Positions 1 to 64,000 of a stretch of 64,000 nucleotides of DNA are shown piece after piece. The position numbers and the translations under genes were made by a program. Position 1 is the first letter of the stretch. Each line of letters begins with the position of its first letter. Under the pieces are notes generated by a model. That model was not told the origin of the DNA. It was given only the letters and a program-made list of their open reading frames with translations, and did not search any database. The DNA is from Cytobacillus kochii (lineage in GTDB: Bacteria > Bacillota > Bacilli > Bacillales > Cytobacillaceae). The stretch covers positions 1 through 64,000 of the forward strand of contig NZ_JAIVAM010000002.1 of assembly GCF_020171845.1 (NCBI RefSeq). Direction: 5' to 3'.

Positions 1-1020
1 TTAGAGAGATAAGTAGGGTAACCAGTGAAATCGCTACTAATCAAAGAAGAATTAGAGAGATAAGTAGGGTAACCAGTGAAATCGCTACTAATCAAAGAAG
101 AATTAGAGAGATAAGTAGGGTAACCAGTGAAATCGCTACTAATCAAAGAAGAATTAGAGAGATAAGTAGGGTAATCAGTGAAATCGCTACTAATCAAAGA
201 AGAATTAGAGAGATAAGTAGGGCAACCAGTGAAATCGCTACTAATCAAAGAAGAATTAGAGAGATAAGTAGTGTAACCAGTGAAATCGCTACTAATCAAA
301 GAAGAATTATTGAGATAAGTAGGGCAACCAGTGAAATCGCTACTAATCAAAGAAGAATTAGAGAGATAAGTAGGGTAATCAGTGAAATCGCTACTAATAA
401 AAGAAGAATTATTGAGATAAGTAGGGCAACCAGTGGAATCACTACTAATCAAAGAAGAATTAGAGAGATAAGTAGGGTAACCAGTGAAATCGCTACTAAT
501 CAAAGAAGAATTATTGAGATAAGTAGGGTAATCAGTGAAATCGCTACTAATAAAAGAAGAATTATTGAGATAAGTAGGGTAACCAGTGAAATCGCTACTA
601 ATCAAAGAAGAATTAGTGAGAAAAGTAGGGTAATCAGTGAAATCGCTACTAATCAAAGAAGAATTAGTGAGAAAAGTAGGGTAATCAGTGAAATCGCTAC
701 TAATAAAAGAAGAATTAGAGAGATAAGTAGGGCAACCAGTGAAATCACTACTAATAAAAGAAGAATTAGAGAGATAAGTAGGGCAACCAGTGAAATCGCT
801 ACTAATCAAAGAAGAATTATTGAGATAAGTAGGGCAACCAGTGAAATCGCTACTAATCAAAGAAGAATTATTGAGATAAGTAGGGCAACCAGTGAAATCG
901 CTACTAATAAAAGAAGAATTAGAGAGATAAGTAGGGTAATCAGTGAAATCGCTACTAATCAAAGAAGAATTTGTCACATAAGCAGGACAAGCAGTAAAGT
1001 CGCTTCTAATAAAAGACCAC
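1..1020. repeat. 51-bp tandem repeat array (19 close copies plus 1 degenerate)
   Basis: Copies begin at 1, 52, 103 and every 51 bases to 919, with a diverged twentieth at 970-1020. The array touches the window edge and may extend left. About nine of 51 positions vary between copies, for example GTA/GCA, ACC/ATC, CAA/AAA and AGA/ATT/AGT. There are no spacers and no dyad per unit, so it is not CRISPR. Because 51 is a multiple of three, one frame on each strand stays open: RDISRV-like REISRVTSEIATNQRRI units forward, SSLISSDFTGYPTYLSN units reverse. Confidence 0.97.
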
Positions 1021-1028
1021 CCTGCCAT
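1..1028 (-). CDS. possible repeat protein on the minus strand (partial, doubtful)
   Basis: Reading leftwards from an ATG at 1028, the minus strand is open through all twenty repeat copies to the window edge, giving 17-residue units of the type SSLISSDFTGYPTYLSN rich in Ser, Tyr, Thr and Pro. The first unit (MAGWSFIRSDFTACPAYVTN) comes from the diverged copy and stays in frame. No convincing ribosome binding site precedes the ATG. The plus strand has a matching open frame from position 3 to a TGA at 1029-1031 without any usual start codon. Openness follows automatically once one unit is open, so coding is unproven. Nearly all differences between copies change the residue in both frames, which argues against ordinary purifying selection. 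Confidence 0.25.
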   Translation of the reverse strand, partial: MAGWSFIRSDFTACPAYVTNSSLISSDFTDYPTYLSNSSFISSDFTGCPTYLNNSSLISSDFTGCPTYLNNSSLISSDFTGCPTYLSNSSFISSDFTGCPTYLSNSSFISSDFTDYPTFLTNSSLISSDFTDYPTFLTNSSLISSDFTGYPTYLNNSSFISSDFTDYPTYLNNSSLISSDFTGYPTYLSNSSLISSDSTGCPTYLNNSSFISSDFTDYPTYLSNSSLISSDFTGCPTYLNNSSLISSDFTGYTTYLSNSSLISSDFTGCPTYLSNSSLISSDFTDYPTYLSNSSLISSDFTGYPTYLSNSSLISSDFTGYPTYLSNSSLISSDFTGYPTYLS

Positions 1029-1128
1029 TGAATTCGCAAAATGAGTAGCGCTAAAGCTAGTTCCGTGAATTTTGATTAGTATTAGCGTTAGTCAATCTCG
1101 ATTATGATAGATAGAAAGGAGACTTCTC

Positions 1129-1452
1129 TTGCCAACTTATAACAAACTAGTGCGTGATAGAATTCCCGACATCATCCAAAAGTCAGGGAAATCATACAAT
1201 ACAAGAATACTATCTCACTCCGAATATACAATGGCACTTAAAGATAAACTTCAAGAAGAGGTGAATGAATATCTAGAGGCAGGGCACTTGAAGGATCAAG
1301 GTGAAGAGTTAGCTGATATTCTCGAAGTCGTTTATGCATTAGCAGAAGCCCAACAAATGTCAACGGATGAATTAGATGAGATTAGAAGGACAAAAGCTCA
1401 ACAAAGAGGAAGGTTCGAGGGTAGGGTGCTTTTGATAGATGTGCAAGAATAA
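1129..1452 (+). CDS. MazG-like nucleoside triphosphate pyrophosphohydrolase
   Basis: A 107-residue protein starting with TTG, with AAAGGAGA placed 7 bases before it. It begins with the sequence PTYNKLVRDRIPDII, characteristic of phosphoribosyl-ATP-pyrophosphohydrolase-like/MazG-like house-cleaning proteins. The metal-binding acidic motif is visible as EEVNE near residues 44-48 and EELAD further on. Members of this all-alpha family hydrolyse (d)NTPs or related nucleotides to the monophosphate and pyrophosphate. It stands alone, followed about 275 bases later by a strong hairpin with a T run. The exact substrate cannot be read from the sequence. Confidence 0.85.
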   Translation: MPTYNKLVRDRIPDIIQKSGKSYNTRILSHSEYTMALKDKLQEEVNEYLEAGHLKDQGEELADILEVVYALAEAQQMSTDELDEIRRTKAQQRGRFEGRVLLIDVQE

Positions 1453-1728
1453 GTTTATTATAATGTTTAAGGCAAAATCAATGGTACTACAAAAGGATAC
1501 ATAAGAAAGCACATGATGCATGCATCATAGATTTTCTTGTTATGTCACATTTCCTTATAAGTTCGTTGACGCTGTCTTTTACAACAGAAAGACTGTCTAT
1601 TGGGTGCTAAATCATGGGGAGGATGTTTGAGGGAGGGAAAGTATTAGCCATCTGTGAAATTACGGATATCCTATTTAGAGAGAAAAGAAGTATATCAAAT
1701 AGAGAAAACGATGTAATTTGCATAGGTG

Positions 1729-1763
1729 AACTCTAGAGGGGTAAAGGCTCTAGAGTTTTTCCT
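1729..1763 (+). terminator. rho-independent terminator
   Basis: AACTCTAGA pairs with TCTAGAGTT across an 11-base loop and is followed by TTTCC. It overlaps the stop codon of the minus-strand gene and lies downstream of the MazG-like gene. The stretch 1453-1728 before it holds nothing else I can identify. Confidence 0.75.
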
Positions 1764-2280
1764 TTGTTAAAAAAGCTGCTATTTCCTTGCTACTTCTAAG
1801 TGTGATTATCTTCAAATTTGGCTTAGTATCTTTATATTTACGAAACCGCTCATGCATTTTTTTCTTTCTTCTATAATAAGTAGTCACGATAAACTTAAAG
1901 AATACCCAGTCAATTTTTTCATGACAGCCTTCAGCTATTTCAGGTCTTGATCTTTTATGAAATTGGATACGGCGTTTAAAAATCCGGTAGAGACAGGTGG
2001 AGAGAGGGAGTTCTAAATAGATGATTGTATCTGCTGCTGCTGTTCTAATGGGGAAGGTACTAGTGTAATTCCCCTCAATAATCCATTCAGATTGTTTTAT
2101 AATGTCTTGTTGAAGGTGAATGAATCTCTCTTTTGTTGATTCTTTCCAATTGGGGAGCCAGTATAAGGTATCTAAATGATGGACATCTATTTGTAGCTTC
2201 TTGCCAAGTTTTCGAGCAAAAGTAGACTTGCCAACACCTGCAGATACACCTATAACCATGATTTTCTTCATACGACACAC
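1750..2280 (-). CDS. P-loop NTPase, adenylate-kinase-like (topology modulation/FlaR type)
   Basis: A protein of 173-176 residues with a Walker A motif near its N-terminus (GVSAGVGKST) and the pattern HHLDTLYW followed by EWIIEGNY, typical of small AAA/adenylate-kinase-like proteins annotated as DNA topology modulation protein FlaR-like. These bind ATP; the physiological substrate is unknown. The start is uncertain. A GTG at 2280 lies only 3 bases from the AGGAG sequence, while an in-frame ATG at 2271 lies 12 bases from it. The gene stands alone between the terminator on its left and the divergent deaminase remnant on its right. Confidence 0.8.
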   Translation of the reverse strand: MCRMKKIMVIGVSAGVGKSTFARKLGKKLQIDVHHLDTLYWLPNWKESTKERFIHLQQDIIKQSEWIIEGNYTSTFPIRTAAADTIIYLELPLSTCLYRIFKRRIQFHKRSRPEIAEGCHEKIDWVFFKFIVTTYYRRKKKMHERFRKYKDTKPNLKIITLRSSKEIAAFLTKEKL

Positions 2281-2372
2281 TCACTCCTCTTCTACAATAA
2301 GCTTAATTAACGCTATTAGAGAGCTTCATTTTCCTTTAAAATGATAGTAACTGTCAATAGGAGGAAAAGAGA

Positions 2373-2793
2373 ATGATTGAAGAGGAAATGTACAACCGAG
2401 CCATCACATTTATTGAAGAGCGCTATCCTAAAGGGTGGGGTGGAGCGGCTGTGATTCATACTGGTGATGAACGTTATCTCATTAGTGTCGCACCAGTCAC
2501 GTTTAACGCTAGTACGGAGTTATGTATTGAAGTTGGTGCCATTTGTGAAGCACATAAATTTAATATTGATGTCACACGATAATGAGAATAGCCCCTTCAA
2601 GGTTCTTTCACCATGTGGTATTTGTCAAGAGCGTTTGCGCTATTGGGGACCGAAAGTAAGAGTCGGAGTAACGACAAAAGAAAAGCTACTTAAGTTTGTT
2701 CCTTTAGGAGAACTTCAACCTTTTCATTGGACAAATGCTTATCCAGCTGAAGAAATCGAGCGCTTTAATAGCAAAGTAGAAAAGTTGCGTTGA
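2373..2793 (+). pseudogene. cytidine deaminase-like gene, frameshifted
   Basis: The first 69 codons (ATG 2373, preceded by AGGAGG) encode the N-terminal half of a cytidine/blasticidin-S-type deaminase, with GWGGAAVIHT and the catalytic CxE of ELCIEVGAICEAHKF, and stop at 2580-2582. In another frame, from about 2579 to 2793, the missing second half follows: HDNENSPFKVLSPCGICQERL with the zinc-binding PCxxC. Family members carry about 6-8 extra residues between the two parts, so a small out-of-frame deletion around 2574-2580 is the simplest explanation. No intact protein with both zinc-ligand sets can be made without recoding. It could also be an assembly error. Confidence 0.85.
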
Positions 2794-2847
2794 TTAGGAT
2801 TAATGTATAAATATAATCAAATAAAAGCTATTTGTGTAAGTAGTAAT

Positions 2848-2905
2848 AAAACCACACCCTTCATAAAATCATTTTTAAAATTGATTTTATGTTCAGATGT
2901 GGTTT
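2848..2905 (-). terminator. long hairpin, probable terminator of the SDR gene
   Basis: AAACCACA pairs with TGTGGTTT, and inside it CATAAAATCA pairs with TGATTTTATG. It lies just downstream of the minus-strand SDR gene and after the deaminase remnant, so it may serve both strands. Confidence 0.7.
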
Positions 2906-2916
2906 ATTGTGAAAAA

Positions 2917-3669
2917 TTATAGTGTCAAGCCACCATCAACCATCACTGTTGTCCCAGTCATGTAGCTTGATGCATCAGATGCTAAGAAGCTCACCACGTT
3001 CGCGATTTCTTGAGGTTCAGAATATCTACCCATACGCATCACACTGATTTCAGCAGGGACATAACCAGTTGTTTTCATTTGTTCTTCCACTCCTTTAGTC
3101 AGTGGAGTGGCTACGCCACCGGGGCAGATGGCGTTTACACGGATCCCTTTTGATACATATTCGAGTGCAGCCCCTTTTGTTAAACCAACTACAGCATGTT
3201 TACTGGCAGAATAGGCTGCAGCACTATGCTCAGAACGAACGCCAGCAGTAGAAGCGGTATTGATGATGTGTCCATGGCCTTGTTGTTCCATCACTTTTAA
3301 AACCGCTTTCATTCCAAGGAAAACTCCTTTAGTATTAATATTCATCACACGATCGAATTCGGATTCTTCGATATCAGCGAACATCGAGAATTTTTGTACA
3401 ACTCCAGCATTATTGAAAAATACATCAATGGTGCCGAAAGTATCCACTGCTTTTTGGACATAGTGATTAACATCATCCGCATTAGATACATCTGCTTTGA
3501 TGAAAATGGCTTCCACCCCTTTTTCTTTTACTAGATCGAGTGTTTCATTGGCAATTGTTTCATTGAAGTCAACGATGACTAAGTTAAAACCGTCTTCTGC
3601 TAATTTAATCGCAGAAGCGCGTCCAATTCCTCCACCTGCACCTGTTATAACTGCTGTTTTCTTACTCAT
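2917..3669 (-). CDS. short-chain dehydrogenase/reductase (SDR), NAD(P)-dependent
   Basis: A classical SDR of 250 residues. It has the cofactor motif TGAGGGIG at residues 9-16, acidic D34 at the end of the second strand (favouring NAD), NNAG at 86-89, Ser140 and the YSASK catalytic pair Y153/K157, ending with VDGGLTL as usual for the family. The sequence resembles acetoin/diacetyl reductases and 3-hydroxybutyrate dehydrogenases, but the substrate is not determined. AAGGGGATG precedes the ATG. The divergent TetR-type gene, 160 bases away with dyads between, is the likely regulator. Confidence 0.9.
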   Translation of the reverse strand: MSKKTAVITGAGGGIGRASAIKLAEDGFNLVIVDFNETIANETLDLVKEKGVEAIFIKADVSNADDVNHYVQKAVDTFGTIDVFFNNAGVVQKFSMFADIEESEFDRVMNINTKGVFLGMKAVLKVMEQQGHGHIINTASTAGVRSEHSAAAYSASKHAVVGLTKGAALEYVSKGIRVNAICPGGVATPLTKGVEEQMKTTGYVPAEISVMRMGRYSEPQEIANVVSFLASDASSYMTGTTVMVDGGLTL

Positions 3670-3701
3670 ATAAACATCCCCTTTTGCGAATAAAATTGGT
3701 C

Positions 3702-3728
3702 GACAAGTTCAGTGTTAGACACCTTGTC
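3702..3728. promoter_or_regulatory. candidate operator between SDR and TetR genes
   Basis: GACAAG and CTTGTC are separated by 15 bases, and a second dyad, GTGTTAGACAC, lies inside. The position in the divergent promoter region fits a TetR-family operator. The two dyads do not share a centre, so which one is bound is unclear. Confidence 0.45.
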
Positions 3729-3829
3729 TATTTAAATGATAAACTATTTGAGATGTTGTTAGGTACAAAGAAACCTTATTTTCTAAGAAGATAGACATAA
3801 ATAAAGTATGTGTTGAGGATGGTGATTTT

Positions 3830-4411
3830 GTGATAAAAGACCCAAGGGTGTTGCAAACTTTTGATTTGTTGTGCAAAGGTTTTACAAATTTACTCCAATC
3901 AGATGCCATCGAGCAAATCAATATTAAGAAGCTAACGGAAGCTTCGAAAATCAACCGCACGACCTTTTATTTACATTTTGCCGATTTACAAGCTTTTGTT
4001 ACCTATTATGTTAATCGCCTTTTCCAACATTGGTCGGATATCGTAAATAGTGTTCCTTCTCTTCCAGAACATAAATCACTACAAGAGCCTTATCCAGGTT
4101 TAGTGCAATTATTAGAATATATTAAAAGTGAACAAGTGCTTTATCATTGCTTATTAGTGGAGCATCGTTTGCCATTATTTACAGTAGCTTTAAGAGAATG
4201 GATGATTAAATTTACAAACCAAGGTTTTGGTACGGTCACACAAACTCCTGCCTTAAGCGAATCAGAGAGAAAAGTAAGGGAAGTTCATATTTTAAGCGGT
4301 ACGATTGGGTCCATTGTATGGTGGCTAGAAGAGGGATTTCCGATATCATCGCAAAAACTTGCAGAAGAATTGACCTTAATAGCGGCGAAGGGGCCTTTTT
4401 ATTTAAAATAG
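3830..4411 (+). CDS. TetR-family transcriptional regulator
   Basis: A protein of 193 residues starting with GTG. The N-terminal helix-turn-helix reads INIKKLTEASKINRTTFYLHFADLQAFV (about residues 29-56), the typical TetR recognition region. The C-terminal ligand domain has the WWLEEGFPIS pattern seen in the DhaS/YxaF-like group with a TetR_C-type regulator domain. It is divergent from the SDR gene and probably represses it and itself in response to an unknown small ligand. A long hairpin lies 115 bases downstream. Confidence 0.85.
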   Translation: MIKDPRVLQTFDLLCKGFTNLLQSDAIEQINIKKLTEASKINRTTFYLHFADLQAFVTYYVNRLFQHWSDIVNSVPSLPEHKSLQEPYPGLVQLLEYIKSEQVLYHCLLVEHRLPLFTVALREWMIKFTNQGFGTVTQTPALSESERKVREVHILSGTIGSIVWWLEEGFPISSQKLAEELTLIAAKGPFYLK

Positions 4412-4525
4412 AAAAAAGTACTTGAAAATTCAGAATTAGAGATTATAATAGTAACTAATCAAACTTAATGCCTATTCATTAGCTATTAGAGAATAACCTT
4501 CTGTAATAACAACTAATGAACGAAT

Positions 4526-4581
4526 GGCTATCTTAAACTATAACTGTCAAATGTATGGTGACGGTTGTATTTGAGATAGCC
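4526..4581 (+). other. long near-perfect stem-loop
   Basis: About 24 paired positions: GGCTATCT with AGATAGCC at the base, and AACTGTCA with TGACGGTT next to a loop of about 9 bases, with a few G-T pairs and one bulge. TATTTAT follows, so it may be a weak terminator for the TetR gene or part of a structured RNA. The rest of 4412-4982 is AT-rich with only the cre-like site below. Confidence 0.6.
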
Positions 4582-4631
4582 TATTTATATTGGTATGGGT
4601 AAACGAGAGTAGTTAGCTTGTGACAATAAAC

Positions 4632-4647
4632 ATGTAAGCGCTTTGAA
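4632..4647 (+). promoter_or_regulatory. cre-like site (CcpA)
   Basis: ATGTAAGCGCTTTGAA matches the catabolite-responsive element TGNAANCGNTNNCA at all but one defined position. It lies 335 bases before the muconate cycloisomerase gene, which suggests carbon catabolite control, though the distance is large. Confidence 0.5.
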
Positions 4648-4982
4648 AAGTCAATATATTAGAATGAAAGTTTCAGAGTGGAAATACTTCATCATGAAGT
4701 ATGTACGCATATCTCCAATTACTAGTTTTATTGAAAAGAGCATAGGAGATAAATGTTACCGACGATGGAATCGTTAGAGATGAATGATATAACCAAATTT
4801 GGATTTAATTTTAGGAACATGATTTAAAAAAAGAACTTCTGTAAAGCAGCCTGTTTATTAACGATTAAAAATTCCCTTTTTTAATCTCCATTAGTAAACG
4901 CCCGTCCTTTGAAATATAGATGGTGTACTGCTATCCATTTATTTAGAAGGTTTTTTATGGATTGTCAAAGGGAGAGAACAGA

Positions 4983-6092
4983 ATGAAGATTCGTTCAGTT
5001 AATAGTTTTATTTTAGATATTCCAATAATTAGACCACATCAGTTGGCGATGCACACAATAACCAAACAAGCGATAGTATTGGTTTGTATTCAAAACGAAG
5101 AAGGCCAAGAAGGTTGGGCAGAAGTAGCTACGATCGGTGGTGCATCTTATGGAGAAGGTACACCGGAAGCGATTAAGGTCAATATTGATACTTACATTAC
5201 ACCGCATTTGATTGGTAAAAATACAAGTGATTATGCGAAAATAATGGCCGATTTAAATAAAGTGGTTAGAGGGAATTATTTCGCTAAATCTGTAGTCGAG
5301 TCAGCGTTAATTGATTTAGCAGCAAAAGAAAAACAATTACCAGCATATGAATTACTTGGGGGGAAAATCCATTCTTCTCTCCCACTTGCGTGGACATTGG
5401 CAAGTGGCGATACAGCTAAAGACATCGCGGAGGCGGAACGATTTTTAGAGGAAAAGCGTCATAGAATTTTTAAATTGAAGATAGGGAAGGGCGATCCATA
5501 TAAAAATGTGAACCATGTATTGGAGATTATTCGCTCCGTGGGTGATCGAGCAAGAGTAACGGTAGATATTAATCAGGCATGGGATGAAACAACTGCTGAT
5601 TATTGTATTGCAGCACTTCAAGAAGGTGGTGTTTCAATGGTAGAGCAGCCCTTACCCACATGGAACTTAGAGGGAATGGCTAGATTAACAGAGAAATATG
5701 CTGTTCCAATTATGGCTGATGAAGCAGCTAATTCTATCCATGATGTTTTTCAGATTACTAAACGGCGTGCGGGGAATAGCATTGCCCTTAAACCGTGTAA
5801 GCATGGTGGATTATTAGAAACGAAGAAGGTAGCAGCTATTGCTGAAGGTGCTGGGTTTAGCCTTTATGGTGGGACAATGATTGAATCAACATTAGGAACA
5901 GCTGTCTGTGCTTCGGTTTACTCTACAATAGGCGAATTTGCATTTGGTACTGAATTGTTTGGTCCTTTATTATTTAAGGATCGTATAACAGTAAACAATT
6001 TGCGCTTCGAAAATTTTGAGTTAATTATTCCAGACGGTCCTGGATTTGGAATGGAAATAGATAAGGATAAAGTTGAATTTTACCAAAGATAA
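4983..6092 (+). CDS. catB: muconate cycloisomerase (enolase superfamily)
   Basis: A 369-residue enolase-superfamily protein. The catalytic set is K164/K166 (KLKIG), D195 (VDINQAW), E221 (EQPLP), D246 (MADEA) and K270 (ALKPCKHGG). The spacing equals that of Pseudomonas muconate lactonizing enzyme shifted by three residues, and WTLASGDTAKDIAEA, LYGGTMIES and GTELFGPLL are characteristic of that family. The expected reaction is cis,cis-muconate to muconolactone in the cytosol. The ATG at 4983 has AAAGGGAG 7 bases upstream; an in-frame TTG at 4962 has none. No catechol dioxygenase or isomerase gene adjoins, so the true substrate may differ. Followed by the DUF3870 gene and an SLC13 carrier. Confidence 0.85.
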   Translation: MKIRSVNSFILDIPIIRPHQLAMHTITKQAIVLVCIQNEEGQEGWAEVATIGGASYGEGTPEAIKVNIDTYITPHLIGKNTSDYAKIMADLNKVVRGNYFAKSVVESALIDLAAKEKQLPAYELLGGKIHSSLPLAWTLASGDTAKDIAEAERFLEEKRHRIFKLKIGKGDPYKNVNHVLEIIRSVGDRARVTVDINQAWDETTADYCIAALQEGGVSMVEQPLPTWNLEGMARLTEKYAVPIMADEAANSIHDVFQITKRRAGNSIALKPCKHGGLLETKKVAAIAEGAGFSLYGGTMIESTLGTAVCASVYSTIGEFAFGTELFGPLLFKDRITVNNLRFENFELIIPDGPGFGMEIDKDKVEFYQR

Positions 6093-6158
6093 AAAAGTGG
6101 TTAGGGCAGAATATTCTGATAGAATAGAATTAACTGTATGGTTAAAGGAGTGTTATAA

Positions 6159-6488
6159 ATGGCGATGTCAACAGCTTTCTTAACTGCGTATGCGAAGGCT
6201 CCCCAAAATACGCCTATGTATGAAAATAATAAACAGATTGGAATCATGCTAGAGATAAATAAACAAAGTCATACGATTGTTAATGTCGATTCTACTTTTA
6301 TGACAGGACTTGCCAAAGATTATTTGAAGAGAATGATTATTGGGACAGATTTTAGTATAGATATATCAGACTTGATTTTAGATATAGAGATGAACTGTAT
6401 TATTCCTTCACAACAAGCTTTAATTGTAGCCTTAAAAGTCGCGCACCAGAAGTATCGTGATACTTTTCTAAAAAAACCAACTGAATAA
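6159..6488 (+). CDS. DUF3870 domain protein
   Basis: A soluble protein of 109 residues that I recognise as DUF3870: FLTAYAKAPQ at the start, a middle segment with DSTFMTGLAKDYLKRMIIG, and SQQALIVALKVAHQKYRD at the C-terminus. AAAGGAG lies 8 bases before the ATG. It is 66 bases after catB and upstream of the SLC13 transporter, so it is probably co-expressed with an organic-acid catabolic module. The family has no established function; the context suggests an accessory catabolic or sensing role. Confidence 0.8.
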   Translation: MAMSTAFLTAYAKAPQNTPMYENNKQIGIMLEINKQSHTIVNVDSTFMTGLAKDYLKRMIIGTDFSIDISDLILDIEMNCIIPSQQALIVALKVAHQKYRDTFLKKPTE

Positions 6489-6607
6489 TTGCCCGTTTAT
6501 TTACGGTTTCAAGACTCTACTTGAAATAAAACTAGATAAACTATTCGGCCTTTTAAAAAGAGCACTAATTAACTGTGTTGCTTTTTGGAGGGCCATTTTT
6601 TTACCCA

Positions 6608-6623
6608 TAATGAAAGCGTTTTT
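6608..6623 (+). promoter_or_regulatory. cre-like site before the SLC13 gene
   Basis: AATGAAAGCGTTTTTA matches the cre consensus except at one defined position and sits 19 bases upstream of the transporter start. That position suits a CcpA roadblock. Confidence 0.5.
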
Positions 6624-6641
6624 AAAAAGGAGTTAGATAAA

Positions 6642-8291
6642 ATGAGTAATCTATTTAAACAAGTGAATCAAACGCTTTGGCAATCGCATAAGCGGTCGAA
6701 AGATTTATTAACATTTGCTAGTTTACGTGAAGTGAAGGAGACAAGTGTGATATCAACCTCATCAAGCGATAAAGGGGAAAAGAATAATCGTAAAAACAAT
6801 CAAGGTTCGTACAAAACTAGTCAGGTTATCGGATTACTATTAGGTCCTGTTCTATTCTTCATGATCTGGTTGATACTGCCATTAAATGGATTGAGTGATG
6901 AAGGAAAAGCAGTCCTGGCTATTACAGCCTGGGTGTCAACATGGTGGATTTTGGAGGTCATGCCTTTAGGATTAACCTCCTTGTTACCGATTGTATTATT
7001 ACCTTTATTAGGAGCAATATCTGGTAGTGAAGCAGCAAGTAGTTACGGGGATCCTAATATTTTCCTCTTTCTTGGCGGGTTTGCGATTGCGCTTGCGATT
7101 GAGAAATGGAATCTTCATGAAAGGATCGCGTTGTCAATCATTAGCCTTGTAGGAACAAGTACGTCAGGTCTTGTATATGGATTTATGTTCGCGACAGGTT
7201 TTCTTTCTATGTGGATTTCTAATGTGGCGACTGTAATGATGATGTTACCGATAGGAACAGCGATTGCTTTCAAAGTAGGAGAATTAATGAAAAAAGAGGG
7301 ACAGTATACTTTTGCAGAAGAAAAGAAGTTCACTCAATCTATCATTTTCTCTATTGGCTTTGGTGGAATTATCGGAGGAAGTGCGACACTGATTGGAACG
7401 CCACCGAATCTGATATTGGCAGGATTAGTAACTGAAATGTTCGGTATAGAAATATCATTTGCTAAATGGTTTTTATTTGCTTTTCCAATGATCCTCATTC
7501 TAGGTATTGCAACAGCTTTTTATTTAACTAAAATTGCCTACCCCATGAATGTTAAAAGCCTGCAATCAGGAAAACAATTCGTAATAGATGAGAAGGAAAA
7601 TCTCGGAAAAATGAGTTTTGAAGAAAAGGCAGTAGGGTTAGTATTCACATTAACGGCTTTTATGTGGTTAACAAGATCTTTCCTCTGGACAGATATCATT
7701 CCGGGCATAAGTGACACAATGATTGCGATTACCGGTGCCTTATTACTTTATTTAATCCCAGCATCTAAAAAGCACGGAGGAAGATTACTCGGTCAGGATT
7801 CTCTTAAGAAAATGCCTTGGGATGTCTTGCTTTTGGTCGGAGGAGGTTTAGCCATTGCGGCTGGATTCAGTCAAACCGATTTATCATCTTGGGTTGGTAG
7901 TCAGCTATTATTGTTAGAAGGAACGCCATATATTGTCATTCTGGCTATATCGACCTTATTAGCAATTGGTATTACTCAGATTGCCCCTAATACTGCTGTG
8001 ACAACTATATTTGTACCTATTGCGGCTACGCTTGCGTTAGCAATTGATGCACATCCGTTACCATTAATGACAGCTGTTGCTTTAGGTGCTGGTTTTGCTT
8101 TCATGCTACCGATTGGTACACCATCTCAAGCAATTATTTTTGGTACAGGGAAAGTAACGATTGTTGATATGTTAAGAAGAGGAACATTAGTCTCTATTTT
8201 AGCAATCGTTCTTATCATCTTATTTGTTTACTTCGTTTATCCAATGGTATTTAATCTGAACTTGTTCGAATATCCATCAGCTTTGAAATAA
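6642..8291 (+). CDS. SLC13/DASS-family anion (dicarboxylate) transporter
   Basis: About 549 residues. After a hydrophilic N-terminal stretch of about 65 residues come some twelve membrane segments. Family signatures include TAWVSTWWILEVMPLGLTSL, a first hairpin with GSATLIGTPPNL and a second with ITQIAPNTAVTTIF and LPIGTPSQAIIF, the two SNT-like Na+/carboxylate-binding motifs of divalent-anion:Na+ symporters. The ATG at 6642 has AAGGAG 9 bases upstream; an in-frame start at 6585 lacks one. It probably imports a di- or tricarboxylate or aromatic-derived acid used by the catB module. A strong terminator follows. Confidence 0.85.
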   Translation: MSNLFKQVNQTLWQSHKRSKDLLTFASLREVKETSVISTSSSDKGEKNNRKNNQGSYKTSQVIGLLLGPVLFFMIWLILPLNGLSDEGKAVLAITAWVSTWWILEVMPLGLTSLLPIVLLPLLGAISGSEAASSYGDPNIFLFLGGFAIALAIEKWNLHERIALSIISLVGTSTSGLVYGFMFATGFLSMWISNVATVMMMLPIGTAIAFKVGELMKKEGQYTFAEEKKFTQSIIFSIGFGGIIGGSATLIGTPPNLILAGLVTEMFGIEISFAKWFLFAFPMILILGIATAFYLTKIAYPMNVKSLQSGKQFVIDEKENLGKMSFEEKAVGLVFTLTAFMWLTRSFLWTDIIPGISDTMIAITGALLLYLIPASKKHGGRLLGQDSLKKMPWDVLLLVGGGLAIAAGFSQTDLSSWVGSQLLLLEGTPYIVILAISTLLAIGITQIAPNTAVTTIFVPIAATLALAIDAHPLPLMTAVALGAGFAFMLPIGTPSQAIIFGTGKVTIVDMLRRGTLVSILAIVLIILFVYFVYPMVFNLNLFEYPSALK

Positions 8292-8298
8292 AATAAAA

Positions 8299-8334
8299 CA
8301 AAGCCTTACTCCTTGTATAGGAGAAGGCTTTTGT
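8299..8334 (+). terminator. rho-independent terminator
   Basis: AAAGCCTT-A-CTCCT pairs with AGGAG-A-AGGCTTT and is followed by TGTT. It ends the catB-DUF3870-SLC13 module and could also end the convergent sdpI transcript. Confidence 0.85.
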
Positions 8335-8339
8335 TCTAC

Positions 8340-8978
8340 TTATATCCCTTTTTTATAGAGCACAAAAGAATAAACAGTTGGTATGATGACAATCATCACA
8401 ACTAAAATAATCATGATGAGAATCTGAGCAAAGTTGATAAATCCAGTGAGTATCATACCAAGCCCACCAATAATCCACAAATAACCGGCTAATCGATGGG
8501 TTTTATTCCAATTTTCCTCACTTGTAAGTGTCCAAGGTAGCTTGATTCCTACCGTGAAATTTTGCTTACTTTTAGGCATATAATTTCCACAAATGATGAT
8601 AATGAGTCCTACCAGAATAGGGGCAATAGATTCAATACGGATGTCATAGCCGAGTGCTTTGAATAAGGTGATGGGGACGATGATAAGCGTCATAATTGGA
8701 ATTACCCATATAATTAATTGTTTGAGTGCTTTAGCGGTATTTTCTTTCTTTGGGTCATTATTTATCATAAAAATAGTAAATAAGTGAATGGCGGCCATTA
8801 ATAGGGGCAATCCCCACACAGCAATGGCTTTGGAGGTGAAATTATCAGCTTCACCTGCTGTATTCCAGTGGATGGCGATTTGATCAGGTAAATCAGGATA
8901 TACAATCAAGCCAGGAATAATAGGAAGTAAACAAAGTAACGTCGTAATCACAAGTGTCCTATTCATTTTTCTTGTCAT
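8340..8978 (-). CDS. sdpI: SdpI-family immunity/membrane protein
   Basis: A membrane protein of about 212 residues with six predicted helices. It matches the SdpI/YhfL family: PDLPDQIAIHWNTAGEADNF (DUF1648) near the start and GNYMPKSKQNFTVGIKLPWTL with ENWNKTHRLAGYLW (SdpI domain). In Bacillus subtilis SdpI protects against the SdpC cannibalism toxin and sequesters SdpR at the membrane. The ATG at 8978 has GGAGGGAAAG upstream and overlaps the end of sdpR by 20 bases, indicating translational coupling. No sdpABC toxin genes occur in this window. Confidence 0.85.
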   Translation of the reverse strand: MTRKMNRTLVITTLLCLLPIIPGLIVYPDLPDQIAIHWNTAGEADNFTSKAIAVWGLPLLMAAIHLFTIFMINNDPKKENTAKALKQLIIWVIPIMTLIIVPITLFKALGYDIRIESIAPILVGLIIIICGNYMPKSKQNFTVGIKLPWTLTSEENWNKTHRLAGYLWIIGGLGMILTGFINFAQILIMIILVVMIVIIPTVYSFVLYKKGI

Positions 8979-9243
8979 TTTCTTTCCCTCCAAATTGTGT
9001 AAACCACAGCATAATTTCTTCAAATACGGAAATATTCAATTCGTAGTAAATGAAGTTCTTATACTTGCTTTCAAGTATAAGGTCTGCCTTTTTTAGCTGT
9101 GATAAGTGATAAGAAATGGTTGCTCCTGTCATTTCAAAATGCTTCCCAATCTCACCGGCAGATAGCTTTTTATCTTTCAGTAAGACAAGAATCTCTCTAC
9201 GCACAGGGTCTGAAAGAGCCTTAAATGTATCTGGAAACCCCAC
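8959..9243 (-). CDS. sdpR: SdpR-like ArsR-family repressor
   Basis: A 94-residue winged-helix protein: FKALSDPVRREILVLLKDKKLSAGEIGKHF, then the recognition helix region TGATISYHLSQLKKADLI. This is the ArsR pattern seen in SdpR, without metal-binding cysteines. GTG start with AAAGAGGTG upstream. In B. subtilis SdpR represses its own sdpRI operon until SdpI captures it. A 30-base perfect dyad directly upstream is the likely operator. Confidence 0.85.
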   Translation of the reverse strand: MGFPDTFKALSDPVRREILVLLKDKKLSAGEIGKHFEMTGATISYHLSQLKKADLILESKYKNFIYYELNISVFEEIMLWFTQFGGKENDKKNE

Positions 9244-9257
9244 GATAACACCTCTTT

Positions 9258-9287
9258 AATCTATTTAGAAATATCTCTAAATAGATT
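9258..9287 (-). promoter_or_regulatory. perfect dyad, probable SdpR operator
   Basis: AATCTATTTAGA and its exact complement TCTAAATAGATT are separated by 6 bases, 15 bases upstream of the sdpR start. A further half site, TTCTAAATAG, occurs at 9331-9340. The remainder of 9288-9580 holds nothing I can identify. Confidence 0.75.
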
Positions 9288-9580
9288 ATATAACATGATA
9301 TGTAAAAAATCACTATCTGTTTCGAAAAATTTCTAAATAGGTTTGCGATGGGCTCTAGGTTTAGGAATATTCATCCCCCATTATGAATGTATAGATCGTT
9401 TTGGAATGAATCATAATCGTTATATATGTGAATGTAAAAGGGGGCTATGTATCCATTCATTATTGAAAAGGAAGTGTATTAAGGAGAAGGACCTGAATAA
9501 GAAGAAGTAAAAAGGCCAAAAAATTGAGGACATACTTTGAACATCTTTAACCATATGAAATTGAAAGAAACGAAAAAAAA

Positions 9581-9625
9581 TAACACGAAAAAATGTTAAT
9601 GTTAAACCAACATTTTTTCGTGTTA
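9581..9625 (-). terminator. terminator of the copCD transcript
   Basis: TAACACGAAAAAATGTT pairs perfectly with AACATTTTTTCGTGTTA around an 11-base loop, 16 bases past the copD stop. Confidence 0.85.
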
Positions 9626-9640
9626 CAGATAGTTTCAATG

Positions 9641-10741
9641 TTAATTAACTGCGATGCTTTGTATCATTGCGAAGTATGCCATTAATACAAATAAAACAGA
9701 AGCTAAAAACGAAAGTGCAACATGTTGTTTCATTTTAAAGAGGACTAAGCTTCCACCAAGGCAGCTAAGGGCAAGGATGCCGAATATGATGCTCACTTCA
9801 GTGAAAATAAATGAAACTGAAATTCCTTCAAGTGTTCCTTGATAGAAAAGATTTAATATCGGTGCATAGCCACTATGAGCAATTAGATTGTCGATGTTCA
9901 TTGGTGGAGACTGCTCATTAAAAATACCTGTAAGGATAAAGATAATGGTTATGATAAGAAATTCTGCACGAACCCATGGCTTCGGGTTGAACGAAGACTC
10001 TTTTTTTAGGCGGTGTTTCATCCAAAACCCATTGATCAAAGCGAATACAGTTAAAGGCATAACAAAAAGCAGTTTTAGCAATAGCCCTTGACCATATGAA
10101 ACCAATAAGGCATCTTTATAATCTGTTTCAGCAGTCGTCACATTCGTTAGAAGAATACCACTTAAAACAATCAGTAAAAAGCAGATAATGGCTGTTAGAT
10201 GGAACCATTTTAGAAAAGGCAACCAACTAGTTGTTTGCCGTGAAAACCAGGATACGACGAGTAATACCCCTGCCCAAGCAGAAACGGCAATTAGATGAAG
10301 GGCATGAATTCCAATCCCATAAACTCCTTGCATACTGCCAGCATGGCTTGACCAGGCGACACCGATGGTAAGAAGGAAGAGAAGAATCATTTCTCCAATA
10401 ATGGAAACCTTTCTTTTATCCTCACCAAAAAGGGTAATGTAAAATGCCAGAACGATACAAATGATGAATGTGAAAAGCCAAGCATTCCCTACGCGGAAAC
10501 TGAGTAATATATTTTCAAAGGCAGAACCCAGCCCATCAAGTTTGGCGAGATGGGTAACTAATTGTATTAAGGGAATGAAAGATAATAAGGCAATCCCCAT
10601 TGTCGCCACTAATTGTATTGAGATGGATACTTTCACAGGTGGCTTAGAATTTGCAGGCACCCATCGTAAAATAAAGGTGCCTGCAAGAAGAGCAAAACAT
10701 AAATAGAGAAGTGCCTCACTCAAAATGGTTAGAAAAAACAT
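9641..10741 (-). CDS. copD: CopD-family copper membrane protein
   Basis: A 366-residue membrane protein with about eight or nine helices, matching the copper resistance D (CopD/YcnJ C-terminal) family. Conserved histidines lie in WSSHAGSM and GIHALHLIAVSAWAGVL. Together with the CopC-domain protein encoded 3 bases upstream it forms a split version of YcnJ, where CopC and CopD are fused. The pair is expected to bind and import copper across the membrane. The ATG lies almost directly after the copC stop, so the two are one transcript, closed by a strong hairpin. Confidence 0.85.
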   Translation of the reverse strand: MFFLTILSEALLYLCFALLAGTFILRWVPANSKPPVKVSISIQLVATMGIALLSFIPLIQLVTHLAKLDGLGSAFENILLSFRVGNAWLFTFIICIVLAFYITLFGEDKRKVSIIGEMILLFLLTIGVAWSSHAGSMQGVYGIGIHALHLIAVSAWAGVLLVVSWFSRQTTSWLPFLKWFHLTAIICFLLIVLSGILLTNVTTAETDYKDALLVSYGQGLLLKLLFVMPLTVFALINGFWMKHRLKKESSFNPKPWVRAEFLIITIIFILTGIFNEQSPPMNIDNLIAHSGYAPILNLFYQGTLEGISVSFIFTEVSIIFGILALSCLGGSLVLFKMKQHVALSFLASVLFVLMAYFAMIQSIAVN

Positions 10742-10744
10742 CGA

Positions 10745-11302
10745 TTATTTTTTCCTTTTTAATAAGATGATGGCAATAATCGCAACAATGGCAACAAGAA
10801 TGATACCAATCAATAACCCGTTTGAGTTTGATTCCGTTTCATCCGCTGTGTCGTTGGATGGTGTTGTCTCGTCTTCTTCTACAGTTGGCTCCTCATTTTC
10901 TGTAGATGGAGCCATTTCCGCTGTATCTTCTTCTACCTCTTCTTCAGGAACATTGACTTCAAAGCCATAAGATTCTTGCATAATATGACCATCTACTCCG
11001 ATGATTTCCCAGCTTACCGTATAATTACCGTTAGCGATTGGTTCAGAAAAAGTAGCAATTAACTCATCTTCATTAACAGTGATGTCACTCGCCTCGACTA
11101 CTTCTCCTTCACTATTTTCAATTTGCAAAGAAGCGTTATCTTCTATAACAGTGTCAAAATATAATTGAATCGTATCAATTGATTCTGTAACAGTCGCACC
11201 ATCTTCAGGGTTTGAACCATCTAAATGAGTATGTGCAAATGCGGTATTGGTGCTAATAAATAAACATGTCACTACGAACAGTAGCATAGATAATTTTTTC
11301 AT
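10745..11302 (-). CDS. copC: CopC-domain copper-binding protein, membrane-anchored
   Basis: About 185 residues. A signal peptide ends AFA (residues 21-23), so the mature protein begins with His24 in HTH, which suits the N-terminal histidine copper site of CopC. DGHIMQESYGFEV supplies the second conserved histidine region. After the CopC domain comes an acidic Glu/Thr-rich linker, then a C-terminal membrane helix and KRKK anchor. The ATG at 11302 has GGAGG 7 bases upstream; a longer frame to 11362 lacks one. It probably delivers copper to the CopD partner. No CsoR or Cop operator was recognised upstream; 11303-11699 holds nothing else clear. Confidence 0.85.
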   Translation of the reverse strand: MKKLSMLLFVVTCLFISTNTAFAHTHLDGSNPEDGATVTESIDTIQLYFDTVIEDNASLQIENSEGEVVEASDITVNEDELIATFSEPIANGNYTVSWEIIGVDGHIMQESYGFEVNVPEEEVEEDTAEMAPSTENEEPTVEEDETTPSNDTADETESNSNGLLIGIILVAIVAIIAIILLKRKK

Positions 11303-11715
11303 ATCATGACCTCCAAAACTTTTTTTCGTAATTAGCGTACTAAATTGAGAAAGGAGATACAACCTTTTACCTGTGTACGATTGGTGTCGTTTTTGTGAAT
11401 TTCTAAAATACTGTTATGACTAAACAGTCTCTTAAGTAGCGAAAGGCGGCCCCTTCACTTAACAATTAAACACAATCAATTAAAAAAGAGAACACCACTG
11501 TAGAAAAAATGTTAGATTCATGACATTAATGTGTAGAAAATATGGAATTTGTATGTAAATATCCTGTATCTAATTACCTTAGGTTGAACGTCGAATCCGT
11601 TTTATCTTTCCATAAATCCCTCATATATATTTCTCGCCAATTAAAAATATTGTTCTTATCATCTTTTGTCGTTAAAATCTAAATGATAAAAATATTTACA
11701 AAAGGAGAAAAGTTA

Positions 11716-12132
11716 ATGAATCGAGTAGATGTAGCTTATTCACTGATTGTCGACGAAAACGAAGAAAATATCTTGATGGTAAAGAATATTAAACATAATA
11801 ATTGGTCCCCACCTGGTGGAGGGGTAGAGAAAGGCGAAACATTGTTAGAGGCAGCAATTAGAGAAACAAAGGAAGAAACAGGTTTGGATATTGCACTTGG
11901 CGATATTGTCTCAATTAATGAAGCCTTTATGGAAAAGGAAAATTTTCATGCGATTTTCTTTACTTTTAAGGCGAAAATCATTGGTGGAGAGATTGAAATA
12001 AATGATAGGGAGACGATAGAAGAGGTGAAATGGATGAGTATCGCAGAAGCGGAAACTTGGATGCCTTATCATCAAAAGGGTATTCATTATTTATTAAAAC
12101 AATCTGCCCTTTATTATTTTGAGGGAAATTAG
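11716..12132 (+). CDS. Nudix hydrolase
   Basis: A protein of 138 residues with a complete Nudix box, GGVEKGETLLEAAIRETKEE followed by TGL, matching Gx5Ex7REUxEExGU. The N-terminal strand (VDVAYSLIVDENEENILMVK) is typical of the fold. It hydrolyses a nucleoside diphosphate linked to some moiety; the substrate is unknown. The ATG at 11716 follows AAAGGAG at a distance of 9; an upstream in-frame ATG at 11683 precedes that site and is not used. The end lies close before the DUF3888 gene. Confidence 0.88.
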   Translation: MNRVDVAYSLIVDENEENILMVKNIKHNNWSPPGGGVEKGETLLEAAIRETKEETGLDIALGDIVSINEAFMEKENFHAIFFTFKAKIIGGEIEINDRETIEEVKWMSIAEAETWMPYHQKGIHYLLKQSALYYFEGN

Positions 12133-12187
12133 TTTTCGTATAAAACGATCTCCATTAGCAAAAAATGTTAAAAAGGAGATGTTTTTC

Positions 12188-12646
12188 ATGAGAAAATTCG
12201 CCATTTTTCTGCTTATATATTTACTTGCTTGCCATGTATGTCTGGAGAAGGTACATGCTGAAGAATATAAACAACATGATGCCAAAGATAAGGAACAAGT
12301 GGTAGACCATTTTGTATTAGCTATATTGAATGATGAGGTAAGGAATGCAGTAAATGATTATTATCAAAAGGATACTGTGATCCAATTTGACTGGCAAGCA
12401 AAAGACTATAACGTTGTTGAAATGAAGCAATGGAAGAAAGGTAATGAACTGGGACATTCTTTTCTGATTAGTTTAACGGTATTGCCATATGATAATAATA
12501 AGTCTAGTCAATTGGGTGTTGATACAATTACTTTTGGCATTTCGCCTCAATCCTTAAACACACAGAAAAACAATAAGAGCTTAGCATCTACGGAAGTTGA
12601 GTTATTAGATTATAAGCATAGAGAGGCTGTGTATAAGGGGAGTTAG
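12188..12646 (+). CDS. secreted DUF3888-type protein
   Basis: A protein of about 152 residues with a signal peptide (RKFAIFLLIYLLACHVCLEKVHA) and a mature part containing FVLAILNDEVRNAVNDYYQKD, the pattern of DUF3888 proteins common in the Bacillus cereus group and relatives. Function unknown; probably released or surface attached. The ATG at 12188 has AAGGAG about 9 bases upstream. A frameshifted small membrane gene follows 24 bases later. Confidence 0.7.
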   Translation: MRKFAIFLLIYLLACHVCLEKVHAEEYKQHDAKDKEQVVDHFVLAILNDEVRNAVNDYYQKDTVIQFDWQAKDYNVVEMKQWKKGNELGHSFLISLTVLPYDNNKSSQLGVDTITFGISPQSLNTQKNNKSLASTEVELLDYKHREAVYKGS

Positions 12647-12670
12647 TTCAATGGAAGAGAGGAGATTGGG

Positions 12671-12888
12671 TTGAAAGAGATATCTAGAGTGGTCGGGTTC
12701 ATAGCGGGATTAATAAGTATGATAATTTGGGGATGTTTACTTTTTTTAACCCTTATTCTTCTGACTTTGTAGGAATAGGTACAGCCTTATTAACCTTCTT
12801 CTTGTTGGCGCTCCCTGCTTTGTTCATTATTATATTTATTAAGTTCTCGAATCATTTCTTCATGCTCATTGCTGTTATTTTACATTAA
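12671..12888 (+). pseudogene. small membrane protein, frameshifted in a T run
   Basis: TTG at 12671 with GAGAGGAG upstream opens a frame (KEISRVVGFIAGLISMIIWG, then CLLF) that stops at 12770. Adding one T to the seven-T run at 12741-12747 restores a continuous two-helix protein of about 72 residues running through NPYSSDFVGIGTALLTF to the TAA at 12886-12888. The restored junction is smooth, so either a one-base deletion or a homopolymer read error is likely. Family not recognised. Confidence 0.65.
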
Positions 12889-12959
12889 AAGTCGATGTGG
12901 TATTCATGTAGGATAAAAGACTGAACAGAAACAGAATTAACTGTTTTCGGAAATCATAA

Positions 12960-13127
12960 AGATTCGAAAATGCGCCTCAATTATTAACGACAGGCTGGTC
13001 AATTGACTTATCGGATAGTAATAATGAAGTAGCTGCACACGCCCATTCATCTGTAAACTTACCAATAACTGAACAATGGGCAATACTTCTATACACTAAT
13101 GAAAACTATTTGACACTATCATATTAA
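12960..13127 (+). pseudogene. C-terminal gene remnant of unknown family
   Basis: Fifty-five codons open after a stop at 12957, without a usable start, encode a balanced segment including GWSIDLSDSNNEV and ITEQWAILLYTNENYLTLSY. A strong terminator follows 15 bases after the stop. This suggests the end of a once longer gene. I do not recognise the family. Confidence 0.35.
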
Positions 13128-13142
13128 ATATTAAAAATGAAG

Positions 13143-13175
13143 AAATAGTTCTGTTTATTCAGGACTATTTTTCTT
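13143..13175 (+). terminator. rho-independent terminator
   Basis: AAATAGT-T-CTG pairs with CAG-G-ACTATTT around TTTATT, with T-rich sequence after. Confidence 0.75.
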
Positions 13176-13451
13176 ATAATTTAACTATTAATGTAAATAT
13201 AAAAAGATAGTTACCTCTACTTATTGTTAAGCCAAACTGGTATTCTGATATTTGTATTGAAGGGAAAATACCTTAGTAGGGGTTTTGTAATGAAATTAAA
13301 TAATAATGTAGATTTATATTGAAGTAACGTGTGTTTCGATGCTTACGAAGGTTAAATTCTTTGTTGGTTGTCCATTGTATAGTTTTTTATTTAATAATAT
13401 ACACTTTACATTAATATATAATGTGCAAAAAATGTAAAATAACATGTAGGA

Positions 13452-13484
13452 AGCCCTATAAAAAGAATGAACCCTGATAGGGCT
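13452..13484. other. hairpin in the Rgg upstream region
   Basis: AGCCCTAT pairs with ATAGGGCT around a 17-base loop, without a T run. The AT-rich stretch 13176-13690 holds this hairpin and a 31-codon open frame (13520-13615, no ribosome binding site) but no clear gene. Confidence 0.4.
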
Positions 13485-13690
13485 CTAGGAGAAAATAGTA
13501 TTAAATCTATAAAGTAGTAATGATGCTTCTCGCACCGATAATTACTGTTATGCCCAAGCTAGTTGTGAGTAATTTGAAGATAATTTTTAACAATTTACAT
13601 ACCACCTTTGTATGAATTTATTCCTAATAATGATAATATAAATAAATAATAATTCCTGTTTTTTTTCATATATGAAAATCGGAGGATACT

Positions 13691-14551
13691 ATGAATAAAA
13701 TTGGTCATGTATTTAGAACCATACGGCTGGCAAAAAACCTCTCATTAAAAGATATAGCACAAGGAGATATTAGTGTCTCATTTTTATCAAAATTTGAACG
13801 TGATGAATCAGATATTTCTCTTTCTAAGTTTTATTCATTACTTAATAAGATGAATATAACATTAGAAGAATTTCGTTTTATTGCAAATGATTACAAACTT
13901 ATGGAACACGAAGTAATGTTAGATAACGTAAGATCTGCGTATGAAAGTAATAATATTATTTTATTAGAAACCCTTAAAAAAAAGGAATTAGCAAAATATA
14001 GTGAAACCAAAAGAAATACATATAAACTTAACTCAATAATGATTAGTGCCTTAGTTTGTGATTTGAGAAATCAATACGATATATCAGCCGAAGATAAAAC
14101 ATATTTGAGTGATTATTTGCTGTCTGTTGAAACATGGGGTTATTATGAAAATATTTTATTTGGGAATTCTTTGAGTATATTAACACTTGATTCAGTTATT
14201 TTGTTTTCGAAAGAGATACTTAAAAGGTCTAAACTTTATATGAATTTAAATGTAAATAGAGATGAAGTTGTAGGTATATTGTTAAATGCAACTGTTTTTT
14301 GTATTGAAGGCAACAGAATTTCAGAATCATTATATTTTATCAAGATAGTAGATGAAATGCTTGAAAATAAAGTCCTATATTTTGAGAAAACCAAACTATT
14401 ATTCTTAAAAGGTTTGTACGATATAAAAACACAGAAAAAAGAAAAAGGAATTGAAAAATGTAAAAGTGCAATACAAATTATGCATGATTTAGGTTCAATC
14501 CTATTAGCAGTAAACCACGAAGAATATTTAGAGAAGTTTTTAGAACATTAG
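13691..14551 (+). CDS. Rgg/GadR/MutR-type transcriptional regulator
   Basis: A protein of 286 residues. The N-terminal XRE helix-turn-helix (about residues 4-60) is followed by a helical, TPR-like C-terminal region (LLFLKGLYDIKTQKKEKGIE) as in Rgg regulators, which sense short secreted peptides. CGGAGG lies 5 bases before the ATG. The gene stands alone in very AT-rich DNA (poorer in GC than its neighbours), which suggests acquisition. No obvious partner peptide gene with a good ribosome binding site was found. Confidence 0.8.
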   Translation: MNKIGHVFRTIRLAKNLSLKDIAQGDISVSFLSKFERDESDISLSKFYSLLNKMNITLEEFRFIANDYKLMEHEVMLDNVRSAYESNNIILLETLKKKELAKYSETKRNTYKLNSIMISALVCDLRNQYDISAEDKTYLSDYLLSVETWGYYENILFGNSLSILTLDSVILFSKEILKRSKLYMNLNVNRDEVVGILLNATVFCIEGNRISESLYFIKIVDEMLENKVLYFEKTKLLFLKGLYDIKTQKKEKGIEKCKSAIQIMHDLGSILLAVNHEEYLEKFLEH

Positions 14552-14650
14552 TGTTTTCAAATATGACATGAATTTATCCTACCTAGAAAATTGAGTTAAA
14601 ATATTGAATAAATAAAACTCATACTATACCAAGTAGGGAGGTAAAAAAAT

Positions 14651-14734
14651 ATATTAAACTCATTTTTAAGTGGAAATAAGAAACTCAATTCAAATATAGA
14701 AAGATGGACTCGTTATGTCACAGAGATTGAATGA
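14651..14734 (+). other. short open frame with ATA in start position
   Basis: AGGGAGGT at 14635-14642 is followed after 8 bases by ATA at 14651, opening 27 codons (ILNSFLSGNKKLNSNIERWT and on to EIE) that end at a TGA overlapping the next gene. Either ATA is used as a start, or ATG mutated. The frame and the following 69-residue gene may be one broken coding sequence. Confidence 0.4.
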
Positions 14735-14924
14735 AAAGGAATTAGATGCCGTTATTGATATTCTTAAGGATGTTGTAAATGTTCATAAAACGTTGTTTGA
14801 TGATTTACGACCAATGCAAGAGGAGAACCCTAATCATCAGATGTTTTTGTTGCAGAAGGAAAAAGTGGAGTTTTATCAGACGATTATCCAGAAGTTAAAT
14901 CAGCAACATAGAAAAGTGAATTGA
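14715..14924 (+). CDS. small hypothetical helical protein
   Basis: Sixty-nine residues, highly charged and predicted all-helical, with PNHQMFLLQKEKVEFYQTII in the middle. No signal peptide or membrane segment. The ATG at 14715 has no proper ribosome binding site of its own; it may depend on translation of the overlapping upstream frame (from 14651) or be the 3' part of a frameshifted gene. A strong terminator follows. Family not recognised. Confidence 0.55.
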   Translation: MSQRLNEKELDAVIDILKDVVNVHKTLFDDLRPMQEENPNHQMFLLQKEKVEFYQTIIQKLNQQHRKVN

Positions 14925-14961
14925 TGTTCGGTAGCTAGTCAAATGAATCTGTCTTCATTGA

Positions 14962-14998
14962 AGAACCACACAAATCTTGTGTGGTTCCCTTTTTTTCC
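14962..14998 (+). terminator. rho-independent terminator
   Basis: GAACCACACAA pairs with TTGTGTGGTTC around ATC and is followed by CC and a seven-T run. The next 500 bases (15000-15520) contain no gene I can support. Confidence 0.92.
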
Positions 14999-15524
14999 TT
15001 TATCCATCCGGTTATGACTGTGTCATGACTGTTTTGGTGATTAAATTTATTTCCTCTTTAATAATGTAAAATGACAATACTTTTCAACTTTGTTGTCCAC
15101 GTGCTTTTGTCAGGACTTTTAAAAGTGAATAAAGTTCTAGCCAGTTGGTTTGTGGCATGTTGTAGCCAAGCGTTTTCGCTATATGTTTCCTTTGTTAAGA
15201 GTTTTTTCCACTGTACTTATATAGAACCGGTTATATCAATGGTACCTACAATCAAGATAAGGACTCCTTTGAGTAAAGTATATTGAACATGGAGCTGCTT
15301 TTAATAGGTTAAATTGAGTTCATGCATGAGCACTTTCTTTGTCCAATCCTAGTAAAAACAAGGTTATTCTGTTAATGTTCTTACTATTCGAACCGTCCGT
15401 TAAGCTTCGTATGTCCTCTTCTCTATTATAAAATCTTTCAGATGTTAATTAAGGTAATTTTATTTCATTTTACTTCTACCAGTTAAATGTCTAATATTAA
15501 GTTAATTAGGAAAGGGATGAAGCT

Positions 15525-15905
15525 ATGCATTCATTAGTTTTTCAAGAAAAATGGGCCTCTACCTTATCGGAAAAGGACCGTAAAGAGATTGAGGGGATTT
15601 ATAGTCAATCTGTTCCTCATCTACATAAGGGAATGATTGGTTTTACCTCTATTTGGCAAGCAAAAAATCACCGAGAGGACTTATTGATTTCGGTACTGAT
15701 TCAAAATACAACGAAAGAAGCCTTTGTTTTAGAGCATACTGCTGTGTCTTATTTAGCCGAGGATGGAACCTCACTTGCTCAACATATTTTTACAACGAAT
15801 CAAATACTTGTTGAGCCAAATACGTCAATGCCATGGACGTTTATATTTCCGGGTGCGGGGGATGTATTAGAAAGAGGCGCGGGAAGGTTAGTTTTAGTAG
15901 ATTAA
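15525..15905 (+). CDS. SLAP-domain protein
   Basis: A protein of 126 residues that matches the SLAP domain associated with S-layer/accessory Sec systems in Bacillus: LVFQEKWASTLSEKDRKEIE at the start, WQAKNHREDLLISVLIQNTT in the middle and TSMPWTFIFP near the end. No signal peptide, so it is cytosolic by itself. AAAGGGATG precedes the ATG. No secA2 or S-layer gene is nearby in this window. A shared terminator separates it from the convergent phosphatase gene. Confidence 0.7.
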   Translation: MHSLVFQEKWASTLSEKDRKEIEGIYSQSVPHLHKGMIGFTSIWQAKNHREDLLISVLIQNTTKEAFVLEHTAVSYLAEDGTSLAQHIFTTNQILVEPNTSMPWTFIFPGAGDVLERGAGRLVLVD

Positions 15906-15906
15906 A

Positions 15907-15940
15907 AAGCCATCTCCAACTGATTGGAGATGGCTTGTTT
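15907..15940. terminator. bidirectional terminator
   Basis: AAGCCATCTCCA pairs with TGGAGATGGCTT around six bases, with A-rich sequence on one side and GTTT on the other, between convergent genes. Confidence 0.9.
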
Positions 15941-15945
15941 CATTT

Positions 15946-17265
15946 TTATTTTCCAGGCTTAAAGTTCATTTTCATCGCTTTTGCCATGTTTACTGGTAAA
16001 TCTGTATTTTCCATTGTGCCAGTAAACAGTTCTGATCCTGGGCCATAAGTGTAAACGGGGATATCAATTCCTGTATGGCCGGTACTTGTCCAACCGATAG
16101 ATGCCCTTTCTGAAATGATTTGATTGATGGATGAAGCTGGATTATCAGCATTTTTGATTGCTTTGACTTCAGCTTTCGTTAAATCAATCGCTGCATATTC
16201 TTTTAGCACCTTCTTAGCGTTTGTCCGTTTCTTATTAAGTTTGGATGCCATATAGTCACCTGTAGCCGTCACATCTCGTAGCATTTCCACATTAGCACTA
16301 CCATTTCCGTAACCGCCAACAGACATTCCGCCTGTATCATGATCTCCAGCTACAACAACAAGCGTATTGCCATCTTTCTTAGCGAAATCCATTGCTTCAA
16401 TGACAGCTTCTTCGAAAGCTTCGCTGTCTTTCATTGCCCATGCTGCATCATTCGCATGCCCTGCCCAGTCAATTTGACTTCCTTCCACCATTAAGAAGAA
16501 GCCGTTTTTATTCTTTTTCAATGTATCGATAGCCGTTTCCGTCATGTCTGCTAGACTAGGCTGTTGTGTGCCTTCGCGATCAAGTTCCGGTGCCATTCCT
16601 TCTTCGGCAAATAAACCAAGCACTTTATTCGTTTTCTTCACACGATCCAATTCTCTTTTATTTGTAACTAATTGGTATCCGTCGTCTTTTGCTTCATCCA
16701 TTAATTCGTCAGTAAAGTATTTTTGTCCTCCACCTAAGATGACATCCACATCATTGTCGAGTAATTGAGGAGCAATATCTGCTTCATCTGCACGAGAAGC
16801 GACATGTGAAGCGAAGGCTGCTGGAGTCGCATGGGTAATCGTTGAAGTGGCAACTAGCCCAGATGATTTCCCTTTTCTTTCTGTTTCTTCCAAAATCGTT
16901 TTTAGTTCTTTACCAGTCGGATCGGTGCTTATCATACCATTATTGGTCTTTACGCCAGTTGCCATCGCTGTTCCGGCAGCTGCTGAATCTGTAATATTGG
17001 AGTTCGCTGAGTATGTACGTTGCATCGCTATGTTCATCGAGTCAAGAACGGTATCCTCACCTTTATACCAACGATAGTTTGTTGCATAGGCTGCGGAAAA
17101 ACCGTCAGGAATAAGGAAAATGACATTTTGTGCTTTATCTTTCCCCTTTGGCTTCCCTTTCGCTTCTACTTCTTGCTCAGGTAGTACGGTAGAGATGCCC
17201 CCGACAGCAATGGTAGATACAAGTGCGAGTGACAATAGTTTCTTTTTCCAAGTCTTTTTCAACAT
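15946..17265 (-). CDS. secreted alkaline phosphatase (PhoA family)
   Basis: A 439-residue exported phosphomonoesterase. The Sec signal peptide spans about residues 1-35. Catalytic Ser94 lies in ITDSAAAGTAMATG; metal-binding motifs are PDG (53-55), THATPAAFASH, EGSQIDWAGHAND, GDHDTGG and TGHTG, all intact. GGGGGGAAG lies just before the ATG. Three 11-base-spaced PhoP boxes upstream place it in the phosphate-starvation regulon, so it probably scavenges phosphate from esters outside the cell. The length is usual for Bacillus PhoA/PhoB. Confidence 0.93.
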   Translation of the reverse strand: MLKKTWKKKLLSLALVSTIAVGGISTVLPEQEVEAKGKPKGKDKAQNVIFLIPDGFSAAYATNYRWYKGEDTVLDSMNIAMQRTYSANSNITDSAAAGTAMATGVKTNNGMISTDPTGKELKTILEETERKGKSSGLVATSTITHATPAAFASHVASRADEADIAPQLLDNDVDVILGGGQKYFTDELMDEAKDDGYQLVTNKRELDRVKKTNKVLGLFAEEGMAPELDREGTQQPSLADMTETAIDTLKKNKNGFFLMVEGSQIDWAGHANDAAWAMKDSEAFEEAVIEAMDFAKKDGNTLVVVAGDHDTGGMSVGGYGNGSANVEMLRDVTATGDYMASKLNKKRTNAKKVLKEYAAIDLTKAEVKAIKNADNPASSINQIISERASIGWTSTGHTGIDIPVYTYGPGSELFTGTMENTDLPVNMAKAMKMNFKPGK

Positions 17266-17468
17266 GTTTCTTCCCCCCTAAAATGGTTTGTACAAGATAA
17301 CTATAAGGTGGAATTTTTAACGCTTGATAAAGAGAGGGTGAAAAAAGAGTAAAGAAGAAAAAATGGGTAATTAGTGGCAGAAAGGAGTGATTTAGAAGGG
17401 TTTTTACGAATGAAAGAAAAGAATGCTTGCTGAACTTGTTGTGGCAATCGCACTTTTGTTCTAATTTA

Positions 17469-17496
17469 TGTAAAAGTTGCGTGAAGGGGGTGTAAA
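17469..17496 (-). promoter_or_regulatory. three PhoP boxes of the phosphatase gene
   Basis: On the minus strand TTTACA, TTCACG and TTTACA follow each other with exactly 5 bases between (11-base period), the arrangement PhoP~P binds in Bacillus. They lie about 200 bases upstream of the start, implying a long leader. Confidence 0.7.
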
Positions 17497-17520
17497 GGGC
17501 TTTTACACACATGATTGCTT

Positions 17521-17559
17521 ATCGCGATTAGTAGAAGGGGGACTACTACAAATCGCGAT
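17521..17559 (-). other. hairpin between protease and phosphatase genes
   Basis: ATCGCGATT-AGTAG pairs with CTACT-ACA-AATCGCGAT, without a T run. It lies just past the stop of the protease gene and may stabilise the 3' end or terminate weakly. Confidence 0.5.
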
Positions 17560-17564
17560 GTCTG

Positions 17565-18407
17565 TCATGTCATATTTGTAAGCTGTTGTTCCATTATAGA
17601 AAGAAAGTCATCTTCTTTCCAAATGGTGAATGTTTCTTTTATATCATACTGTGTTAATAATGCGATAACGATTTGATAGCCAAGGTAATAGCCTAAGCGG
17701 GTCTGCTTGAAGTTTTTCCCTCCATTAATAGAGAACCATTCTTTATAAATTGTATGACTATCGTTAATGGTCTTCATATCACAAAGAAACTGTTTCGCGA
17801 TCAAACTTTCATTTTTTTGAGCGAAGTCAAGCCACTCTCTGTCTTCTTCAAAGGCGAAATGTTCGTCTAATCGTGCTTCTACTAATAGCGTGGAAAGGGT
17901 CGTTGCGATGCCTTCTTGTAAGAGCCATGTATAGGGATGAGTCCAATTGACAAGATGCCAATCTTGCGAATAGATGTCATTATATAAATAATGCATGACA
18001 TGTCCAAACTCATGGGCAATAATAAGTTTAATATAGGTTTCGTTATAGGGGAGTTTTTCTAGACAAAAGGCTACATCAGGATGATATTGCTGATACACAA
18101 AGGCATTGCTACCGTATAAGCCGACGAGCAAGCGGACTGTTTTAGTATATTTCACATCAAACATCTCTTCATATCGTTGAAGTATTTTTGGTATGTGTTC
18201 AAGAAATAAGTCTCTCATCGGTAAAAGTTCTGGTAGCTTAGGTGAGTGTTTCTTCAATGCAGCTCGTTTTTTTGTTTCAATATGTAAACAATGATGGGCA
18301 AAATAAACATCATAGTCTGCTTGAAATTGATGATAGTACTGTTCTAAGTATTCGGATGTTGGCTGATAATGGCTCACAAAATCTCCAACTGTATCAATGA
18401 TTCTCAA
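17565..18407 (-). CDS. gluzincin-type metalloprotease-like protein
   Basis: A 280-residue cytosolic protein with HEFGH (H132, E133, H136) and a downstream EGIAT with E165 as likely third zinc ligand, the layout of gluzincins and DUF2268-like putative Zn-dependent proteases. There is no signal peptide or membrane helix. It starts at TTG with AAGGAGG about 9 bases away. Transcribed as a single gene. The substrate is unknown; peptidase activity is inferred from the motif only. Confidence 0.75.
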   Translation of the reverse strand: MRIIDTVGDFVSHYQPTSEYLEQYYHQFQADYDVYFAHHCLHIETKKRAALKKHSPKLPELLPMRDLFLEHIPKILQRYEEMFDVKYTKTVRLLVGLYGSNAFVYQQYHPDVAFCLEKLPYNETYIKLIIAHEFGHVMHYLYNDIYSQDWHLVNWTHPYTWLLQEGIATTLSTLLVEARLDEHFAFEEDREWLDFAQKNESLIAKQFLCDMKTINDSHTIYKEWFSINGGKNFKQTRLGYYLGYQIVIALLTQYDIKETFTIWKEDDFLSIMEQQLTNMT

Positions 18408-18544
18408 ATGATGCTGCCTCCTTATTAGTTTTAATGCTAATAAAGTGTTCGCTTCTCAACTGTTAGAATCCTTCCATTTTCATTAAGTGAAAGGAAATCT
18501 AAGAGCAAAGGCGAATATTTTAGCAATAAGGAGCTGATAAAGAA

Positions 18545-18970
18545 ATGAAGGAACGTCTAGTAAGAATAGGAACGACTTATCTACCTGTAATAGATGTGGA
18601 ACAATCCGCAAAGTGGTATCAGAAACATCTGGGTGCAACTGTTAATTATAAGGATCAACATAAAGCTATTCTAGATTTAGCGAATCAAAGTATCTTTTTA
18701 GTAAAAGCAGAAGGTGGAGAGCGTTCCCAATTTGTTGACATAGAAGGCAGAGAACATTTTTCTGTTACTTTTGAAGTGGACGGGTTAGCTGAGCTGGAAA
18801 GATTGCATGCACTTTTTATAAAGGAAGATGTGTTGGTAGAAGCAATGGAAGATCGTGGTCATACGGGCAAGAACTTTATTTTCTACGATTGTAATGGCAA
18901 TCAATTTGATGTTTGGAGTGAGTTAAGTCCAGCGTTTAAACAAAGGAGAACGGATGTTATCTATGATTGA
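18545..18970 (+). CDS. VOC-family (glyoxalase/bleomycin-resistance fold) protein
   Basis: A 141-residue protein with the paired beta-alpha-beta pattern: YLPVIDVEQSAKWYQKHLGA at the start and FIFYDCNGNQFDVWSE at the end, with the metal-ligand Glu replaced by Asp in DVW. VOC proteins act as lyases, dioxygenases or binding proteins; the exact activity is unknown. It overlaps the following acetyltransferase gene by 17 bases, so the two are translated from one mRNA. Confidence 0.8.
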   Translation: MKERLVRIGTTYLPVIDVEQSAKWYQKHLGATVNYKDQHKAILDLANQSIFLVKAEGGERSQFVDIEGREHFSVTFEVDGLAELERLHALFIKEDVLVEAMEDRGHTGKNFIFYDCNGNQFDVWSELSPAFKQRRTDVIYD

Positions 18971-19442
18971 GATGATAGACGAGGATAATAGAGAAAAAGT
19001 GAGTGATTTTTTTTCGAAACATTGGGGCACGACAGAGATGGTTCTCTCCTCTGGCGTCTATCATTGTGATGAGCTGGATGGCTATGTATATAAGGGTACT
19101 AAAGGTGAGATTGTTGGCCTAGTGACTTACATTAGGCATAATGAAGATATATGTGAAGTCATTTCGTTAGACAGTGTCTATGAAGGGCAGGGGATTGGTT
19201 CAAGTTTGATGTGTGTTATTGAAGAAAAGGCAAAAGACTTGGGGGCAAAGGCGGTTCAACTCATCACAACCAATGATAATCTACATGCATTATCTTTTTA
19301 TCAAAAACGCGGTTATGTATTAAAAGCACTTTATCCAAACGCAGTAGAGAAAGCGCGAACTGAAAAACCTTCCATACCATTTGTGGCAAGTAATGGTATT
19401 CCTATCCGAGATGAGTGGTTATTATATAAAATGCTTATATAG
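18954..19442 (+). CDS. GNAT-family N-acetyltransferase
   Basis: A protein of 162 residues with the acetyl-CoA-binding motif EGQGIGSSLMCVIEEKAKDLG and a C-terminal LHALSFYQKRGYVL, as in GNAT acetyltransferases. The ATG at 18954 is preceded by AAAGGAG 6 bases away, inside the end of the VOC gene. The acceptor substrate is unknown. Pairing with a VOC protein is common in small-molecule resistance or repair pairs, but nothing here fixes the role. Confidence 0.85.
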   Translation: MLSMIEMIDEDNREKVSDFFSKHWGTTEMVLSSGVYHCDELDGYVYKGTKGEIVGLVTYIRHNEDICEVISLDSVYEGQGIGSSLMCVIEEKAKDLGAKAVQLITTNDNLHALSFYQKRGYVLKALYPNAVEKARTEKPSIPFVASNGIPIRDEWLLYKMLI

Positions 19443-19546
19443 CACCCTTTTTTATGCAATATTTTATCAGATTGCTCCAACTCATTGGATATTTCACCAA
19501 AGAAAGGGTATGGTAATAGAATCATAGAGTAGTAGGTGAAAGGCAG

Positions 19547-20161
19547 ATGGAGAACTGGATTACAAGTGTGATGGAGCAGTTTGGTTATGTTGGGATTTTT
19601 TTGTTGATTATGTTGGAAAATATCTTTCCGCCCATTCCATCTGAAGTGATCTTAACTTTTGGTGGATTTATGACGACTACTACGAATTTAAGTGTAGCTG
19701 GCGTTGTTGTAACATCGACCTTAGGGTCAGTAGGTGGCGCAGTGGTTCTTTATGGTGTTGGCTTGCTGATTGACATCAGAAAAGTGGAGCAAATCGTAGA
19801 ACGTTGGGGTCATATTTTAAGACTAACCAAAAACGATATTCATAAAGCAAACGGTTGGTTTTCAACATACGGAATGTGGACCGTTTTCTTTTGCCGTTTT
19901 ATCCCTTTGATTAGGAGTTTAATATCTTTACCGGCAGGGATGGGGCATATGAATTTTCTTGTTTTTCTTATTTTGACAACAGCTGGGACCTTGATTTGGA
20001 ATATCGTTCTCGTCCTTATTGGTGCTGCGGTAGGAGAATCATGGGAGTCCGTGGTCGGTTATATGGATGTGTATTCCTATATTGTCTATGGCGCCATTGC
20101 TCTTGTGTTTATTGTTATAGTGATGATTTTTTTAAAAAAGAGAGTTTTTCATAAAAAGTAA
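19547..20161 (+). CDS. DedA/SNARE-associated family membrane protein
   Basis: A protein of 204 residues with about five membrane segments and DedA signatures: ENIFPPIPSEVILTFGGF near residue 25 and FFCRFIPLIRSLISLPAGM in the middle. Family members act in undecaprenyl-phosphate or phospholipid translocation and envelope maintenance. AGGTGAAAGG precedes the ATG. Single gene closed by a hairpin. Confidence 0.9.
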   Translation: MENWITSVMEQFGYVGIFLLIMLENIFPPIPSEVILTFGGFMTTTTNLSVAGVVVTSTLGSVGGAVVLYGVGLLIDIRKVEQIVERWGHILRLTKNDIHKANGWFSTYGMWTVFFCRFIPLIRSLISLPAGMGHMNFLVFLILTTAGTLIWNIVLVLIGAAVGESWESVVGYMDVYSYIVYGAIALVFIVIVMIFLKKRVFHKK

Positions 20162-20188
20162 GGTTGTTACGAGAGGGGGAACAACCTT
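20160..20188. terminator. terminator between convergent genes
   Basis: AAGGTTGTT pairs with AACAACCTT around an 11-base loop, directly after the dedA-like gene. Confidence 0.8.
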
Positions 20189-20196
20189 ACTCTTTA

Positions 20197-20511
20197 TTAG
20201 TTTGTTAAGGTGAAAGCCTCTATTTGTTCTCCCCACTTGACCGTTACATCAATCCTTTCATCTTTTAGTAAATGCAATCTGTTGTCTAAACTACCACTAT
20301 CTCTAAATACCCGCGGATTAGGTATATCTTCATTTTCATCGAAAGCTCTCGTTCTTCCACCAGCAAACTGACTTGTCTCGAAGCTAAAGCTATAATCTAA
20401 AACATTCTTTAATTCTTCTGGGTTCCCCTTATATTTAATCGTAAGCTTATACTCTCCACGTTCGTCTGACAGTATGATATAACGAAGCTCTCCTTCCCAA
20501 TCAATGTTCAC
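20197..20511 (-). CDS. hypothetical protein, possibly 5'-truncated
   Basis: A 104-residue soluble protein with strand-rich sequence, for example GEYKLTIKYKGNPEELKNVL and DERIDVTVKWGEQIEAFTL. The only candidate start is GTG at 20511, without a recognisable ribosome binding site; the frame stays open upstream without a better start. It may be the remaining C-terminal part of a longer, lipoprotein-like gene. Family not recognised. Confidence 0.5.
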   Translation of the reverse strand: MNIDWEGELRYIILSDERGEYKLTIKYKGNPEELKNVLDYSFSFETSQFAGGRTRAFDENEDIPNPRVFRDSGSLDNRLHLLKDERIDVTVKWGEQIEAFTLTN

Positions 20512-20617
20512 TTTGAGGGAAATAAATGATTTCCAAAAAGAACATTTACTCAGAGCGAATGATAACCTTTCAAATGGTGAATTATATAAAATAATAACTA
20601 CTTTAGGGGGGATTACA

Positions 20618-20794
20618 ATGAGAAAGTCTTGGATTATTTTGCTTTTGCTTTTTTTGATTTCCTTATTTATATATACATTTTACCTATTATCTACTAATGG
20701 AGAAGGTGGTATTCCATTTATTATTCTAATGATTAGTAGTGCTGTATTTTTCGGCAGTCTCCGAATGCTCAATTTTAAAACAAAATACCAATAG
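20618..20794 (+). CDS. small two-helix membrane protein
   Basis: Fifty-eight residues from the ATG at 20618, which has AGGGGGG 7 bases upstream. Two hydrophobic segments: IILLLLFLISLFIYTFYLL and IPFIILMISSAVFFGSL, joined by STNGEGG. An upstream in-frame extension to 20504 lacks a ribosome binding site. Function unknown. A hairpin terminator follows 8 bases after the stop. Confidence 0.65.
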   Translation: MRKSWIILLLLFLISLFIYTFYLLSTNGEGGIPFIILMISSAVFFGSLRMLNFKTKYQ

Positions 20795-20802
20795 ACGTTG
20801 TG

Positions 20803-20830
20803 GACCTCTTATAATGAGAGGTCTTCTTTT
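20803..20830 (+). terminator. rho-independent terminator
   Basis: GACCTCTT pairs with AGAGGTC and is followed by TTCTTTT. The AT-rich stretch to 21281 otherwise shows only the cre-like sites below. Confidence 0.85.
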
Positions 20831-21175
20831 CATATCCCCAATGTAATCGGCAAGTAGCGAAAAAATTTTGTTACTTAATTCTATAATTATCACCCTTCGA
20901 AAGAAAGAACTTCCGAGCAATAGAGAAGGCAGTTTAAGATCGCCATTGTTGTTACGTTATTCTAGATTTTATATTAAAAATATTTTTGAACTTATAATAT
21001 AAAATCTCTTCCTAGTAAATTATTTAAATGAAATTTAAATAAAAAATACAATTTAAGAAAAATATTAATGCTTCCCTCCTTTAAAAATAGCTATTTGTGG
21101 TTATTTGAAAAGGGGGGATTTTTTATATATTTCAGGTTAATCAAGATTTAAAGTAAATAAATAAACAGAAAAAAA

Positions 21176-21189
21176 TTAAAACGCTTTCA
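21176..21189 (-). promoter_or_regulatory. cre-like site before the ttd permease
   Basis: Read on the minus strand TGAAAGCGTTTTAA fits TGNAANCGNTNNCA except at one defined position. A second weaker element, GTAAAGCGTTTTCA, follows at 21237-21250, about 60 bases downstream and near the start codon. Carbon catabolite control is likely. Confidence 0.5.
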
Positions 21190-21281
21190 AAAAAATGAAT
21201 AGCGTTAATTTTTTGAATAATTTAGTATTCTGTGTGTAAAGCGTTTTCACTAACTGTTGTATTACTGATGGGGGTATTAAT

Positions 21282-22556
21282 ATGAGTCCAGAAATTATTA
21301 CACTATTATTTTTAATTTTTGCTGTTATTATGTTTGCCTGGGAGAAAATCCCGCTTTCGATTACAGCTATGATTGTTGCAGTGGGGCTTACAATTACAGG
21401 GGTTCTGGACGCATCAGAAGCTTTTTCCGGTTTTGTAGATGGTAACGTACTTCTCTTTATGGCGATGTTTATTGTGGGTGCTGCATTTTTTGATACTGGT
21501 ATGGCTCAGAAAGTTGGGGGTGTTATTACTAAGTTTGCTAAAACAGAAAGACAGTTAATAGTTGCTGTGATGATTATTACAGGTTTAATGTCTGGAGTTC
21601 TTTCTAATACAGGAACCGCCGCAGTTCTTATACCAGTTCTAATTGGTATATCTGCAAAGTCTGGTTTTGCACGTTCTAAACTACTATTGCCATTGGTTAT
21701 GGCTTCAGCAATGGGAGGGAATCTTAGTTTAATTGGGGCTCCAGGTAACATGATAGCTCAGTCAGCACTCCAGGATATGGGGTTGGAGTTTGGATTCTTT
21801 GAATATGCAAAAGTTGGTTTACCGATGCTTATTATTGGGATTATCTATTTTGGGCTATTTGGTTATAAGCTTCTTCCAGATAGAAAGGATGATCCACTAG
21901 ATTCAGACAATGTATATAATCAAGATACTGATTACTCGAAGGTGCCAAAATGGAAGCAGAATGTCGCATTAATTGTCCTTGTTCTAACAATATTGGCAAT
22001 GATATTTGAAGATCTAATTGGTGTGAAATTATATATTTCTGCCTGGGTAGGGGCATTGGTATTAGTTGCTACAAAGGTTATTTCTGAAAAAAACGCAATG
22101 AGATCTATCGATATGAATACAATCTTGCTATTTGTTGGGTCACTTGCACTTGCACAGTCAATGGTGAAATCGGGTGCGGGGGACTTATTGGCCAGTACTA
22201 TTATTGGCAGTATAGGAGAAAATCCTTCACCTTATGTTTTGTTATTTGTTGTATTTATGATATCTGCAATCATGACAAATTTCATGTCCAATACTGCAAC
22301 TACAGCACTTTTAGTTCCGATAGGTCTTTCGATTGCCAATGTAATGGGGGCAGACCCTAAAGCGGTTCTAATGGCAACAGTAATTGGAGGATCTTGTGCT
22401 TACTTAACCCCTATTGGAATGCCTGCAAATACAATGGTGTACAGCTTAGGAGGGTATGCATTTAAAGATTATGTGAGAGCAGGTGCACCCTTGCTTCTTA
22501 TCTCAATAGTTGTAGGAATGATTTTGTTACCAATTCTATTTCCATTCTATCCATAA
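21282..22556 (+). CDS. SLC13/ArsB-type anion permease (probable tartrate or dicarboxylate carrier)
   Basis: A 424-residue protein with about eleven membrane segments. Two repeated halves carry SNTGTAAVLIPVLIG with GGNLSLIGAPGNMIAQ, and SNTATTALLVPIGLS with YLTPIGMPANTMVY, the ion-transporter (IT) superfamily substrate hairpins. It differs from E. coli TtdT. GGGGGT lies 8 bases before the ATG. It precedes ttdA by 569 bases with a hairpin between, so it is probably a separate transcript of the same pathway. Substrate inferred from neighbours. Confidence 0.8.
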   Translation: MSPEIITLLFLIFAVIMFAWEKIPLSITAMIVAVGLTITGVLDASEAFSGFVDGNVLLFMAMFIVGAAFFDTGMAQKVGGVITKFAKTERQLIVAVMIITGLMSGVLSNTGTAAVLIPVLIGISAKSGFARSKLLLPLVMASAMGGNLSLIGAPGNMIAQSALQDMGLEFGFFEYAKVGLPMLIIGIIYFGLFGYKLLPDRKDDPLDSDNVYNQDTDYSKVPKWKQNVALIVLVLTILAMIFEDLIGVKLYISAWVGALVLVATKVISEKNAMRSIDMNTILLFVGSLALAQSMVKSGAGDLLASTIIGSIGENPSPYVLLFVVFMISAIMTNFMSNTATTALLVPIGLSIANVMGADPKAVLMATVIGGSCAYLTPIGMPANTMVYSLGGYAFKDYVRAGAPLLLISIVVGMILLPILFPFYP

Positions 22557-22594
22557 TAGAAAACGAGTTACTATGAACGCAAATAAAAGAAAAT

Positions 22595-22623
22595 CTCTCT
22601 TAGTTTTAAACAAACTGAGAGAG
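22595..22623 (+). terminator. hairpin after the permease gene
   Basis: CTCTCTTAGTTT pairs with AAACTGAGAGAG, with one T-G pair, and has no strong T run after it. It may attenuate rather than stop read-through. Confidence 0.55.
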
Positions 22624-22922
22624 TGCAATGAAAAACATCTGTAAATCGGTACGGATGAGTAAGGATGATTCTAGAAGATCTTAGCTCATTCAATAATCAT
22701 TAAAAAATTTTTTGAAAAAACTCCAAAGTATTTACCAAGGTATTAATTTAGAACCGAAAGGCTCTTTTAAAAGATGAAAAATTAGATTGTATACACATGA
22801 TTCCCTTTATAAAAAGCTTTAAAAAAATTAATGAGATGGTTATTTTTTATATGTTTCAAATCAATAAACGCTTGAGGGTCTAAGATAACTATAAAAAATA
22901 AAATCACAACCTTAAAATAATC

Positions 22923-22936
22923 GAATAGCGCTTACA
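22923..22936 (-). promoter_or_regulatory. weak cre-like site before ttdA
   Basis: TGTAAGCGCTATTC on the minus strand keeps the TGNAANCGNT core but not the final CA. It lies 190 bases before ttdA. Confidence 0.35.
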
Positions 22937-23053
22937 TTTTTGAAAGTTTAATATGTTTGTAAGAAATATACACTAGGTGAAATTCTATATGAGGTAATAT
23001 TTAGAGCATTATTTCCAAAAGCTCATTATCCCTGAGTTAAGTTTTAGAAATAT

Positions 23054-23068
23054 TCGAGATTATCTCGA
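23054..23068 (+). promoter_or_regulatory. perfect dyad upstream of ttdA
   Basis: TCGAGA-TTA-TCTCGA lies 57 bases before the ttdA start and may be a regulator-binding site, for example for the AraC-type protein encoded at the end of the locus. Otherwise 22624-23125 shows nothing clear. Confidence 0.4.
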
Positions 23069-23125
23069 CACGATAAGAATTATTTTTATTGAAACATAAA
23101 ATAAAGTAGAAAAAGGAGAGTTACT

Positions 23126-24040
23126 ATGGAAAAGGTGCAAATGAATAAGAAGCAGGAAGTAGAAAAAATGACAGACATTATCTCAAAGTTTATTACTCTC
23201 GTTAGTTATAAGCTTCCAAAAGATGTAGAAACTAAACTAAAAGAACTAAGTGCTGAGGAGACAAATCCCCTTGCAAAAATAATCTATGAAACTATGGAAG
23301 AAAATCAAAAGCTAGCTAGTGAATTAAAGAGGCCATCCTGTCAGGATACAGGAGTTCTACAGTATTTTGTAAAGTGCGGAGATAATTTTCCATTAATTGG
23401 TCAACTAGATAACATTTTAAAACAGAGTGTATATAAGTCAACAAAAGAAACGCCATTGCGTCATAATTCTGTAGAGACATTTGATGAATATAATACAGGC
23501 GAAAATATTGGAAATGGTTCACCAAGTATCTTCTGGGAAATTGAAGAAGATAGTGACAAAGTGGAGATCTATACCTACATGGCTGGGGGCGGTTGTACTC
23601 TTCCTGGAACTGCTACAGTTCTTATGCCTGGTGAAGGATATGAAGGTGTCGTAAAGTTTGTACTTGATCGAATGACAACGTATGGACTTAACGCTTGTCC
23701 CCCACTTCTAGTAGGTGTCGGAATTGGAACATCTGTTGAAACAGCAGCAATGAACTCTAAAAAAGCACTTATGAGACCTGTCGGAAGCAAAAATACTAAC
23801 GAAAATGCTGCTAAAATGGAAAAACTTCTTGAAGATGGAATAAATGCAATTGGTCTTGGACCTCAAGGGTTAAAAGGTTCTAAGTCCCTAATGGGTGTAA
23901 ATGTTGTAAATACAGCACGACACCCATCGACTATTGGAGTGGCAATTAACACAGGTTGCTGGTCTCACAGAAGAGGCAAAATTACATTTGACGCAAACTT
24001 AAACTACGAAATTGGTACGCACGAGGGGGTAACATTATGA
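23126..24040 (+). CDS. ttdA: L(+)-tartrate dehydratase alpha subunit (class I fumarase type)
   Basis: A protein of 304 residues, co-linear with E. coli TtdA. Shared stretches include [46 protein letters not shown] and [10 protein letters not shown]. The cysteines in [13 protein letters not shown] and NTGCWSHRR suit ligands of the 4Fe-4S cluster. With TtdB it dehydrates L-tartrate to oxaloacetate; a fumarase role is the alternative. AAAAGGAG precedes the ATG. The end overlaps ttdB by four bases (ATGA). Confidence 0.9.
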
Positions 24041-24648
24041 GAAAGAAAGTATTAACCACACCAATAAAAGACGAAGATCTTAAAGATATAAGAACAGGGG
24101 ACCTTATTTACCTAACTGGTACACTAGTTACCTGTAGGGATGTTGCCCACAGAAGATTGATTGAAAAAGGAGTTCCGCTACCTGTAGATCTTAAAGGGAA
24201 TGCAATTTTCCACGCTGGTCCAATTGTTAGAGATAATGGAAATGAAAACTATGAGATTGTTTCTGTAGGTCCGACAACGAGCATGAGAATGGAGAAATTT
24301 GAAAAAGAATTCATAGCAGAAACAGGTGTGAAAGTCATTGTAGGAAAAGGTGGTATGGGAAAGAATACGGAAGAGGGGTGCAGGGAGCATAAAGCACTTC
24401 ATGTTGTATTTCCAGCTGGGAATGCAGTATTAGCAGCAACAAAGGTTGAACGTATTAAAGAAGTCCACTGGAAAGACCTTGGTATGCCCGAATCACTTTG
24501 GGTATGTGAAGTAAAAGAATTTGGTCCTCTTATTGTTTCAATTGATACAGAAGGAAGCAATGTGTTTGAGCAAAATAAGGTAGAGTTCAATAAGAAGAAA
24601 GAAGAACAATATGAACTCATTAGCAAGCAGGTTGGATTTATCAACTAA
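24037..24648 (+). CDS. ttdB: L(+)-tartrate dehydratase beta subunit
   Basis: A 203-residue beta subunit, co-linear with E. coli Ttd[21 protein letters not shown] at the start, [48 protein letters not shown] and [20 protein letters not shown]. It completes the active site of the oxygen-labile hydro-lyase. Overlap of four bases with ttdA gives coupled translation. The FAH-family gene follows after 19 bases and would act on the product. Confidence 0.9.
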
Positions 24649-24667
24649 GTGAAGGAGTTCTTGTGAA

Positions 24668-25461
24668 ATGAAGACATTACTAAAGGCACAAACTATAGTT
24701 CGCTATCTGAACCAGGGTAAGGTTTATTACGGAATTGTCGAAGATAACGAGATTATTCAACTGTCTGGTGATTTCATTGAAGTTGTTAACAACGATTTAA
24801 AATATGACGGAGTAAGAGTAAAATATAGTGATGTAAAGATTTTGGAGCCAGTAAGCCCCTCGAAAATCGTTAATTTTGGTTGGACATATGCAGATCACGC
24901 AAAAGAAACTGGGGGCACGGCTAATCTATGTGAACCTTTTCTCTTTTTAAACCGACTTCTTCACTAATCCCGGATCAAGGTGACATCATTCTTCCACCAA
25001 CTAATTTGACAAAACAGGTAGAACTAGAGGGAGAAGTAGCACTCATAATTGGAAAACGTGCGAAAGATGTAAAAGAAGAAGAGGCGTTAGATTATGTTTT
25101 TGGCTGCACTATATTTAATGATGTAACAGCAAGGGACCTGACTAAATCAGATCCTCAGTTTACAAGGGGCAAAGGTTTTGATACTTTTGGGCCATTGGGT
25201 CCATGTATTGTAAAAGGTATAGATCCAACTAACCTAAAGATTGTTACCTCATTAAATGGGGAAGTTGTCCAAGAAGGAAATACGAATCAGATGTCACTTT
25301 CCATTCCTTTTCTTATTAGTTGGATATCACAGGTAATGACACTCGAGCCAGGCGATGTTCTAGCTACTGGTTCACCTTCCGGGAGTTGTTCAATGAATTC
25401 GGGAGACACTGTAGTCGTTGAGGTGGACAATATTGGAAAACTCACCAATTATGTAAAATAA
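24668..25461 (+). pseudogene. fumarylacetoacetate hydrolase (FAH)-family gene, frameshifted
   Basis: The 5' part from ATG 24668 gives an FAH N-terminal domain through PSKIVNFGWTYADHAKETGG to EPFLF, then runs out of frame to a stop at 24967. Adding one base in the TTTTTAAA run at 24944-24951 continues it as KPTSSLIPDQGDIILPPTNL and the complete catalytic domain to 25461, including the metal ligands of ELEGEVALIIG and FNDVTARD. The intact form would be close to FAHD1-type oxaloacetate decarboxylases/acylpyruvases, which suits removal of the oxaloacetate made by TtdAB. A single missing A could be a sequence error or real loss. Confidence 0.85.
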
Positions 25462-25494
25462 ATAGAAACTAAGAGATAAGAATCTATAACAAGG

Positions 25495-25523
25495 GCGATG
25501 CTATGAAAAGCATTGCTTTTTTT
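25495..25523 (+). terminator. rho-independent terminator of the ttd transcript
   Basis: GCGATGCT pairs with AGCATTGC around ATGAAA and is followed by seven T. Confidence 0.9.
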
Positions 25524-25621
25524 GTGAGTCAAAAACAAGGTTAAAACGATAATTACTATGTTTGGTATAATTTGAATTATATTTAGATGATAAATTTATA
25601 CAAAAGTGAGTTGGTAATTAA

Positions 25622-26695
25622 ATGGGTCGAATGTTTTATACTTTGGAAAATCACAAAAGAGATATCGATGTAAAGCAATATGTATACTATATTGGATCCT
25701 ATCATTACAATTGGCACGATGCCATGGAACTGTTAATTGTACTTCAGGGAGAGATTGAAGTTAGCATTAATGGTAGGAATAATATATTGGAAGAAAATGA
25801 TATGATGATTATAAATAGTAACGTAGGGCACGCAACACTTGCTAGAAAACAGAATTCTATTGCAATGGTTATTCATCTCCATCCAATTTATTTTAGTTCC
25901 TATTTTAGTGATTACCATTTACTTGAGTTTAGATGCATAGCAAGTTCTAAAAACCGACATGCTGAACCTTTTAAAAAAATAAGAAGGCTTGCTGTGGAAA
26001 TGATACAATTTATGGGGGGAGACTCACCAACAGAAAAATTGTGCTGCGAAAGTCTTCTTCATGAGCTTACAGCAACTTTAGTCAAATACTTTCCTCCAGA
26101 AGAGATTTCATCGACAGAAATGGCAAGTAATAAAAGAAAAAATGATGCAGTGAATCAAATGATTCGCTATATTGATAAAAATTATAGAAGTAAAATCAGT
26201 CTAGAGGAGCTCTCCAAGGTATTTGGATATAATAAGAGCTATGTTTCCCAGATTGTTAAGCTTAATCTTGGGATCAACTTTTATGAGTATCTGACAAGAA
26301 TAAGGCTTAGGGAAGCTACATATGCCCTATCTAATTTGGAAGAAAAAATATCTGATATTGCTTTATCCTATGGATTTTCCGAAGTGAAATCCTTTAATAC
26401 AGCCTTTAGGAACAGCTTTGGTAAAACCCCCTCAGAGTACAGAAAACAACTTTCAGAAAAAAAGCATTCGCAAAGTCTATTAACGGAAAAAAGGTATCTC
26501 GATGAAGAAGAGTTTAAAGAATTAATAAGAGGTAAGAAAGAAACGGAAATATCATCTGACCTTCTTTATCAGCGTAAAAGACAGGAAGTAAAAGAATTAT
26601 TGAATAAAGAAGATTATCAAAAAATTAAAGAAATACGAAAAGAGCTTGATATTACACTCAAAAAGATAACAAAAATAGAAGAAAAACTTCTTTAA
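25622..26695 (+). CDS. AraC-family regulator with C-terminal extension
   Basis: A 357-residue protein: an N-terminal cupin-like sensor (WHDAMELLIVLQGEIEVSIN), the two-helix-turn-helix AraC domain at about residues 185-285 (SLEELSKVFGYNKSYVSQIV and ISDIALSYGFSEVKSFNTAF), then about 70 more residues, rich in Lys and Glu and predicted to be helical or coiled. Such an extension is unusual for AraC proteins. It sits directly after the ttd genes with its own start and is the likely regulator of the tartrate locus. Confidence 0.85.
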   Translation: MGRMFYTLENHKRDIDVKQYVYYIGSYHYNWHDAMELLIVLQGEIEVSINGRNNILEENDMMIINSNVGHATLARKQNSIAMVIHLHPIYFSSYFSDYHLLEFRCIASSKNRHAEPFKKIRRLAVEMIQFMGGDSPTEKLCCESLLHELTATLVKYFPPEEISSTEMASNKRKNDAVNQMIRYIDKNYRSKISLEELSKVFGYNKSYVSQIVKLNLGINFYEYLTRIRLREATYALSNLEEKISDIALSYGFSEVKSFNTAFRNSFGKTPSEYRKQLSEKKHSQSLLTEKRYLDEEEFKELIRGKKETEISSDLLYQRKRQEVKELLNKEDYQKIKEIRKELDITLKKITKIEEKLL

Positions 26696-26756
26696 TGGTT
26701 AGTTGGAAAGTTGCGTTTAATATTTGGGAAAAGTAATTGAATAGTCGTATTGTTGA

Positions 26757-26799
26757 AAGGAAAAGCGCTCTATTAAGTAGGGGAGGCTTTTCCTTTTTT
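26757..26799 (+). terminator. rho-independent terminator
   Basis: AAGGAAAAGC pairs with GCTTTTCCTT across 19 bases and ends in a T run, after the AraC gene. Confidence 0.85.
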
Positions 26800-26839
26800 G
26801 TATTGATAAAAAGTATTGCATACTTTTATTTATTTGTGT

Positions 26840-26868
26840 ATATTGTATATAAAGTATATATACAATAT
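26840..26868 (+). promoter_or_regulatory. operator-like dyad before the GntR gene
   Basis: ATATTGTATATA and TATATACAATAT form a perfect inverted repeat with a 5-base centre, ending 14 bases before the start codon. It suits autoregulation by the YtrA-type GntR protein encoded next. Confidence 0.65.
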
Positions 26869-26882
26869 GTTGGTGAGGGGTA

Positions 26883-27263
26883 ATGATGCAAATAATCATT
26901 TCTAATCAATCGAAAGAACCGATTTATGAACAAATTTGTGGGCAAGTGAAAACGCAAATACTGAAAGGCGAGCTTGGGGCAGGGCAGGCTTTGCCTTCTA
27001 TGCGGCAGTTAGCGAAGGATCTTGGCATCAGTGTCATTACCACAAAGCGTGCTTATGAAGAGCTTGAAAAGAATGGCTTTATTTATTCTGTAGTTGGAAA
27101 AGGATCCTTCATTTCCGAACAAAATAATGAAATGATGAAAGAACGAAAAATGAAGGTAATCGAAGAACAATTACTGTCTGCCGTGGAAAATAGTAAGGAA
27201 ATAGGCATTCCACTTACTGAATTAATCGAATTACTTTCATTACTATACAGGGAGGAAAATTAA
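26883..27263 (+). CDS. GntR-family regulator, YtrA subfamily
   Basis: A protein of 126 residues: a GntR winged helix (IYEQICGQVKTQILKGELGA, then LPSMRQLAKDLGISVITTKRAYEELEKNGF) and only a short helical tail, the YtrA layout. Such proteins repress neighbouring ABC-transporter operons and respond to cell-envelope agents. Its stop overlaps the ATPase start (TAATG), so it is the first gene of a three-gene operon. GAGGGG precedes the double ATG closely. Confidence 0.9.
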   Translation: MMQIIISNQSKEPIYEQICGQVKTQILKGELGAGQALPSMRQLAKDLGISVITTKRAYEELEKNGFIYSVVGKGSFISEQNNEMMKERKMKVIEEQLLSAVENSKEIGIPLTELIELLSLLYREEN

Positions 27264-28132
27264 TGGAGAATGTAATTGAGTTAAAAGGTGTCCATAAATC
27301 ATTCGGGAGTTTTCAATTAACAGACATGAACCTAACTGTGAAAAAAGGGTTTATTACTGGGTTTATCGGGGGAAATGGGGTAGGGAAATCTACAACAATC
27401 AATTTGATGATGAATTTACTGCAACCGGACAAAGGCGACGTGAAGGTATTTGGACTTGAATATAAACAATTTGAAAAAGAAATCAAACAACGGATTGGCT
27501 TTGTTTTTGATGAGAATGTCTACTATGAACATATTACTCTTGCTCAATTACGCAAACTTCTGCGCCCTGCTTATCGTAATTGGGATGATGCATTGTTTAA
27601 TGAATATGTAAGAAAATTTGAGCTACCATTAAAGAAAAAAATTAAGACATTCTCCAAAGGCATGTTAATGAAGACTTCTTTAACAGTTGCATTGTCGCAT
27701 CATGCTGAACTGATTATTATGGATGAACCGACATCTGGCTTAGACCCAGTTTTTCGGCGAGAATTATTAGATATTTTACAAGAAATTATGGAAGATGGGA
27801 CGAAGACGATCTTTTTCTCTACTCATATTACTTCGGATTTAGATAGAATAGCAGATTATATTACTTTCATTCATAATGGTAAACATATTTTCACAAAAGA
27901 AGCTTATCGCATTGAAGAAGATTACGCTATTGTTAAGGGTAGCATCGAGTTATTAGATCGCGATACGGAAAAAGAGTTCATTGGCCTCCGCAAATCCTCA
28001 TCGGGTTTTGAAGGATTAACAGCGAACAAAAGAAGAGTACATGACGTATTTGGTGATTTAGTCGTCACTGAAAAGCCAACAATTGAAGATTTAATGTTTT
28101 ATACGAAAAAGGGGGAAGAGAGGTATGTTTAA
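27263..28132 (+). CDS. ABC transporter ATP-binding protein
   Basis: A protein of 289 residues with Walker A GGNGVGKST, a degenerate signature (FSKGMLMKTSLTVAL) typical of the YtrB/BcrA-like group, Walker B LIIMDEPTSGLD and switch His in FFSTHITSD. It works with the ABC-2 type membrane protein encoded next, which starts inside its last codons. The pair is probably an exporter or sensor for an envelope-active compound under the GntR repressor. Confidence 0.9.
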   Translation: MENVIELKGVHKSFGSFQLTDMNLTVKKGFITGFIGGNGVGKSTTINLMMNLLQPDKGDVKVFGLEYKQFEKEIKQRIGFVFDENVYYEHITLAQLRKLLRPAYRNWDDALFNEYVRKFELPLKKKIKTFSKGMLMKTSLTVALSHHAELIIMDEPTSGLDPVFRRELLDILQEIMEDGTKTIFFSTHITSDLDRIADYITFIHNGKHIFTKEAYRIEEDYAIVKGSIELLDRDTEKEFIGLRKSSSGFEGLTANKRRVHDVFGDLVVTEKPTIEDLMFYTKKGEERYV

Positions 28133-28730
28133 CTTGCTAAAAAAAGATTTTATCTTACAAAAGAACACGATGATTTTCTTGCTACCAATTTTTATCTTAT
28201 TCTTAACCCAAAATTCTTCTAGCATATGGAATGCGCTCATTTTTAGTATTGCCTTGGCGATGAATGCATTTGCCATTGATGAAAAACCGGAGATTAACAA
28301 AATGCTCAATGCATTACCTTATACAAGAAAAGAAATCGTAAGCTCAAAATATTTTGGTACACTTTTATACACCGCGTTAGTCGTTCTGGTAGTATTTGTT
28401 TGGAATATTTCAATTCATGCGACGCTTACAAGCTGGAAAGAGGCATTACTTATTTTTGGTCTTGTAATGTTGGCTATCTCTTTCCTATTTCCGTTTTCTT
28501 ATCAATTTAAGAGTCAATATTTATTAATTGGTACACTAGGGTTATTTGGGGTAACTATGGTAGTAGCGAGGATTTTCGACTTGAATATGGCTGGGACTTT
28601 AATGTCTACTTTTGAGTATATGGTTTCATTAAATGGTAATGAAATACTGCTCCTCGCTGTATTAGTGAGTTTCGTTTATTTGATTTCTTGGGCTGTCTCA
28701 TTGACTATTTATAGTCGTAAAGTATTCTAA
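28125..28730 (+). CDS. ABC-2 type membrane permease
   Basis: A protein of 201 residues with six hydrophobic segments and the motif KPEINKMLNALPYTRKEIVSSKY, typical of ABC-2 permeases paired with YtrB-like ATPases. It overlaps the ATPase gene by 8 bases and ends the operon. Substrate unknown. Confidence 0.85.
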   Translation: MFNLLKKDFILQKNTMIFLLPIFILFLTQNSSSIWNALIFSIALAMNAFAIDEKPEINKMLNALPYTRKEIVSSKYFGTLLYTALVVLVVFVWNISIHATLTSWKEALLIFGLVMLAISFLFPFSYQFKSQYLLIGTLGLFGVTMVVARIFDLNMAGTLMSTFEYMVSLNGNEILLLAVLVSFVYLISWAVSLTIYSRKVF

Positions 28731-28752
28731 CTCATAATGGGGTGTTCGGAAG

Positions 28753-29574
28753 ATGACAAAAGAGTATCTTTATAAACAACCGAAGACGATTCTTAATAAA
28801 GGAACTGGCTATCTTTCAGGCTACACACATACTCTGAATCCTTATACGGGCTGTACATTTGGCTGTGCATATTGTTATGTAAGGCAAATGCCTGTTTCCC
28901 TTTTTCGAAAAGGAGAATGGGGTGAGTGGGTCGATGTAAAAAAGGAAGCTGCTCTGTTGTTAGACAAAGAATTGAACAGGGAAAAGAAGAAAGGAACCGT
29001 CACAATCTTCATGTCTTCCAGTACGGATCCTTATCAACCGGTGGAGTATAAGGAAGAAGTCACAAGGTCACTTTTAGAAGTATTTGTTAGCAATCCAGCA
29101 GATTTTCTCCTTATTCAAACACGAAGCCCGCTTGTTACAAGGGATATTGATTTACTAAAGAAATTAGGAAACAGTGTTCGAGTCAGTATGACGATTGAGA
29201 CCGATGATGAGGAAATACGTAAGCGGTTTGCAAACGAAGCACCGCCTATTCAGGCGAGAATGAATGCCTTAAAAAAACTAGCAGATGCCAATATCCCCAC
29301 ACAAGTAGCAGTTGCCCCCATACTGCCTAGCAGTGAGGAATTTCCCACAAAATTAAAAGAATATGTTGATCGTGTATGTATCGATGATTATTTTATGGGT
29401 GATGGCAGTGGTGGAAAACGGACAAGTCGTTTAGGGATTGAAAAGAAGTATCACGCATTAGGATTGGAAAAATGGTATCAACCGTCTGTTATCACTTGCG
29501 TAGAGAAAAGATTTAAAAAAGTTTTCCCACCAGAACAAATCTACATCAGTCAAGCAGGATTTGCCCCCTCATAA
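28753..29574 (+). CDS. radical SAM protein (SPL/Rv2578c-like)
   Basis: A protein of 273 residues with the CxxxCxYC iron-sulfur motif at C34, C38 and C41 (CTFGCAYCYVR), followed by TIFMSSSTDPYQPVE and SVRVSMTIETDDEEIRKRF, the pattern of spore-photoproduct-lyase-related radical SAM proteins of unknown substrate. GGGGTG lies 9 bases before the ATG. It starts 22 bases after the ABC permease but is probably functionally independent. Confidence 0.85.
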   Translation: MTKEYLYKQPKTILNKGTGYLSGYTHTLNPYTGCTFGCAYCYVRQMPVSLFRKGEWGEWVDVKKEAALLLDKELNREKKKGTVTIFMSSSTDPYQPVEYKEEVTRSLLEVFVSNPADFLLIQTRSPLVTRDIDLLKKLGNSVRVSMTIETDDEEIRKRFANEAPPIQARMNALKKLADANIPTQVAVAPILPSSEEFPTKLKEYVDRVCIDDYFMGDGSGGKRTSRLGIEKKYHALGLEKWYQPSVITCVEKRFKKVFPPEQIYISQAGFAPS

Positions 29575-29621
29575 CTATAAACATATATAGAGGTACACTT
29601 TAAAGATGGAGGTTAGTGATT

Positions 29622-30212
29622 GTGAGTTTACAATTAATAAAGGCAGCTAGAGAGGGAGATAAAGATCATTTATTAACATTGTTAAATATCGGGGCGAATA
29701 TAAATGCACAAGATGACGAGGGGAATACAGCCGTTATGGCAGCGACCCAACAAAATCAAATGGAAATTGTGCAAGTGCTAATAGCGCATGGTGCAGATAT
29801 CAATATTCGAAATAAACGATTAGATAATGTGCTTTTATACGCAGGTGCTGAAGGACTCCTTGAAATTGTTCAATTAGCTATCCAAGCAGGAGCCGATACA
29901 ACAATCACCAATCGCTACGGTGGCATTGCCATTATTCCGGCATGTGAACGGGGGCATATTGAAGTTGTAAAGGAACTGCTCACACATTCTGATACGAATG
30001 TGAACCATATCAATGATTTGCACTGGACAGCATTACTCGAGGCCATCATTTTAAGTGATGGTGGCAAAACACATCAAGAAATTGTTCAATTGCTCATTGA
30101 TCATGGAGCAGACATTACGATTACAGACAAAGATGGAGTAACACCTTTGCAACATGCGAGGGATAGAGGGTATCGAGAGATGATTGAGATATTGGAAAAG
30201 GTGAAAAAGTAA
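29622..30212 (+). CDS. ankyrin-repeat protein
   Basis: A protein of about 196 residues made of five or six ankyrin repeats, for example GANINAQDDEGNTAVMAATQ, HGADINIRNKRLDNVLLYAG and HGADITITDKDGVTPLQHAR. No signal peptide, so it is cytosolic and probably binds another protein. GGAGG lies 9 bases before the GTG at 29622; an earlier GTG at 29616 is too close. A strong terminator follows. Confidence 0.9.
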   Translation: MSLQLIKAAREGDKDHLLTLLNIGANINAQDDEGNTAVMAATQQNQMEIVQVLIAHGADINIRNKRLDNVLLYAGAEGLLEIVQLAIQAGADTTITNRYGGIAIIPACERGHIEVVKELLTHSDTNVNHINDLHWTALLEAIILSDGGKTHQEIVQLLIDHGADITITDKDGVTPLQHARDRGYREMIEILEKVKK

Positions 30213-30261
30213 GTTAGTCAATTACTCTCTTAAAATTGTAGATAATATAAAATAAAACGAT

Positions 30262-30300
30262 AAGCTGACTCCTCAAAAGGTGTCAGTTTTATTTGTTTTT
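30262..30300. terminator. rho-independent terminator
   Basis: CTGAC-T-CCT pairs with AGG-T-GTCAG, extended by AAG/TTT, and is followed by a T-rich run. It may also serve the small minus-strand frame beside it. Confidence 0.85.
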
Positions 30301-30324
30301 TCCTGCGAAAGGATATTTTTATGG

Positions 30325-30438
30325 TCAATGGGGATGATGATGAGGCGATCTTAGTCTTAGCCAATAGACAAGCTTATCTAATAAGTCATCTGCATTTTTG
30401 ACCTCATCAATGGTTACTTTCACATGTGCAACCATCAT
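30325..30438 (-). CDS. possible 37-residue protein with His-rich tail
   Basis: ATG at 30438 opens MMVAHVKVTIDEVKNADDLL and on, ending in SPHHHPH. The N-terminal part looks like a folded amphipathic segment, and the C-terminal histidines could bind metal. Only a weak GGGA lies upstream, so this is uncertain. Apart from it and the promoter below I see nothing in 30440-30900. Confidence 0.3.
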   Translation of the reverse strand: MMVAHVKVTIDEVKNADDLLDKLVYWLRLRSPHHHPH

Positions 30439-30905
30439 TTATTCCCAAGTTAAACTCTCTTTCATGATGGATAGAGGAAGAAATCACTGGGGTTTTTTAT
30501 TTATTAGGTCATTAGAAAAGGCAGAGAATTGATGGAAATAGCCCCGGTGATCTTTGGCTCGATTGTTGAGTCTTCACTTTCTAATATAGAGAAGATATAC
30601 AATGATAGATAGGAAGAGATGATGATCCATGGGCATCATCGTCCTTACCATCTTTTCAAAGGTGATGAACAGACATATCCTTAATCCGAGTTTCTTAGGG
30701 GATAGTTTTAGTTTAACTGCCACGTACGTTGTATTGACGACTGATAACGGAAAGAGGGATGTATTAAGTAATCATGCTCCTTATAATAACCAAGCTTTTT
30801 CATTGTCGTATGAGAACCTTCAAATACCTTATGATACTTGATTCTAGAGAATTTCCTTGGAATCGAATCGCAAAATAAAAAGTATTCACCTCTCACAGCC
30901 CAAAC

Positions 30906-30914
30906 CATATACTA
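30906..30914 (+). promoter_or_regulatory. sigma-K-like -10 element
   Basis: CATATACTA matches the CATANNNTA -10 of mother-cell sigma-K promoters, 27-36 bases before the cupin start candidates. The neighbouring exosporium-type gene makes late sporulation expression plausible. Confidence 0.4.
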
Positions 30915-30940
30915 AAGCGAATGAGATCTAAGGAAGGCGA

Positions 30941-31597
30941 GTGAATGGTATGGCTGTATCATATATAGATTATCAATCACCTAATAACCAATATATGTAT
31001 GACTTACGAAATAACCAACTTTTCAAAAGGGACAACCAAAACTATATTAATGCTTTAGGGAGGGATCAGCTAAACACGCTTGGGAATGTGTCAATGTTAG
31101 ATATTTTTCTTAGTAAAGAGAAATATGTAGAACCTCATATTCATCAAAATGCTTCAGAACTGGTCTATTGTGTGAGTGGTTCTGCGGTCGTTTCCTTTAT
31201 TAATCCCTTTACAAATGAGTTGAAAAATATACCAATTAAACCAGGACAAGTAGCAAATGTCCCTCAAGGTTTTTGGCATTATGAGGTAGCGACCGATGAT
31301 AACACGCATTTATTAGCTATTTTTGATGCTCCTTATCCACAAGCTATTTATGGCTCAGATATATTGCGATTAACTCCAAGTAAAGTGATGTCTGATAACT
31401 ATTGTCTTGATCAGGATAAATGGGAAGAAGCGATTTCACCTATTACTAACACAGTAATCATTGGCCCATCGGCGGATTGTCAACGACAAACAACCCAACA
31501 TCAAAATCCCCATCAACACTATTACCAACCTAATTCTCAAACTCAACATACTCAACAAAAACAATTTCACCCTATTCAGTATCAACCATATGATTGA
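30941..31597 (+). CDS. cupin-domain protein, probably spore-associated
   Basis: About 215-218 residues. The cupin barrel is at about residues 55-130, with metal ligands in EPHIHQNASELVYCVSG and GFWHYEVATDD. The last 45 residues are Gln/His/Pro/Tyr-rich low complexity (HQNPHQHYYQPNSQTQHTQQ), common in coat and exosporium proteins. The start is GTG 30941 or ATG 30950. The sigma-K-like element and the adjoining collagen-like gene support a role on the spore surface, but any enzyme activity is unknown. Confidence 0.75.
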   Translation: MNGMAVSYIDYQSPNNQYMYDLRNNQLFKRDNQNYINALGRDQLNTLGNVSMLDIFLSKEKYVEPHIHQNASELVYCVSGSAVVSFINPFTNELKNIPIKPGQVANVPQGFWHYEVATDDNTHLLAIFDAPYPQAIYGSDILRLTPSKVMSDNYCLDQDKWEEAISPITNTVIIGPSADCQRQTTQHQNPHQHYYQPNSQTQHTQQKQFHPIQYQPYD

Positions 31598-31610
31598 AGC
31601 TTTTAGAATT

Positions 31611-31638
31611 AGCTGCCTGCTGAGGCAGCTTTTTTTAT
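31611..31638 (+). terminator. rho-independent terminator
   Basis: AGCTGCCT pairs with AGGCAGCT around GCTG and is followed by seven T. Confidence 0.93.
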
Positions 31639-31741
31639 TGTGGATTGATATGACAAAGTATTAGCTATAGGCAAGAATACAATCAAAAGGAAGTTGTACA
31701 AATAACATAATTATATAGATTAAAAAAAGGGAGGTTTCATC

Positions 31742-33001
31742 GTGTTAGTTAGTAGAGAGAAAAAGAAATATTGTCGTAAATGTAATAAAAGATACTACTC
31801 CCATTGTGATAAATGTAATATATGTTGTCCTGGGGCAATCATCATCGGTATAACTGGTATAACTGGTGTAACAGGTCCCACAGGTCCAGTTGGGATTGGG
31901 GTGACTGGTATGACTGGTGTAACGGGTCCTCCCGGTCCAGTGGGAATTGGGGTGACCGGTATGACTGGTGTAACGGGTGCAACCGGTCCAGTTGGAATAG
32001 GAGTCACCGGTTTAACGGGATCAACCGGTCCAACAGGCCCCACTGGTCCGACAGGAATAGGAGTCACCGGTCCAACTGGACCATCAGGAGGACCACCAGG
32101 GCCAACAGGAGTCACAGGTCCCACTGGTCCATTCGGTGGTCCAACAGGCCCTACTGGTCCAACCGGTCCAGCAGGAGGACCTCCGGGACCAACAGGAGCA
32201 ACCGGACCGATTGGTCCCACAGGACAAACGGGTCCGACCGGTCCGACAGGAATAGGAATTACAGGCCCCACAGGACCATCAGGCGGCCCTGCTGGTCCAA
32301 CAGGAGTAACGGGTCCGACCGGTCCAGCAGGAGGCCCAACCGGTCCGACTGGCCCAACCGGTCCAGCAGGCGGTCCACCAGGTCCGACAGGAGCAACTGG
32401 TCCCATAGGTCCAACGGGTCCGACTGGTCCAACTGGTCCAACTGGCCCCACAGGAATAGGTATACAAGGTCCGACGGGGGCCACCGGTCCAAGTGGTGGA
32501 GGTGGTGGAAACTTCCTTCAAACATTAACAATGGGTAGTATCAATGCAGAATTACCATTTAACGCAGGTGGAGGGAATTTTCAGGCAGTAGGTGCATTAG
32601 TATTTAATCAAACAGAGCAAACGGTATCAGAACTTTCGTGTTACATTGTTCAAGATGGCAACGTAACAGGTGATTTTCAAATGGCTATTTTAAGTCCTGT
32701 AGGCAATAATAACGCAACAGTAATTGCGGTCACACCTCTTGTTAATACAATCACACCAGGAGTATTTAACTTACCACTTGTTTCACCAGTCACATTACTA
32801 GCAGAAGAACAATATTATTTAGCTGTATATAATCAAGTAAATGGATGTAATATTGGTGCAGAAACGGCCGGTTATGCTAGTACACAAGATGCCCCTTCAA
32901 TTAATTTTAGAGCACAAAATTTACAAGGGTTTTTTATTGGTCAAAACATCAATACAAGTGATGTTAGTCTACAACTATCACCATGGGTTGCAGCTCAATA
33001 A
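31742..33001 (+). CDS. collagen-like exosporium-type glycoprotein
   Basis: A 419-residue protein starting with GTG and GGGAGG 7 bases before it. Residues 1-35 are basic and cysteine-rich ([20 protein letters not shown]), then about 215 residues of Gly-X-Y, mostly GPT/GVT/GIG, then a 160-residue globular C-terminal domain ([20 protein letters not shown] to [10 protein letters not shown]), probably the trimerisation head as in BclA-like spore filaments. Threonines in the Y position are likely glycosylated. The usual BclA exosporium-targeting leader is missing and the cysteine cluster takes its place. A 65-residue unit of the collagen region is duplicated. A terminator follows. Confidence 0.88.
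32054..32443 (+). repeat. 195-bp tandem duplication inside the collagen region
   Basis: The segment starting at 32054 (GGAATAGGAGTCACC) recurs in diverged form from 32249 (GGAATAGGAATTACA), exactly 195 bases or 65 codons later, preserving [31 protein letters not shown] and so on. Confidence 0.75.
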
Positions 33002-33038
33002 AGAAATGATGAATGAAACAATTATATGCTATGAATTC

Positions 33039-33075
33039 AAAGAACAAAGCTAAGATAGTCTTTGTTCTTTTTTTA
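33039..33075 (+). terminator. rho-independent terminator
   Basis: AAAGAACAAAG pairs with CTTTGTTCTTT around an 10-base loop and ends in a T run. The AT-rich DNA to 33380 shows no further feature. Confidence 0.92.
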
Positions 33076-33398
33076 ATGGTAGTTTGTTATTTTCTTAATT
33101 ACCATCTCATCTAAGGGTTACAGCTCAACTTGTATGCCCATATAGAACTTCTTTTCTTACTTAATATATAAGACAAGCAATCCCTTATACTTTACACGGC
33201 ACCGATACCAATTTAACACTCAAAAGTTAGGTATATTACATTATTTTATAATTAATTGAGTAGAAGTAGGAAAAAAACTATGGTTTATTTGTAAAAAAAT
33301 ACAAAAAAAGTAAATGGTGATATATAATATGGTTATCTGAAAAACCTTCTAAAGAGAGAATGATAAAGGAAAGAAATACAAATGGAGGTGTATTGTTA

Positions 33399-33605
33399 AT
33401 GGAGAATATCATACCCATTGCGATTATATTCCTTGTATTTGGTATTAGTTTATGTATGGTATATTGGGGAATTTCGCAGCTTTATCGGTTGTTTTTTCAA
33501 CCAAAAGTACAAGATCAGCAGAAATTGCTGATGGAGATAGCAGAGCTAAAAGAAATGGTTCGTTCAATTGAAAGAGAAATGAAGCAACAAAATATCGAAA
33601 AGTAG
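33399..33605 (+). CDS. small membrane protein
   Basis: Sixty-eight residues from the ATG at 33399, with GGAGG 10 bases upstream. One hydrophobic N-terminal helix (IIPIAIIFLVFGISLCMVYW), then a charged helical tail that may form a coiled coil (LLMEIAELKEMVRSIEREMK). Function unknown. The BAAT-type gene follows after 8 bases, so co-transcription is likely. Confidence 0.65.
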   Translation: MENIIPIAIIFLVFGISLCMVYWGISQLYRLFFQPKVQDQQKLLMEIAELKEMVRSIEREMKQQNIEK

Positions 33606-33613
33606 GTTAAGAG

Positions 33614-34867
33614 ATGACTATAATTCATGAAAAAAACAATCGCTGGATTTCACTGATTGCTGAGCCACTTCATTTAAGCTTCTATCCCTTACAAAGTGGC
33701 AAGCGGTATAAAGTAGAGCTTATTAGGCATTCAGTAACGAAGAATAAATTCATTAAAAGAGTTTCTTATGCTCAATTTATTGCAGATGAACATGGGAAAA
33801 TTGACTTAGCAAGCGCAAAGCCATATGAAGGCACTTATACTGAAACGGACGCAATGGGTCTTTTTTGGTCGATGCAAATAGAAGAACAAACAGAAAATAA
33901 AAGCGAGCCGTACATAAGATTAAATCCTCATGAATATGAAATTGCTCTTTATAGAGATAATATTTGTTTAGATAAGAAAATAATAGTGAGGAAATGGTAT
34001 AAAGATAAAAAAGTGGATAGTATTCCAATTAATGGTGATGGTTTGATTGGGAGATATTATTATCATCGGGATTATAAAGTAAGACCTTCCATTATAGTCG
34101 TTTCAGGTTCTGAAGGGGGGACAAACGATTTTGCAGCGAGTGCATTAACTGCATATGGCTTTAACACATTGGCTTTAGCTTATTTTGGTGAAGAAGGATT
34201 AAATGACAGATTGGTAGAGGTCCCTCTAGAACTCATTGGAAATGCAATTATTTGGTTGACGAATAGAAGGGATGCTCATCCGAACTGGATAGGAATCCAT
34301 GGAACATCAAGGGGTGGTGAGCTAGCTTTGTGGTCGTCTGTCTTGTTTGATGAAATCACAGCAGCTGTCTCTCTTAATGGTTCAGCCGTTTCTTTTGCAG
34401 GCATTGTGCCATGGTCTGAAGCAAGAACGTTACCGCCTGCTTGGCATTTTCGCGGACAAGCCTTACCATATGCCTCTAAAGAAAACCCTGTAGAGGTAGC
34501 ATCCTATTGTAGGGCACAATGGATGAGAGGAGGGAATCCATTATCGTACTGGTACGATTGTTTGTATGAACTCAATAAAGCCATTATCCCTATCGAAGAA
34601 ACCAAAAAGGAATACTTATTGATATCTGGAAAAGAAGACGCTAATTTTCGTTCTTCTGTTTTTCATGATGTATGTACACATGAAAATATTCAAAAACATT
34701 TTTATGAAGCAGCAGGCCATGAAATCGGGATACCGTATTTACCGATTGTAGCCAATGGCTTTACCGGTGGGACAAAAGCACAAACAGCAAAAGCGAGCGT
34801 GCACTCATGGGAAGAAACAATCGATTTTTTTAGGAGAAGTTTCGCGAAAAAACTGGGGGATGAATAA
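33614..34867 (+). CDS. acyl-CoA thioesterase/BAAT-family alpha/beta hydrolase
   Basis: A 417-residue protein with an N-terminal Ig-like thioester-hydrolase domain and a C-terminal alpha/beta-hydrolase domain as in acyl-CoA thioester hydrolase/bile acid-CoA amino acid N-acetyltransferase (BAAT) proteins. Nucleophile Ser in IHGTSRGGELAL, acid in ISGKEDANFRSSVF and His in AAGHEIGIPYLP. The cytosolic substrate is probably an acyl-CoA or other acyl ester. It follows the small membrane gene closely. Confidence 0.85.
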   Translation: MTIIHEKNNRWISLIAEPLHLSFYPLQSGKRYKVELIRHSVTKNKFIKRVSYAQFIADEHGKIDLASAKPYEGTYTETDAMGLFWSMQIEEQTENKSEPYIRLNPHEYEIALYRDNICLDKKIIVRKWYKDKKVDSIPINGDGLIGRYYYHRDYKVRPSIIVVSGSEGGTNDFAASALTAYGFNTLALAYFGEEGLNDRLVEVPLELIGNAIIWLTNRRDAHPNWIGIHGTSRGGELALWSSVLFDEITAAVSLNGSAVSFAGIVPWSEARTLPPAWHFRGQALPYASKENPVEVASYCRAQWMRGGNPLSYWYDCLYELNKAIIPIEETKKEYLLISGKEDANFRSSVFHDVCTHENIQKHFYEAAGHEIGIPYLPIVANGFTGGTKAQTAKASVHSWEETIDFFRRSFAKKLGDE

Positions 34868-35017
34868 TCAATATGTTTGTCGGTTTAAGTTGACTTAGCC
34901 AGTGGCTGGAGGGTCGGAATTATTATATATTTATTGTATTAGGAATATTATTTATTGAAATTCGATAAATATGTTGGTAATATACAGTTATATATTTACA
35001 GAAAAGGAGTGCAATTC

Positions 35018-35428
35018 TTGCAAAACTTTTTCCGCATAAATGTCATTAGCTTCTGTATAGCTCTGGTATTCTATCTTCCAATAACACTAATGGCAAACGT
35101 TTATCGATTTGCACGGTTATCAGGTTTTGAAACTAGAACAATGAATATCATTATTATAAGTGCTATTTTAATCGGCTTTATTGCTATCACAGTATGGCTT
35201 ATTTTTCTTATTCTTAAATGGTTTGAAAAGAGAAAGATTCATTATTGGTCGCTTCTCTTGTGGCTTCCTTATCTAGTTGTTTTCTCTTATGTAAACAACG
35301 TCTTGTTTCCTATTACTTATCCTGGAGACAGCCCTAATCCCTCTACAGGATTATTTATTCTTGCAGGCTTTTTTGTCTATCCAATATACATATTTTCTCT
35401 TAATTCTGTTGCTTGGATGAAGGACTAG
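35018..35428 (+). CDS. membrane protein, four helices
   Basis: About 136 residues from the TTG at 35018, with AAAGGAG 8 bases upstream. Four hydrophobic segments; ends NSVAWMKD. No family recognised. An upstream in-frame TTG at 34955 would add 21 residues but has no ribosome binding site. Confidence 0.6.
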   Translation: MQNFFRINVISFCIALVFYLPITLMANVYRFARLSGFETRTMNIIIISAILIGFIAITVWLIFLILKWFEKRKIHYWSLLLWLPYLVVFSYVNNVLFPITYPGDSPNPSTGLFILAGFFVYPIYIFSLNSVAWMKD

Positions 35429-35459
35429 AGTTAATCAATTGTTTTTGGGGAGTGAAATA

Positions 35460-35582
35460 ATGATGAAAGAGGTTATTTATAATCACGAAGACTTATTAAA
35501 GATGCTAGATTTTAATAGAAATAAGAAGCATGGAAGTGATTTGAACAACTTAATTGCTTATTTGGCGTACCAGGTTTGTTAA
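35460..35582 (+). pseudogene. short open frame, possible methyltransferase remnant
   Basis: Forty codons with a good GGGGAG upstream: MMKEVIYNHEDLLKMLD, then a different composition to the stop at 35580. The start resembles the first residues of SAM-dependent methyltransferases of Bacillus, but the rest is absent. Low certainty; it may instead be a small gene. Confidence 0.3.
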
Positions 35583-35618
35583 CAGCATTGTTTCAAAAGA
35601 AGGGATGATAACAGGTCA

Positions 35619-36023
35619 GTGGAAAAATGGGTCGGTGCAGCAGCAATTTGTATAAATGAAGAAAGTCAGTTACTAATGGTGCTTCAAGGCAAACCAGAAG
35701 AAGAGAAGACATGGTCTATACCGTCTGGTGGTTTAGAGGCAAATGAAGATTTAGAACATTGCTGTTTGCGTGAACTACTGGAGGAGACGGGCTATATTGG
35801 TGAGATCTGTGGTAAGGTTAAGGTCAAAAAAGATGTGCTTAAAGAATTAAATATAATCATTGAAGTCCACTATTATTTAGTGGAGATTATTGCAGGTCAA
35901 ATGAGTATTCAAGACCCAGATCATCTTATTTATGATATTGCTTGGAAGGGCATCGATGAAATGTAAAGTCTATCGTTATCTTTTCCAGAGGATAGGGGAT
36001 TTTTAATATACTGTATGAAATAG
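35619..36023 (+). pseudogene. Nudix hydrolase gene with premature stop
   Basis: GTG 35619 opens a Nudix protein with a perfect box (GGLEANEDLEHCCLRELLEE, TGY). A TAA at 35964-35966 ends it after 115 codons, but the same frame continues with SLSLSFPEDRGFLIYCMK to 36023, which looks like the usual C-terminal Nudix segment (SFPED..FL). So a nonsense mutation probably removed the last helix. The catalytic core is complete, and the shortened protein might still fold. Confidence 0.65.
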
Positions 36024-36189
36024 CAACGAACTTGCTTATTGTATCGAAAGAAAATTTAGTAGATGAATAGAGATAACTTGCGAAAGAAGGAGAAAAAAAC
36101 TTTGGCGAACAAGCATTAGATAGGCTTTACAAAACATTTGGTTGCAATCGCAACCTTTTTTTATGGAAGAAATAAAAACAGGGGGGGTC

Positions 36190-36569
36190 ATGATGGGTAA
36201 TCTAAAAGGTAAAGTGGCTCTAATCACAGAAGCGAGCTCAGGTATTGGGCGTGAAACATCATAGGTGGCGCGGGAGAGAGGATTCATTATGCTGCGACTA
36301 AAGGGACTCTGGATACAATGACGATTGGAATGTCGAGGGAATTTATAGAGTACGGTATCATTGTAAACGGAGTGGCACCAGGGTTTGTTGACACCCCTTT
36401 CCATGAAAAATTTGCCCCAAAAGATGACCGGCTAAAACGCATGTCCGCCACAACATCAATTAAAATGGCTGCTAAACCGATGGAAGTAGCAGTGTGCGTC
36501 ACCTTCCTCGCATCTGATCCCTTAAAATATATAGTAGGCGAAACAATCAATGCGAGTGAGGGAAGGTAA
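36190..36569 (+). pseudogene. short-chain dehydrogenase remnant with internal deletion
   Basis: ATG 36190 encodes MGNLKGKVALITEASSGIGR and stops at 36262. A second frame from about 36265 gives GGAGERIHYAATKGTLDTMT, VNGVAPGFVDTPFHEKF and the SDR C-terminus to 36569. The middle of the enzyme, about 110-120 residues including NNAG and the catalytic Ser, is missing. The YxxxK motif remains but no functional protein is possible. Confidence 0.9.
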
Positions 36570-36599
36570 ATAGTAATGAATTCAAAGCAATGGTAAATG

Positions 36600-37034
36600 C
36601 TATTCGTACATTATGTTTGTTTCAACCTGTGAAAAAATAAAATGTGTAACTGTTTGTGCAACTGGACTCATTTTATCAATGAATGCTTCTGCTTGCGCAA
36701 ATGTTTCAAAATGCATTTTAAGCATAAAACAGGCACTTCCGGCAACGCGATAACAAAATGCGACGTTAGGCAATTTCTTAATATTATTTTTAAAAGATTG
36801 ATAATCACCATTTTTCACCGTTGCTTCGATGATACATTGAATCGGCAAGCCTAATCTTTCATGATCTACTTCTAATGTATATTTTTTAATTACTCCAAAT
36901 GACTCCATTTGTCTTATGCGTTCTGTGACAGAAGGGGAAGACAAATTCACTCTTCGACCAATCTCACTCATGGATAAACGGCTATTTTGATGTAATTCAT
37001 TAATGATTTTCTTATCAATATCATCGATTTTCAT
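36600..37034 (-). CDS. Lrp/AsnC-family transcriptional regulator
   Basis: A 144-residue protein: N-terminal helix-turn-helix (IINELHQNSRLSMSEIGRRV, then LSSPSVTERIRQME) and a C-terminal RAM ligand domain. Such proteins respond to amino acids or related small molecules. It is divergent from the carboxymuconolactone-decarboxylase-family gene across 126 bases of AT-rich DNA and is its likely regulator. AGGAGG lies about 14 bases from the ATG, somewhat far. Confidence 0.9.
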   Translation of the reverse strand: MKIDDIDKKIINELHQNSRLSMSEIGRRVNLSSPSVTERIRQMESFGVIKKYTLEVDHERLGLPIQCIIEATVKNGDYQSFKNNIKKLPNVAFCYRVAGSACFMLKMHFETFAQAEAFIDKMSPVAQTVTHFIFSQVETNIMYE

Positions 37035-37160
37035 TTTTAAAAGTGAATCCTCCTATAACGTTTAATATTAAAATAATTTGTTGCATTTTCATTTTGAATT
37101 TAATGTAAATGGGCTTTTTTATTTCTTATAATAATAAATATTATCAAGGAGGTGCTTTAA

Positions 37161-37577
37161 ATGGCAAGAATTGTCGCATCAAATATTGGAGAAACCCCTT
37201 TTCAAAGATTATTAGGACATAATAGTGAATTATTGGATGATTGGAGCCGATTAGGTGATACGCTAGAAACAAAAGGGTTCCTATCTGCCGAATTAAAAGA
37301 ACAAGTAAGGCGAGCTTTGGCACAAGGAAATGGTTGTACTTATTGTAAAGCTAAAGGTAGACCAGAACCTGACAAATATAATGAAAAAACAGCAATTTCC
37401 GTTGGATTTGCAGAAGTATTTTTAAAGAAAAAAGGGGACATTTCTCATTCATCTTTTGAGGTTTTAAAAGAAATATTTACCGTTGAGGAAATAAGTGAAC
37501 TTTGTGCCTTCATTTGCTTTACAACAGCTTCTCAGTACTTTGGGGCAATGATGAATTTAGAAGGCTCTCGTTCTTGA
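37161..37577 (+). CDS. carboxymuconolactone decarboxylase (CMD/AhpD-fold) family protein
   Basis: A protein of 138 residues with an AhpD-like core: LKEQVRRALAQGNGCTYCKAKGRPEP with the redox-type CxxC, then TAISVGFAEVFL. Members with CxxC are peroxidase-type thiol proteins. AAGGAGG precedes the ATG by 9 bases. Divergent from the Lrp-type regulator, which suggests control by it. There is no link to the distant catB gene in the sequence. Confidence 0.85.
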   Translation: MARIVASNIGETPFQRLLGHNSELLDDWSRLGDTLETKGFLSAELKEQVRRALAQGNGCTYCKAKGRPEPDKYNEKTAISVGFAEVFLKKKGDISHSSFEVLKEIFTVEEISELCAFICFTTASQYFGAMMNLEGSRS

Positions 37578-37657
37578 TCTTAGTCAAGAGAGTAAATTAT
37601 TTAACTAATGAGCGAACTTATAAAAAATGGGGTCAAAGATTTTATACACATTTATAA

Positions 37658-37692
37658 AAGAAGGAGGTGGCCAAGGGTGGCCCCTTCTTTTT
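37658..37692. terminator. terminator between convergent genes
   Basis: AGAAGG pairs with CCTTCT, with GGCC pairing inside, and TTTTTC follows. Confidence 0.8.
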
Positions 37693-37697
37693 CTCAT

Positions 37698-38513
37698 TTA
37701 CTGGATTTCCTTTACAGCGAGGTGAAGACTAGAGTAGGTTTTTACTTTAAAACTAACGCCAAGTGAAACCATTGTCTGAGCGATTTCTGGGCGGATACCC
37801 GAGATTTTCGCTGAAATGCCGACTAATTGAAGTGCTTCAATTACATCGAATAATTGCTTGGCGACCATTGTGTCAATAATGGGTACGCCTGATAAATCAA
37901 AGATGATATGCTCTAATTCAAGATTAGAAGCAGACGTTATTGAGACATGCATCAGTTTTTGTGCACGATTTGTATCCATAATACCAATCAAAGGGATGAC
38001 CCCGAGTTTTTCTGTAATTCTTACAATGGGAATTGAAAGTTCCTCGGCTGCAGATTCTGCACTAAGGATTCGCTGATTAAACTGTTTCGAGTAAGACATA
38101 CTCAGCCAATAAACAGCACGATCCACTACAGCATCAAATTTTGAAATGATATCGTAAAATACATCAATACTTAGAGCGAAATCATTGGCCGTTTTCTTAA
38201 TGATTTCACCGATCAGTGATCGATAGTATCTTACTTCCTCAATTGCAGTTTCAAGATTTAAGTTAAGATTTGCCCATAGATTAACCGTTTCTTTTCCCCA
38301 TTCTTGTAAGGTTTCAAACGTGTGCTCTTCGGATGTTGAGATAGATTGAGCATAAATATTTATTAACTTTTCTCGCCAAAGTTTGATATCCACTTGTGTT
38401 TTATTTGTATAGGATTGATTAGCTGCTATATGTCGCTTTTCTGCTAATAAAGGTTTTTGGGCAATGATTCTTTCAGTTATTTGCTGTAAGTGTTCTTCGA
38501 TTTTTATTGTCAA
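37698..38513 (-). CDS. RsbR-type stressosome protein (STAS domain)
   Basis: A protein of 271 residues: a variable N-terminal helical sensor region and a C-terminal STAS domain from about residue 160, with IIFDLSGVPIIDTMVAKQLF and a downstream ISAKISGIRPEIAQTMVSLG, matching RsbR paralogues. In Bacillus these form the stressosome with RsbS and RsbT that controls sigma-B. The threonine of IDTMVA is in the position phosphorylated by RsbT. TTG start with GGAGG 9 bases upstream. No rsbS/rsbT genes here, so it is an orphan paralogue. Confidence 0.88.
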   Translation of the reverse strand: MTIKIEEHLQQITERIIAQKPLLAEKRHIAANQSYTNKTQVDIKLWREKLINIYAQSISTSEEHTFETLQEWGKETVNLWANLNLNLETAIEEVRYYRSLIGEIIKKTANDFALSIDVFYDIISKFDAVVDRAVYWLSMSYSKQFNQRILSAESAAEELSIPIVRITEKLGVIPLIGIMDTNRAQKLMHVSITSASNLELEHIIFDLSGVPIIDTMVAKQLFDVIEALQLVGISAKISGIRPEIAQTMVSLGVSFKVKTYSSLHLAVKEIQ

Positions 38514-38634
38514 TAGTCACAGCCTCCAATTTATGTCACTTTTAATGGTAGCATGTGTGAGAGGGATGACTCAAGAAAAAGGCAAGTGAACAACCACTAG
38601 CTACCTATAGTCACCCATATAATCTAGATTGACT

Positions 38635-38660
38635 TAATTGTATACATTTGTATACAATTA
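38635..38660 (+). promoter_or_regulatory. 26-base perfect operator-like palindrome
   Basis: TAATTGTATACA and TGTATACAATTA flank TT. It overlaps a TATAAT -10 (38659-38664) and contains the TTGTATACAA-type core bound by GntR-family repressors. It precedes the two-gene unit from 38684. No GntR gene is adjacent. Confidence 0.75.
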
Positions 38661-38683
38661 TAATGTGCGAAGGAGGTGAGATA

Positions 38684-39004
38684 ATGAAAGATAAACAAAG
38701 TGAATTTGAGAATCATCCTAGAGATGAGCGAAGGGGCAAAAGAAACCGCCCGCATAAAGAGGGGGCTAAAACATTTCGTAGAGGACGAGCGCTCACTTTT
38801 TTAGAGAGCTTAAGGCTCAAGGAATCAATTTTGAAGAAACAATTAACATCACCAGAATTGCAAACCATTAATCCTATATTAGTGGGAGAGTTGAAAGCAA
38901 TAGATATGATTATTGAAGAATACATCAATCATTTTCATTTGAACGAATTAGCGAGTGAGTCAGAACTGAATATGGAAAAGGGGGATGAGCATGAAACAAA
39001 TTAA
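38684..39004 (+). CDS. conserved hypothetical protein of Bacillus
   Basis: A protein of 106 residues; basic N-terminal half (ERRGKRNRPHKEGAKTFRRG), then a helical segment (ALTFLESLRLKESILKKQLT, ELKAIDMIIEEYINHFHLNE). An AAGGAGGTGAG site lies 5-8 bases before the ATG at 38684. No recognised domain; the basic region may contact nucleic acid. It overlaps the O-methyltransferase gene start and shares its promoter and operator. Confidence 0.7.
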   Translation: MKDKQSEFENHPRDERRGKRNRPHKEGAKTFRRGRALTFLESLRLKESILKKQLTSPELQTINPILVGELKAIDMIIEEYINHFHLNELASESELNMEKGDEHETN

Positions 39005-39629
39005 TCGATATATTGATAAGGTGTTTTATCAATACGATGAACTCTTAGAGGAGGTACTTCAATCAATTAATGAAAATGGAATGAGAGCTATTTCTGTTTC
39101 TCCTTCTACAGGGAAGCTTTTAACATTGCTCGTATCAACATCAGGAGCAAAGAATGTTCTTGAAATTGGTGCGCTCGGTGGATACAGTGGCATTTGTTTA
39201 GCACGAGGATTTGGGAAGTCGGGAGAACTAACATCATTAGAAATAGAAAAAAGCTTTGCCGAATTAGCTTCAGGCAATTTAGCTAAAGCAGGGTTTAGTG
39301 AGCAAGTATCTTATATCGTAGGTCCAGCTCTTACAAGTCTAGCAGTACTTGAAGAGGAACGGAGACAATTTGATTTCTTCTTTATTGATGCCGATAAGGA
39401 AAACTATGAAAATTATTTAATTGCTTGTATTAAGCTTGCAAAGGATGGTGCATTAATAGTCTGTGATAATGTACTTGCAAATGGTAGTGTAGCGGATGAA
39501 AGTAGTGAGCCTAAACGTTATACAGAAAATATGAAGAGATTTAATCAAATAGTCGCTAGTCATCCTCAACTAGAGTCTACTTTAATTCCAATAGGCGATG
39601 GTTTAACCATTTCAAGGGTGAAAAAATAA
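38991..39629 (+). CDS. O-methyltransferase (caffeoyl-CoA OMT-like, SAM-dependent)
   Basis: About 212 residues with a class I SAM-binding motif VLEIGALGGYSGICLARG, FDFFFIDADKENYENYL and VCDNVLANGSVAD, the layout of family 3 O-methyltransferases (catechol/caffeoyl-CoA type) that use a divalent metal. ATG 38991 is better spaced from GGGGG than ATG 38985. It overlaps the upstream gene by 14 bases. Substrate unknown. Confidence 0.88.
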   Translation: MKQINRYIDKVFYQYDELLEEVLQSINENGMRAISVSPSTGKLLTLLVSTSGAKNVLEIGALGGYSGICLARGFGKSGELTSLEIEKSFAELASGNLAKAGFSEQVSYIVGPALTSLAVLEEERRQFDFFFIDADKENYENYLIACIKLAKDGALIVCDNVLANGSVADESSEPKRYTENMKRFNQIVASHPQLESTLIPIGDGLTISRVKK

Positions 39630-39639
39630 CCCATAGATA

Positions 39640-39683
39640 AAAGTGCTCACCAGCTTCTTACCTCGTAAGCCGGCGCGCACTTT
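39640..39683 (+). terminator. hairpin terminator
   Basis: AAAGTGC pairs with GCACTTT, with an inner GCTT/AAGC stem; TTT follows. It lies between convergent genes. Confidence 0.7.
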
Positions 39684-39690
39684 CTGCTTA

Positions 39691-40071
39691 TTAATCGTAA
39701 AAAATCAAATGAATATTACTACTGGTACGAGATTTAGCGAAAAATTCTGCTTCATTTCCTCCGTCAACAAATTTACCAATACTGCGGAAAATCCCGCACT
39801 CTCCCCTTGCAATATTGCGATAGCCGACATAATCATTATAGCTTTCGGGATCGTACTCCCATAACTCTACTTTCACTTTTCCTTTTGGACCAACATAGTT
39901 ATCACGGCAAATCATATAGTCGCCACCAGTAGAAGCATAAATTTCACTTTCTGCTCCGTTACTTGATAAACTCTGTTCACCTAAATAATCCCATCCACTA
40001 CTAGCAGTAGCAGTAATAGGGATAAGACAAATAACTAATAATGCACATAGAGAAGCTTTTACTTTCTTCAT
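39691..40071 (-). CDS. small secreted protein with two cysteines
   Basis: About 126 residues. A signal peptide ends ITATASS (residues about 1-25); the mature part of about 100 residues is beta-rich with two cysteines (YMICRDNYVG and ARGECGIF) that could form a disulphide. ATG 40071 has GAGGA 6 bases upstream; the ATG two codons earlier is too close. Family not recognised; probably extracellular. Confidence 0.65.
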   Translation of the reverse strand: MKKVKASLCALLVICLIPITATASSGWDYLGEQSLSSNGAESEIYASTGGDYMICRDNYVGPKGKVKVELWEYDPESYNDYVGYRNIARGECGIFRSIGKFVDGGNEAEFFAKSRTSSNIHLIFYD

Positions 40072-40322
40072 CGCCATTCCTCTTTTCTGTTCGGATTGTA
40101 AAATAATTTCCTGTTTATCCTATCAGTATTTTATGGAAAATATGACGAATCGTATGTTATCACACTTGCTTTATCGAGTAGGATTAGCTCCCTAACCTTA
40201 CGCCTCTTTTGATTGAGGGTATAAAGTTGGAATTATATTTTAGTAAAATAATCTTGTCTTTCTTATACATGCAATGACCATTAAACAATGTTATAGTCAA
40301 AGAAAAAAAGTGAGGCATATAT

Positions 40323-40886
40323 ATGTATAGATGTTCTTGGTCAAATAGCAATCAATTAATGCAGAATTACCATGATAAGGAATGGGGTATTCCTAGTAAA
40401 GATGATCGCTATTTGTTTGAAATGCTTTCATTGGAAGGTGCTCAGGCAGGTCTATCTTGGCAGATTGTTCTATCTAAAAGAGCTAACTACCATGAGGCGT
40501 TCCATAATTTTGATATTGAATATTGTGCGAGTTTAACAGACGCCGACCTATTAGCCATTAAAGAGAACCACGGTGTGATTAAGCATTTAGCCAAACTACA
40601 ATCAGTTAGAAATAATGCTCGCGTTTTATTGGAAGTTCAAAAAACATACGGCAGCTTTGCAGCGTACATTTGGAGCTATGTTGATCATGTACCTTTTCAG
40701 AATGAGTGGCAATCCGAAGATCAAGTCCCTGCTCAAACGGAATTATCTAGTCAGATAAGTAAAGATTTAAAAAAGAAGGGATTTAAATTTGTAGGTCCTG
40801 TAACCATATATAGTTTTATGCAGGCTGTGGGAATGGTTAATGATCATGTGACTAATTGTATATGCTACGAACCAGTAGGAAACTAA
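40323..40886 (+). CDS. tag: DNA-3-methyladenine glycosylase I
   Basis: A 187-residue protein with the Tag signatures YRCSWSNSNQLMQNYHDKEWG, FEMLSLEGAQAGLSWQIVLS and NDHVTNCICYEP. Zinc ligands C4, H17 and the C-terminal His/Cys pair are present. It excises 3-methyladenine from alkylated DNA in base-excision repair. Length is usual. No SOS or Ada box was noticed; single gene. Confidence 0.95.
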   Translation: MYRCSWSNSNQLMQNYHDKEWGIPSKDDRYLFEMLSLEGAQAGLSWQIVLSKRANYHEAFHNFDIEYCASLTDADLLAIKENHGVIKHLAKLQSVRNNARVLLEVQKTYGSFAAYIWSYVDHVPFQNEWQSEDQVPAQTELSSQISKDLKKKGFKFVGPVTIYSFMQAVGMVNDHVTNCICYEPVGN

Positions 40887-41073
40887 AGGGATGGCGACTG
40901 TCATTCCTTTTTTTATGAATTCCTTACAAATAACAAAATATGCGATGCTTTTTTAACAAGTCTTTTAAATAACTACCGAGTTTAACCATTTAATTATATA
41001 AAAAATTATATAATTTGCAATTTATATATAAAATTATATAATAAATACAATTATTAAAAATGAGGTACTAGAT

Positions 41074-41751
41074 ATGGAAGAATTTAAGCAGGTTTTAGAG
41101 AGTTTTATCCCTATAGCAAAATCCACTGCAAAAATGTTTGGACCAAACTGTGAAGTCGTTATTCATGATTTGACGAACCCTCAGGCATCGGTCATGTATA
41201 CAGCCAATAATCATGTAACAGGAAGAGAAGTAGGTCAATCTTTTGATCACCTGGTGAAGACTGTTTTACAATCAAAAGAATTTAAAGAAGATTATCTTGC
41301 TGGTTATACATTTGTAACAAAAGATAAACGTACTATTCGTTCTTCGACATCATTAATACGTGATTCCAAGCAAAGAGTGATTGGTGCTTTCTGCATAAAT
41401 TTTGATGTGGAAGCATTGAACCAACTGCAACAATTTATGAGTACATTTCTTCCCGCACAAGTTAATGTTCCAGAAAAGGAAACTAAATCGGATGATAATA
41501 TTGAGAATGTGGAAGAAATAGTAAATCAATTGATTGAACAAATCATTCAAAATAGTCTACATCCTGTCATGAAACGCAACCAAAAAATTGAGTTAATAAG
41601 GTTTATGGACGAAAAAGGCATTTTTTTAATGAAAGGATCTGTTGAGAAAGTCGCATCCTTGTTAGGAATTTCTAAAGTGACTGTTTATAGTTATTTAGAT
41701 GAAATTAAAAATAAATCAAGTAAAGGAGAAGTAAATGAAAAAGATCTTTGA
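41074..41751 (+). CDS. YheO-like PAS/HTH transcriptional regulator
   Basis: A protein of 225 residues with an N-terminal YheO-like PAS_6 domain (FIPIAKSTAKMFGPNCEVVI, then SFDHLVKTVL) and a C-terminal HTH_22 (LMKGSVEKVASLLGISKVTV, YSYLDEI), as in DauR-type regulators of D-amino-acid use. The gene overlaps ridA by 17 bases, so regulator, RidA and PLP enzyme form one unit. GAGGT lies 8 bases before the ATG. It probably senses the amino-acid substrate. Confidence 0.85.
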   Translation: MEEFKQVLESFIPIAKSTAKMFGPNCEVVIHDLTNPQASVMYTANNHVTGREVGQSFDHLVKTVLQSKEFKEDYLAGYTFVTKDKRTIRSSTSLIRDSKQRVIGAFCINFDVEALNQLQQFMSTFLPAQVNVPEKETKSDDNIENVEEIVNQLIEQIIQNSLHPVMKRNQKIELIRFMDEKGIFLMKGSVEKVASLLGISKVTVYSYLDEIKNKSSKGEVNEKDL

Positions 41752-42109
41752 AGTAGGAAATTTAAAATCAAATGGGCACTATGCTTTAGCAACGGTACAT
41801 CAGAACACCGTTTATATATCAGGACAATTTGCCGTTAATCCAGAAACCTGTGAAAAAGAATTTGGCCCAATTGAAGAAGAAACTTTGCAGGCACTTAAGA
41901 ATGTGGAAATGATTGTAGAAGAAGCTGGAAGTACAAAAGAGCAGATTTTGCGTTTAACAGTATATATTCCAGATGTGAAATTATGGGATAAAGTAGATGC
42001 GGTTTATAAGGTATTTTTTGGTGAACATAAACCAGCTCGTACCGTAGTACCTACAAAAGAATTACATTTCGGATTCAAAGTTGAAATAGATGCCATTGCG
42101 TATATTTAA
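41735..42109 (+). CDS. RidA-family reactive imine/enamine deaminase
   Basis: A protein of 124 residues of the RidA/YjgF/UK114 family: TVYISGQFAVNPET, EEETLQALKNVEMIVEEAGS and HKPARTVVPTKELHFGFKVE with the conserved Arg and Glu of the active site. RidA hydrolyses 2-aminoacrylate and similar enamines released by PLP-dependent dehydratases. Placement directly before such an enzyme supports that role. Confidence 0.9.
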   Translation: MKKIFEVGNLKSNGHYALATVHQNTVYISGQFAVNPETCEKEFGPIEEETLQALKNVEMIVEEAGSTKEQILRLTVYIPDVKLWDKVDAVYKVFFGEHKPARTVVPTKELHFGFKVEIDAIAYI

Positions 42110-42181
42110 TCATATTTTTTTATCAGTTTCATATAAAAAAATCTATTTTATATAAAAATTTTCGAAGGGTCGGAAGTATTA

Positions 42182-43285
42182 ATGGAACAATTTATTTGTA
42201 ACAGCTGTGAAAAAAATTATGAGATGACGTCAACTATATGGAAATGTGAATGTGGTGGTGTATTAAATATAGTAAAAGATACCCCAAGAGTTGATATGAC
42301 AGCTTGGAATAATTATCCTAACTCATTATGGCGTTACTTTGAAACCATGCCTTTTTCAAAGGATTCAAAGACATGGGAATCCGTTACAATGGGGGAAGGT
42401 CAATCACCTTTAATCGTTTTGGATCCTATAGAGCCAAATGTGTATGTAAAAGTTGATTATATGATGCCTACCCTATCTTTTAAAGATCGCGGGGCCGTTG
42501 TTTTGATGGCAAAGGCAAAGGAATTAGGGGTTACAAAAGTAATTGCTGATAGTAGTGGTAATGCAGGTACAGCAATTGCAGCTTATGCAGCACGTTGTAA
42601 TATTGCTTGTGATATATATCTAAGTGATGAGACTTCACCCAAAAAGATAGCTCAAATAAAAGCACATGGAGCATCGATTAAAGAAATTCATGGTACTCGT
42701 GAGGAAATTGCAGCCGCTGCACAAAATGCCGTAGATAGTGAAAAAGTTTTTTACGCAAGCCACGTGTATAATCCATATTTTTATGAAGGCACGAAAACAT
42801 ATGCCTATGAAATTTATGAACAACTTAGTGGGGTGCCTGATACACTAATTATTCCGGTCGGAAACGGCACACTTCTCCTTGGTGCTTATTATGGCTTTAA
42901 GGAGTTATTTGAAAATGGATTAATTGATCACATGCCTAAGATCGTTGCCATTCAAGCAGAGAATTGTGCACCCCTTGTGAAAGCTTACCAAAACGGGAAA
43001 GAATCAGCACAACCTATAAAAAATAGAGGCACTTTAGCTGAAGGGATAGCTATTGCTGCTCCAGCTCGTTCTAAACAAATTTTAGAAGCTGTACGAAATA
43101 CGAATGGCACTTTTATTCAAGTTAAAGAAGATGAAATTCTAAATGCACGAGCAAAACTTAGTGAGAAAGGGTTTTATGTGGAAGTAACATCAGCAGTAAA
43201 CTATGCGGGATACATGAAGTATAAAAAGAAAGCAGAAGAAAAAATAGTCATACCGCTTTGTGGAGCAGGAATTAAATCAAAATAA
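42182..43285 (+). CDS. threonine-synthase-like PLP enzyme (amino acid ammonia-lyase)
   Basis: A fold-type II PLP protein of 367 residues. It has an N-terminal zinc ribbon (C6, C9, C22, C24), PLP-lysine K101 in SFKDRG, ADSSGNAGTAIAAYAA as the phosphate/substrate loop and a glycine-rich PVGNGT. Homologues are annotated as threonine synthase, but this gene has no homoserine pathway neighbours. Its partners are a YheO-like regulator and RidA, so deamination of a (D-)hydroxyamino or diamino acid with an enamine intermediate is likelier. Confidence 0.85.
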   Translation: MEQFICNSCEKNYEMTSTIWKCECGGVLNIVKDTPRVDMTAWNNYPNSLWRYFETMPFSKDSKTWESVTMGEGQSPLIVLDPIEPNVYVKVDYMMPTLSFKDRGAVVLMAKAKELGVTKVIADSSGNAGTAIAAYAARCNIACDIYLSDETSPKKIAQIKAHGASIKEIHGTREEIAAAAQNAVDSEKVFYASHVYNPYFYEGTKTYAYEIYEQLSGVPDTLIIPVGNGTLLLGAYYGFKELFENGLIDHMPKIVAIQAENCAPLVKAYQNGKESAQPIKNRGTLAEGIAIAAPARSKQILEAVRNTNGTFIQVKEDEILNARAKLSEKGFYVEVTSAVNYAGYMKYKKKAEEKIVIPLCGAGIKSK

Positions 43286-43530
43286 AACCAGACGATTATC
43301 AAGATGAATAGACTAAGTAGAGCTTTTATAGGGAAAAGGGTTTTCAGCAGGTGGAACAATAGGTCAGATAATAAATCAATTGAAAGGATTTAATGAATGA
43401 AAAAAAGATGGCTAGGGTAGGGAAATGGATTATCATAACGTAAAAAAAGAGGCTTATTCTTAAAGAATAACAGAGACGTGAAGGTACTAAATTAAAGATA
43501 GAAAAAGACGTAAAAAGAGGTGAACAAAGA

Positions 43531-44154
43531 ATGACCGAACGACTGGTGCCGCTCTCTCGTTTATCGGATAGAATCAAAATCGAACCGTACTACTACAAAA
43601 TGGGACTAAACGGGACTTATAACGAATGCTATGTGAGAAGTGAGATTGCTACTCAACTTTTGAAAGTAGTTACTTTTCTACCGGAAGGAATCGGGGTACA
43701 CGTATGGGATGGGTGGCGCTCTTTTGATACACAGCTTGCCATTTATGAAGCGACAAAGAAGGAATTAATGCTAAAGGGGTTCCAAGGTGTTTCTTTAGAA
43801 AGGGAACTAACAAAATATGTGGCTAAGCCTACAAAAGATATTGATCATCCTTCTCCGCATTTAAGTGGTGGAGCAGTTGACCTTACCTTATTTGATGGCA
43901 ATGGGCCCTTACCAATGGGAAGTGAATTTGATGAATTTCATGAAAGGTCGCAGTTAGATTATTTTGAGGGAAAAAAAACATTGACCTCTCTCGAAAATAT
44001 ATACCTAGCCAATAGAAAACTATTAAAAAGAACGATGTTGAATGCTGGTTTTATCTCGAATATAGATGAGTGGTGGCATTATGAATATGGAACAAAAAGC
44101 TGGGCAAATAAGGTTGGAGCAAAAAAATATTTTAAAGGGATATTAGAAATTTAA
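43531..44154 (+). CDS. D-alanyl-D-alanine dipeptidase (VanX/DdpX family)
   Basis: A peptidase M15D protein of 207 residues. Zinc ligands H110, D117 and H183, catalytic E180 (DEWWHYEYG) and R63 (DGWRS) have the VanX arrangement (SPHLSGGAVDLTL). It hydrolyses D-Ala-D-Ala or similar dipeptides in the cytosol, for wall recycling rather than vancomycin resistance, as no van genes adjoin. GAGGTG precedes the ATG by 9 bases. The 245 bases before it hold only a short non-coding-like open fragment. Confidence 0.88.
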   Translation: MTERLVPLSRLSDRIKIEPYYYKMGLNGTYNECYVRSEIATQLLKVVTFLPEGIGVHVWDGWRSFDTQLAIYEATKKELMLKGFQGVSLERELTKYVAKPTKDIDHPSPHLSGGAVDLTLFDGNGPLPMGSEFDEFHERSQLDYFEGKKTLTSLENIYLANRKLLKRTMLNAGFISNIDEWWHYEYGTKSWANKVGAKKYFKGILEI

Positions 44155-44174
44155 TATTTTCCATTTACTTCCAT

Positions 44175-44203
44175 TTGACACTATACCTGTAGGGGTATAT
44201 GAT
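44175..44203 (+). promoter_or_regulatory. cstR promoter with CstR operator
   Basis: TTGACA (44175-44180) and TATGAT (44198-44203) are 17 bases apart, and the spacer is filled by the operator TATACCTGTAGGGGTATA (44182-44199). CstR binding would block RNA polymerase. Confidence 0.8.
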
Positions 44204-44228
44204 GGTTGTTGTAAGGAGGGAGGCATTA

Positions 44229-44486
44229 ATGAAATATAATCGACAAATGATCAACCGTGTAAAAAGAATGGAAGGACAATTACGCGGTATCGTAAAAATG
44301 ATGGAAGATAATAAAGATTGTCGGGAAATTGTAACACAACTCTCAGCTGTTCGTTCTGCAGCAGATCGGACGATTGGTTTAATCGTCAGCAATAATTTAG
44401 TTGAATGCGTACTAAATGGGACTGAAGGATCAAGTAATGAAGAAATGGTAAAAGAGGCGGTATCGATGTTAGTAAAAAGTAGATAG
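44229..44486 (+). CDS. cstR: CstR persulfide-sensing repressor (CsoR/FrmR family)
   Basis: An 85-residue helical protein with Cys31 and Cys60, the pair that forms di- or trisulfide links in Staphylococcus aureus CstR. Asn56 stands where copper-sensing CsoR needs a His, so this is a sulfur and not a copper sensor. MINRVKRMEGQLRGIVKMME is the family start. ATG 44229 follows AAGGAGGGAGG. It sits at the head of eight sulfur genes and four matching operators, which it should control. Confidence 0.9.
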   Translation: MKYNRQMINRVKRMEGQLRGIVKMMEDNKDCREIVTQLSAVRSAADRTIGLIVSNNLVECVLNGTEGSSNEEMVKEAVSMLVKSR

Positions 44487-44493
44487 AGTTCTC

Positions 44494-44537
44494 TTGACAA
44501 TATATTTTTTTATCTTTTATTATACCTATAGGGGTAT
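44494..44537 (+). promoter_or_regulatory. promoter and CstR operator of the sulfur genes
   Basis: TTGACA at 44494-44499 and TATTAT at 44518-44523 with an 18-base spacer; operator ATACCTATAGGGGTAT at 44522-44537 covers the -10 and start point. Confidence 0.8.
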
Positions 44538-44564
44538 GTGTATATCAAAAAGGAGGAAATAATA

Positions 44565-44792
44565 ATGAATGCAAACAAAGTATTAGATGCCAAAGGGCTG
44601 GCGTGTCCCATGCCGATTGTGAAAACGAAAAAGGCAATGAATGACATGGAAAGTGGTGAGGTTTTAGAAATTCACGCAACAGATAAAGGAGCAAAGAGTG
44701 ATCTAACAGCATGGGCTAAATCTGGTGGCCATGAATTAGTCGATCATACTGAAGAAAATAATGTTTTTAAATTTTGGATTAAAAAAGGGTAA
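44565..44792 (+). CDS. TusA-family sulfur carrier
   Basis: A 75-residue TusA-like protein: LDAKGLACPMPIVKTKKAM with the persulfide-carrying Cys14. It accepts sulfane sulfur as a protein persulfide and passes it on. ATG 44565 has AAGGAGG upstream. First structural gene after the CstR-controlled promoter; the DsrE-like gene follows. Confidence 0.92.
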   Translation: MNANKVLDAKGLACPMPIVKTKKAMNDMESGEVLEIHATDKGAKSDLTAWAKSGGHELVDHTEENNVFKFWIKKG

Positions 44793-44805
44793 GAAGGAGG
44801 CTATT

Positions 44806-45285
44806 ATGGTAGAAAAGAAAAAAACAACCATTATCTTATTTAGTGGGGACTATGATAAAGCTATGGCTGCTTATATTATTGCTAATGGTGCAGCAGCTTA
44901 CGATCATGAAGTAACAATTTTTCACACTTTTTGGGGATTAAATGCTTTAAGAAAAGAAGAGTTAGTACCAGTAAAAAAAGGTTTTATGGAAAAGATGTTT
45001 GCAAAAATGATGCCTAGAGGTGCCGATAATATGGGGCTATCTAATATGCACTTTGCAGGTATGGGCCCAAAATTAATTAAAAATGTGATGAAAAAACATA
45101 ATGCAGTCCCTCTCCCTAATTTAATTGAAATGGCACAAGAACAGGATATCAAACTGGTTGCTTGTACAATGACAATGGATTTGTTGGGGTTACAACAGGA
45201 GGAACTATTAGACGGTATTGAGTATGCAGGTGTAGCTGCTTATTTAGCCGATGCTGAAGATGGGAATGTGAATTTATTTATCTAA
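44806..45285 (+). CDS. DsrE/DsrF-like (DsrE2-type) sulfur carrier protein
   Basis: A protein of 159 residues of the DsrE/F/H-like superfamily (DsrE2 type): TIILFSGDYDKAMAAYIIAN, IFHTFWGLNAL and IKLVACTMTMDLLG with conserved Cys120. Related proteins exchange sulfane sulfur with TusA and rhodanese. AAGGAGG precedes the ATG at 44806. The central PRGADNMGLSNMHFAGMG segment is typical of the group. Cytosolic or loosely membrane-bound. Confidence 0.88.
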   Translation: MVEKKKTTIILFSGDYDKAMAAYIIANGAAAYDHEVTIFHTFWGLNALRKEELVPVKKGFMEKMFAKMMPRGADNMGLSNMHFAGMGPKLIKNVMKKHNAVPLPNLIEMAQEQDIKLVACTMTMDLLGLQQEELLDGIEYAGVAAYLADAEDGNVNLFI

Positions 45286-45303
45286 TCAATAGGGGGATAT
45301 GAA

Positions 45304-45569
45304 ATGGAAATAATCAATGATGTCCTTTTATTCTTTATTACTGCCTTTTTTCTTACACGTTTTATTTCAGTGAAAGGAATAAAGCAGATTTCAACTGCCG
45401 ATTTACGAATGGTGTTAAAAGATAAGGAAAAACAGTTTGTTGATGTACGAACTCATTCAGAGTTTAAAGGTAGATCTATTCCTTCATTCCAAAAGATCCG
45501 TTGCAGCAATTGAAGAAACTAGGGTATACAAAAATCACAAATATAAAGGGCGGGATGAATGCCTGGTAA
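45304..45569 (+). pseudogene. membrane-anchored rhodanese gene with internal deletion
   Basis: ATG 45304 gives an N-terminal membrane helix (IINDVLLFFITAFFLTRFIS) and the start of a rhodanese domain (FVDVRTHSEFKGRSI), then goes out of frame and stops at 45511. In another frame the end of the domain remains: KKLGYTKITNIKGGMNAW to 45569. About 35-40 residues, including the active-site cysteine loop, are lost. So this copy cannot work; two intact rhodanese domains follow. Confidence 0.88.
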
Positions 45570-45584
45570 GAGAGGAGTTTTATT

Positions 45585-45881
45585 ATGATTCAAGTATCAC
45601 CAGAAAGTGTTAAAGACCTCTTACAAAACAACCATGATGTGAGCATTGTGGATGTAAGAGAAGTGGAAGAAGTAGAACAAGGAAAAATTCCATCAGCCAT
45701 TCATATACCATTACGATTATTGGAGTTCCGAATGCATGAATTAGATAAATCAAAAGATTATATAATGGTTTGTCGTTCAGGGGCAAGAAGTGGGCAAGCA
45801 ACAGCTTTATTAGAACAACATGGTTATCGTGTGAAGAACATGTCAGGTGGAATGCTCGCATGGGATGGCAAGGTAATATAA
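45585..45881 (+). CDS. single-domain rhodanese sulfurtransferase
   Basis: A 98-residue rhodanese: VSIVDVREVEEVEQGKIPSA and the active loop CRSGARSG with Cys63. It transfers sulfane sulfur from persulfides or thiosulfate to thiol acceptors. GAGGAG precedes the ATG. It stands between the broken rhodanese and the TusA-rhodanese fusion in the CstR regulon. Confidence 0.93.
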   Translation: MIQVSPESVKDLLQNNHDVSIVDVREVEEVEQGKIPSAIHIPLRLLEFRMHELDKSKDYIMVCRSGARSGQATALLEQHGYRVKNMSGGMLAWDGKVI

Positions 45882-45899
45882 TTTTTTTTACATTTAAAT

Positions 45900-45915
45900 A
45901 TACCCATGTAGGTAT
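45900..45915 (+). promoter_or_regulatory. third CstR operator-like site
   Basis: ATACCCATGTAGGTAT fits the operator half sites and ends just before the AAGGAGGG of the TusA-rhodanese gene. No good -10/-35 lies at normal distance, so it may act as an internal roadblock. Confidence 0.6.
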
Positions 45916-45931
45916 ATAAGGAGGGCCAAAG

Positions 45932-46501
45932 ATGAATGAAGTGAAAGCAAATCAAACAGTCGACGCAAAAGGGTTAGCTTGTCCGATGCCAATTGTCCGG
46001 ACAAAAAAGGCCATGAAGGAATTAGAGGCAGGGCAGGTAATGGAAATTCTAGCAACTGACAAAGGGTCTAAAGCTGACCTCAAAGCTTGGTCTGAAAGTA
46101 CAGGACATCAATATCTAGGTACTGTAGAGGAAGGGGAAGTACTAAAGCATTATGTTCGTAAGGCTTCTGAATATGAGGAACAACCAGAACGGCACCATCC
46201 ACATGTCATTAAGAATGATGAGCTGACAGAGAAAATCGCTAAGGGGGAGTCTTTACAGATTCTAGATGTTCGAGAAGAAGCAGAGTATGCTTTTGGTCAC
46301 ATACCTGGTGCGCTATCTGTGCCTTTTGGACGTTTGCAGCAAGAACTAAATAAACTTAATCAAGATGAGCCTATTTATGTTATTTGTCGTACCGGTAACC
46401 GAAGTGATATGGCGGCACAACTTTTAGAAAGTAAGGAATTTAAAGCAGTCAATGTTGTGCCAGGTATGAATAGCTGGAGTGGGAAAGTGGAAGGAATTTA
46501 A
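45932..46501 (+). CDS. TusA-rhodanese fusion (CstA-like)
   Basis: A protein of 189 residues: TusA domain 1-76 with Cys17 (GLACPMPIVRTKKAM), a His/Glu linker, and a rhodanese domain from about 90 with Cys152 (CRTGNRSD). S. aureus CstA has rhodanese, TusA and rhodanese parts; here only two remain in reverse order of the first pair. It relays persulfide sulfur between low-molecular-weight persulfides and the dioxygenase encoded next. Confidence 0.9.
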   Translation: MNEVKANQTVDAKGLACPMPIVRTKKAMKELEAGQVMEILATDKGSKADLKAWSESTGHQYLGTVEEGEVLKHYVRKASEYEEQPERHHPHVIKNDELTEKIAKGESLQILDVREEAEYAFGHIPGALSVPFGRLQQELNKLNQDEPIYVICRTGNRSDMAAQLLESKEFKAVNVVPGMNSWSGKVEGI

Positions 46502-46548
46502 ATAATCAATGAATCATGGTAGTAACACAAAAAATTTTGAAATAATAA

Positions 46549-46564
46549 ATACCATTGGGGGTAT
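46549..46564 (+). promoter_or_regulatory. fourth CstR operator-like site, overlapping the ribosome binding site
   Basis: ATACCATTGGGGGTAT has the operator half sites ATACC and GGGGTAT; its G run also serves as the ribosome binding site of the next gene, whose ATG is 2-5 bases away. Confidence 0.55.
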
Positions 46565-46565
46565 A

Positions 46566-47696
46566 ATGATGTCTTTTAAAAAAATGAAAGCAAGTGAATT
46601 AACAACGATGATAGTTAATAAAGAGCCATTATTTATTCTAGATGTTCGTAATGAAGCTGATTTTCAAGATTGGAAGGTAGAAGGTCATGATTTTAACTAC
46701 TTGAATATACCTTACTTTGAACTATTAGACGGTGTAGAAGGCATTATTGAGCAGCTGCCTAAAGATCAAGTTATCTTAGTTGTATGTGCGAAAGAAGGCT
46801 CTTCCATAATGGTGGCGGAAATGCTATCAGATGAAGGGCTGGAAGTCAGTTATTTAGAAGGTGGAATGAAAGCATGGAGTGAGCATTTAGAGCCTGTTAA
46901 AGTAGGGGAATTGAGTACAGGAGGAGAAATGTATCAATTCGTTCGTATGGGTAAAGGCTGTCTTTCTTATATGGTCATTTCAGATGGTGAAGCAGCAATT
47001 ATCGATGCTACGAGAATGATAGATGTATATCTTGATTTTGCCAAAGAAAAAAAGGTGAAAATTACGCATGTTTTTGATACGCATTTACATGCAGACCATA
47101 TTTCTGGCGGACGTGACATCGCAGCAAAGATGGACGCTGTTTATTGGTTACCACCCAAAGATGCAGAAGAAGTAACATTCAATTATGCCAAACTAGAAGA
47201 TGGTAGTGAAGTGAAAATTGGAGAAACATCTATCAATATTCATGCCCTTTATTCACCGGGACATACCATTGGCTCGACTTCATTTGTCGTAGATGAACGC
47301 TATTTATTAACAGGTGATATATTGTTTATTGATTCTATCGGTAGACCCGATTTAGCTGGGCTTGCAGATGACTGGGTTGGAGATTTACGTGAGAGTTTAT
47401 ATAAGCGATATAAACAACTATCAAGTGAACTCATCGTTTTACCTGCCCATTTTATGATGATTGATGAATTGAATGATGATGGCAGTGTGGCCGGGAAGTT
47501 AGGTGTGCTTTTTAAACAGAACCATGGGTTAAATATTGAGGATGAAAGTGAATTTAGAAAGATTGTCACTGAAAATCTCCCACCGCAACCCAATGCGTAT
47601 CAAGAAATACGTCAAACAAATATGGGGAAAATCACTCCAGATAATGATAAACAAAGAGAGATGGAGATTGGACCCAATCGCTGTGCGGTGAGATAA
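46566..47696 (+). CDS. rhodanese-persulfide dioxygenase fusion (CstB-like)
   Basis: About 375 residues. The N-terminal rhodanese domain carries Cys73 (from ATG 46569; CAKEGSS). Then comes an ETHE1-like metallo-beta-lactamase domain with HxHxDH at H172/H174/D176/H177 ([11 protein letters not shown]) and [15 protein letters not shown] and LPAHF. ETHE1/CstB enzymes oxidise persulfides to sulfite with iron. In S. aureus CstB the rhodanese part is C-terminal, so the order here is swapped. Sulfite would be removed by the TauE-type protein downstream. Confidence 0.9.
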
Positions 47697-47712
47697 AGAA
47701 ATATTCATATAG

Positions 47713-47738
47713 AGGGACCGGAGATGGGTCCCTTTTTT
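47713..47738 (+). terminator. rho-independent terminator
   Basis: AGGGACC pairs with GGTCCCT around 7 bases and is followed by TTTTT. It lies before the tauE-like gene, so part of the transcripts would end here. Confidence 0.9.
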
Positions 47739-47764
47739 AGGTCAGCTTTAAGGAGATGAGCATA

Positions 47765-48541
47765 ATGGATTTAGCATTTATTGTGACGATATTTTTAATT
47801 GGTTTTATTGGCTCTTACTTATCAGGATTACTAGGTATCGGTGGTTCTATCATTAAATATCCGATGCTATTATATATTCCACCATTACTAGGTGTCGCGA
47901 CTTTTACTGCGCATGAAGTGTCAGGTATTAGTGCTGTCCAGGTTTTCTTCGCTACGATTGGCGGGGTTTGGGCATATCGTAAAGGTGGATATTTGAATAA
48001 AACATTAATCATTTATATGGGGGCTAGTATTTTAATAGGTAGTTTTATAGGCGGTTATGGATCGAAGCTCATGTCAGAAGGTGGCATTAATCTCGTATAC
48101 GGTATACTTGCTTTAATTGCTGCAGTTATGATGTTTATACCTAAAAAAGGAATAGATGATATCCCATTTGATCAGGTCACTTTTAATAAATGGTTAGCAG
48201 CAGCTCTTGCGCTTGTCGTCGGTGTGGCAGCAGGGATTGTTGGGGCTGCAGGTGCCTTTTTATTAGTCCCAATCATGTTAACCGTATTAAGAATCCCAAC
48301 AAAAATGACGATTGCTTCTTCTCTTGCTATTACCTTAATATCATCCATTGGTGCAACTGTTGGGAAAGTCACTACTGGGCAAGTTGACTATTATCCTGCA
48401 ATCATCATGGTTATTGCTAGTTTAATTGCTTCACCTTTAGGTGCAATGGCTGGTAAAAAGATGAATACAAAAGTGTTGCAAATGATTCTCGCATTATTAA
48501 TACTAGCTACAGCGGTGAAAATATGGGTAGATATTTTTTGA
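47765..48541 (+). CDS. TauE/SafE-family sulfite/anion exporter
   Basis: A membrane protein of about 258 residues with eight helices and the two-half pattern of TauE/SafE ([18 protein letters not shown], then [20 protein letters not shown]). It should export sulfite or a related sulfur anion made by the dioxygenase. ATG 47765 is 9 bases after AAGGAG; the ATG at 47756 is too near. A terminator precedes it, so its level may be lower than that of the other sulfur genes. Confidence 0.88.
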
Positions 48542-48543
48542 AA

Positions 48544-48574
48544 AGGTAGTGATGAGCCGATGAATCACTGCTTT
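48544..48574 (+). terminator. hairpin after the tauE-like gene
   Basis: AGTGAT pairs with ATCACT, extended by AAAG/TTT with mismatches. The DNA from 48575 to 48915 shows no gene I can support. Confidence 0.5.
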
Positions 48575-48918
48575 CATATTGATACGAGATTGAGTAGGGA
48601 ATCGCCGCATTCGAAGGAAAAGTAGAAGCTGAGCGCGTCGCAATTTGAGTAGATAACGAACTAACATTTCATCAATTATTAAACATGTCATTTCATACCA
48701 GGGAAGCCTCCCGTATATCATCATGCCGAAAGTTTCTAAAGGTAAAGGAAATGGTTGATGAACCGTTTGAAAGGATACTTTTTCCGAGCTAGAACCTTCA
48801 ACGGGAGCTAAAAGATTTTGGATTTATATAAAGGGAAGGTTGTTGCGTTTGTAAATGTTGGGATGAAGTGAAAATAGTCGCTATCCTAAACCATCATCCC
48901 AAGTTCAATATAAATGAA

Positions 48919-48940
48919 GAGGCATTACCCACTCTGCCTC
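48919..48940 (-). terminator. hairpin downstream of the PfkB gene
   Basis: GAGGCA pairs with TGCCTC around a 10-base loop, 37 bases past the stop; the T content after it is low on the minus strand. Confidence 0.45.
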
Positions 48941-48976
48941 AGCTTATGATTGTCTTTGCTTTAAATGGTAGACTAT

Positions 48977-49864
48977 TTAATAAGCACCGAAAATAGAAAC
49001 AGCATGTGCTCCTTCTGTATTTGCTCGAAGGAGTACATGTTTCCATTCCAGCTCGTCTGATGGAATCCCGTGATAATAAATATCGTGCAAAATACTCGAT
49101 AAGAAGGCATCTCCTGCTCCAGTTGTATCAACAACATCTACGGTAGGTGCTTCAACGGTTATACTCTTCTCTTTATGAAGTAATGTTGCACCTAAACGGC
49201 CCCTTGTAATCATTATCCACTGATTCGACCATGAAGAAAGCTGTTGTAATGCTGTTCTATAGTCTTTGGCTTTACAAAGAAATAGCAGCTCTTCCTCTGT
49301 CATTTTAATTAGATCTGCCTCTTTTAAAAAGGCATTGATTGTCTTTCTACAATCTGATTCATTCTTCCATCTCTTTAAACGGATATTTGCATCCATGACG
49401 ATGAAATGCTGATATTTCTTTGCTAGTTTAAGTGCTTTAAAGCTTGTCTTCTTTGCAATGTCATGAAAAAGCGTTCCGGAACCGAAATAGGAGATATGCG
49501 TTTTTTGATAGATGCTTTCATTCAACTCGTTTGCTTCTAACCATATATGAGGGGTGTCATTTTCGTAAGATTGAAATTCACGCTCTCCATCCTCTTGCAC
49601 AATTGATACGATACATAACTTTTTATTAACTGATGTAATGGTACCAGACAGGTCGATGCCTTCATCTTCTAATTGCTGTTTGGCATATTGACTATGCTCA
49701 TCAGTACCTATTTTTGTCATATAAAAGGTAGGAACACTTTTCCTAGCTAGACGGATGGCTACATTGGCGGTTGCTCCTCCTACTTTCATGAATGATTGGC
49801 TATTAGGTGAAATAATGCGGTCCATGATTACTTCACCGAAAGAAATCACACCTTTACTTTTCAC
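48977..49864 (-). CDS. PfkB-family carbohydrate kinase (fructokinase-like)
   Basis: A ribokinase/PfkB-family protein of about 295 residues: N-terminal GGATANVAIRLARKSVPTFY and the C-terminal anion-hole motif VDTTGAGDAFLSSIL with catalytic Asp. It phosphorylates a sugar, probably fructose, from the similarity to Bacillus fructokinases. GTG 49864 follows GGGAG by 9 bases; the ATG at 49879 has no ribosome binding site. Single gene; 49880-50150 upstream holds nothing clear. Confidence 0.85.
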   Translation of the reverse strand: MKSKGVISFGEVIMDRIISPNSQSFMKVGGATANVAIRLARKSVPTFYMTKIGTDEHSQYAKQQLEDEGIDLSGTITSVNKKLCIVSIVQEDGEREFQSYENDTPHIWLEANELNESIYQKTHISYFGSGTLFHDIAKKTSFKALKLAKKYQHFIVMDANIRLKRWKNESDCRKTINAFLKEADLIKMTEEELLFLCKAKDYRTALQQLSSWSNQWIMITRGRLGATLLHKEKSITVEAPTVDVVDTTGAGDAFLSSILHDIYYHGIPSDELEWKHVLLRANTEGAHAVSIFGAY

Positions 49865-50173
49865 AATCAGGTCTCCCATCGTTTTTGATAAGGCTGATTA
49901 TACTATAACTTTGTATTTATCTCTGCCTTCCAAGTCACAAAATGTCCTCCTCTTTTTCCACAAACCATTCGTTTTTATTTTCAAAAAGTTATCTTTATAA
50001 GAACTTAGAAAAATCACTTTATTTATATTAATTAACTACTAACTGGTACAACAAATATTATCAGGGTGAAATCGCAATTTTTCATTGACAGCTTAGGTGG
50101 AAAGTCGTATATTGATTAAATAAAATTAATAAATATTCATATCTATGCAATTGGATAGAAAGGGTTCTTTCTA

Positions 50174-51268
50174 ATGAAAATAACAGTAGGTACACCAGAG
50201 TATATAAGAGAGCCAAACGCACTTATGAAAATTGGCAGTAATGTAAAGAAATATGGAGAAAAAGTCGTCCTTATTGGTGGGATAAAGAGTCGTGAAATAG
50301 TAGAAAGTCATGTAAGAGACAGTTTCAATAATGAGGGAATGACACTAGCTGCTTCCATTTGGTACGGTGGAGAATCTTCTAGAGAAAATGTTGAGAGATT
50401 AATAGAAGAACTCAGTACAATCGACTATGATGTCATCCTTGTATGTGGAGGAGGGAAAGCGATTGATACTGTTAAGGCAGTAGCCGCACACGTAAATAAA
50501 CCTCTTGTTGCACTCCCGACGATTGCAGCGACATGCGCAGCAACGACTCCTATTTGGATTACATATAGTGAACAAGGTGAATTTCTTGCCATCAGTCGTG
50601 ATGCGAAGGTGCCAGAAATGGTTGTTGTTGACTCAACAGTTATTTTGCACTCGCCTGTTCGATATTTAATTGCTGGAATTGGTGATACGTTAGCTAAGTG
50701 GTTTGAAACGAAGACATCAGTTAAAAAAGCAACACCAAATGCAAGGAACCAAACAGCGATTGCTATTGCTAATCAGTTATACAAAACGATGTTAGCAATC
50801 GGTGAGCAATCAGTTGCATCTATGAAAAATAAGGAATTGTCAACTGAGCTTGAAGATATGATTGATGCGATTCTGTTAATCAGTGGAAGTGTGAGTGGGT
50901 ATGGCGGAGATGATTGTCGAACTGCGGGTGCGCATGCCATTTACTCTGGATTGACAATCTTCCCAGAAATACATGAAACGTATCATGGTGAAATTGTTGC
51001 TTTTGGTATTTTAGCGATGCTAGCAATGGAAAATGAAGAAGAAAGCGAAATCAAAGAGTTAATAGCTTACTATCAAAAAGTGAATCTACCATATACACTA
51101 CAGCAAATGAATGTGCCTGAATTGTCTGAATCACAGTGGCAGGAACTTGGAGACGTTTCAGTGACTATTGAAGATATGGAGAATATGCCATTTGCTGTTA
51201 CACCAGATATGGTTATCACAGCTGTCAAGCAAGCAGATGAATATGGAAAAGACATGTTAAGAAAATAA
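50174..51268 (+). CDS. iron-containing alcohol dehydrogenase (GldA/HcxA-like)
   Basis: A 364-residue member of the Fe-ADH family (glycerol dehydrogenase-like branch): VILVCGGGKAIDTVKAVAAH for NAD(P) binding, VALPTIAATCAATTPIWITY, and metal ligands in GIGDTLAKWFE, AGAHAIYSGL and YHGEIVAFG. E. coli HcxA (YbdH), a 2-oxoacid reductase next to an aminotransferase gene, is a close architectural parallel: here an aminotransferase also ends the cluster. The substrate is probably an oxo-acid or aldehyde related to the imported compound. Confidence 0.85.
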   Translation: MKITVGTPEYIREPNALMKIGSNVKKYGEKVVLIGGIKSREIVESHVRDSFNNEGMTLAASIWYGGESSRENVERLIEELSTIDYDVILVCGGGKAIDTVKAVAAHVNKPLVALPTIAATCAATTPIWITYSEQGEFLAISRDAKVPEMVVVDSTVILHSPVRYLIAGIGDTLAKWFETKTSVKKATPNARNQTAIAIANQLYKTMLAIGEQSVASMKNKELSTELEDMIDAILLISGSVSGYGGDDCRTAGAHAIYSGLTIFPEIHETYHGEIVAFGILAMLAMENEEESEIKELIAYYQKVNLPYTLQQMNVPELSESQWQELGDVSVTIEDMENMPFAVTPDMVITAVKQADEYGKDMLRK

Positions 51269-51297
51269 ATAGAATGGTTAATGGAGGAAAATGAGTC

Positions 51298-52287
51298 ATG
51301 AAAAAATGGTTTTTAGCAATCACAATGATGGTCCTTGCTGTGACATTAGCCGCTTGCGGCGGATCAGGTGAATCTGAAGAGGGTTCTGGCGAAAACAAAG
51401 AACCATTAAAAGTTACTTTACCCACATGGACAGGTTATGGACCGCTATTTTTAGCAAAGGAAAAAGGTTACTTTGAAGAAAATGGAATTGATGTTGAACT
51501 TTCAATTGTTGAAGGTCTTGGAGAAAGAAAACAAGCCCTAGCAAGCGGACAAATAGATGGAATGGCTACTGCACTTGATGTGCAAGTATCATTAGCTGCA
51601 TCAGATATTCCTTTAAATGTGGTATGGTTATTGGATGATTCTTACGGTGGAGACGGTATTTTAGTCAAAGATGATATGAAAGAAATCAGTGACTTAAAAG
51701 GCAAGCAAGTTGCTTTTGAAGTCGGGTCTACAAGTCATATGTTAGCTTTAACCGCACTAAAAGATGGGGGCTTAACTGAAGAAGATGTTGAAGTTGTATC
51801 AATGTCTGCTGGGGATGCAGGAGCGGCTTTTGCGGCTGGTAAAGTAGACGCAGCAGTTACTTGGGAGCCTTGGTTATCTAACGGTTCTGAAGCTAACGGT
51901 AAAGTATTACTAACTACGAAAGATCTTCCTGGTATTATTGTTGATACAGTTAGTTTCACGGAAAAAGTCATTGAAGAGCGTCCTGAAGATGTACAAGCAT
52001 TTGTAACAGCCATGGGTCAAGCAATGGACTACTGGAAAGAAAACGAAGATGAAGCGAATGAAATAATGGCAAAAGGCTTAAAAATTGATGTAGAAGAATT
52101 TGTTGCAACGGCAGAAGGATTAAAGTTCTTGGATAATGAGGCGAATAAGGAATTATTTGGTACAGAAGACGCTAAAGGCGGCATTTACCAATCGACTGAA
52201 AACGCGGCAAAGTTCTATAAAGAACAAGAGATTATTACAGCTGAGCCAGCAGCAGAAGATATTATTAACCCTACTTTTATCAAGTAA
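51298..52287 (+). CDS. NMT1/SsuA-like ABC substrate-binding lipoprotein
   Basis: A protein of 329 residues. The lipoprotein signal ends LAAC (about residues 17-20), then a Ser/Gly/Glu linker. The mature periplasmic-type binding domain, with TWTGYGPLFLAKEKGYFEEN and AAFAAGKVDAAVTWEPWL, is typical of the NMT1/SsuA/TauA group that binds sulfonates, nitrate/bicarbonate, taurine or pyrimidines. GGAGG precedes the ATG by 10 bases. A perfect hairpin behind the gene probably protects its mRNA. Confidence 0.9.
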   Translation: MKKWFLAITMMVLAVTLAACGGSGESEEGSGENKEPLKVTLPTWTGYGPLFLAKEKGYFEENGIDVELSIVEGLGERKQALASGQIDGMATALDVQVSLAASDIPLNVVWLLDDSYGGDGILVKDDMKEISDLKGKQVAFEVGSTSHMLALTALKDGGLTEEDVEVVSMSAGDAGAAFAAGKVDAAVTWEPWLSNGSEANGKVLLTTKDLPGIIVDTVSFTEKVIEERPEDVQAFVTAMGQAMDYWKENEDEANEIMAKGLKIDVEEFVATAEGLKFLDNEANKELFGTEDAKGGIYQSTENAAKFYKEQEIITAEPAAEDIINPTFIK

Positions 52288-52303
52288 TGATATGAATTAT
52301 TCG

Positions 52304-52336
52304 GAGCCTAACCGCAAGCAGTCAGCGGTTAGGCTC
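52304..52336 (+). terminator. strong hairpin between binding-protein and permease genes
   Basis: GAGCCTAACCGC pairs perfectly with GCGGTTAGGCTC around 9 bases; only a weak T run follows. It should raise the level of the binding protein relative to the membrane parts. Confidence 0.85.
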
Positions 52337-52398
52337 AGGTTATTTTTATCTCTGGTAATTGGTTGAAGAAGGAAAAATTAGAAAATGGGTGAGAAAAA

Positions 52399-53196
52399 AT
52401 GTTAGGAAAATTATTAACCCCGAATAAAGAAATTCCAAAGTCCCTTTATTCATCAGTCGGCATTATCACTTTTCTTATTGTATTAGGAATATGGGCAGGA
52501 ATTACTTATACTGGGCTCGTTAACCCGTTGTTTTTACCAACACCTACAGCGGTATTAACCACAGGCATAGATTTATTTAGCAATGGAAATCTTCTTTCAG
52601 ATATAGGCATTAGTTTTTCAAGAGTATTAGTCGGTTTTTTAGTGGCGGCCTTAATTGGTGTACCTCTTGGGATATTAATGGGTTCTCTAAGAATTATGCA
52701 AGGCGCATTTGAGCCACTCATAGGTTTTATTCGTTATATGCCAGCTTCAGCGTTTATTCCATTATTAATTTTATGGATTGGTCTTGGAGAGACGCAAAAA
52801 ATGAGTGTTATCTTTCTCGGAACATTCTTTCAATTAACGTTAATGATCATGGATGTAACAAAGAATGTGCATAATGATTTGATTGATGTTTCTTATACAT
52901 TAGGTGCCTCTAAGTTACAAGTATTTACGAGAGTGATACTCCCGGCAACCATGCCTGGGATTGTGGATACATTAAGAATTACATTTGGATGGGCGTGGAC
53001 TTATTTAGTTGTGGCAGAGATTGTTGGTGCTTCCAGTGGAATCGGCTATATGATTATGCAGGCATCAAGATTCCTACAACCTGATAAAATTATTGTTGGT
53101 ATTTTGATCATTGGTTTATTAGGATTATTGACTGACCTCATCTTTAAATGGATTTACCGTAAATCTTTTTCATGGATGAGAAAGGAAGGATTGTAA
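52399..53196 (+). CDS. SsuC-like ABC permease
   Basis: A 265-residue membrane protein with six helices and the EAA loop DVSYTLGASKLQVFTRVILP, family BPD_transp_1 of SsuC/TauC type. It forms the channel for the substrate bound by the upstream lipoprotein. GGGTGAG lies before the ATG. The ATPase gene begins 2 bases after its stop. Confidence 0.9.
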   Translation: MLGKLLTPNKEIPKSLYSSVGIITFLIVLGIWAGITYTGLVNPLFLPTPTAVLTTGIDLFSNGNLLSDIGISFSRVLVGFLVAALIGVPLGILMGSLRIMQGAFEPLIGFIRYMPASAFIPLLILWIGLGETQKMSVIFLGTFFQLTLMIMDVTKNVHNDLIDVSYTLGASKLQVFTRVILPATMPGIVDTLRITFGWAWTYLVVAEIVGASSGIGYMIMQASRFLQPDKIIVGILIIGLLGLLTDLIFKWIYRKSFSWMRKEGL

Positions 53197-53197
53197 T

Positions 53198-53974
53198 ATG
53201 ACTACACCGAAGCTTGAAATTAAAGATGTGGATAAAATATTTAGAACAAAAAGCGGCGACACAACCGCACTACAAAAAACATCCTTTACCATTGATGATG
53301 GTGAATTTGTTACGATTCTTGGTCCCTCCGGTTGTGGTAAATCAACCGTATTAAGAATTGTTGCTGGTTTAGAGGAAGCGACAACCGGTGAGGTATTATT
53401 AGATGGCCAACCTATCGATGGGCCTGGCCCAGATAGAGGCATGGTATTCCAATCGTATACTCTATATCCTTGGTTGACGGTAAAAGAAAATATCTCTTTT
53501 GGCTTAAAATTAAAGGGAGCAAAACAAAAGGAAAGAGATGATCTCGCTCGTCATTATCTTCAATTAATTGGATTAGAGGGATTTGAGAATCACTATCCTG
53601 TTCAACTTTCTGGAGGGATGAAACAGCGTGTGGCCATCGCTCGTGCGTTAGCAAATGACCCGAAGGTATTATTAATGGACGAACCATTTGGTGCACTTGA
53701 TGCGCAAACAAGAAATATTATGCAAGAGGTTTTATTAAAGGCATGGGAAAAGTCGAAGAAAACGATTCTCTTTATTACGCATGATGTCGATGAATCAATT
53801 TTTCTAGCCGATTCGGTTTATGTAATGACAGCTAGACCAGGAAGGCTGAAGAAAAAGGTACCGATTGATATTGCTAGACCAAGAGACTTTAGTGTGAAAG
53901 CGACAAATCAATTCGCACAATACAAAGAAGAACTGTTATCATTAATACGAGAAGAAAGCTTAAAATCTATTTAA
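53198..53974 (+). CDS. SsuB/TauB-like ABC ATP-binding protein
   Basis: A 258-residue ATPase: Walker A GPSGCGKST, Q-loop VFQSYTLYPWLTV, signature LSGGMKQRVAIARAL and Walker B VLLMDEPFGALD, close to the nitrate/sulfonate/taurine importers. It energises the permease encoded just upstream. The aminotransferase gene follows after 8 bases. Confidence 0.92.
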   Translation: MTTPKLEIKDVDKIFRTKSGDTTALQKTSFTIDDGEFVTILGPSGCGKSTVLRIVAGLEEATTGEVLLDGQPIDGPGPDRGMVFQSYTLYPWLTVKENISFGLKLKGAKQKERDDLARHYLQLIGLEGFENHYPVQLSGGMKQRVAIARALANDPKVLLMDEPFGALDAQTRNIMQEVLLKAWEKSKKTILFITHDVDESIFLADSVYVMTARPGRLKKKVPIDIARPRDFSVKATNQFAQYKEELLSLIREESLKSI

Positions 53975-53982
53975 TTTTATAA

Positions 53983-55206
53983 ATGAAAACAGAAAGGTGC
54001 TTGGTACAATTGAAGAGAGAAGCCTATTTCCCTGAGGTCGTTAAGCAGGCCCTCAGCAATATACCTCCAGGGTCATGGATGTCAGCAGTACCGGAAGGAT
54101 GTATTCGCCTGAACTCGGGTTATCCGGCTGCTAACCTTGTTCCGTCAACTGAATTAAAGGAAGCTACAGAACGATTATTGACAGAAGAACAAGATTTGCC
54201 GCTTCACTATATTGGTAGTCCAAGAATTGATCAATTAAGAACACAATTGATCGAGCGTATGAACGAACGAAAGATGGAAGTGCAAGAGGATGAAGTACTT
54301 GTGACTTCAGGTGCTTGTCAGGCCATCGATCTTATTGCTCGTATTTTATTAGATGAAAATGCCTTCATTATCGTCGAGTCACCGACTTATATGGAGGCAC
54401 TGGAAATCTTCCAAAATTACACGAAAAACATCATCACAATCCCTATTGATGCAGATGGTTTGGACACGAAACAATTGGAAGAGATATTAATCGAAAGGAC
54501 GAAGAAGGAAGAACCTCTTCCAAAGCTTCTCTATACAATTCCAACCTTCCAAAATCCAACAGGCACGACGTTATCTTTCGCTAGGCGGGAGAAATTAATC
54601 AAACTAGCAATAGAGTATGATTTTCTCATTCTTGAAGATGATGCCTACGGTGAGCTTGCGTTTGGAGAAAGTCCAACAACATTAAAATCATTAGATGAAG
54701 AGGATCGTGTATTTTATGTCGGCTCGCTATCAAAAGTAGTCGCTCCAGGCATGCGTGTTGGCTGGATCGCTGCACATAGTGAGTGGATAGAAGCGCTTTT
54801 CTGGTTCAAGAAAGATTTAGAGCATCCCTTTGCCCAGTCGGTGATGTCTGCTTATCTAGAAAAAGTGAATTTAGCCCATCGTTCTGTTTTACTAACAGAA
54901 AAATATGAAGAAAAGGCAGTCATTTTATATGAAGCATTGATTCATTTCATGCCTGAGGGTGTGAAATGGTACCGCCCAGAAGGTGGTTACTTTATGTGGA
55001 TTGAAGTGCCTGGGGTCGATACAACGGCTATGCTTGCGAAAGCGAAACAAGCAGGCGTAGCATACGTACCGGGCCAATACTTCTTCTTACACCAAGACGA
55101 GGGCAAAAGCTTCTTACGTTTATCATTTAGCTATGCGAGTAAAGAGGAAATTAAAAAGGGAATCGAAATTCTAAGTCATGTAGTGGCAGAAGAAATCAAT
55201 AAATAA
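53983..55206 (+). CDS. PLP-dependent aminotransferase (class I/II, MocR-like without HTH)
   Basis: A fold-type I aminotransferase of about 400 residues. ATG 53983 or, more likely, TTG 54010 after AAAGGTG. PLP-lysine in VGSLSKVVAPGMRVGWI; LILEDDAYGELAF supplies the Asp/Tyr contacts, and TSGACQAIDLIARILL the phosphate loop. It resembles 2-aminoadipate/valine-pyruvate type enzymes. In this operon it should convert the imported amine or amino acid into an oxo compound reduced by the Fe-ADH. Confidence 0.88.
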   Translation: MKTERCLVQLKREAYFPEVVKQALSNIPPGSWMSAVPEGCIRLNSGYPAANLVPSTELKEATERLLTEEQDLPLHYIGSPRIDQLRTQLIERMNERKMEVQEDEVLVTSGACQAIDLIARILLDENAFIIVESPTYMEALEIFQNYTKNIITIPIDADGLDTKQLEEILIERTKKEEPLPKLLYTIPTFQNPTGTTLSFARREKLIKLAIEYDFLILEDDAYGELAFGESPTTLKSLDEEDRVFYVGSLSKVVAPGMRVGWIAAHSEWIEALFWFKKDLEHPFAQSVMSAYLEKVNLAHRSVLLTEKYEEKAVILYEALIHFMPEGVKWYRPEGGYFMWIEVPGVDTTAMLAKAKQAGVAYVPGQYFFLHQDEGKSFLRLSFSYASKEEIKKGIEILSHVVAEEINK

Positions 55207-55211
55207 GGTAG

Positions 55212-55245
55212 GAGCGTGCACAATCCTGAGGTGCACGCTCTTATT
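55212..55245 (+). terminator. rho-independent terminator
   Basis: GAGCGTGCA pairs with TGCACGCTC around 11 bases, followed by TTATT; end of the importer operon. Confidence 0.88.
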
Positions 55246-55268
55246 AGGTTTGAAGGTGTGAAGATGAT

Positions 55269-56288
55269 TTATAAAGTGAGCCACTCTTTCAACTGTAAAG
55301 GAGAATCAGAGCGAATCGCTACTTTTTTATAGGCTTTCTTAAATCCCATAAAATAAGTTACATGAACAGGTTCCTTTAGTTCTAGAATGATATCTGGGTA
55401 CACTTTTTCTAAATCTCTAGTCATAAATTCAACGGTATCCTTTGATAATTTCCCTTGAAGTACTGACTTTTCCTCCATCAGTGTTTTAATATCTTCAATT
55501 GGAATAACCACTCGTTTCACTAATCCGAGTGATAGGTATAGAGTGCCGTTTTGATAATAAATAGGGTTTAATTTCATTGCTTGTATGTCACCAATGAAAA
55601 AAATAACAGCATACACATTGCTGATAAATAGGATTATTGATAAAACGATAGAATACTGATGGATTAACCAATGAATAGCGATAGTTTCAATAAGGATGGC
55701 ATGGATAAGCATAATCTGAAAAGCAATATAACTGGAGTTTTTATAAAGTGTTATGCCCTCTCGCGGTGTTTTTTTCCAACTAGCAAAAGCATAATAGAAC
55801 ATTAAACATTCTGAACAAACAATACGAATAATCTGATACTTCTTCGTGTAGTGATCAACAGCATATGAATATGAGAACACAGTTGGTAATGAGCTTTGTT
55901 TTACTTCCTTAATAATTTGTGGCATATACTTTATAAAGGTTACAATAAGTAAAAGTTCTAAAGAAATAAATATAACCTCGATTAAAATAACGCCCCATAC
56001 AAAAGAGGAATACGGCGCGAGCAATTCCGCTGGTATAATCAATCTTGCCAAAAGGCAGCCACTCGCACAAAGTAACAATGCAGATTTTAAAGAAAACTTC
56101 CCTTTATATAACATGAAAAATAATGGCAACATGATCATGAAGTCAATCAATGAACCCAAAACAACGTCTTGCGCATTTGCCGGTAGAATCAATGCACCAA
56201 CTGAGGTCTGATACAGAAGGGTATTGAAAAAGAGAACCGCCAGTAATAAAAAAAGCCACAGATACTTCCCTTTGTTTATGGTTTTCAT
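55269..56288 (-). CDS. polytopic membrane protein of unknown function
   Basis: A protein of 339 residues with about eight hydrophobic segments, then a cytosolic C-terminal part of about 95 residues (VVIPIEDIKTLMEEKSVLQG and DIILELKEPVHVTYFMG). Proteins of this look are often labelled beta-carotene monooxygenase-like without basis. GGGAGTGAT precedes the ATG. Family not recognised; single gene. The AT-rich region 56330-56650 to its right has nothing I can name. Confidence 0.65.
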   Translation of the reverse strand: MKTINKGKYLWLFLLLAVLFFNTLLYQTSVGALILPANAQDVVLGSLIDFMIMLPLFFMLYKGKFSLKSALLLCASGCLLARLIIPAELLAPYSSFVWGVILIEVIFISLELLLIVTFIKYMPQIIKEVKQSSLPTVFSYSYAVDHYTKKYQIIRIVCSECLMFYYAFASWKKTPREGITLYKNSSYIAFQIMLIHAILIETIAIHWLIHQYSIVLSIILFISNVYAVIFFIGDIQAMKLNPIYYQNGTLYLSLGLVKRVVIPIEDIKTLMEEKSVLQGKLSKDTVEFMTRDLEKVYPDIILELKEPVHVTYFMGFKKAYKKVAIRSDSPLQLKEWLTL

Positions 56289-56674
56289 GTCTTATCACTC
56301 CCATTTAGTTAAATTATACCATATGAACAGAAGGGGCTTCCAAATAAAAAATGAATGAGCAGGATAATTGAAGTACGGATGTGAAAGGAAAGTACAAAAG
56401 AAAACAGAGCCGTAAAATAAAGGGACTAATGCATTTTTGTCATTCAAAGTGTTTGATCAGGAGTCTTTGAGTTTCGCGTTTTCGGACGGGGAAGGATTTC
56501 TATAAAAGACGTTCATATTGATTTTACTTTTTAAACATTTATTTACAATACCATTATGAGCAACAAGTAACCATCGAATAAATTCCCCCTGTAGGATAAT
56601 AAATAATTATTTTAGCAATCCCCATCAAAAAAACCTCAATCAGCTATCGTAAAATAAAGGGGAGGTGAGTGAGT

Positions 56675-57553
56675 GTGCAGTATAGTGAAACGACGCAAAA
56701 AACAATTTGTTTTATAGAGACGCATCTACTAGATAAGATCCAACTTGATGATTTAACAAGGAATGTAGGATATTCCAAGTTTCATCTCATAAGGGTATTC
56801 AAACAAGAAACGGGTCGGACAATTGGTGAATATATTCGTTTTCGTAGGCTTGCTTTAGCAGTATCGTTATTAATAGACAGTGATGAATCTATTCTTTCGA
56901 TTGCTTTTTTGCTTCATTTTCAATCTCAAGAGGCTTTTACGAGGGCCTTTAAAGAGATTTATTCTCTACCACCGGGCAAGTACCGTAAGTTATTTAGTCT
57001 TATCCATTTAAAGGAGGAGAACAATAAGATGACGAGAGAAACAATTATTCATGGCTGGATATTAAGTGGAAGCGCCCCAGAATATTATCAAATGACATTG
57101 GACCAACAAACTTTCCATACGGGGCATCAATCTGCTTTACTTAAAAATATTAGTGATGTAAATAGCCAGCAATTCGCTACTATTATGCAACAGTTCCAAG
57201 CTGAGAAATATAGAGGGAAAAGACTGAAACTAACATGTTATATAAAGACGGAAGATGTAGAAAAATGTGGGGCTTGGATGAGAGTAGATGACAATAATGG
57301 TGATGTGCTACAGTTCGATAATATGGATAATCGCCCCATTACGGGTACAAATGCGTGGAATCATTATACCATTGTATTAGATGTGCCTGAAGAGAGTATG
57401 TCCATTCATTTCGGGGTATTACTCATTGGAAAAGGGAAGGTCTGGATGGATGGGTTTCAATTAGTAGAGGTCAGTGAACATGTGCCAACAACGAACCTTT
57501 CTTTTCAAGAGAGTCTACCAAAAGAACCGCAAAATCTTGATTTTAGTGAATAG
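56675..57553 (+). CDS. AraC-family regulator fused to a carbohydrate-binding-like domain
   Basis: About 292 residues from GTG 56675 (GGAGG 9 bases before). The AraC DNA-binding domain is at the N-terminus (residues about 5-105: KIQLDDLTRNVGYSKFHLIR, SILSIAFLLHFQSQEAFTRA), followed by a 160-residue beta-rich domain (GKRLKLTCYIKTEDVEKCGA, KVWMDGFQLVEV) that looks like the jelly-roll CBM-like module seen in some Bacillus regulators. Effector and targets unknown; nothing nearby is clearly controlled. Confidence 0.82.
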   Translation: MQYSETTQKTICFIETHLLDKIQLDDLTRNVGYSKFHLIRVFKQETGRTIGEYIRFRRLALAVSLLIDSDESILSIAFLLHFQSQEAFTRAFKEIYSLPPGKYRKLFSLIHLKEENNKMTRETIIHGWILSGSAPEYYQMTLDQQTFHTGHQSALLKNISDVNSQQFATIMQQFQAEKYRGKRLKLTCYIKTEDVEKCGAWMRVDDNNGDVLQFDNMDNRPITGTNAWNHYTIVLDVPEESMSIHFGVLLIGKGKVWMDGFQLVEVSEHVPTTNLSFQESLPKEPQNLDFSE

Positions 57554-57655
57554 ATGCTAAAGGAAAGGCTACATGCTTTTCCTATTTTTCTGTGAACTTC
57601 ATCTCCTGTTTATGCCATAATAAAAGCTGAGTAGTATTGGGTGAGAGGTGAAAGG

Positions 57656-57841
57656 ATGAATAAACAACAATGTCCAGTTTGTGGTGAGCAAAACAACTGT
57701 GGGCTTGAAGAGAGCAAGCTCAAGGATTGTTGGTGCTTCCATATTGGTGGTATCCCACAAACACTCTTAGAATTAATTCCTCAGGAGAATAGGGGAAAAA
57801 GTTGTGTTTGTGAGAGATGTATAAGAAAATATAAAAAGTGA
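57656..57841 (+). CDS. cysteine-rich CWC-family protein
   Basis: Sixty-one residues from ATG 57656 with AGGTGAAAGG upstream. Cysteine pattern CPVCGEQNNCG, then CWCF and CVCERCIRKYKK, the CWC family of small, probably zinc-binding proteins of unknown function. No signal peptide. The signal peptidase gene follows after 80 bases. Confidence 0.85.
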   Translation: MNKQQCPVCGEQNNCGLEESKLKDCWCFHIGGIPQTLLELIPQENRGKSCVCERCIRKYKK

Positions 57842-57922
57842 GATGTATATATTTTACATTCAGGAGGAGTTTGCTCGCTTGATAGCGAATAGAAAATGGA
57901 GAAATATTAGGAGGTATTGTGT

Positions 57923-58465
57923 GTGCAAAAAGTCCGAACTGAAATGTTTGAGTGGATCAAAGCATTGATAATTGCACTAATTATTTCTTTTCTTATCCGT
58001 ATTTTCATCTTTTCTCCTGTCGTTGTAGATGGGGCTTCAATGGAACCGACATTACATGACCAAAGCCGAGTTGTTATGAGTAAATTAGGTGAACCTGACC
58101 GCTTTGATATTGTAGTCTTTGATAGTGATGGAGAGCGTAATTTTATTAAAAGAGTAATTGGCCTGCCAGGAGATGAAATTACCTATGAAAATGATCATTT
58201 ATACATAAATGGTAAGGAATACGATGAATCTTATTTAAATGAGTTAAAAGAAGCACTAGAAAGAGGCATGCTTACAGATGATTTTGAGCTCAAAGATACG
58301 AAAGTAAGTCAAACCGTTGTTCCTGAAGGGCATTATTTTGTATTAGGAGATAACCGAAAACGAAGTCTTGATAGTAGGGTCATAGGTGTCATCTCTGAAG
58401 AAAGAATCCTTGGGAAAGCCAAAGCGGTTATTTGGCCGATGGATCATATGGAAGTCGTTAAATAA
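57923..58465 (+). CDS. signal peptidase I
   Basis: A membrane-bound serine protease of 180 residues with one N-terminal anchor helix (WIKALIIALIISFLIRIFIF). Catalytic Ser39 in GASMEPTL and Lys76 in RNFIKRVIGLPGD; also GHYFVLGDNRKRSLDSR, the box E region. It removes signal peptides from exported proteins. GTG 57923 is 8 bases from AGGAGG; the TTG at 57917 is too close. Length fits Bacillus SipS/SipT types. A terminator follows. Confidence 0.92.
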   Translation: MQKVRTEMFEWIKALIIALIISFLIRIFIFSPVVVDGASMEPTLHDQSRVVMSKLGEPDRFDIVVFDSDGERNFIKRVIGLPGDEITYENDHLYINGKEYDESYLNELKEALERGMLTDDFELKDTKVSQTVVPEGHYFVLGDNRKRSLDSRVIGVISEERILGKAKAVIWPMDHMEVVK

Positions 58466-58476
58466 GGGAGAAGGAA

Positions 58477-58508
58477 AAACCTAGTTTGTTGATTCGCTAG
58501 GTTTTTTT
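58477..58508 (+). terminator. rho-independent terminator
   Basis: AAACCTAG pairs with CTAGGTTT around 12 bases and runs into TTTT. Confidence 0.9.
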
Positions 58509-58609
58509 CGTGAATAGAACTTTATTGATAACGTCATGTTAGGTTCTAACATTCACTCGAAAAAATGTTAAACTATAACATATCAAAATAATTAGGAGTC
58601 GAAAAAACA

Positions 58610-59593
58610 GTGAAAAGGATAGTATCGGCGATGGAAGTGGCGAGGTTGGCAAATGTTTCGCAGTCAACTGTATCAAGAGTATTTACTCCAGGTGCAAGCG
58701 TGTCCGAGAAGACGAGACAGCGAGTGCTTGAGGTGGCTGAGCAGTTAAACTATCAGCCGAATGCTCTTGCACGAAGTCTTATAACGAAACGAACAAATAT
58801 GATTGGATTAGCAATGAAGGATATTCAAAACCCATTTTACCATGAAGTATTAGGGATTTTTACGAACAAGCTAAAAGCGAAGGGATATTCAGTTTTATTT
58901 GTCTATACAGAAAATGAAGAGATACAGCAAGAGGAAATCAATCATTTTCTTGAATATAATGTCGAGGGGATTATAATTACAGATGCAATGCTCTCATCTA
59001 ACATTGTGACTAAACTAAAAAATAATCATATTCCAGTGACATTGTTTAATCGCTATGATAAGAATCTTGAGTGTAATTCTGTCAGTTGTGATAATATCAA
59101 TGCAGCAAATGAAATAGCAAAATATGTCGATCGCCTGTACTGTGAAAAAATCGTCTTTATTACAGGTAAAATAAATACATCAACTAGTCAGGAAAGACAA
59201 GAAGGATTTGTTAATTACTTCAAAAACAAAGGAATCCCCGTCAAGATTCTTGAAGGTGACTATACATACGAGAAAGCCTTTTTCTTAACAAAAGAATTGA
59301 TTGAAAAAGAGTATGTACCAGATGTGATATTTGGGGCTAATGATATTACGGCATTAGGTGCTCTTGATGCATTGAAAAGCAAGGAAATAAAGGTGCCAGA
59401 ACAGACAATGGTGATTGGTTTTGATGATATCAAAATGTCCTCTTGGCCTAATTATAATCTTTCTACATGGGTTCAACCTATTGAAGAGATGGTGGATGAA
59501 ACCATTCGCCTCCTTGAACGAAATCAGCGGGAAACCGGGCATAAGACAGTGAAGGTTCAAGGTAAGTTTATCCATCGTCAAACGACAAAATAA
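58610..59593 (+). CDS. LacI-family transcriptional regulator
   Basis: A protein of 327 residues: N-terminal LacI helix-turn-helix (EVARLANVSQSTVSRVFTPG, residues about 9-28), hinge helix NALARSLITKRT, and a periplasmic-binding-protein-like effector domain. GTG start with AGGAG upstream. It precedes the HisD-like/GntP/YciI genes, whose promoter region carries two identical LacI-type palindromes, so it is the likely specific repressor or activator of that unit. Confidence 0.9.
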   Translation: MKRIVSAMEVARLANVSQSTVSRVFTPGASVSEKTRQRVLEVAEQLNYQPNALARSLITKRTNMIGLAMKDIQNPFYHEVLGIFTNKLKAKGYSVLFVYTENEEIQQEEINHFLEYNVEGIIITDAMLSSNIVTKLKNNHIPVTLFNRYDKNLECNSVSCDNINAANEIAKYVDRLYCEKIVFITGKINTSTSQERQEGFVNYFKNKGIPVKILEGDYTYEKAFFLTKELIEKEYVPDVIFGANDITALGALDALKSKEIKVPEQTMVIGFDDIKMSSWPNYNLSTWVQPIEEMVDETIRLLERNQRETGHKTVKVQGKFIHRQTTK

Positions 59594-59598
59594 AAGAA

Positions 59599-59628
59599 GG
59601 AAAGTCCTTGCAGCCCAAGGATTTTTCT
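59599..59628 (+). terminator. rho-independent terminator
   Basis: GAAA-G-TCCTTG pairs with CAAGGA-T-TTTTC, followed by TTT; it ends the lacI-type transcript. Confidence 0.8.
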
Positions 59629-59672
59629 TTATGTAAAAATTTCTGAATATAGGAAAATAACAAAATATATAT

Positions 59673-59701
59673 TTGACAAATGAAAACGCTTCATTTATCA
59701 T
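59673..59701 (+). promoter_or_regulatory. promoter of the HisD-like operon
   Basis: TTGACA (59673-59678) and TATCAT (59696-59701) are 17 bases apart. The first LacI-type operator begins 14 bases after the -10. A shortened cre-like sequence, TGAAAACGCTTCA, lies within the spacer. Confidence 0.7.
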
Positions 59702-59714
59702 CTATTTCATAACC

Positions 59715-59732
59715 TTTGCATACGTATGCAAA
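59715..59732 (+). promoter_or_regulatory. LacI-type operator 1
   Basis: TTTGCATACGTATGCAAA is a perfect palindrome with the central CG of LacI-family sites, immediately downstream of the start point. Confidence 0.85.
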
Positions 59733-59756
59733 ACAAAATGATATTTTTTTTAAAAG

Positions 59757-59778
59757 TTTTTGCATACGTATGCAAAAA
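59757..59778 (+). promoter_or_regulatory. LacI-type operator 2
   Basis: The same 14-base core TGCATACGTATGCA flanked by longer T and A runs. Its centre is 44 bases from that of operator 1, about four helical turns, so both sites face the same side of the DNA. Confidence 0.85.
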
Positions 59779-59798
59779 TCCAGAAAGTGAGGAAATGA

Positions 59799-61085
59799 AT
59801 GATGGTCATTTACCTAAAAAGAGGAAAAGTAGAAGAGGATATTCAACAAGAAGATTTAAAAGTTTCTGAGATTGTAAGAAACACAATTAATAAAATTGAA
59901 AAAGAAGGGGATCAGGCTTTAAAAGAACTATCGGAAAAATTTGATAAATGGTCTCCAGAAACTTTTCGTTTAAGTGAGCAACAAATAGAGGAGATTTGCG
60001 CTTCGATTCCTGAACAAACTATTTTAGATATTGAGTTTGCTCAAAATAACATTAGGAATTTTGCCGAAGAGCAACGAAAATCAATGAAAGACATTGAAGT
60101 TGAAACAATGCCAGGTGTTATTTTAGGTCATAAGAATATTCCAGTTAATAGTGTAGGTTGTTATATCCCAGGTGGACGTTATCCAATGGTGGCTTCAGCG
60201 CATATGAGTGTTTTAACTGCGAAAGTTGCTGGGGTAAAAAGGGTCATCGCTTGTACTCCTCCCATCAATGGTGAAATCCCTGCAGCAACTGTGTACGCTA
60301 TGCATAAAGCAGGAGCAGATGAAATTTATATTTTAGGTGGAATTCAGGCAATGGCTGGTATGGCAATTGGCACGGAAACAATGGAAGCGGTTGATATGAT
60401 TGTTGGTCCAGGAAATGCTTTTGTTGCAGAAGCCAAACGTCAATTATATGGTCGCGTGGGTATCGATTTATTCGCTGGACCTACGGAAACACTAGTCGTG
60501 GCTGATGAAACCAGTGATCCTGAAATGATTGCTACTGACTTATTAGGTCAAGGAGAGCATGGACCGACATCTCCAGGTGCATTAATCACTACCTCTAAAA
60601 AAATTGCAGAGGAAACAGTGAAGGAAATTGAACGCCAATTAAAGATATTACCGACTGCTGATGTAGCACGTGTTTCTTGGAATGATTATGGACAAATCCT
60701 TTTAGTTGAGGACGAGCAGGAAGCTTTAACAGAAGCAGATAGACTTGCATTTGAACATGTAGAGATATTAACAAAAAACCCAGACTTCTTTTTAGAGAAT
60801 ATGACGAATTATGGCTGCTTGTTCTTAGGACCAGAAACGAATGTAGCATACGGTGATAAGGTGATTGGTACCAACCATACACTACCAACAAAAGGGGCAG
60901 CCAAATATACTGGTGGCTTGTGGGTAGGCAAGTTTCTTAAAACAGTGACCTATCAAAAGGTAACATCAAAAGAACAAAGTGCCTATATTGGTGAATATGC
61001 TGCACGTTTATGTCAATTAGAGAATTTCGCAGGACATGCAGAACAAGCTTTACTACGTGTGAGAAGATACGGAAATCAACAGTAA
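59799..61085 (+). CDS. HisD-family dehydrogenase, HpsN (sulfopropanediol dehydrogenase)-like
   Basis: A protein of 428 residues of the histidinol dehydrogenase family. Active-site features are kept: GQGEHG (zinc Gln and His), AFEHVEI (catalytic Glu-His), the Asp of [15 protein letters not shown] and the His of [26 protein letters not shown] replaces the segment found in biosynthetic HisD and is the HpsN-type form. HpsN oxidises sulfopropanediol (DHPS) to sulfolactate with NAD. No other his genes are near and the partners are a LacI regulator and a GntP permease, so a catabolic alcohol substrate is likely. Confidence 0.85.
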
Positions 61086-61122
61086 ATGAGCTTTTAACTA
61101 GATAAAAAGCAGGTGATATTCA

Positions 61123-62442
61123 ATGTTAAGTATGATCGGTTTAATTGGTGGATTAGTCTTACTTACTGTCCTTGTGATGCGTGGGATGAACCTTTTAATT
61201 GTAGCGCCACTTTCAGCACTGTTTGTTGCAGTGCTGAATGGTGTTCCGTTATTTCCACAGTTTGCAGGTAAGGATGAAGTAGATTTCATTACGGGTTATA
61301 TGGATGGTTTTGCCGGTTTCATTACTTCATGGTACTTGATGTTTTTAGCCGGGGCTATATTTGGGAAGGTAATGGAAGATAGCGGTGCTGCTGAAAGCGT
61401 TTCCCATTGGATTGTAACAAAAATCGGGATGAAGCATGCTGTGCTTGCAGTAGTCCTTTCTTGTGCAGTATTAACCTATGGTGGTGTTAGTTTATTCGTA
61501 GTTGCCTTTGCTGTTTACCCGATGGCAGTAAGTTTGTTTAAAGAAGCCGATTTACCTCGGCGATTTATTCCGGCTGCACTTGCTTTTGGGTCAACAACTT
61601 TTACAATGACATCTGCAGGTTCACCAGAAATACAAAACTGGATTCCAATTCCTTATTTAGGGACAAACCCATATGCCGGATGGGAAGTTAGTATAATAAC
61701 AGCGATATTTATGCTTATATTTGGCTATTGGTTATTGACGAAAGTGATACGAAGGGCGGTAAGGAAGGGAGAAAAATTTGTTGGAAGAGATACAGATAAC
61801 AATGAAATAAGAAGTGAATTACCTCATCCTTTATTAAGCCTTATTCCTTTATTAGTTGTTCTTATTGTTGCCTTTGTTTTCCACGATTCTTTAGCGCAAT
61901 CCGCATTAATTCTTGCCTTAACAGGTGGTGTTATAGCTACATGGCTACTTAATCGTAAATATTTCAGAAATTTCTGGGAAGCTGTGGGAGAAGGAACAAT
62001 GGGAGCTCTTATAGCAATTGGAAATACGGCTGCTGTTGTTGGTTTTGGCGGTGTAGCAAAAATCACACCTGCGTTTTCTTCTGCTGTAGATTTTATGACC
62101 AGTATTCCCGGTTCACCATTAATTGGAGGGGCATTGTCTGTTATGGTTATCGCTGGATTAACCGGTTCCTCATCTGGCGGGCAAACAATTGCTTTACCAA
62201 TCTTAGCACCTCATTATTTAGATATGGGTGTGAATGCAGAAGCGCTCCATAGAACGGTATCCTTATCTTCAGGTACGCTTGATTCATTACCACATGGAGG
62301 ATATGCGGTGACAACCATTCGTTCTATTGCTGGAGAAACGCATAAAGATGCTTATCCCGCATTCGGTTTAATGACTGTAGTGGTACCAATTGCTGCTGTT
62401 GTACTAGCGGTTATTCTATTTTCTTTCGGTGTTGGTGTATAA
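61123..62442 (+). CDS. GntP-family permease
   Basis: A protein of 439 residues with about twelve to fourteen membrane segments: GDGAAESVSHWIV-like GAAESVSHWIVTKIGMKHAV, YGGVSLFVVAFAVYPMAVSL, PAALAFGSTTFTMTSAGSPE and GTLDSLPHGGYAVTTIRSIA, characteristic of GntP/gluconate:H+ symporters. It should import the hydroxy-acid or polyol used by the dehydrogenase encoded just upstream. AGGTGAT precedes the ATG. Confidence 0.88.
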   Translation: MLSMIGLIGGLVLLTVLVMRGMNLLIVAPLSALFVAVLNGVPLFPQFAGKDEVDFITGYMDGFAGFITSWYLMFLAGAIFGKVMEDSGAAESVSHWIVTKIGMKHAVLAVVLSCAVLTYGGVSLFVVAFAVYPMAVSLFKEADLPRRFIPAALAFGSTTFTMTSAGSPEIQNWIPIPYLGTNPYAGWEVSIITAIFMLIFGYWLLTKVIRRAVRKGEKFVGRDTDNNEIRSELPHPLLSLIPLLVVLIVAFVFHDSLAQSALILALTGGVIATWLLNRKYFRNFWEAVGEGTMGALIAIGNTAAVVGFGGVAKITPAFSSAVDFMTSIPGSPLIGGALSVMVIAGLTGSSSGGQTIALPILAPHYLDMGVNAEALHRTVSLSSGTLDSLPHGGYAVTTIRSIAGETHKDAYPAFGLMTVVVPIAAVVLAVILFSFGVGV

Positions 62443-62481
62443 TCTAGAAAAAAGTAAATAGATTCATAGGAGGTTATCGTC

Positions 62482-62742
62482 ATATCTTATTTTGTGGCAA
62501 TTCTGCATATGGTAGATATTGAGAAAAGTAAGGAGATTCGTCCAGATCACCTAGCGTATTTAAACAAACTGGAGAAAGAACAGAAAATCTTCGCCAAAGG
62601 TCCCTTTGCTGATGGAACTGGTGGGCTAGTCGTATACAATGCCGATAGTTACGATGAAGCAATGACATTAGCAGAAAATGACCCATATATTGTCCATCAT
62701 GCTCGTCGATTAGAGCTAAAGGAATGGTCTATCATCGAGTAG
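62482..62742 (+). CDS. YciI-family protein with ATA in start position
   Basis: An 86-residue YciI-like protein. The family N-terminus (xxYFVA-L) appears as SYFVAILHMVDIEKSKEIRP, which requires initiation at ATA 62482, exactly 7 bases after a full AGGAGGT. The only standard start in frame, GTG at 62494, is 19 bases from it and would cut off the first strand. DHLAYLNKLEKEQKIFAKGP, GGLVVYNADSYDEAM and ENDPYIVHH complete the ferredoxin-like fold with the conserved Asp/His. Function unknown; it ends the LacI-controlled operon. Confidence 0.75.
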   Translation: MSYFVAILHMVDIEKSKEIRPDHLAYLNKLEKEQKIFAKGPFADGTGGLVVYNADSYDEAMTLAENDPYIVHHARRLELKEWSIIE

Positions 62743-62756
62743 TCATATATTGGAAT

Positions 62757-62790
62757 AAGAACATGCATATCTATGTATGTTCTTTTTTTT
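62757..62790 (+). terminator. rho-independent terminator
   Basis: AAGAACAT-G-CATA pairs with TATG-T-ATGTTCTT and runs into eight T. Confidence 0.92.
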
Positions 62791-62996
62791 GTTTGAAGAG
62801 TAGATAGGAAGTAGGTGCTGGATTGGATAACGGCGATGTGAACAACCGATTATATAATCTGTTCTCACCACTGTCTTTACCGTATATCCATAAAGTTTAA
62901 GCGTATTTTACATTATTATACGGGAATCTAATATTTCCTTCATATTCCAAAAGTATCATGAATATATAACAAGTGGATAGACTTGCCTTCTTTCAA

Positions 62997-63050
62997 AAAG
63001 CCGTATATTCGACGAGTAAAGGGTTTTTTACTTCATCGGTATATGGCTTT
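62997..63050 (+). other. long imperfect hairpin in the leader of the ABC ATPase gene
   Basis: AAAGCC-GTATAT pairs with ATATGGCTTT at the base, and AGTAAA with TTTACT next to the loop, with an internal mismatch region. No T run follows; 32 bases to the start codon. Possible leader control element. Confidence 0.45.
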
Positions 63051-63081
63051 CTTTAGGGGGCGGTATAAGGGGTGAGAGAAT

Positions 63082-64000
63082 ATGCGTGCTTTGGAATTAA
63101 AACAGATGAGAAAGTCTTACCAAGCGGATATAGAAGTGTTAAAAGGGATTGATATAGTGATTGAGCCTGGGGAATTTTTTGTGTTAGTCGGGCCCTCTGG
63201 TTGTGGAAAAAGTACGTTGTTAAGGATGATTGCTGGATTAGAGGAAATAAGTAGTGGTGAGCTTTATATTGGCGGGGCTTATGCAAATAAGTTAAAGCCA
63301 AGTAAGAGAGAATTATCTATGGTGTTTCAAAATTATGCTCTGTTTCCTCATATGACAGTTGAACAAAACATTGCCTTTGGTCTACATGTGAAAAAACTGA
63401 CGAAAGTTGAACAATCTCAGAGGTGTAAGGAAGCGGCAGAAATGCTTGGACTCACACCATATTTGAAAAGGAAACCAAGGGAATTATCGGGTGGTCAAAG
63501 GCAGCGTGTAGCACTCGCTAGAGCAATCGTTACACAAGATCCTATATGTTTAATGGATGAACCACTTTCAAATCTTGATGCAAAATTGAGAACAAAAATG
63601 CGTTCAGAGATAAGGCAGTTACAAAGAAAATTGGGTATTACGATGATTTATGTCACACATGATCAAACAGAGGCGATGACGATGGCCGATCGCATGATGA
63701 TTTTAAATCAAGGTGAAGTGCAACAAGTTGGGAAGCCGCTTGATATTTATAATCACCCGGCGAATACGTTTGTGGCATCCTTTATTGGTGCACCGCCGAT
63801 GAATATGGTGAATGGATATATTCAAAATGGAAATGTCCATCTGCCATGCGATACAACGCTCCCGCAAATTCATCATAATTTAACCGGTGAATTCACGATT
63901 GGAATTAGACCTGAGCATTTAGTAAGAGCAACGAATACGGATGAGGCCACATTGCAAGCTATCGTTACAAATGTAGAAATGCTTGGGACAGAAACACTAA
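63082..64000 (+). CDS. UgpC/MsmX-type ABC transporter ATP-binding protein (partial)
   Basis: The first 306 codons; the gene runs off the window. Walker A GPSGCGKST, Q-loop VFQNYALFPHMTV, signature LSGGQRQRVALARA, Walker B ICLMDEPLSNLDAKLR and the C-terminal MOI/TOBE regulatory part (PPMNMVNGYI, GIRPEHL) place it with sugar or sn-glycerol-3-phosphate (UgpC-like) importers. AAGGGGTGA precedes the ATG at 63082. The partner permease genes should lie to the right. Confidence 0.9.
   Translation, partial: MRALELKQMRKSYQADIEVLKGIDIVIEPGEFFVLVGPSGCGKSTLLRMIAGLEEISSGELYIGGAYANKLKPSKRELSMVFQNYALFPHMTVEQNIAFGLHVKKLTKVEQSQRCKEAAEMLGLTPYLKRKPRELSGGQRQRVALARAIVTQDPICLMDEPLSNLDAKLRTKMRSEIRQLQRKLGITMIYVTHDQTEAMTMADRMMILNQGEVQQVGKPLDIYNHPANTFVASFIGAPPMNMVNGYIQNGNVHLPCDTTLPQIHHNLTGEFTIGIRPEHLVRATNTDEATLQAIVTNVEMLGTETL

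Follow-up and report, generated by a model that had tools for sequence, protein, structure and literature searches.

The stretch of DNA analysed here (the window) comprises 64,000 nucleotides of Cytobacillus kochii and corresponds to positions 1-64000 of contig C2 (NZ_JAIVAM010000002.1), window position 1 being base 1 of the contig. Its left edge is occupied by a tandem array, which Tandem Repeats Finder (TRF) reports at positions 1-1016 with a period of 51 bp (19.9 copies, 93% matches, 0% indels), confirming an array described there in an earlier sequence-only reading. A 34-base core pattern (up to three mismatches allowed) matches 19 times in this array and never in 100 shuffles, and the dyad AGTAGGG-n13-CGCTACT is exact in both half-sites in 16 of the 19 units. 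The extent given by that reading stands for the 51-bp copies at 1-1016 but not for the array as a whole, which is cut at the contig end and continues onto contig C1, where the last 146 bases match the window array and constitute its other end. Because the contig break interrupts the array, the copy number of 19.9 is a minimum and the array is longer than the window shows.

The array sits between two co-directional genes, a ComK-family gene on C1 (Pfam E=5e-27) and a PRA-PH/MazG-like gene on C2 (Table 1). In the close relative G015 these two genes adjoin, 186 bp apart, and TRF finds no array between them. A search with the window array returns no DNA match in any of 60 other genomes and none in plasmids. 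Elsewhere in the window, a 419-aa open frame at 31742-33001 (+) encodes collagen-like GPTGPTG repeats; TRF reports a 51-bp period inside this frame (31853-31998, 2.9 copies) that is unrelated to the intergenic arrays. An AT-rich short repeat of period 28 (2.4 copies) lies at 40994-41060.

Table 1. Features of the window array and its right-hand neighbour (window coordinates)
Feature	Position	Strand	Remarks
Class-1 51-bp array	1..1016	+ (purine-rich strand)	19.9 copies in window; left end cut by contig boundary
Dyad core, first unit	12..38		AGTAGGG 12-18, 13-bp spacer 19-31, CGCTACT 32-38; recurs every 51 bp
Purine-rich 24-bp stretch, first dyad core to next	39..62	+	Middle is the locus-specific linker
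Degenerate last unit(s), right array edge	970..1030	+	
Open sense frame, 17-residue periodicity	3..1031	+	Not taken as gene
Open antisense frame, 342 aa	3..1028	-	Not taken as gene
PRA-PH/MazG-like pyrophosphohydrolase gene, right-hand neighbour	1129..1452	+	Co-directional with array

The window array belongs to a family of at least 31 arrays in this genome, 30 of them located beyond the window in a sampled tenth of the genome. Searching the genome with the window array itself yields 12 match pieces, its two-block motif with one mismatch allowed gives 178 matches against 8 for a reversed control, and a query built from units of two classes finds 73 pieces, with all pieces on one contig sharing one orientation. 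In the 22 regions fetched, 27 of the 28 non-overlapping arrays with at least 3.5 copies and a period of at least 30 have a period of 51 or a multiple of it, and the remaining one, at L047:14871-15246, is a 60-bp tandem repeat of 6.3 copies; the working set of 31 adds the window array and shorter arrays. Two sequence classes account for most of the working set: class 1 (TCGCGACTAA / GATAAGTAGGGCAAA) for 13 of 31 arrays and class 2 (GAATTGCGCG / ATACGCGCAAAAG) for 12 of 31. The regions were picked for class-1 or class-2 matches, and the other 6 of 31 arrays, with different sequences and TRF periods of 50-51, surfaced in the flanks of these matches. One class-1 array (C11:146539-147195; L046:2540-3196) has class-2-like units on both edges in about the same 51-bp register, as judged by eye, which suggests that one class can take the place of another within a single array.

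Two familiar kinds of repetitive element do not describe this family. A CRISPR array has constant repeats with differing spacers, and here the linkers are homogenised within each array. A mobile element is likewise not indicated, as 12 array-free sites inspected by eye in G015 show no clear target duplication and some of them hold a degenerate unit.

The sequence-only reading knew of no described element with this unit, but Table 1 of Subirana and Messeguer (2021; PMC8161180) prints the unit class for Bacillus kochii. In about 30% of the Bacillus species that they examined, these authors find tandem repeats of 51-53 nt whose length is constant but whose sequence varies and is species-specific. 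Each repeat contains short signature sequences, often accompanied by their reverse, and the authors propose, without a test, a nucleoid protein or a small RNA. The arrays reported here share with these repeats the unit length, the occurrence of several families of one length per genome, the species-specific sequence, the non-coding character, the short signals often paired with their reverse in one repeat and the partial conservation between strains, and they likewise comprise at least four head-to-tail copies. By eye, the unit also matches B. kochii family 92_54_4 of that study, which when reverse-complemented has GATAAGTAGGGCAAAAGTGAGAATCGCGACTAATAAAAG in common with the class-1 array at C7:172750. 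The array at C5:177520 is similar to family 52_51_7, and families 79_52_5 of B. oceanisediminis and 71_52_7 of B. alkalitelluris carry a GTCCGAA/TTCGGAC class that is considered below. The kind of array is therefore already in print. The text of PMC8161180 does not contain replication polarity, a fixed dyad spacing, half-site constraint, the rarity of spacing indels relative to flanks, the exchange of classes between sister species at orthologous loci or the gap context, and a search of the open-licence literature brought up no account of what such arrays do or of their polarity; the new elements here are the polarity, the constrained dyad, its spacing, the class replacement at fixed loci and the gap preference. 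The tandem repeats of Borgs differ, being described in the excerpts of PMC9879509 as perfect repeats of archaeal extrachromosomal elements located both within and between genes.

One stop-free frame per strand runs through the window array, as the sequence-only reading had noted, and its account of the variable codons is also accurate: over 18 units, none of nine alternative codons is synonymous in the sense frame and one of nine is synonymous in the antisense frame. Random single changes are synonymous 21-23% of the time, which puts the chance of zero in nine near 0.12, so the absence of synonymous variation is real yet no evidence of diversification. Of the two alternatives offered by that reading, non-coding DNA kept homogeneous within the locus is supported and a repeat protein under diversification is not. 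Summed over 40 arrays (31 from this genome, 8 from G015 and 1 from G020), polymorphism in the best frame is flat across the three codon positions (67.9/77.2/74.4 in the sense and 77.8/69.8/71.9 in the antisense direction). Off-period steps of 50, 52 or 53 bp are present in 12 of the 31 arrays of this genome, which are the frame-breaking indels in homologous arrays that the reading had named as evidence against coding, and in other genera the related arrays are mostly built on a period of 52. On the pyrimidine-rich strand the unit has a frame free of stops in 34 of the 40 arrays, and on the purine-rich strand in 17, and the open frames are attributed to this strand composition.

The antisense frame of the window array matches Pfam Pentapeptide at 8.3e-10 with the whole protein above cut-off and no stretch passing alone, and the sense frame gives Rad50-like matches (5e-8, two stretches) that fall well short of the curated thresholds, as repetitive charged sequence would lead one to expect. 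A 17-residue repeat protein on one strand, which would account for both frames being open through 1-1016 and for a unit length divisible by three, is thus exceedingly improbable; neither a kept reading frame nor variation concentrated at third positions was found, and coding is rejected for the array family.

Each unit contains, in most classes, two inverted 7-bp arms at a preferred distance. Among 38 spacers evaluated with 7-bp arms, a spacer of 13 (equivalently 24) scores best in class 1 (z 7.1, 13 arrays), in class 2 (z 12.8, 12 arrays) and in the mixed rest (z 3.1, 8 arrays), these z values being overstated because loci of one class share descent. Examples are AGTCGCG-n13-CGCGACT and TTGCGCG-n13-CGCGCAA, together with GTGTGGG-n13-CCCACAC in class P, which favours spacers of 9-13. 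No clear dyad emerges in class A, found in G015 (best z 2.3), so a clear inverted repeat is not a property of every class, and for 9 of the 13 class-1 consensuses, taken singly, the top-scoring inverted repeat has p >0.05.

The half-sites vary 2-4 times less than the remainder of the unit in most classes. Within-locus variation in columns shared between loci, compared with other columns, is 0.035 vs 0.137 in class 1, 0.061 vs 0.137 in class 2, 0.101 vs 0.224 in class A and 0.085 vs 0.155 in class P, and the 14 half-site columns alone also vary less (0.042 vs 0.104 in class 1 and 0.053 vs 0.109 in class 2); as units within one array are not independent, these figures are to be read as counts and not as probabilities. 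Spacing is similarly stable. In the arrays of this genome, 18 off-period steps stand beside 2157 substitutions between neighbouring units (0.008), compared with 126 gaps per 677 mismatches (0.186) when non-coding flanks are aligned with G015, a 20-fold contrast that is an upper estimate because TRF favours regular arrays and misses compensating indels. Measured from centre to centre, the half-sites are spaced 20+31 bp in classes 1 and 2 and 18+34 bp in the 52-bp class. Since these distances differ between classes, it is the unit period alone that is in helical phase.

Related arrays occur in other genera. The class GTCCGAA-n11-TTCGGAC is present in 26 of 299 genomes of the order, spread over 14 of 117 genera, with up to 181 dyads per genome (0 or 1 for the control), arranged in arrays of 51-52 bp. 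In all 17 of these arrays with at least four units the arms vary least (arms 0.034, spacer 0.121, linker 0.122), a result somewhat favoured by the loci having been found through intact arms, though TRF then cut the arrays; 6 of 130 steps are off period. In genus g28, six genomes (G121, G151, G179, G230, G279 and G322) carry 54-181 GTCCGAA dyads and G256 carries none, and comparing G256 with its six congeners should help to find a binding protein. One member of the six, G151, which belongs to a different genus from the window's genome, has 19 arrays in its sampled regions (L137-L156) with a period of 51-52 whatever the class, among periods of 50-54 covered. The array period may be a species trait (51-52 in G151, 51 in the genome of the window). 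Samples of ten 20-kb regions each contain one 52-bp array of 4.3 copies in G001 and one 52-bp repeat of 2.5 copies in G018; these samples, partly masked in two regions, also hold repeats of periods 39, 42 and 63. One 52-bp array has no match in plasmids or phages. Searching named genomes with the class-2 dyad pattern gives 6 stretches from unrelated phyla, each with a single match, which are taken as chance.

The most detailed comparison is with G015, in which the flanks of 25 of the 31 arrays are located, with a flank DNA identity of 77-98%; the proteins around one locus are 95-99% identical, apart from one truncated pair. G015 has a 51-bp array at 6 of the 25 mapped loci and at one further locus found via its neighbour. 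The sequence class is replaced at most of these positions: class 1 here corresponds to class A in G015 at C7:172750, C5:135120 and C11:200729, class 2 to class A at C5:335885 and to class P at C14:55529, and another class to class P at C7:252577, while class P is retained at C5:80084. At C7:172750 the arrays are 65-67% identical and their flanks 93-96%. At this position (L041, L054) both the genome of the window and G015 have a 51-bp array, flanked by a DegV-family gene on one side and the gene of a response regulator (receiver and LuxR-type domains) on the other. TRF finds no array at the remaining mapped loci, and inspection of 12 array-free sites shows a degenerate unit at some of them (for example at L096:10253-10313 and L091:9648-9699) and unrelated sequence at others. 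Given that the half-site differs between species at fixed loci and that linkers are locus-specific, a change of recognition in trans would fit better than copying between loci.

The arrays have a constant orientation relative to replication. The purine-rich strand is the strand of positive GC skew (taken over up to 10 kb on each side) in all 31 arrays, for which the chance is 5e-10, or 1e-4 even under a gene-like bias of 75%, and the class-1 and class-2 motifs are co-oriented on the purine-rich strand in 25 of 25 arrays. An independent polarity map was obtained by placing array flanks on the complete relative G001. All seven placements longer than 200 bp (L046b, L041a, L039, L037b, L051, L050 and L045; 71-81% identity) have the leading orientation; among five weaker placements (70-76%, 86-218 bp), L042a and L052 agree, L035a and L049 disagree and L035b is near the terminus. 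The arrays L044 and L049 oppose both neighbouring genes and yet follow the GC skew. In G015 the arrays agree with the skew at 7 of 7 loci, at one of them with a skew of only -0.002. In G151, 15 of 19 arrays agree (p 0.01) and several are near purine-neutral, although neutral composition alone does not account for at least one of the disagreements, at 2.51 Mb. Mean purine content in leading orientation is 0.71 in arrays vs 0.52 in other gaps, so ordinary replication bias does not account for the purine content of the arrays.

The gaps that hold arrays also differ from other gaps. Among 27 arrays with called neighbours, taken as crude open frames of at least 100 aa, convergent and tandem gaps hold 13 each and divergent gaps 1, compared with 21, 74 and 44 of 139 other gaps of at least 100 bp, giving a convergent excess (13/27 vs 21/139, p 3.6e-4) and a divergent deficit (1/27 vs 44/139, p 1.7e-3). 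The arrays lie mostly in promoter-free gaps and are aligned with the replication fork. CIRCE-like and other dyad operators have an arm-spacer-arm geometry of similar size to that of the array dyads, but each of these operators is a lone site at a promoter and not part of an array in a promoter-free gap.

The reading preferred here, with a probability of roughly one half, is that the array is a non-coding stack of helically phased sites for a putative DNA-binding protein. Each 51-bp unit would provide one dyad of two 7-bp half-sites and a purine-rich linker, and because the unit is close to five helical turns, successive dyads would all be exposed on one side of the helix, along which a putative dimeric sequence-specific protein could bind side by side and build a nucleoprotein patch. 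Slippage or unequal recombination would homogenise the copies within a locus, selection would keep the half-sites and the spacing, and the recognised half-site would turn over between species. The sequence itself shows a period fixed over unrelated classes, dyads in most classes, low half-site polymorphism and few spacing indels, and these four features speak for a structure at the level of DNA that a protein recognises; it likewise shows the polarity, the gap context, the turnover at fixed loci and the lack of a coding signature. The existence of the protein and its attachment to the arrays, the way in which copies are homogenised and a part played in the nucleoid or in anchoring are what we infer. 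Several specificities with one period in one genome mean that one protein would be insufficient, which counts against the binding-site reading, as do the purine-rich polar linkers, which DNA binding alone does not explain. The lack of a clear dyad in class A, the p values above 0.05 for most single class-1 consensuses and the restriction of helical phase to the unit period also weigh against it. The absence of arrays at most loci of the close relative G015 speaks against an essential role.

The complete polarity with GC skew, the high purine content and the preference for convergent over divergent gaps would all suit a one-way transcription barrier, in which head-on or antisense transcripts become Rho targets, co-directional transcripts pass and convergent neighbours are insulated. 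In the sections of PMC13323073 that concern it, Rho-dependent termination in B. subtilis acts on pyrimidine-rich antisense RNA, and an excess of C over G together with T-richness are the reported features of Rho targets. Most arrays share this strand composition, and on one strand only. Compared with 4000 random 600-nt genomic fragments, the antisense strand falls in the joint top 1% (C-over-G, maximal T) in 25 of 28 arrays of at least 300 bp, the window array included, and the sense strand in 0 of 28, by a C/T measure that is a proxy and not the score of PMC13323073. The genome encodes rho. Against these points, a Rho barrier requires neither the 51-bp period, the dyad nor the rarity of indels, and neither periodicity nor dyads are involved in the termination as presented in those sections; G256 has rho but no GTCCGAA dyads, and polarity in G151 is weaker, with several near-neutral arrays. 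Such a barrier is unlikely as the full explanation, but it is a serious rival, or a second function beside the binding sites.

A neutral or selfish minisatellite, in which slippage and unequal crossing-over amplify any short sequence in a tolerant gap without function, is rather unlikely. It would agree with the placement in promoter-free gaps and with fast gain and loss, as seen in the few G015 loci that retain an array and in the degenerate units or unrelated sequence at others, but it does not predict one period for unrelated classes, lower variation in half-sites, rare spacing indels or complete polarity. Transcription of the repeats as hairpin RNAs or protein sponges, which follows a proposal of Subirana and Messeguer, is very unlikely. 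Dyads can form stems, and B. coagulans arrays are reported in RNA-seq data in the relevant passages of PMC8161180 and PMC8625621. The arms, however, bear no G-U wobble or compensatory signature: mismatched arm pairs are G-T in 42 cases vs A-C in 53, and 29 vs 55, with no G-T excess, and double changes are few (13 and 2), which argues that the dyad is a DNA site rather than an RNA stem. Class-1 arms also retain non-pairing positions (AGTAGGG with CGCGACT). A structured RNA family is not supported, with neither a match to a curated Rfam family within the window nor covariation.

Since they were published in 2020-2021, the constant-length Bacillus repeats have stood as an enigma, and the polarity, the constrained dyad, its spacing and the class replacement turn 'function unknown' into testable predictions about binding and about Rho barriers. 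A wider and quite speculative extension of the binding-site reading is that some Bacillus relatives possess a replication-oriented, chromosome-wide satellite system in which arrays and a putative DNA-binding partner co-evolve and the arrays additionally serve as one-way Rho barriers that stop head-on transcription. If this is true, dozens of phased dyad arrays at long-lived loci, with their recognition replaced between sister species, would represent a centromere-like turnover in bacteria.
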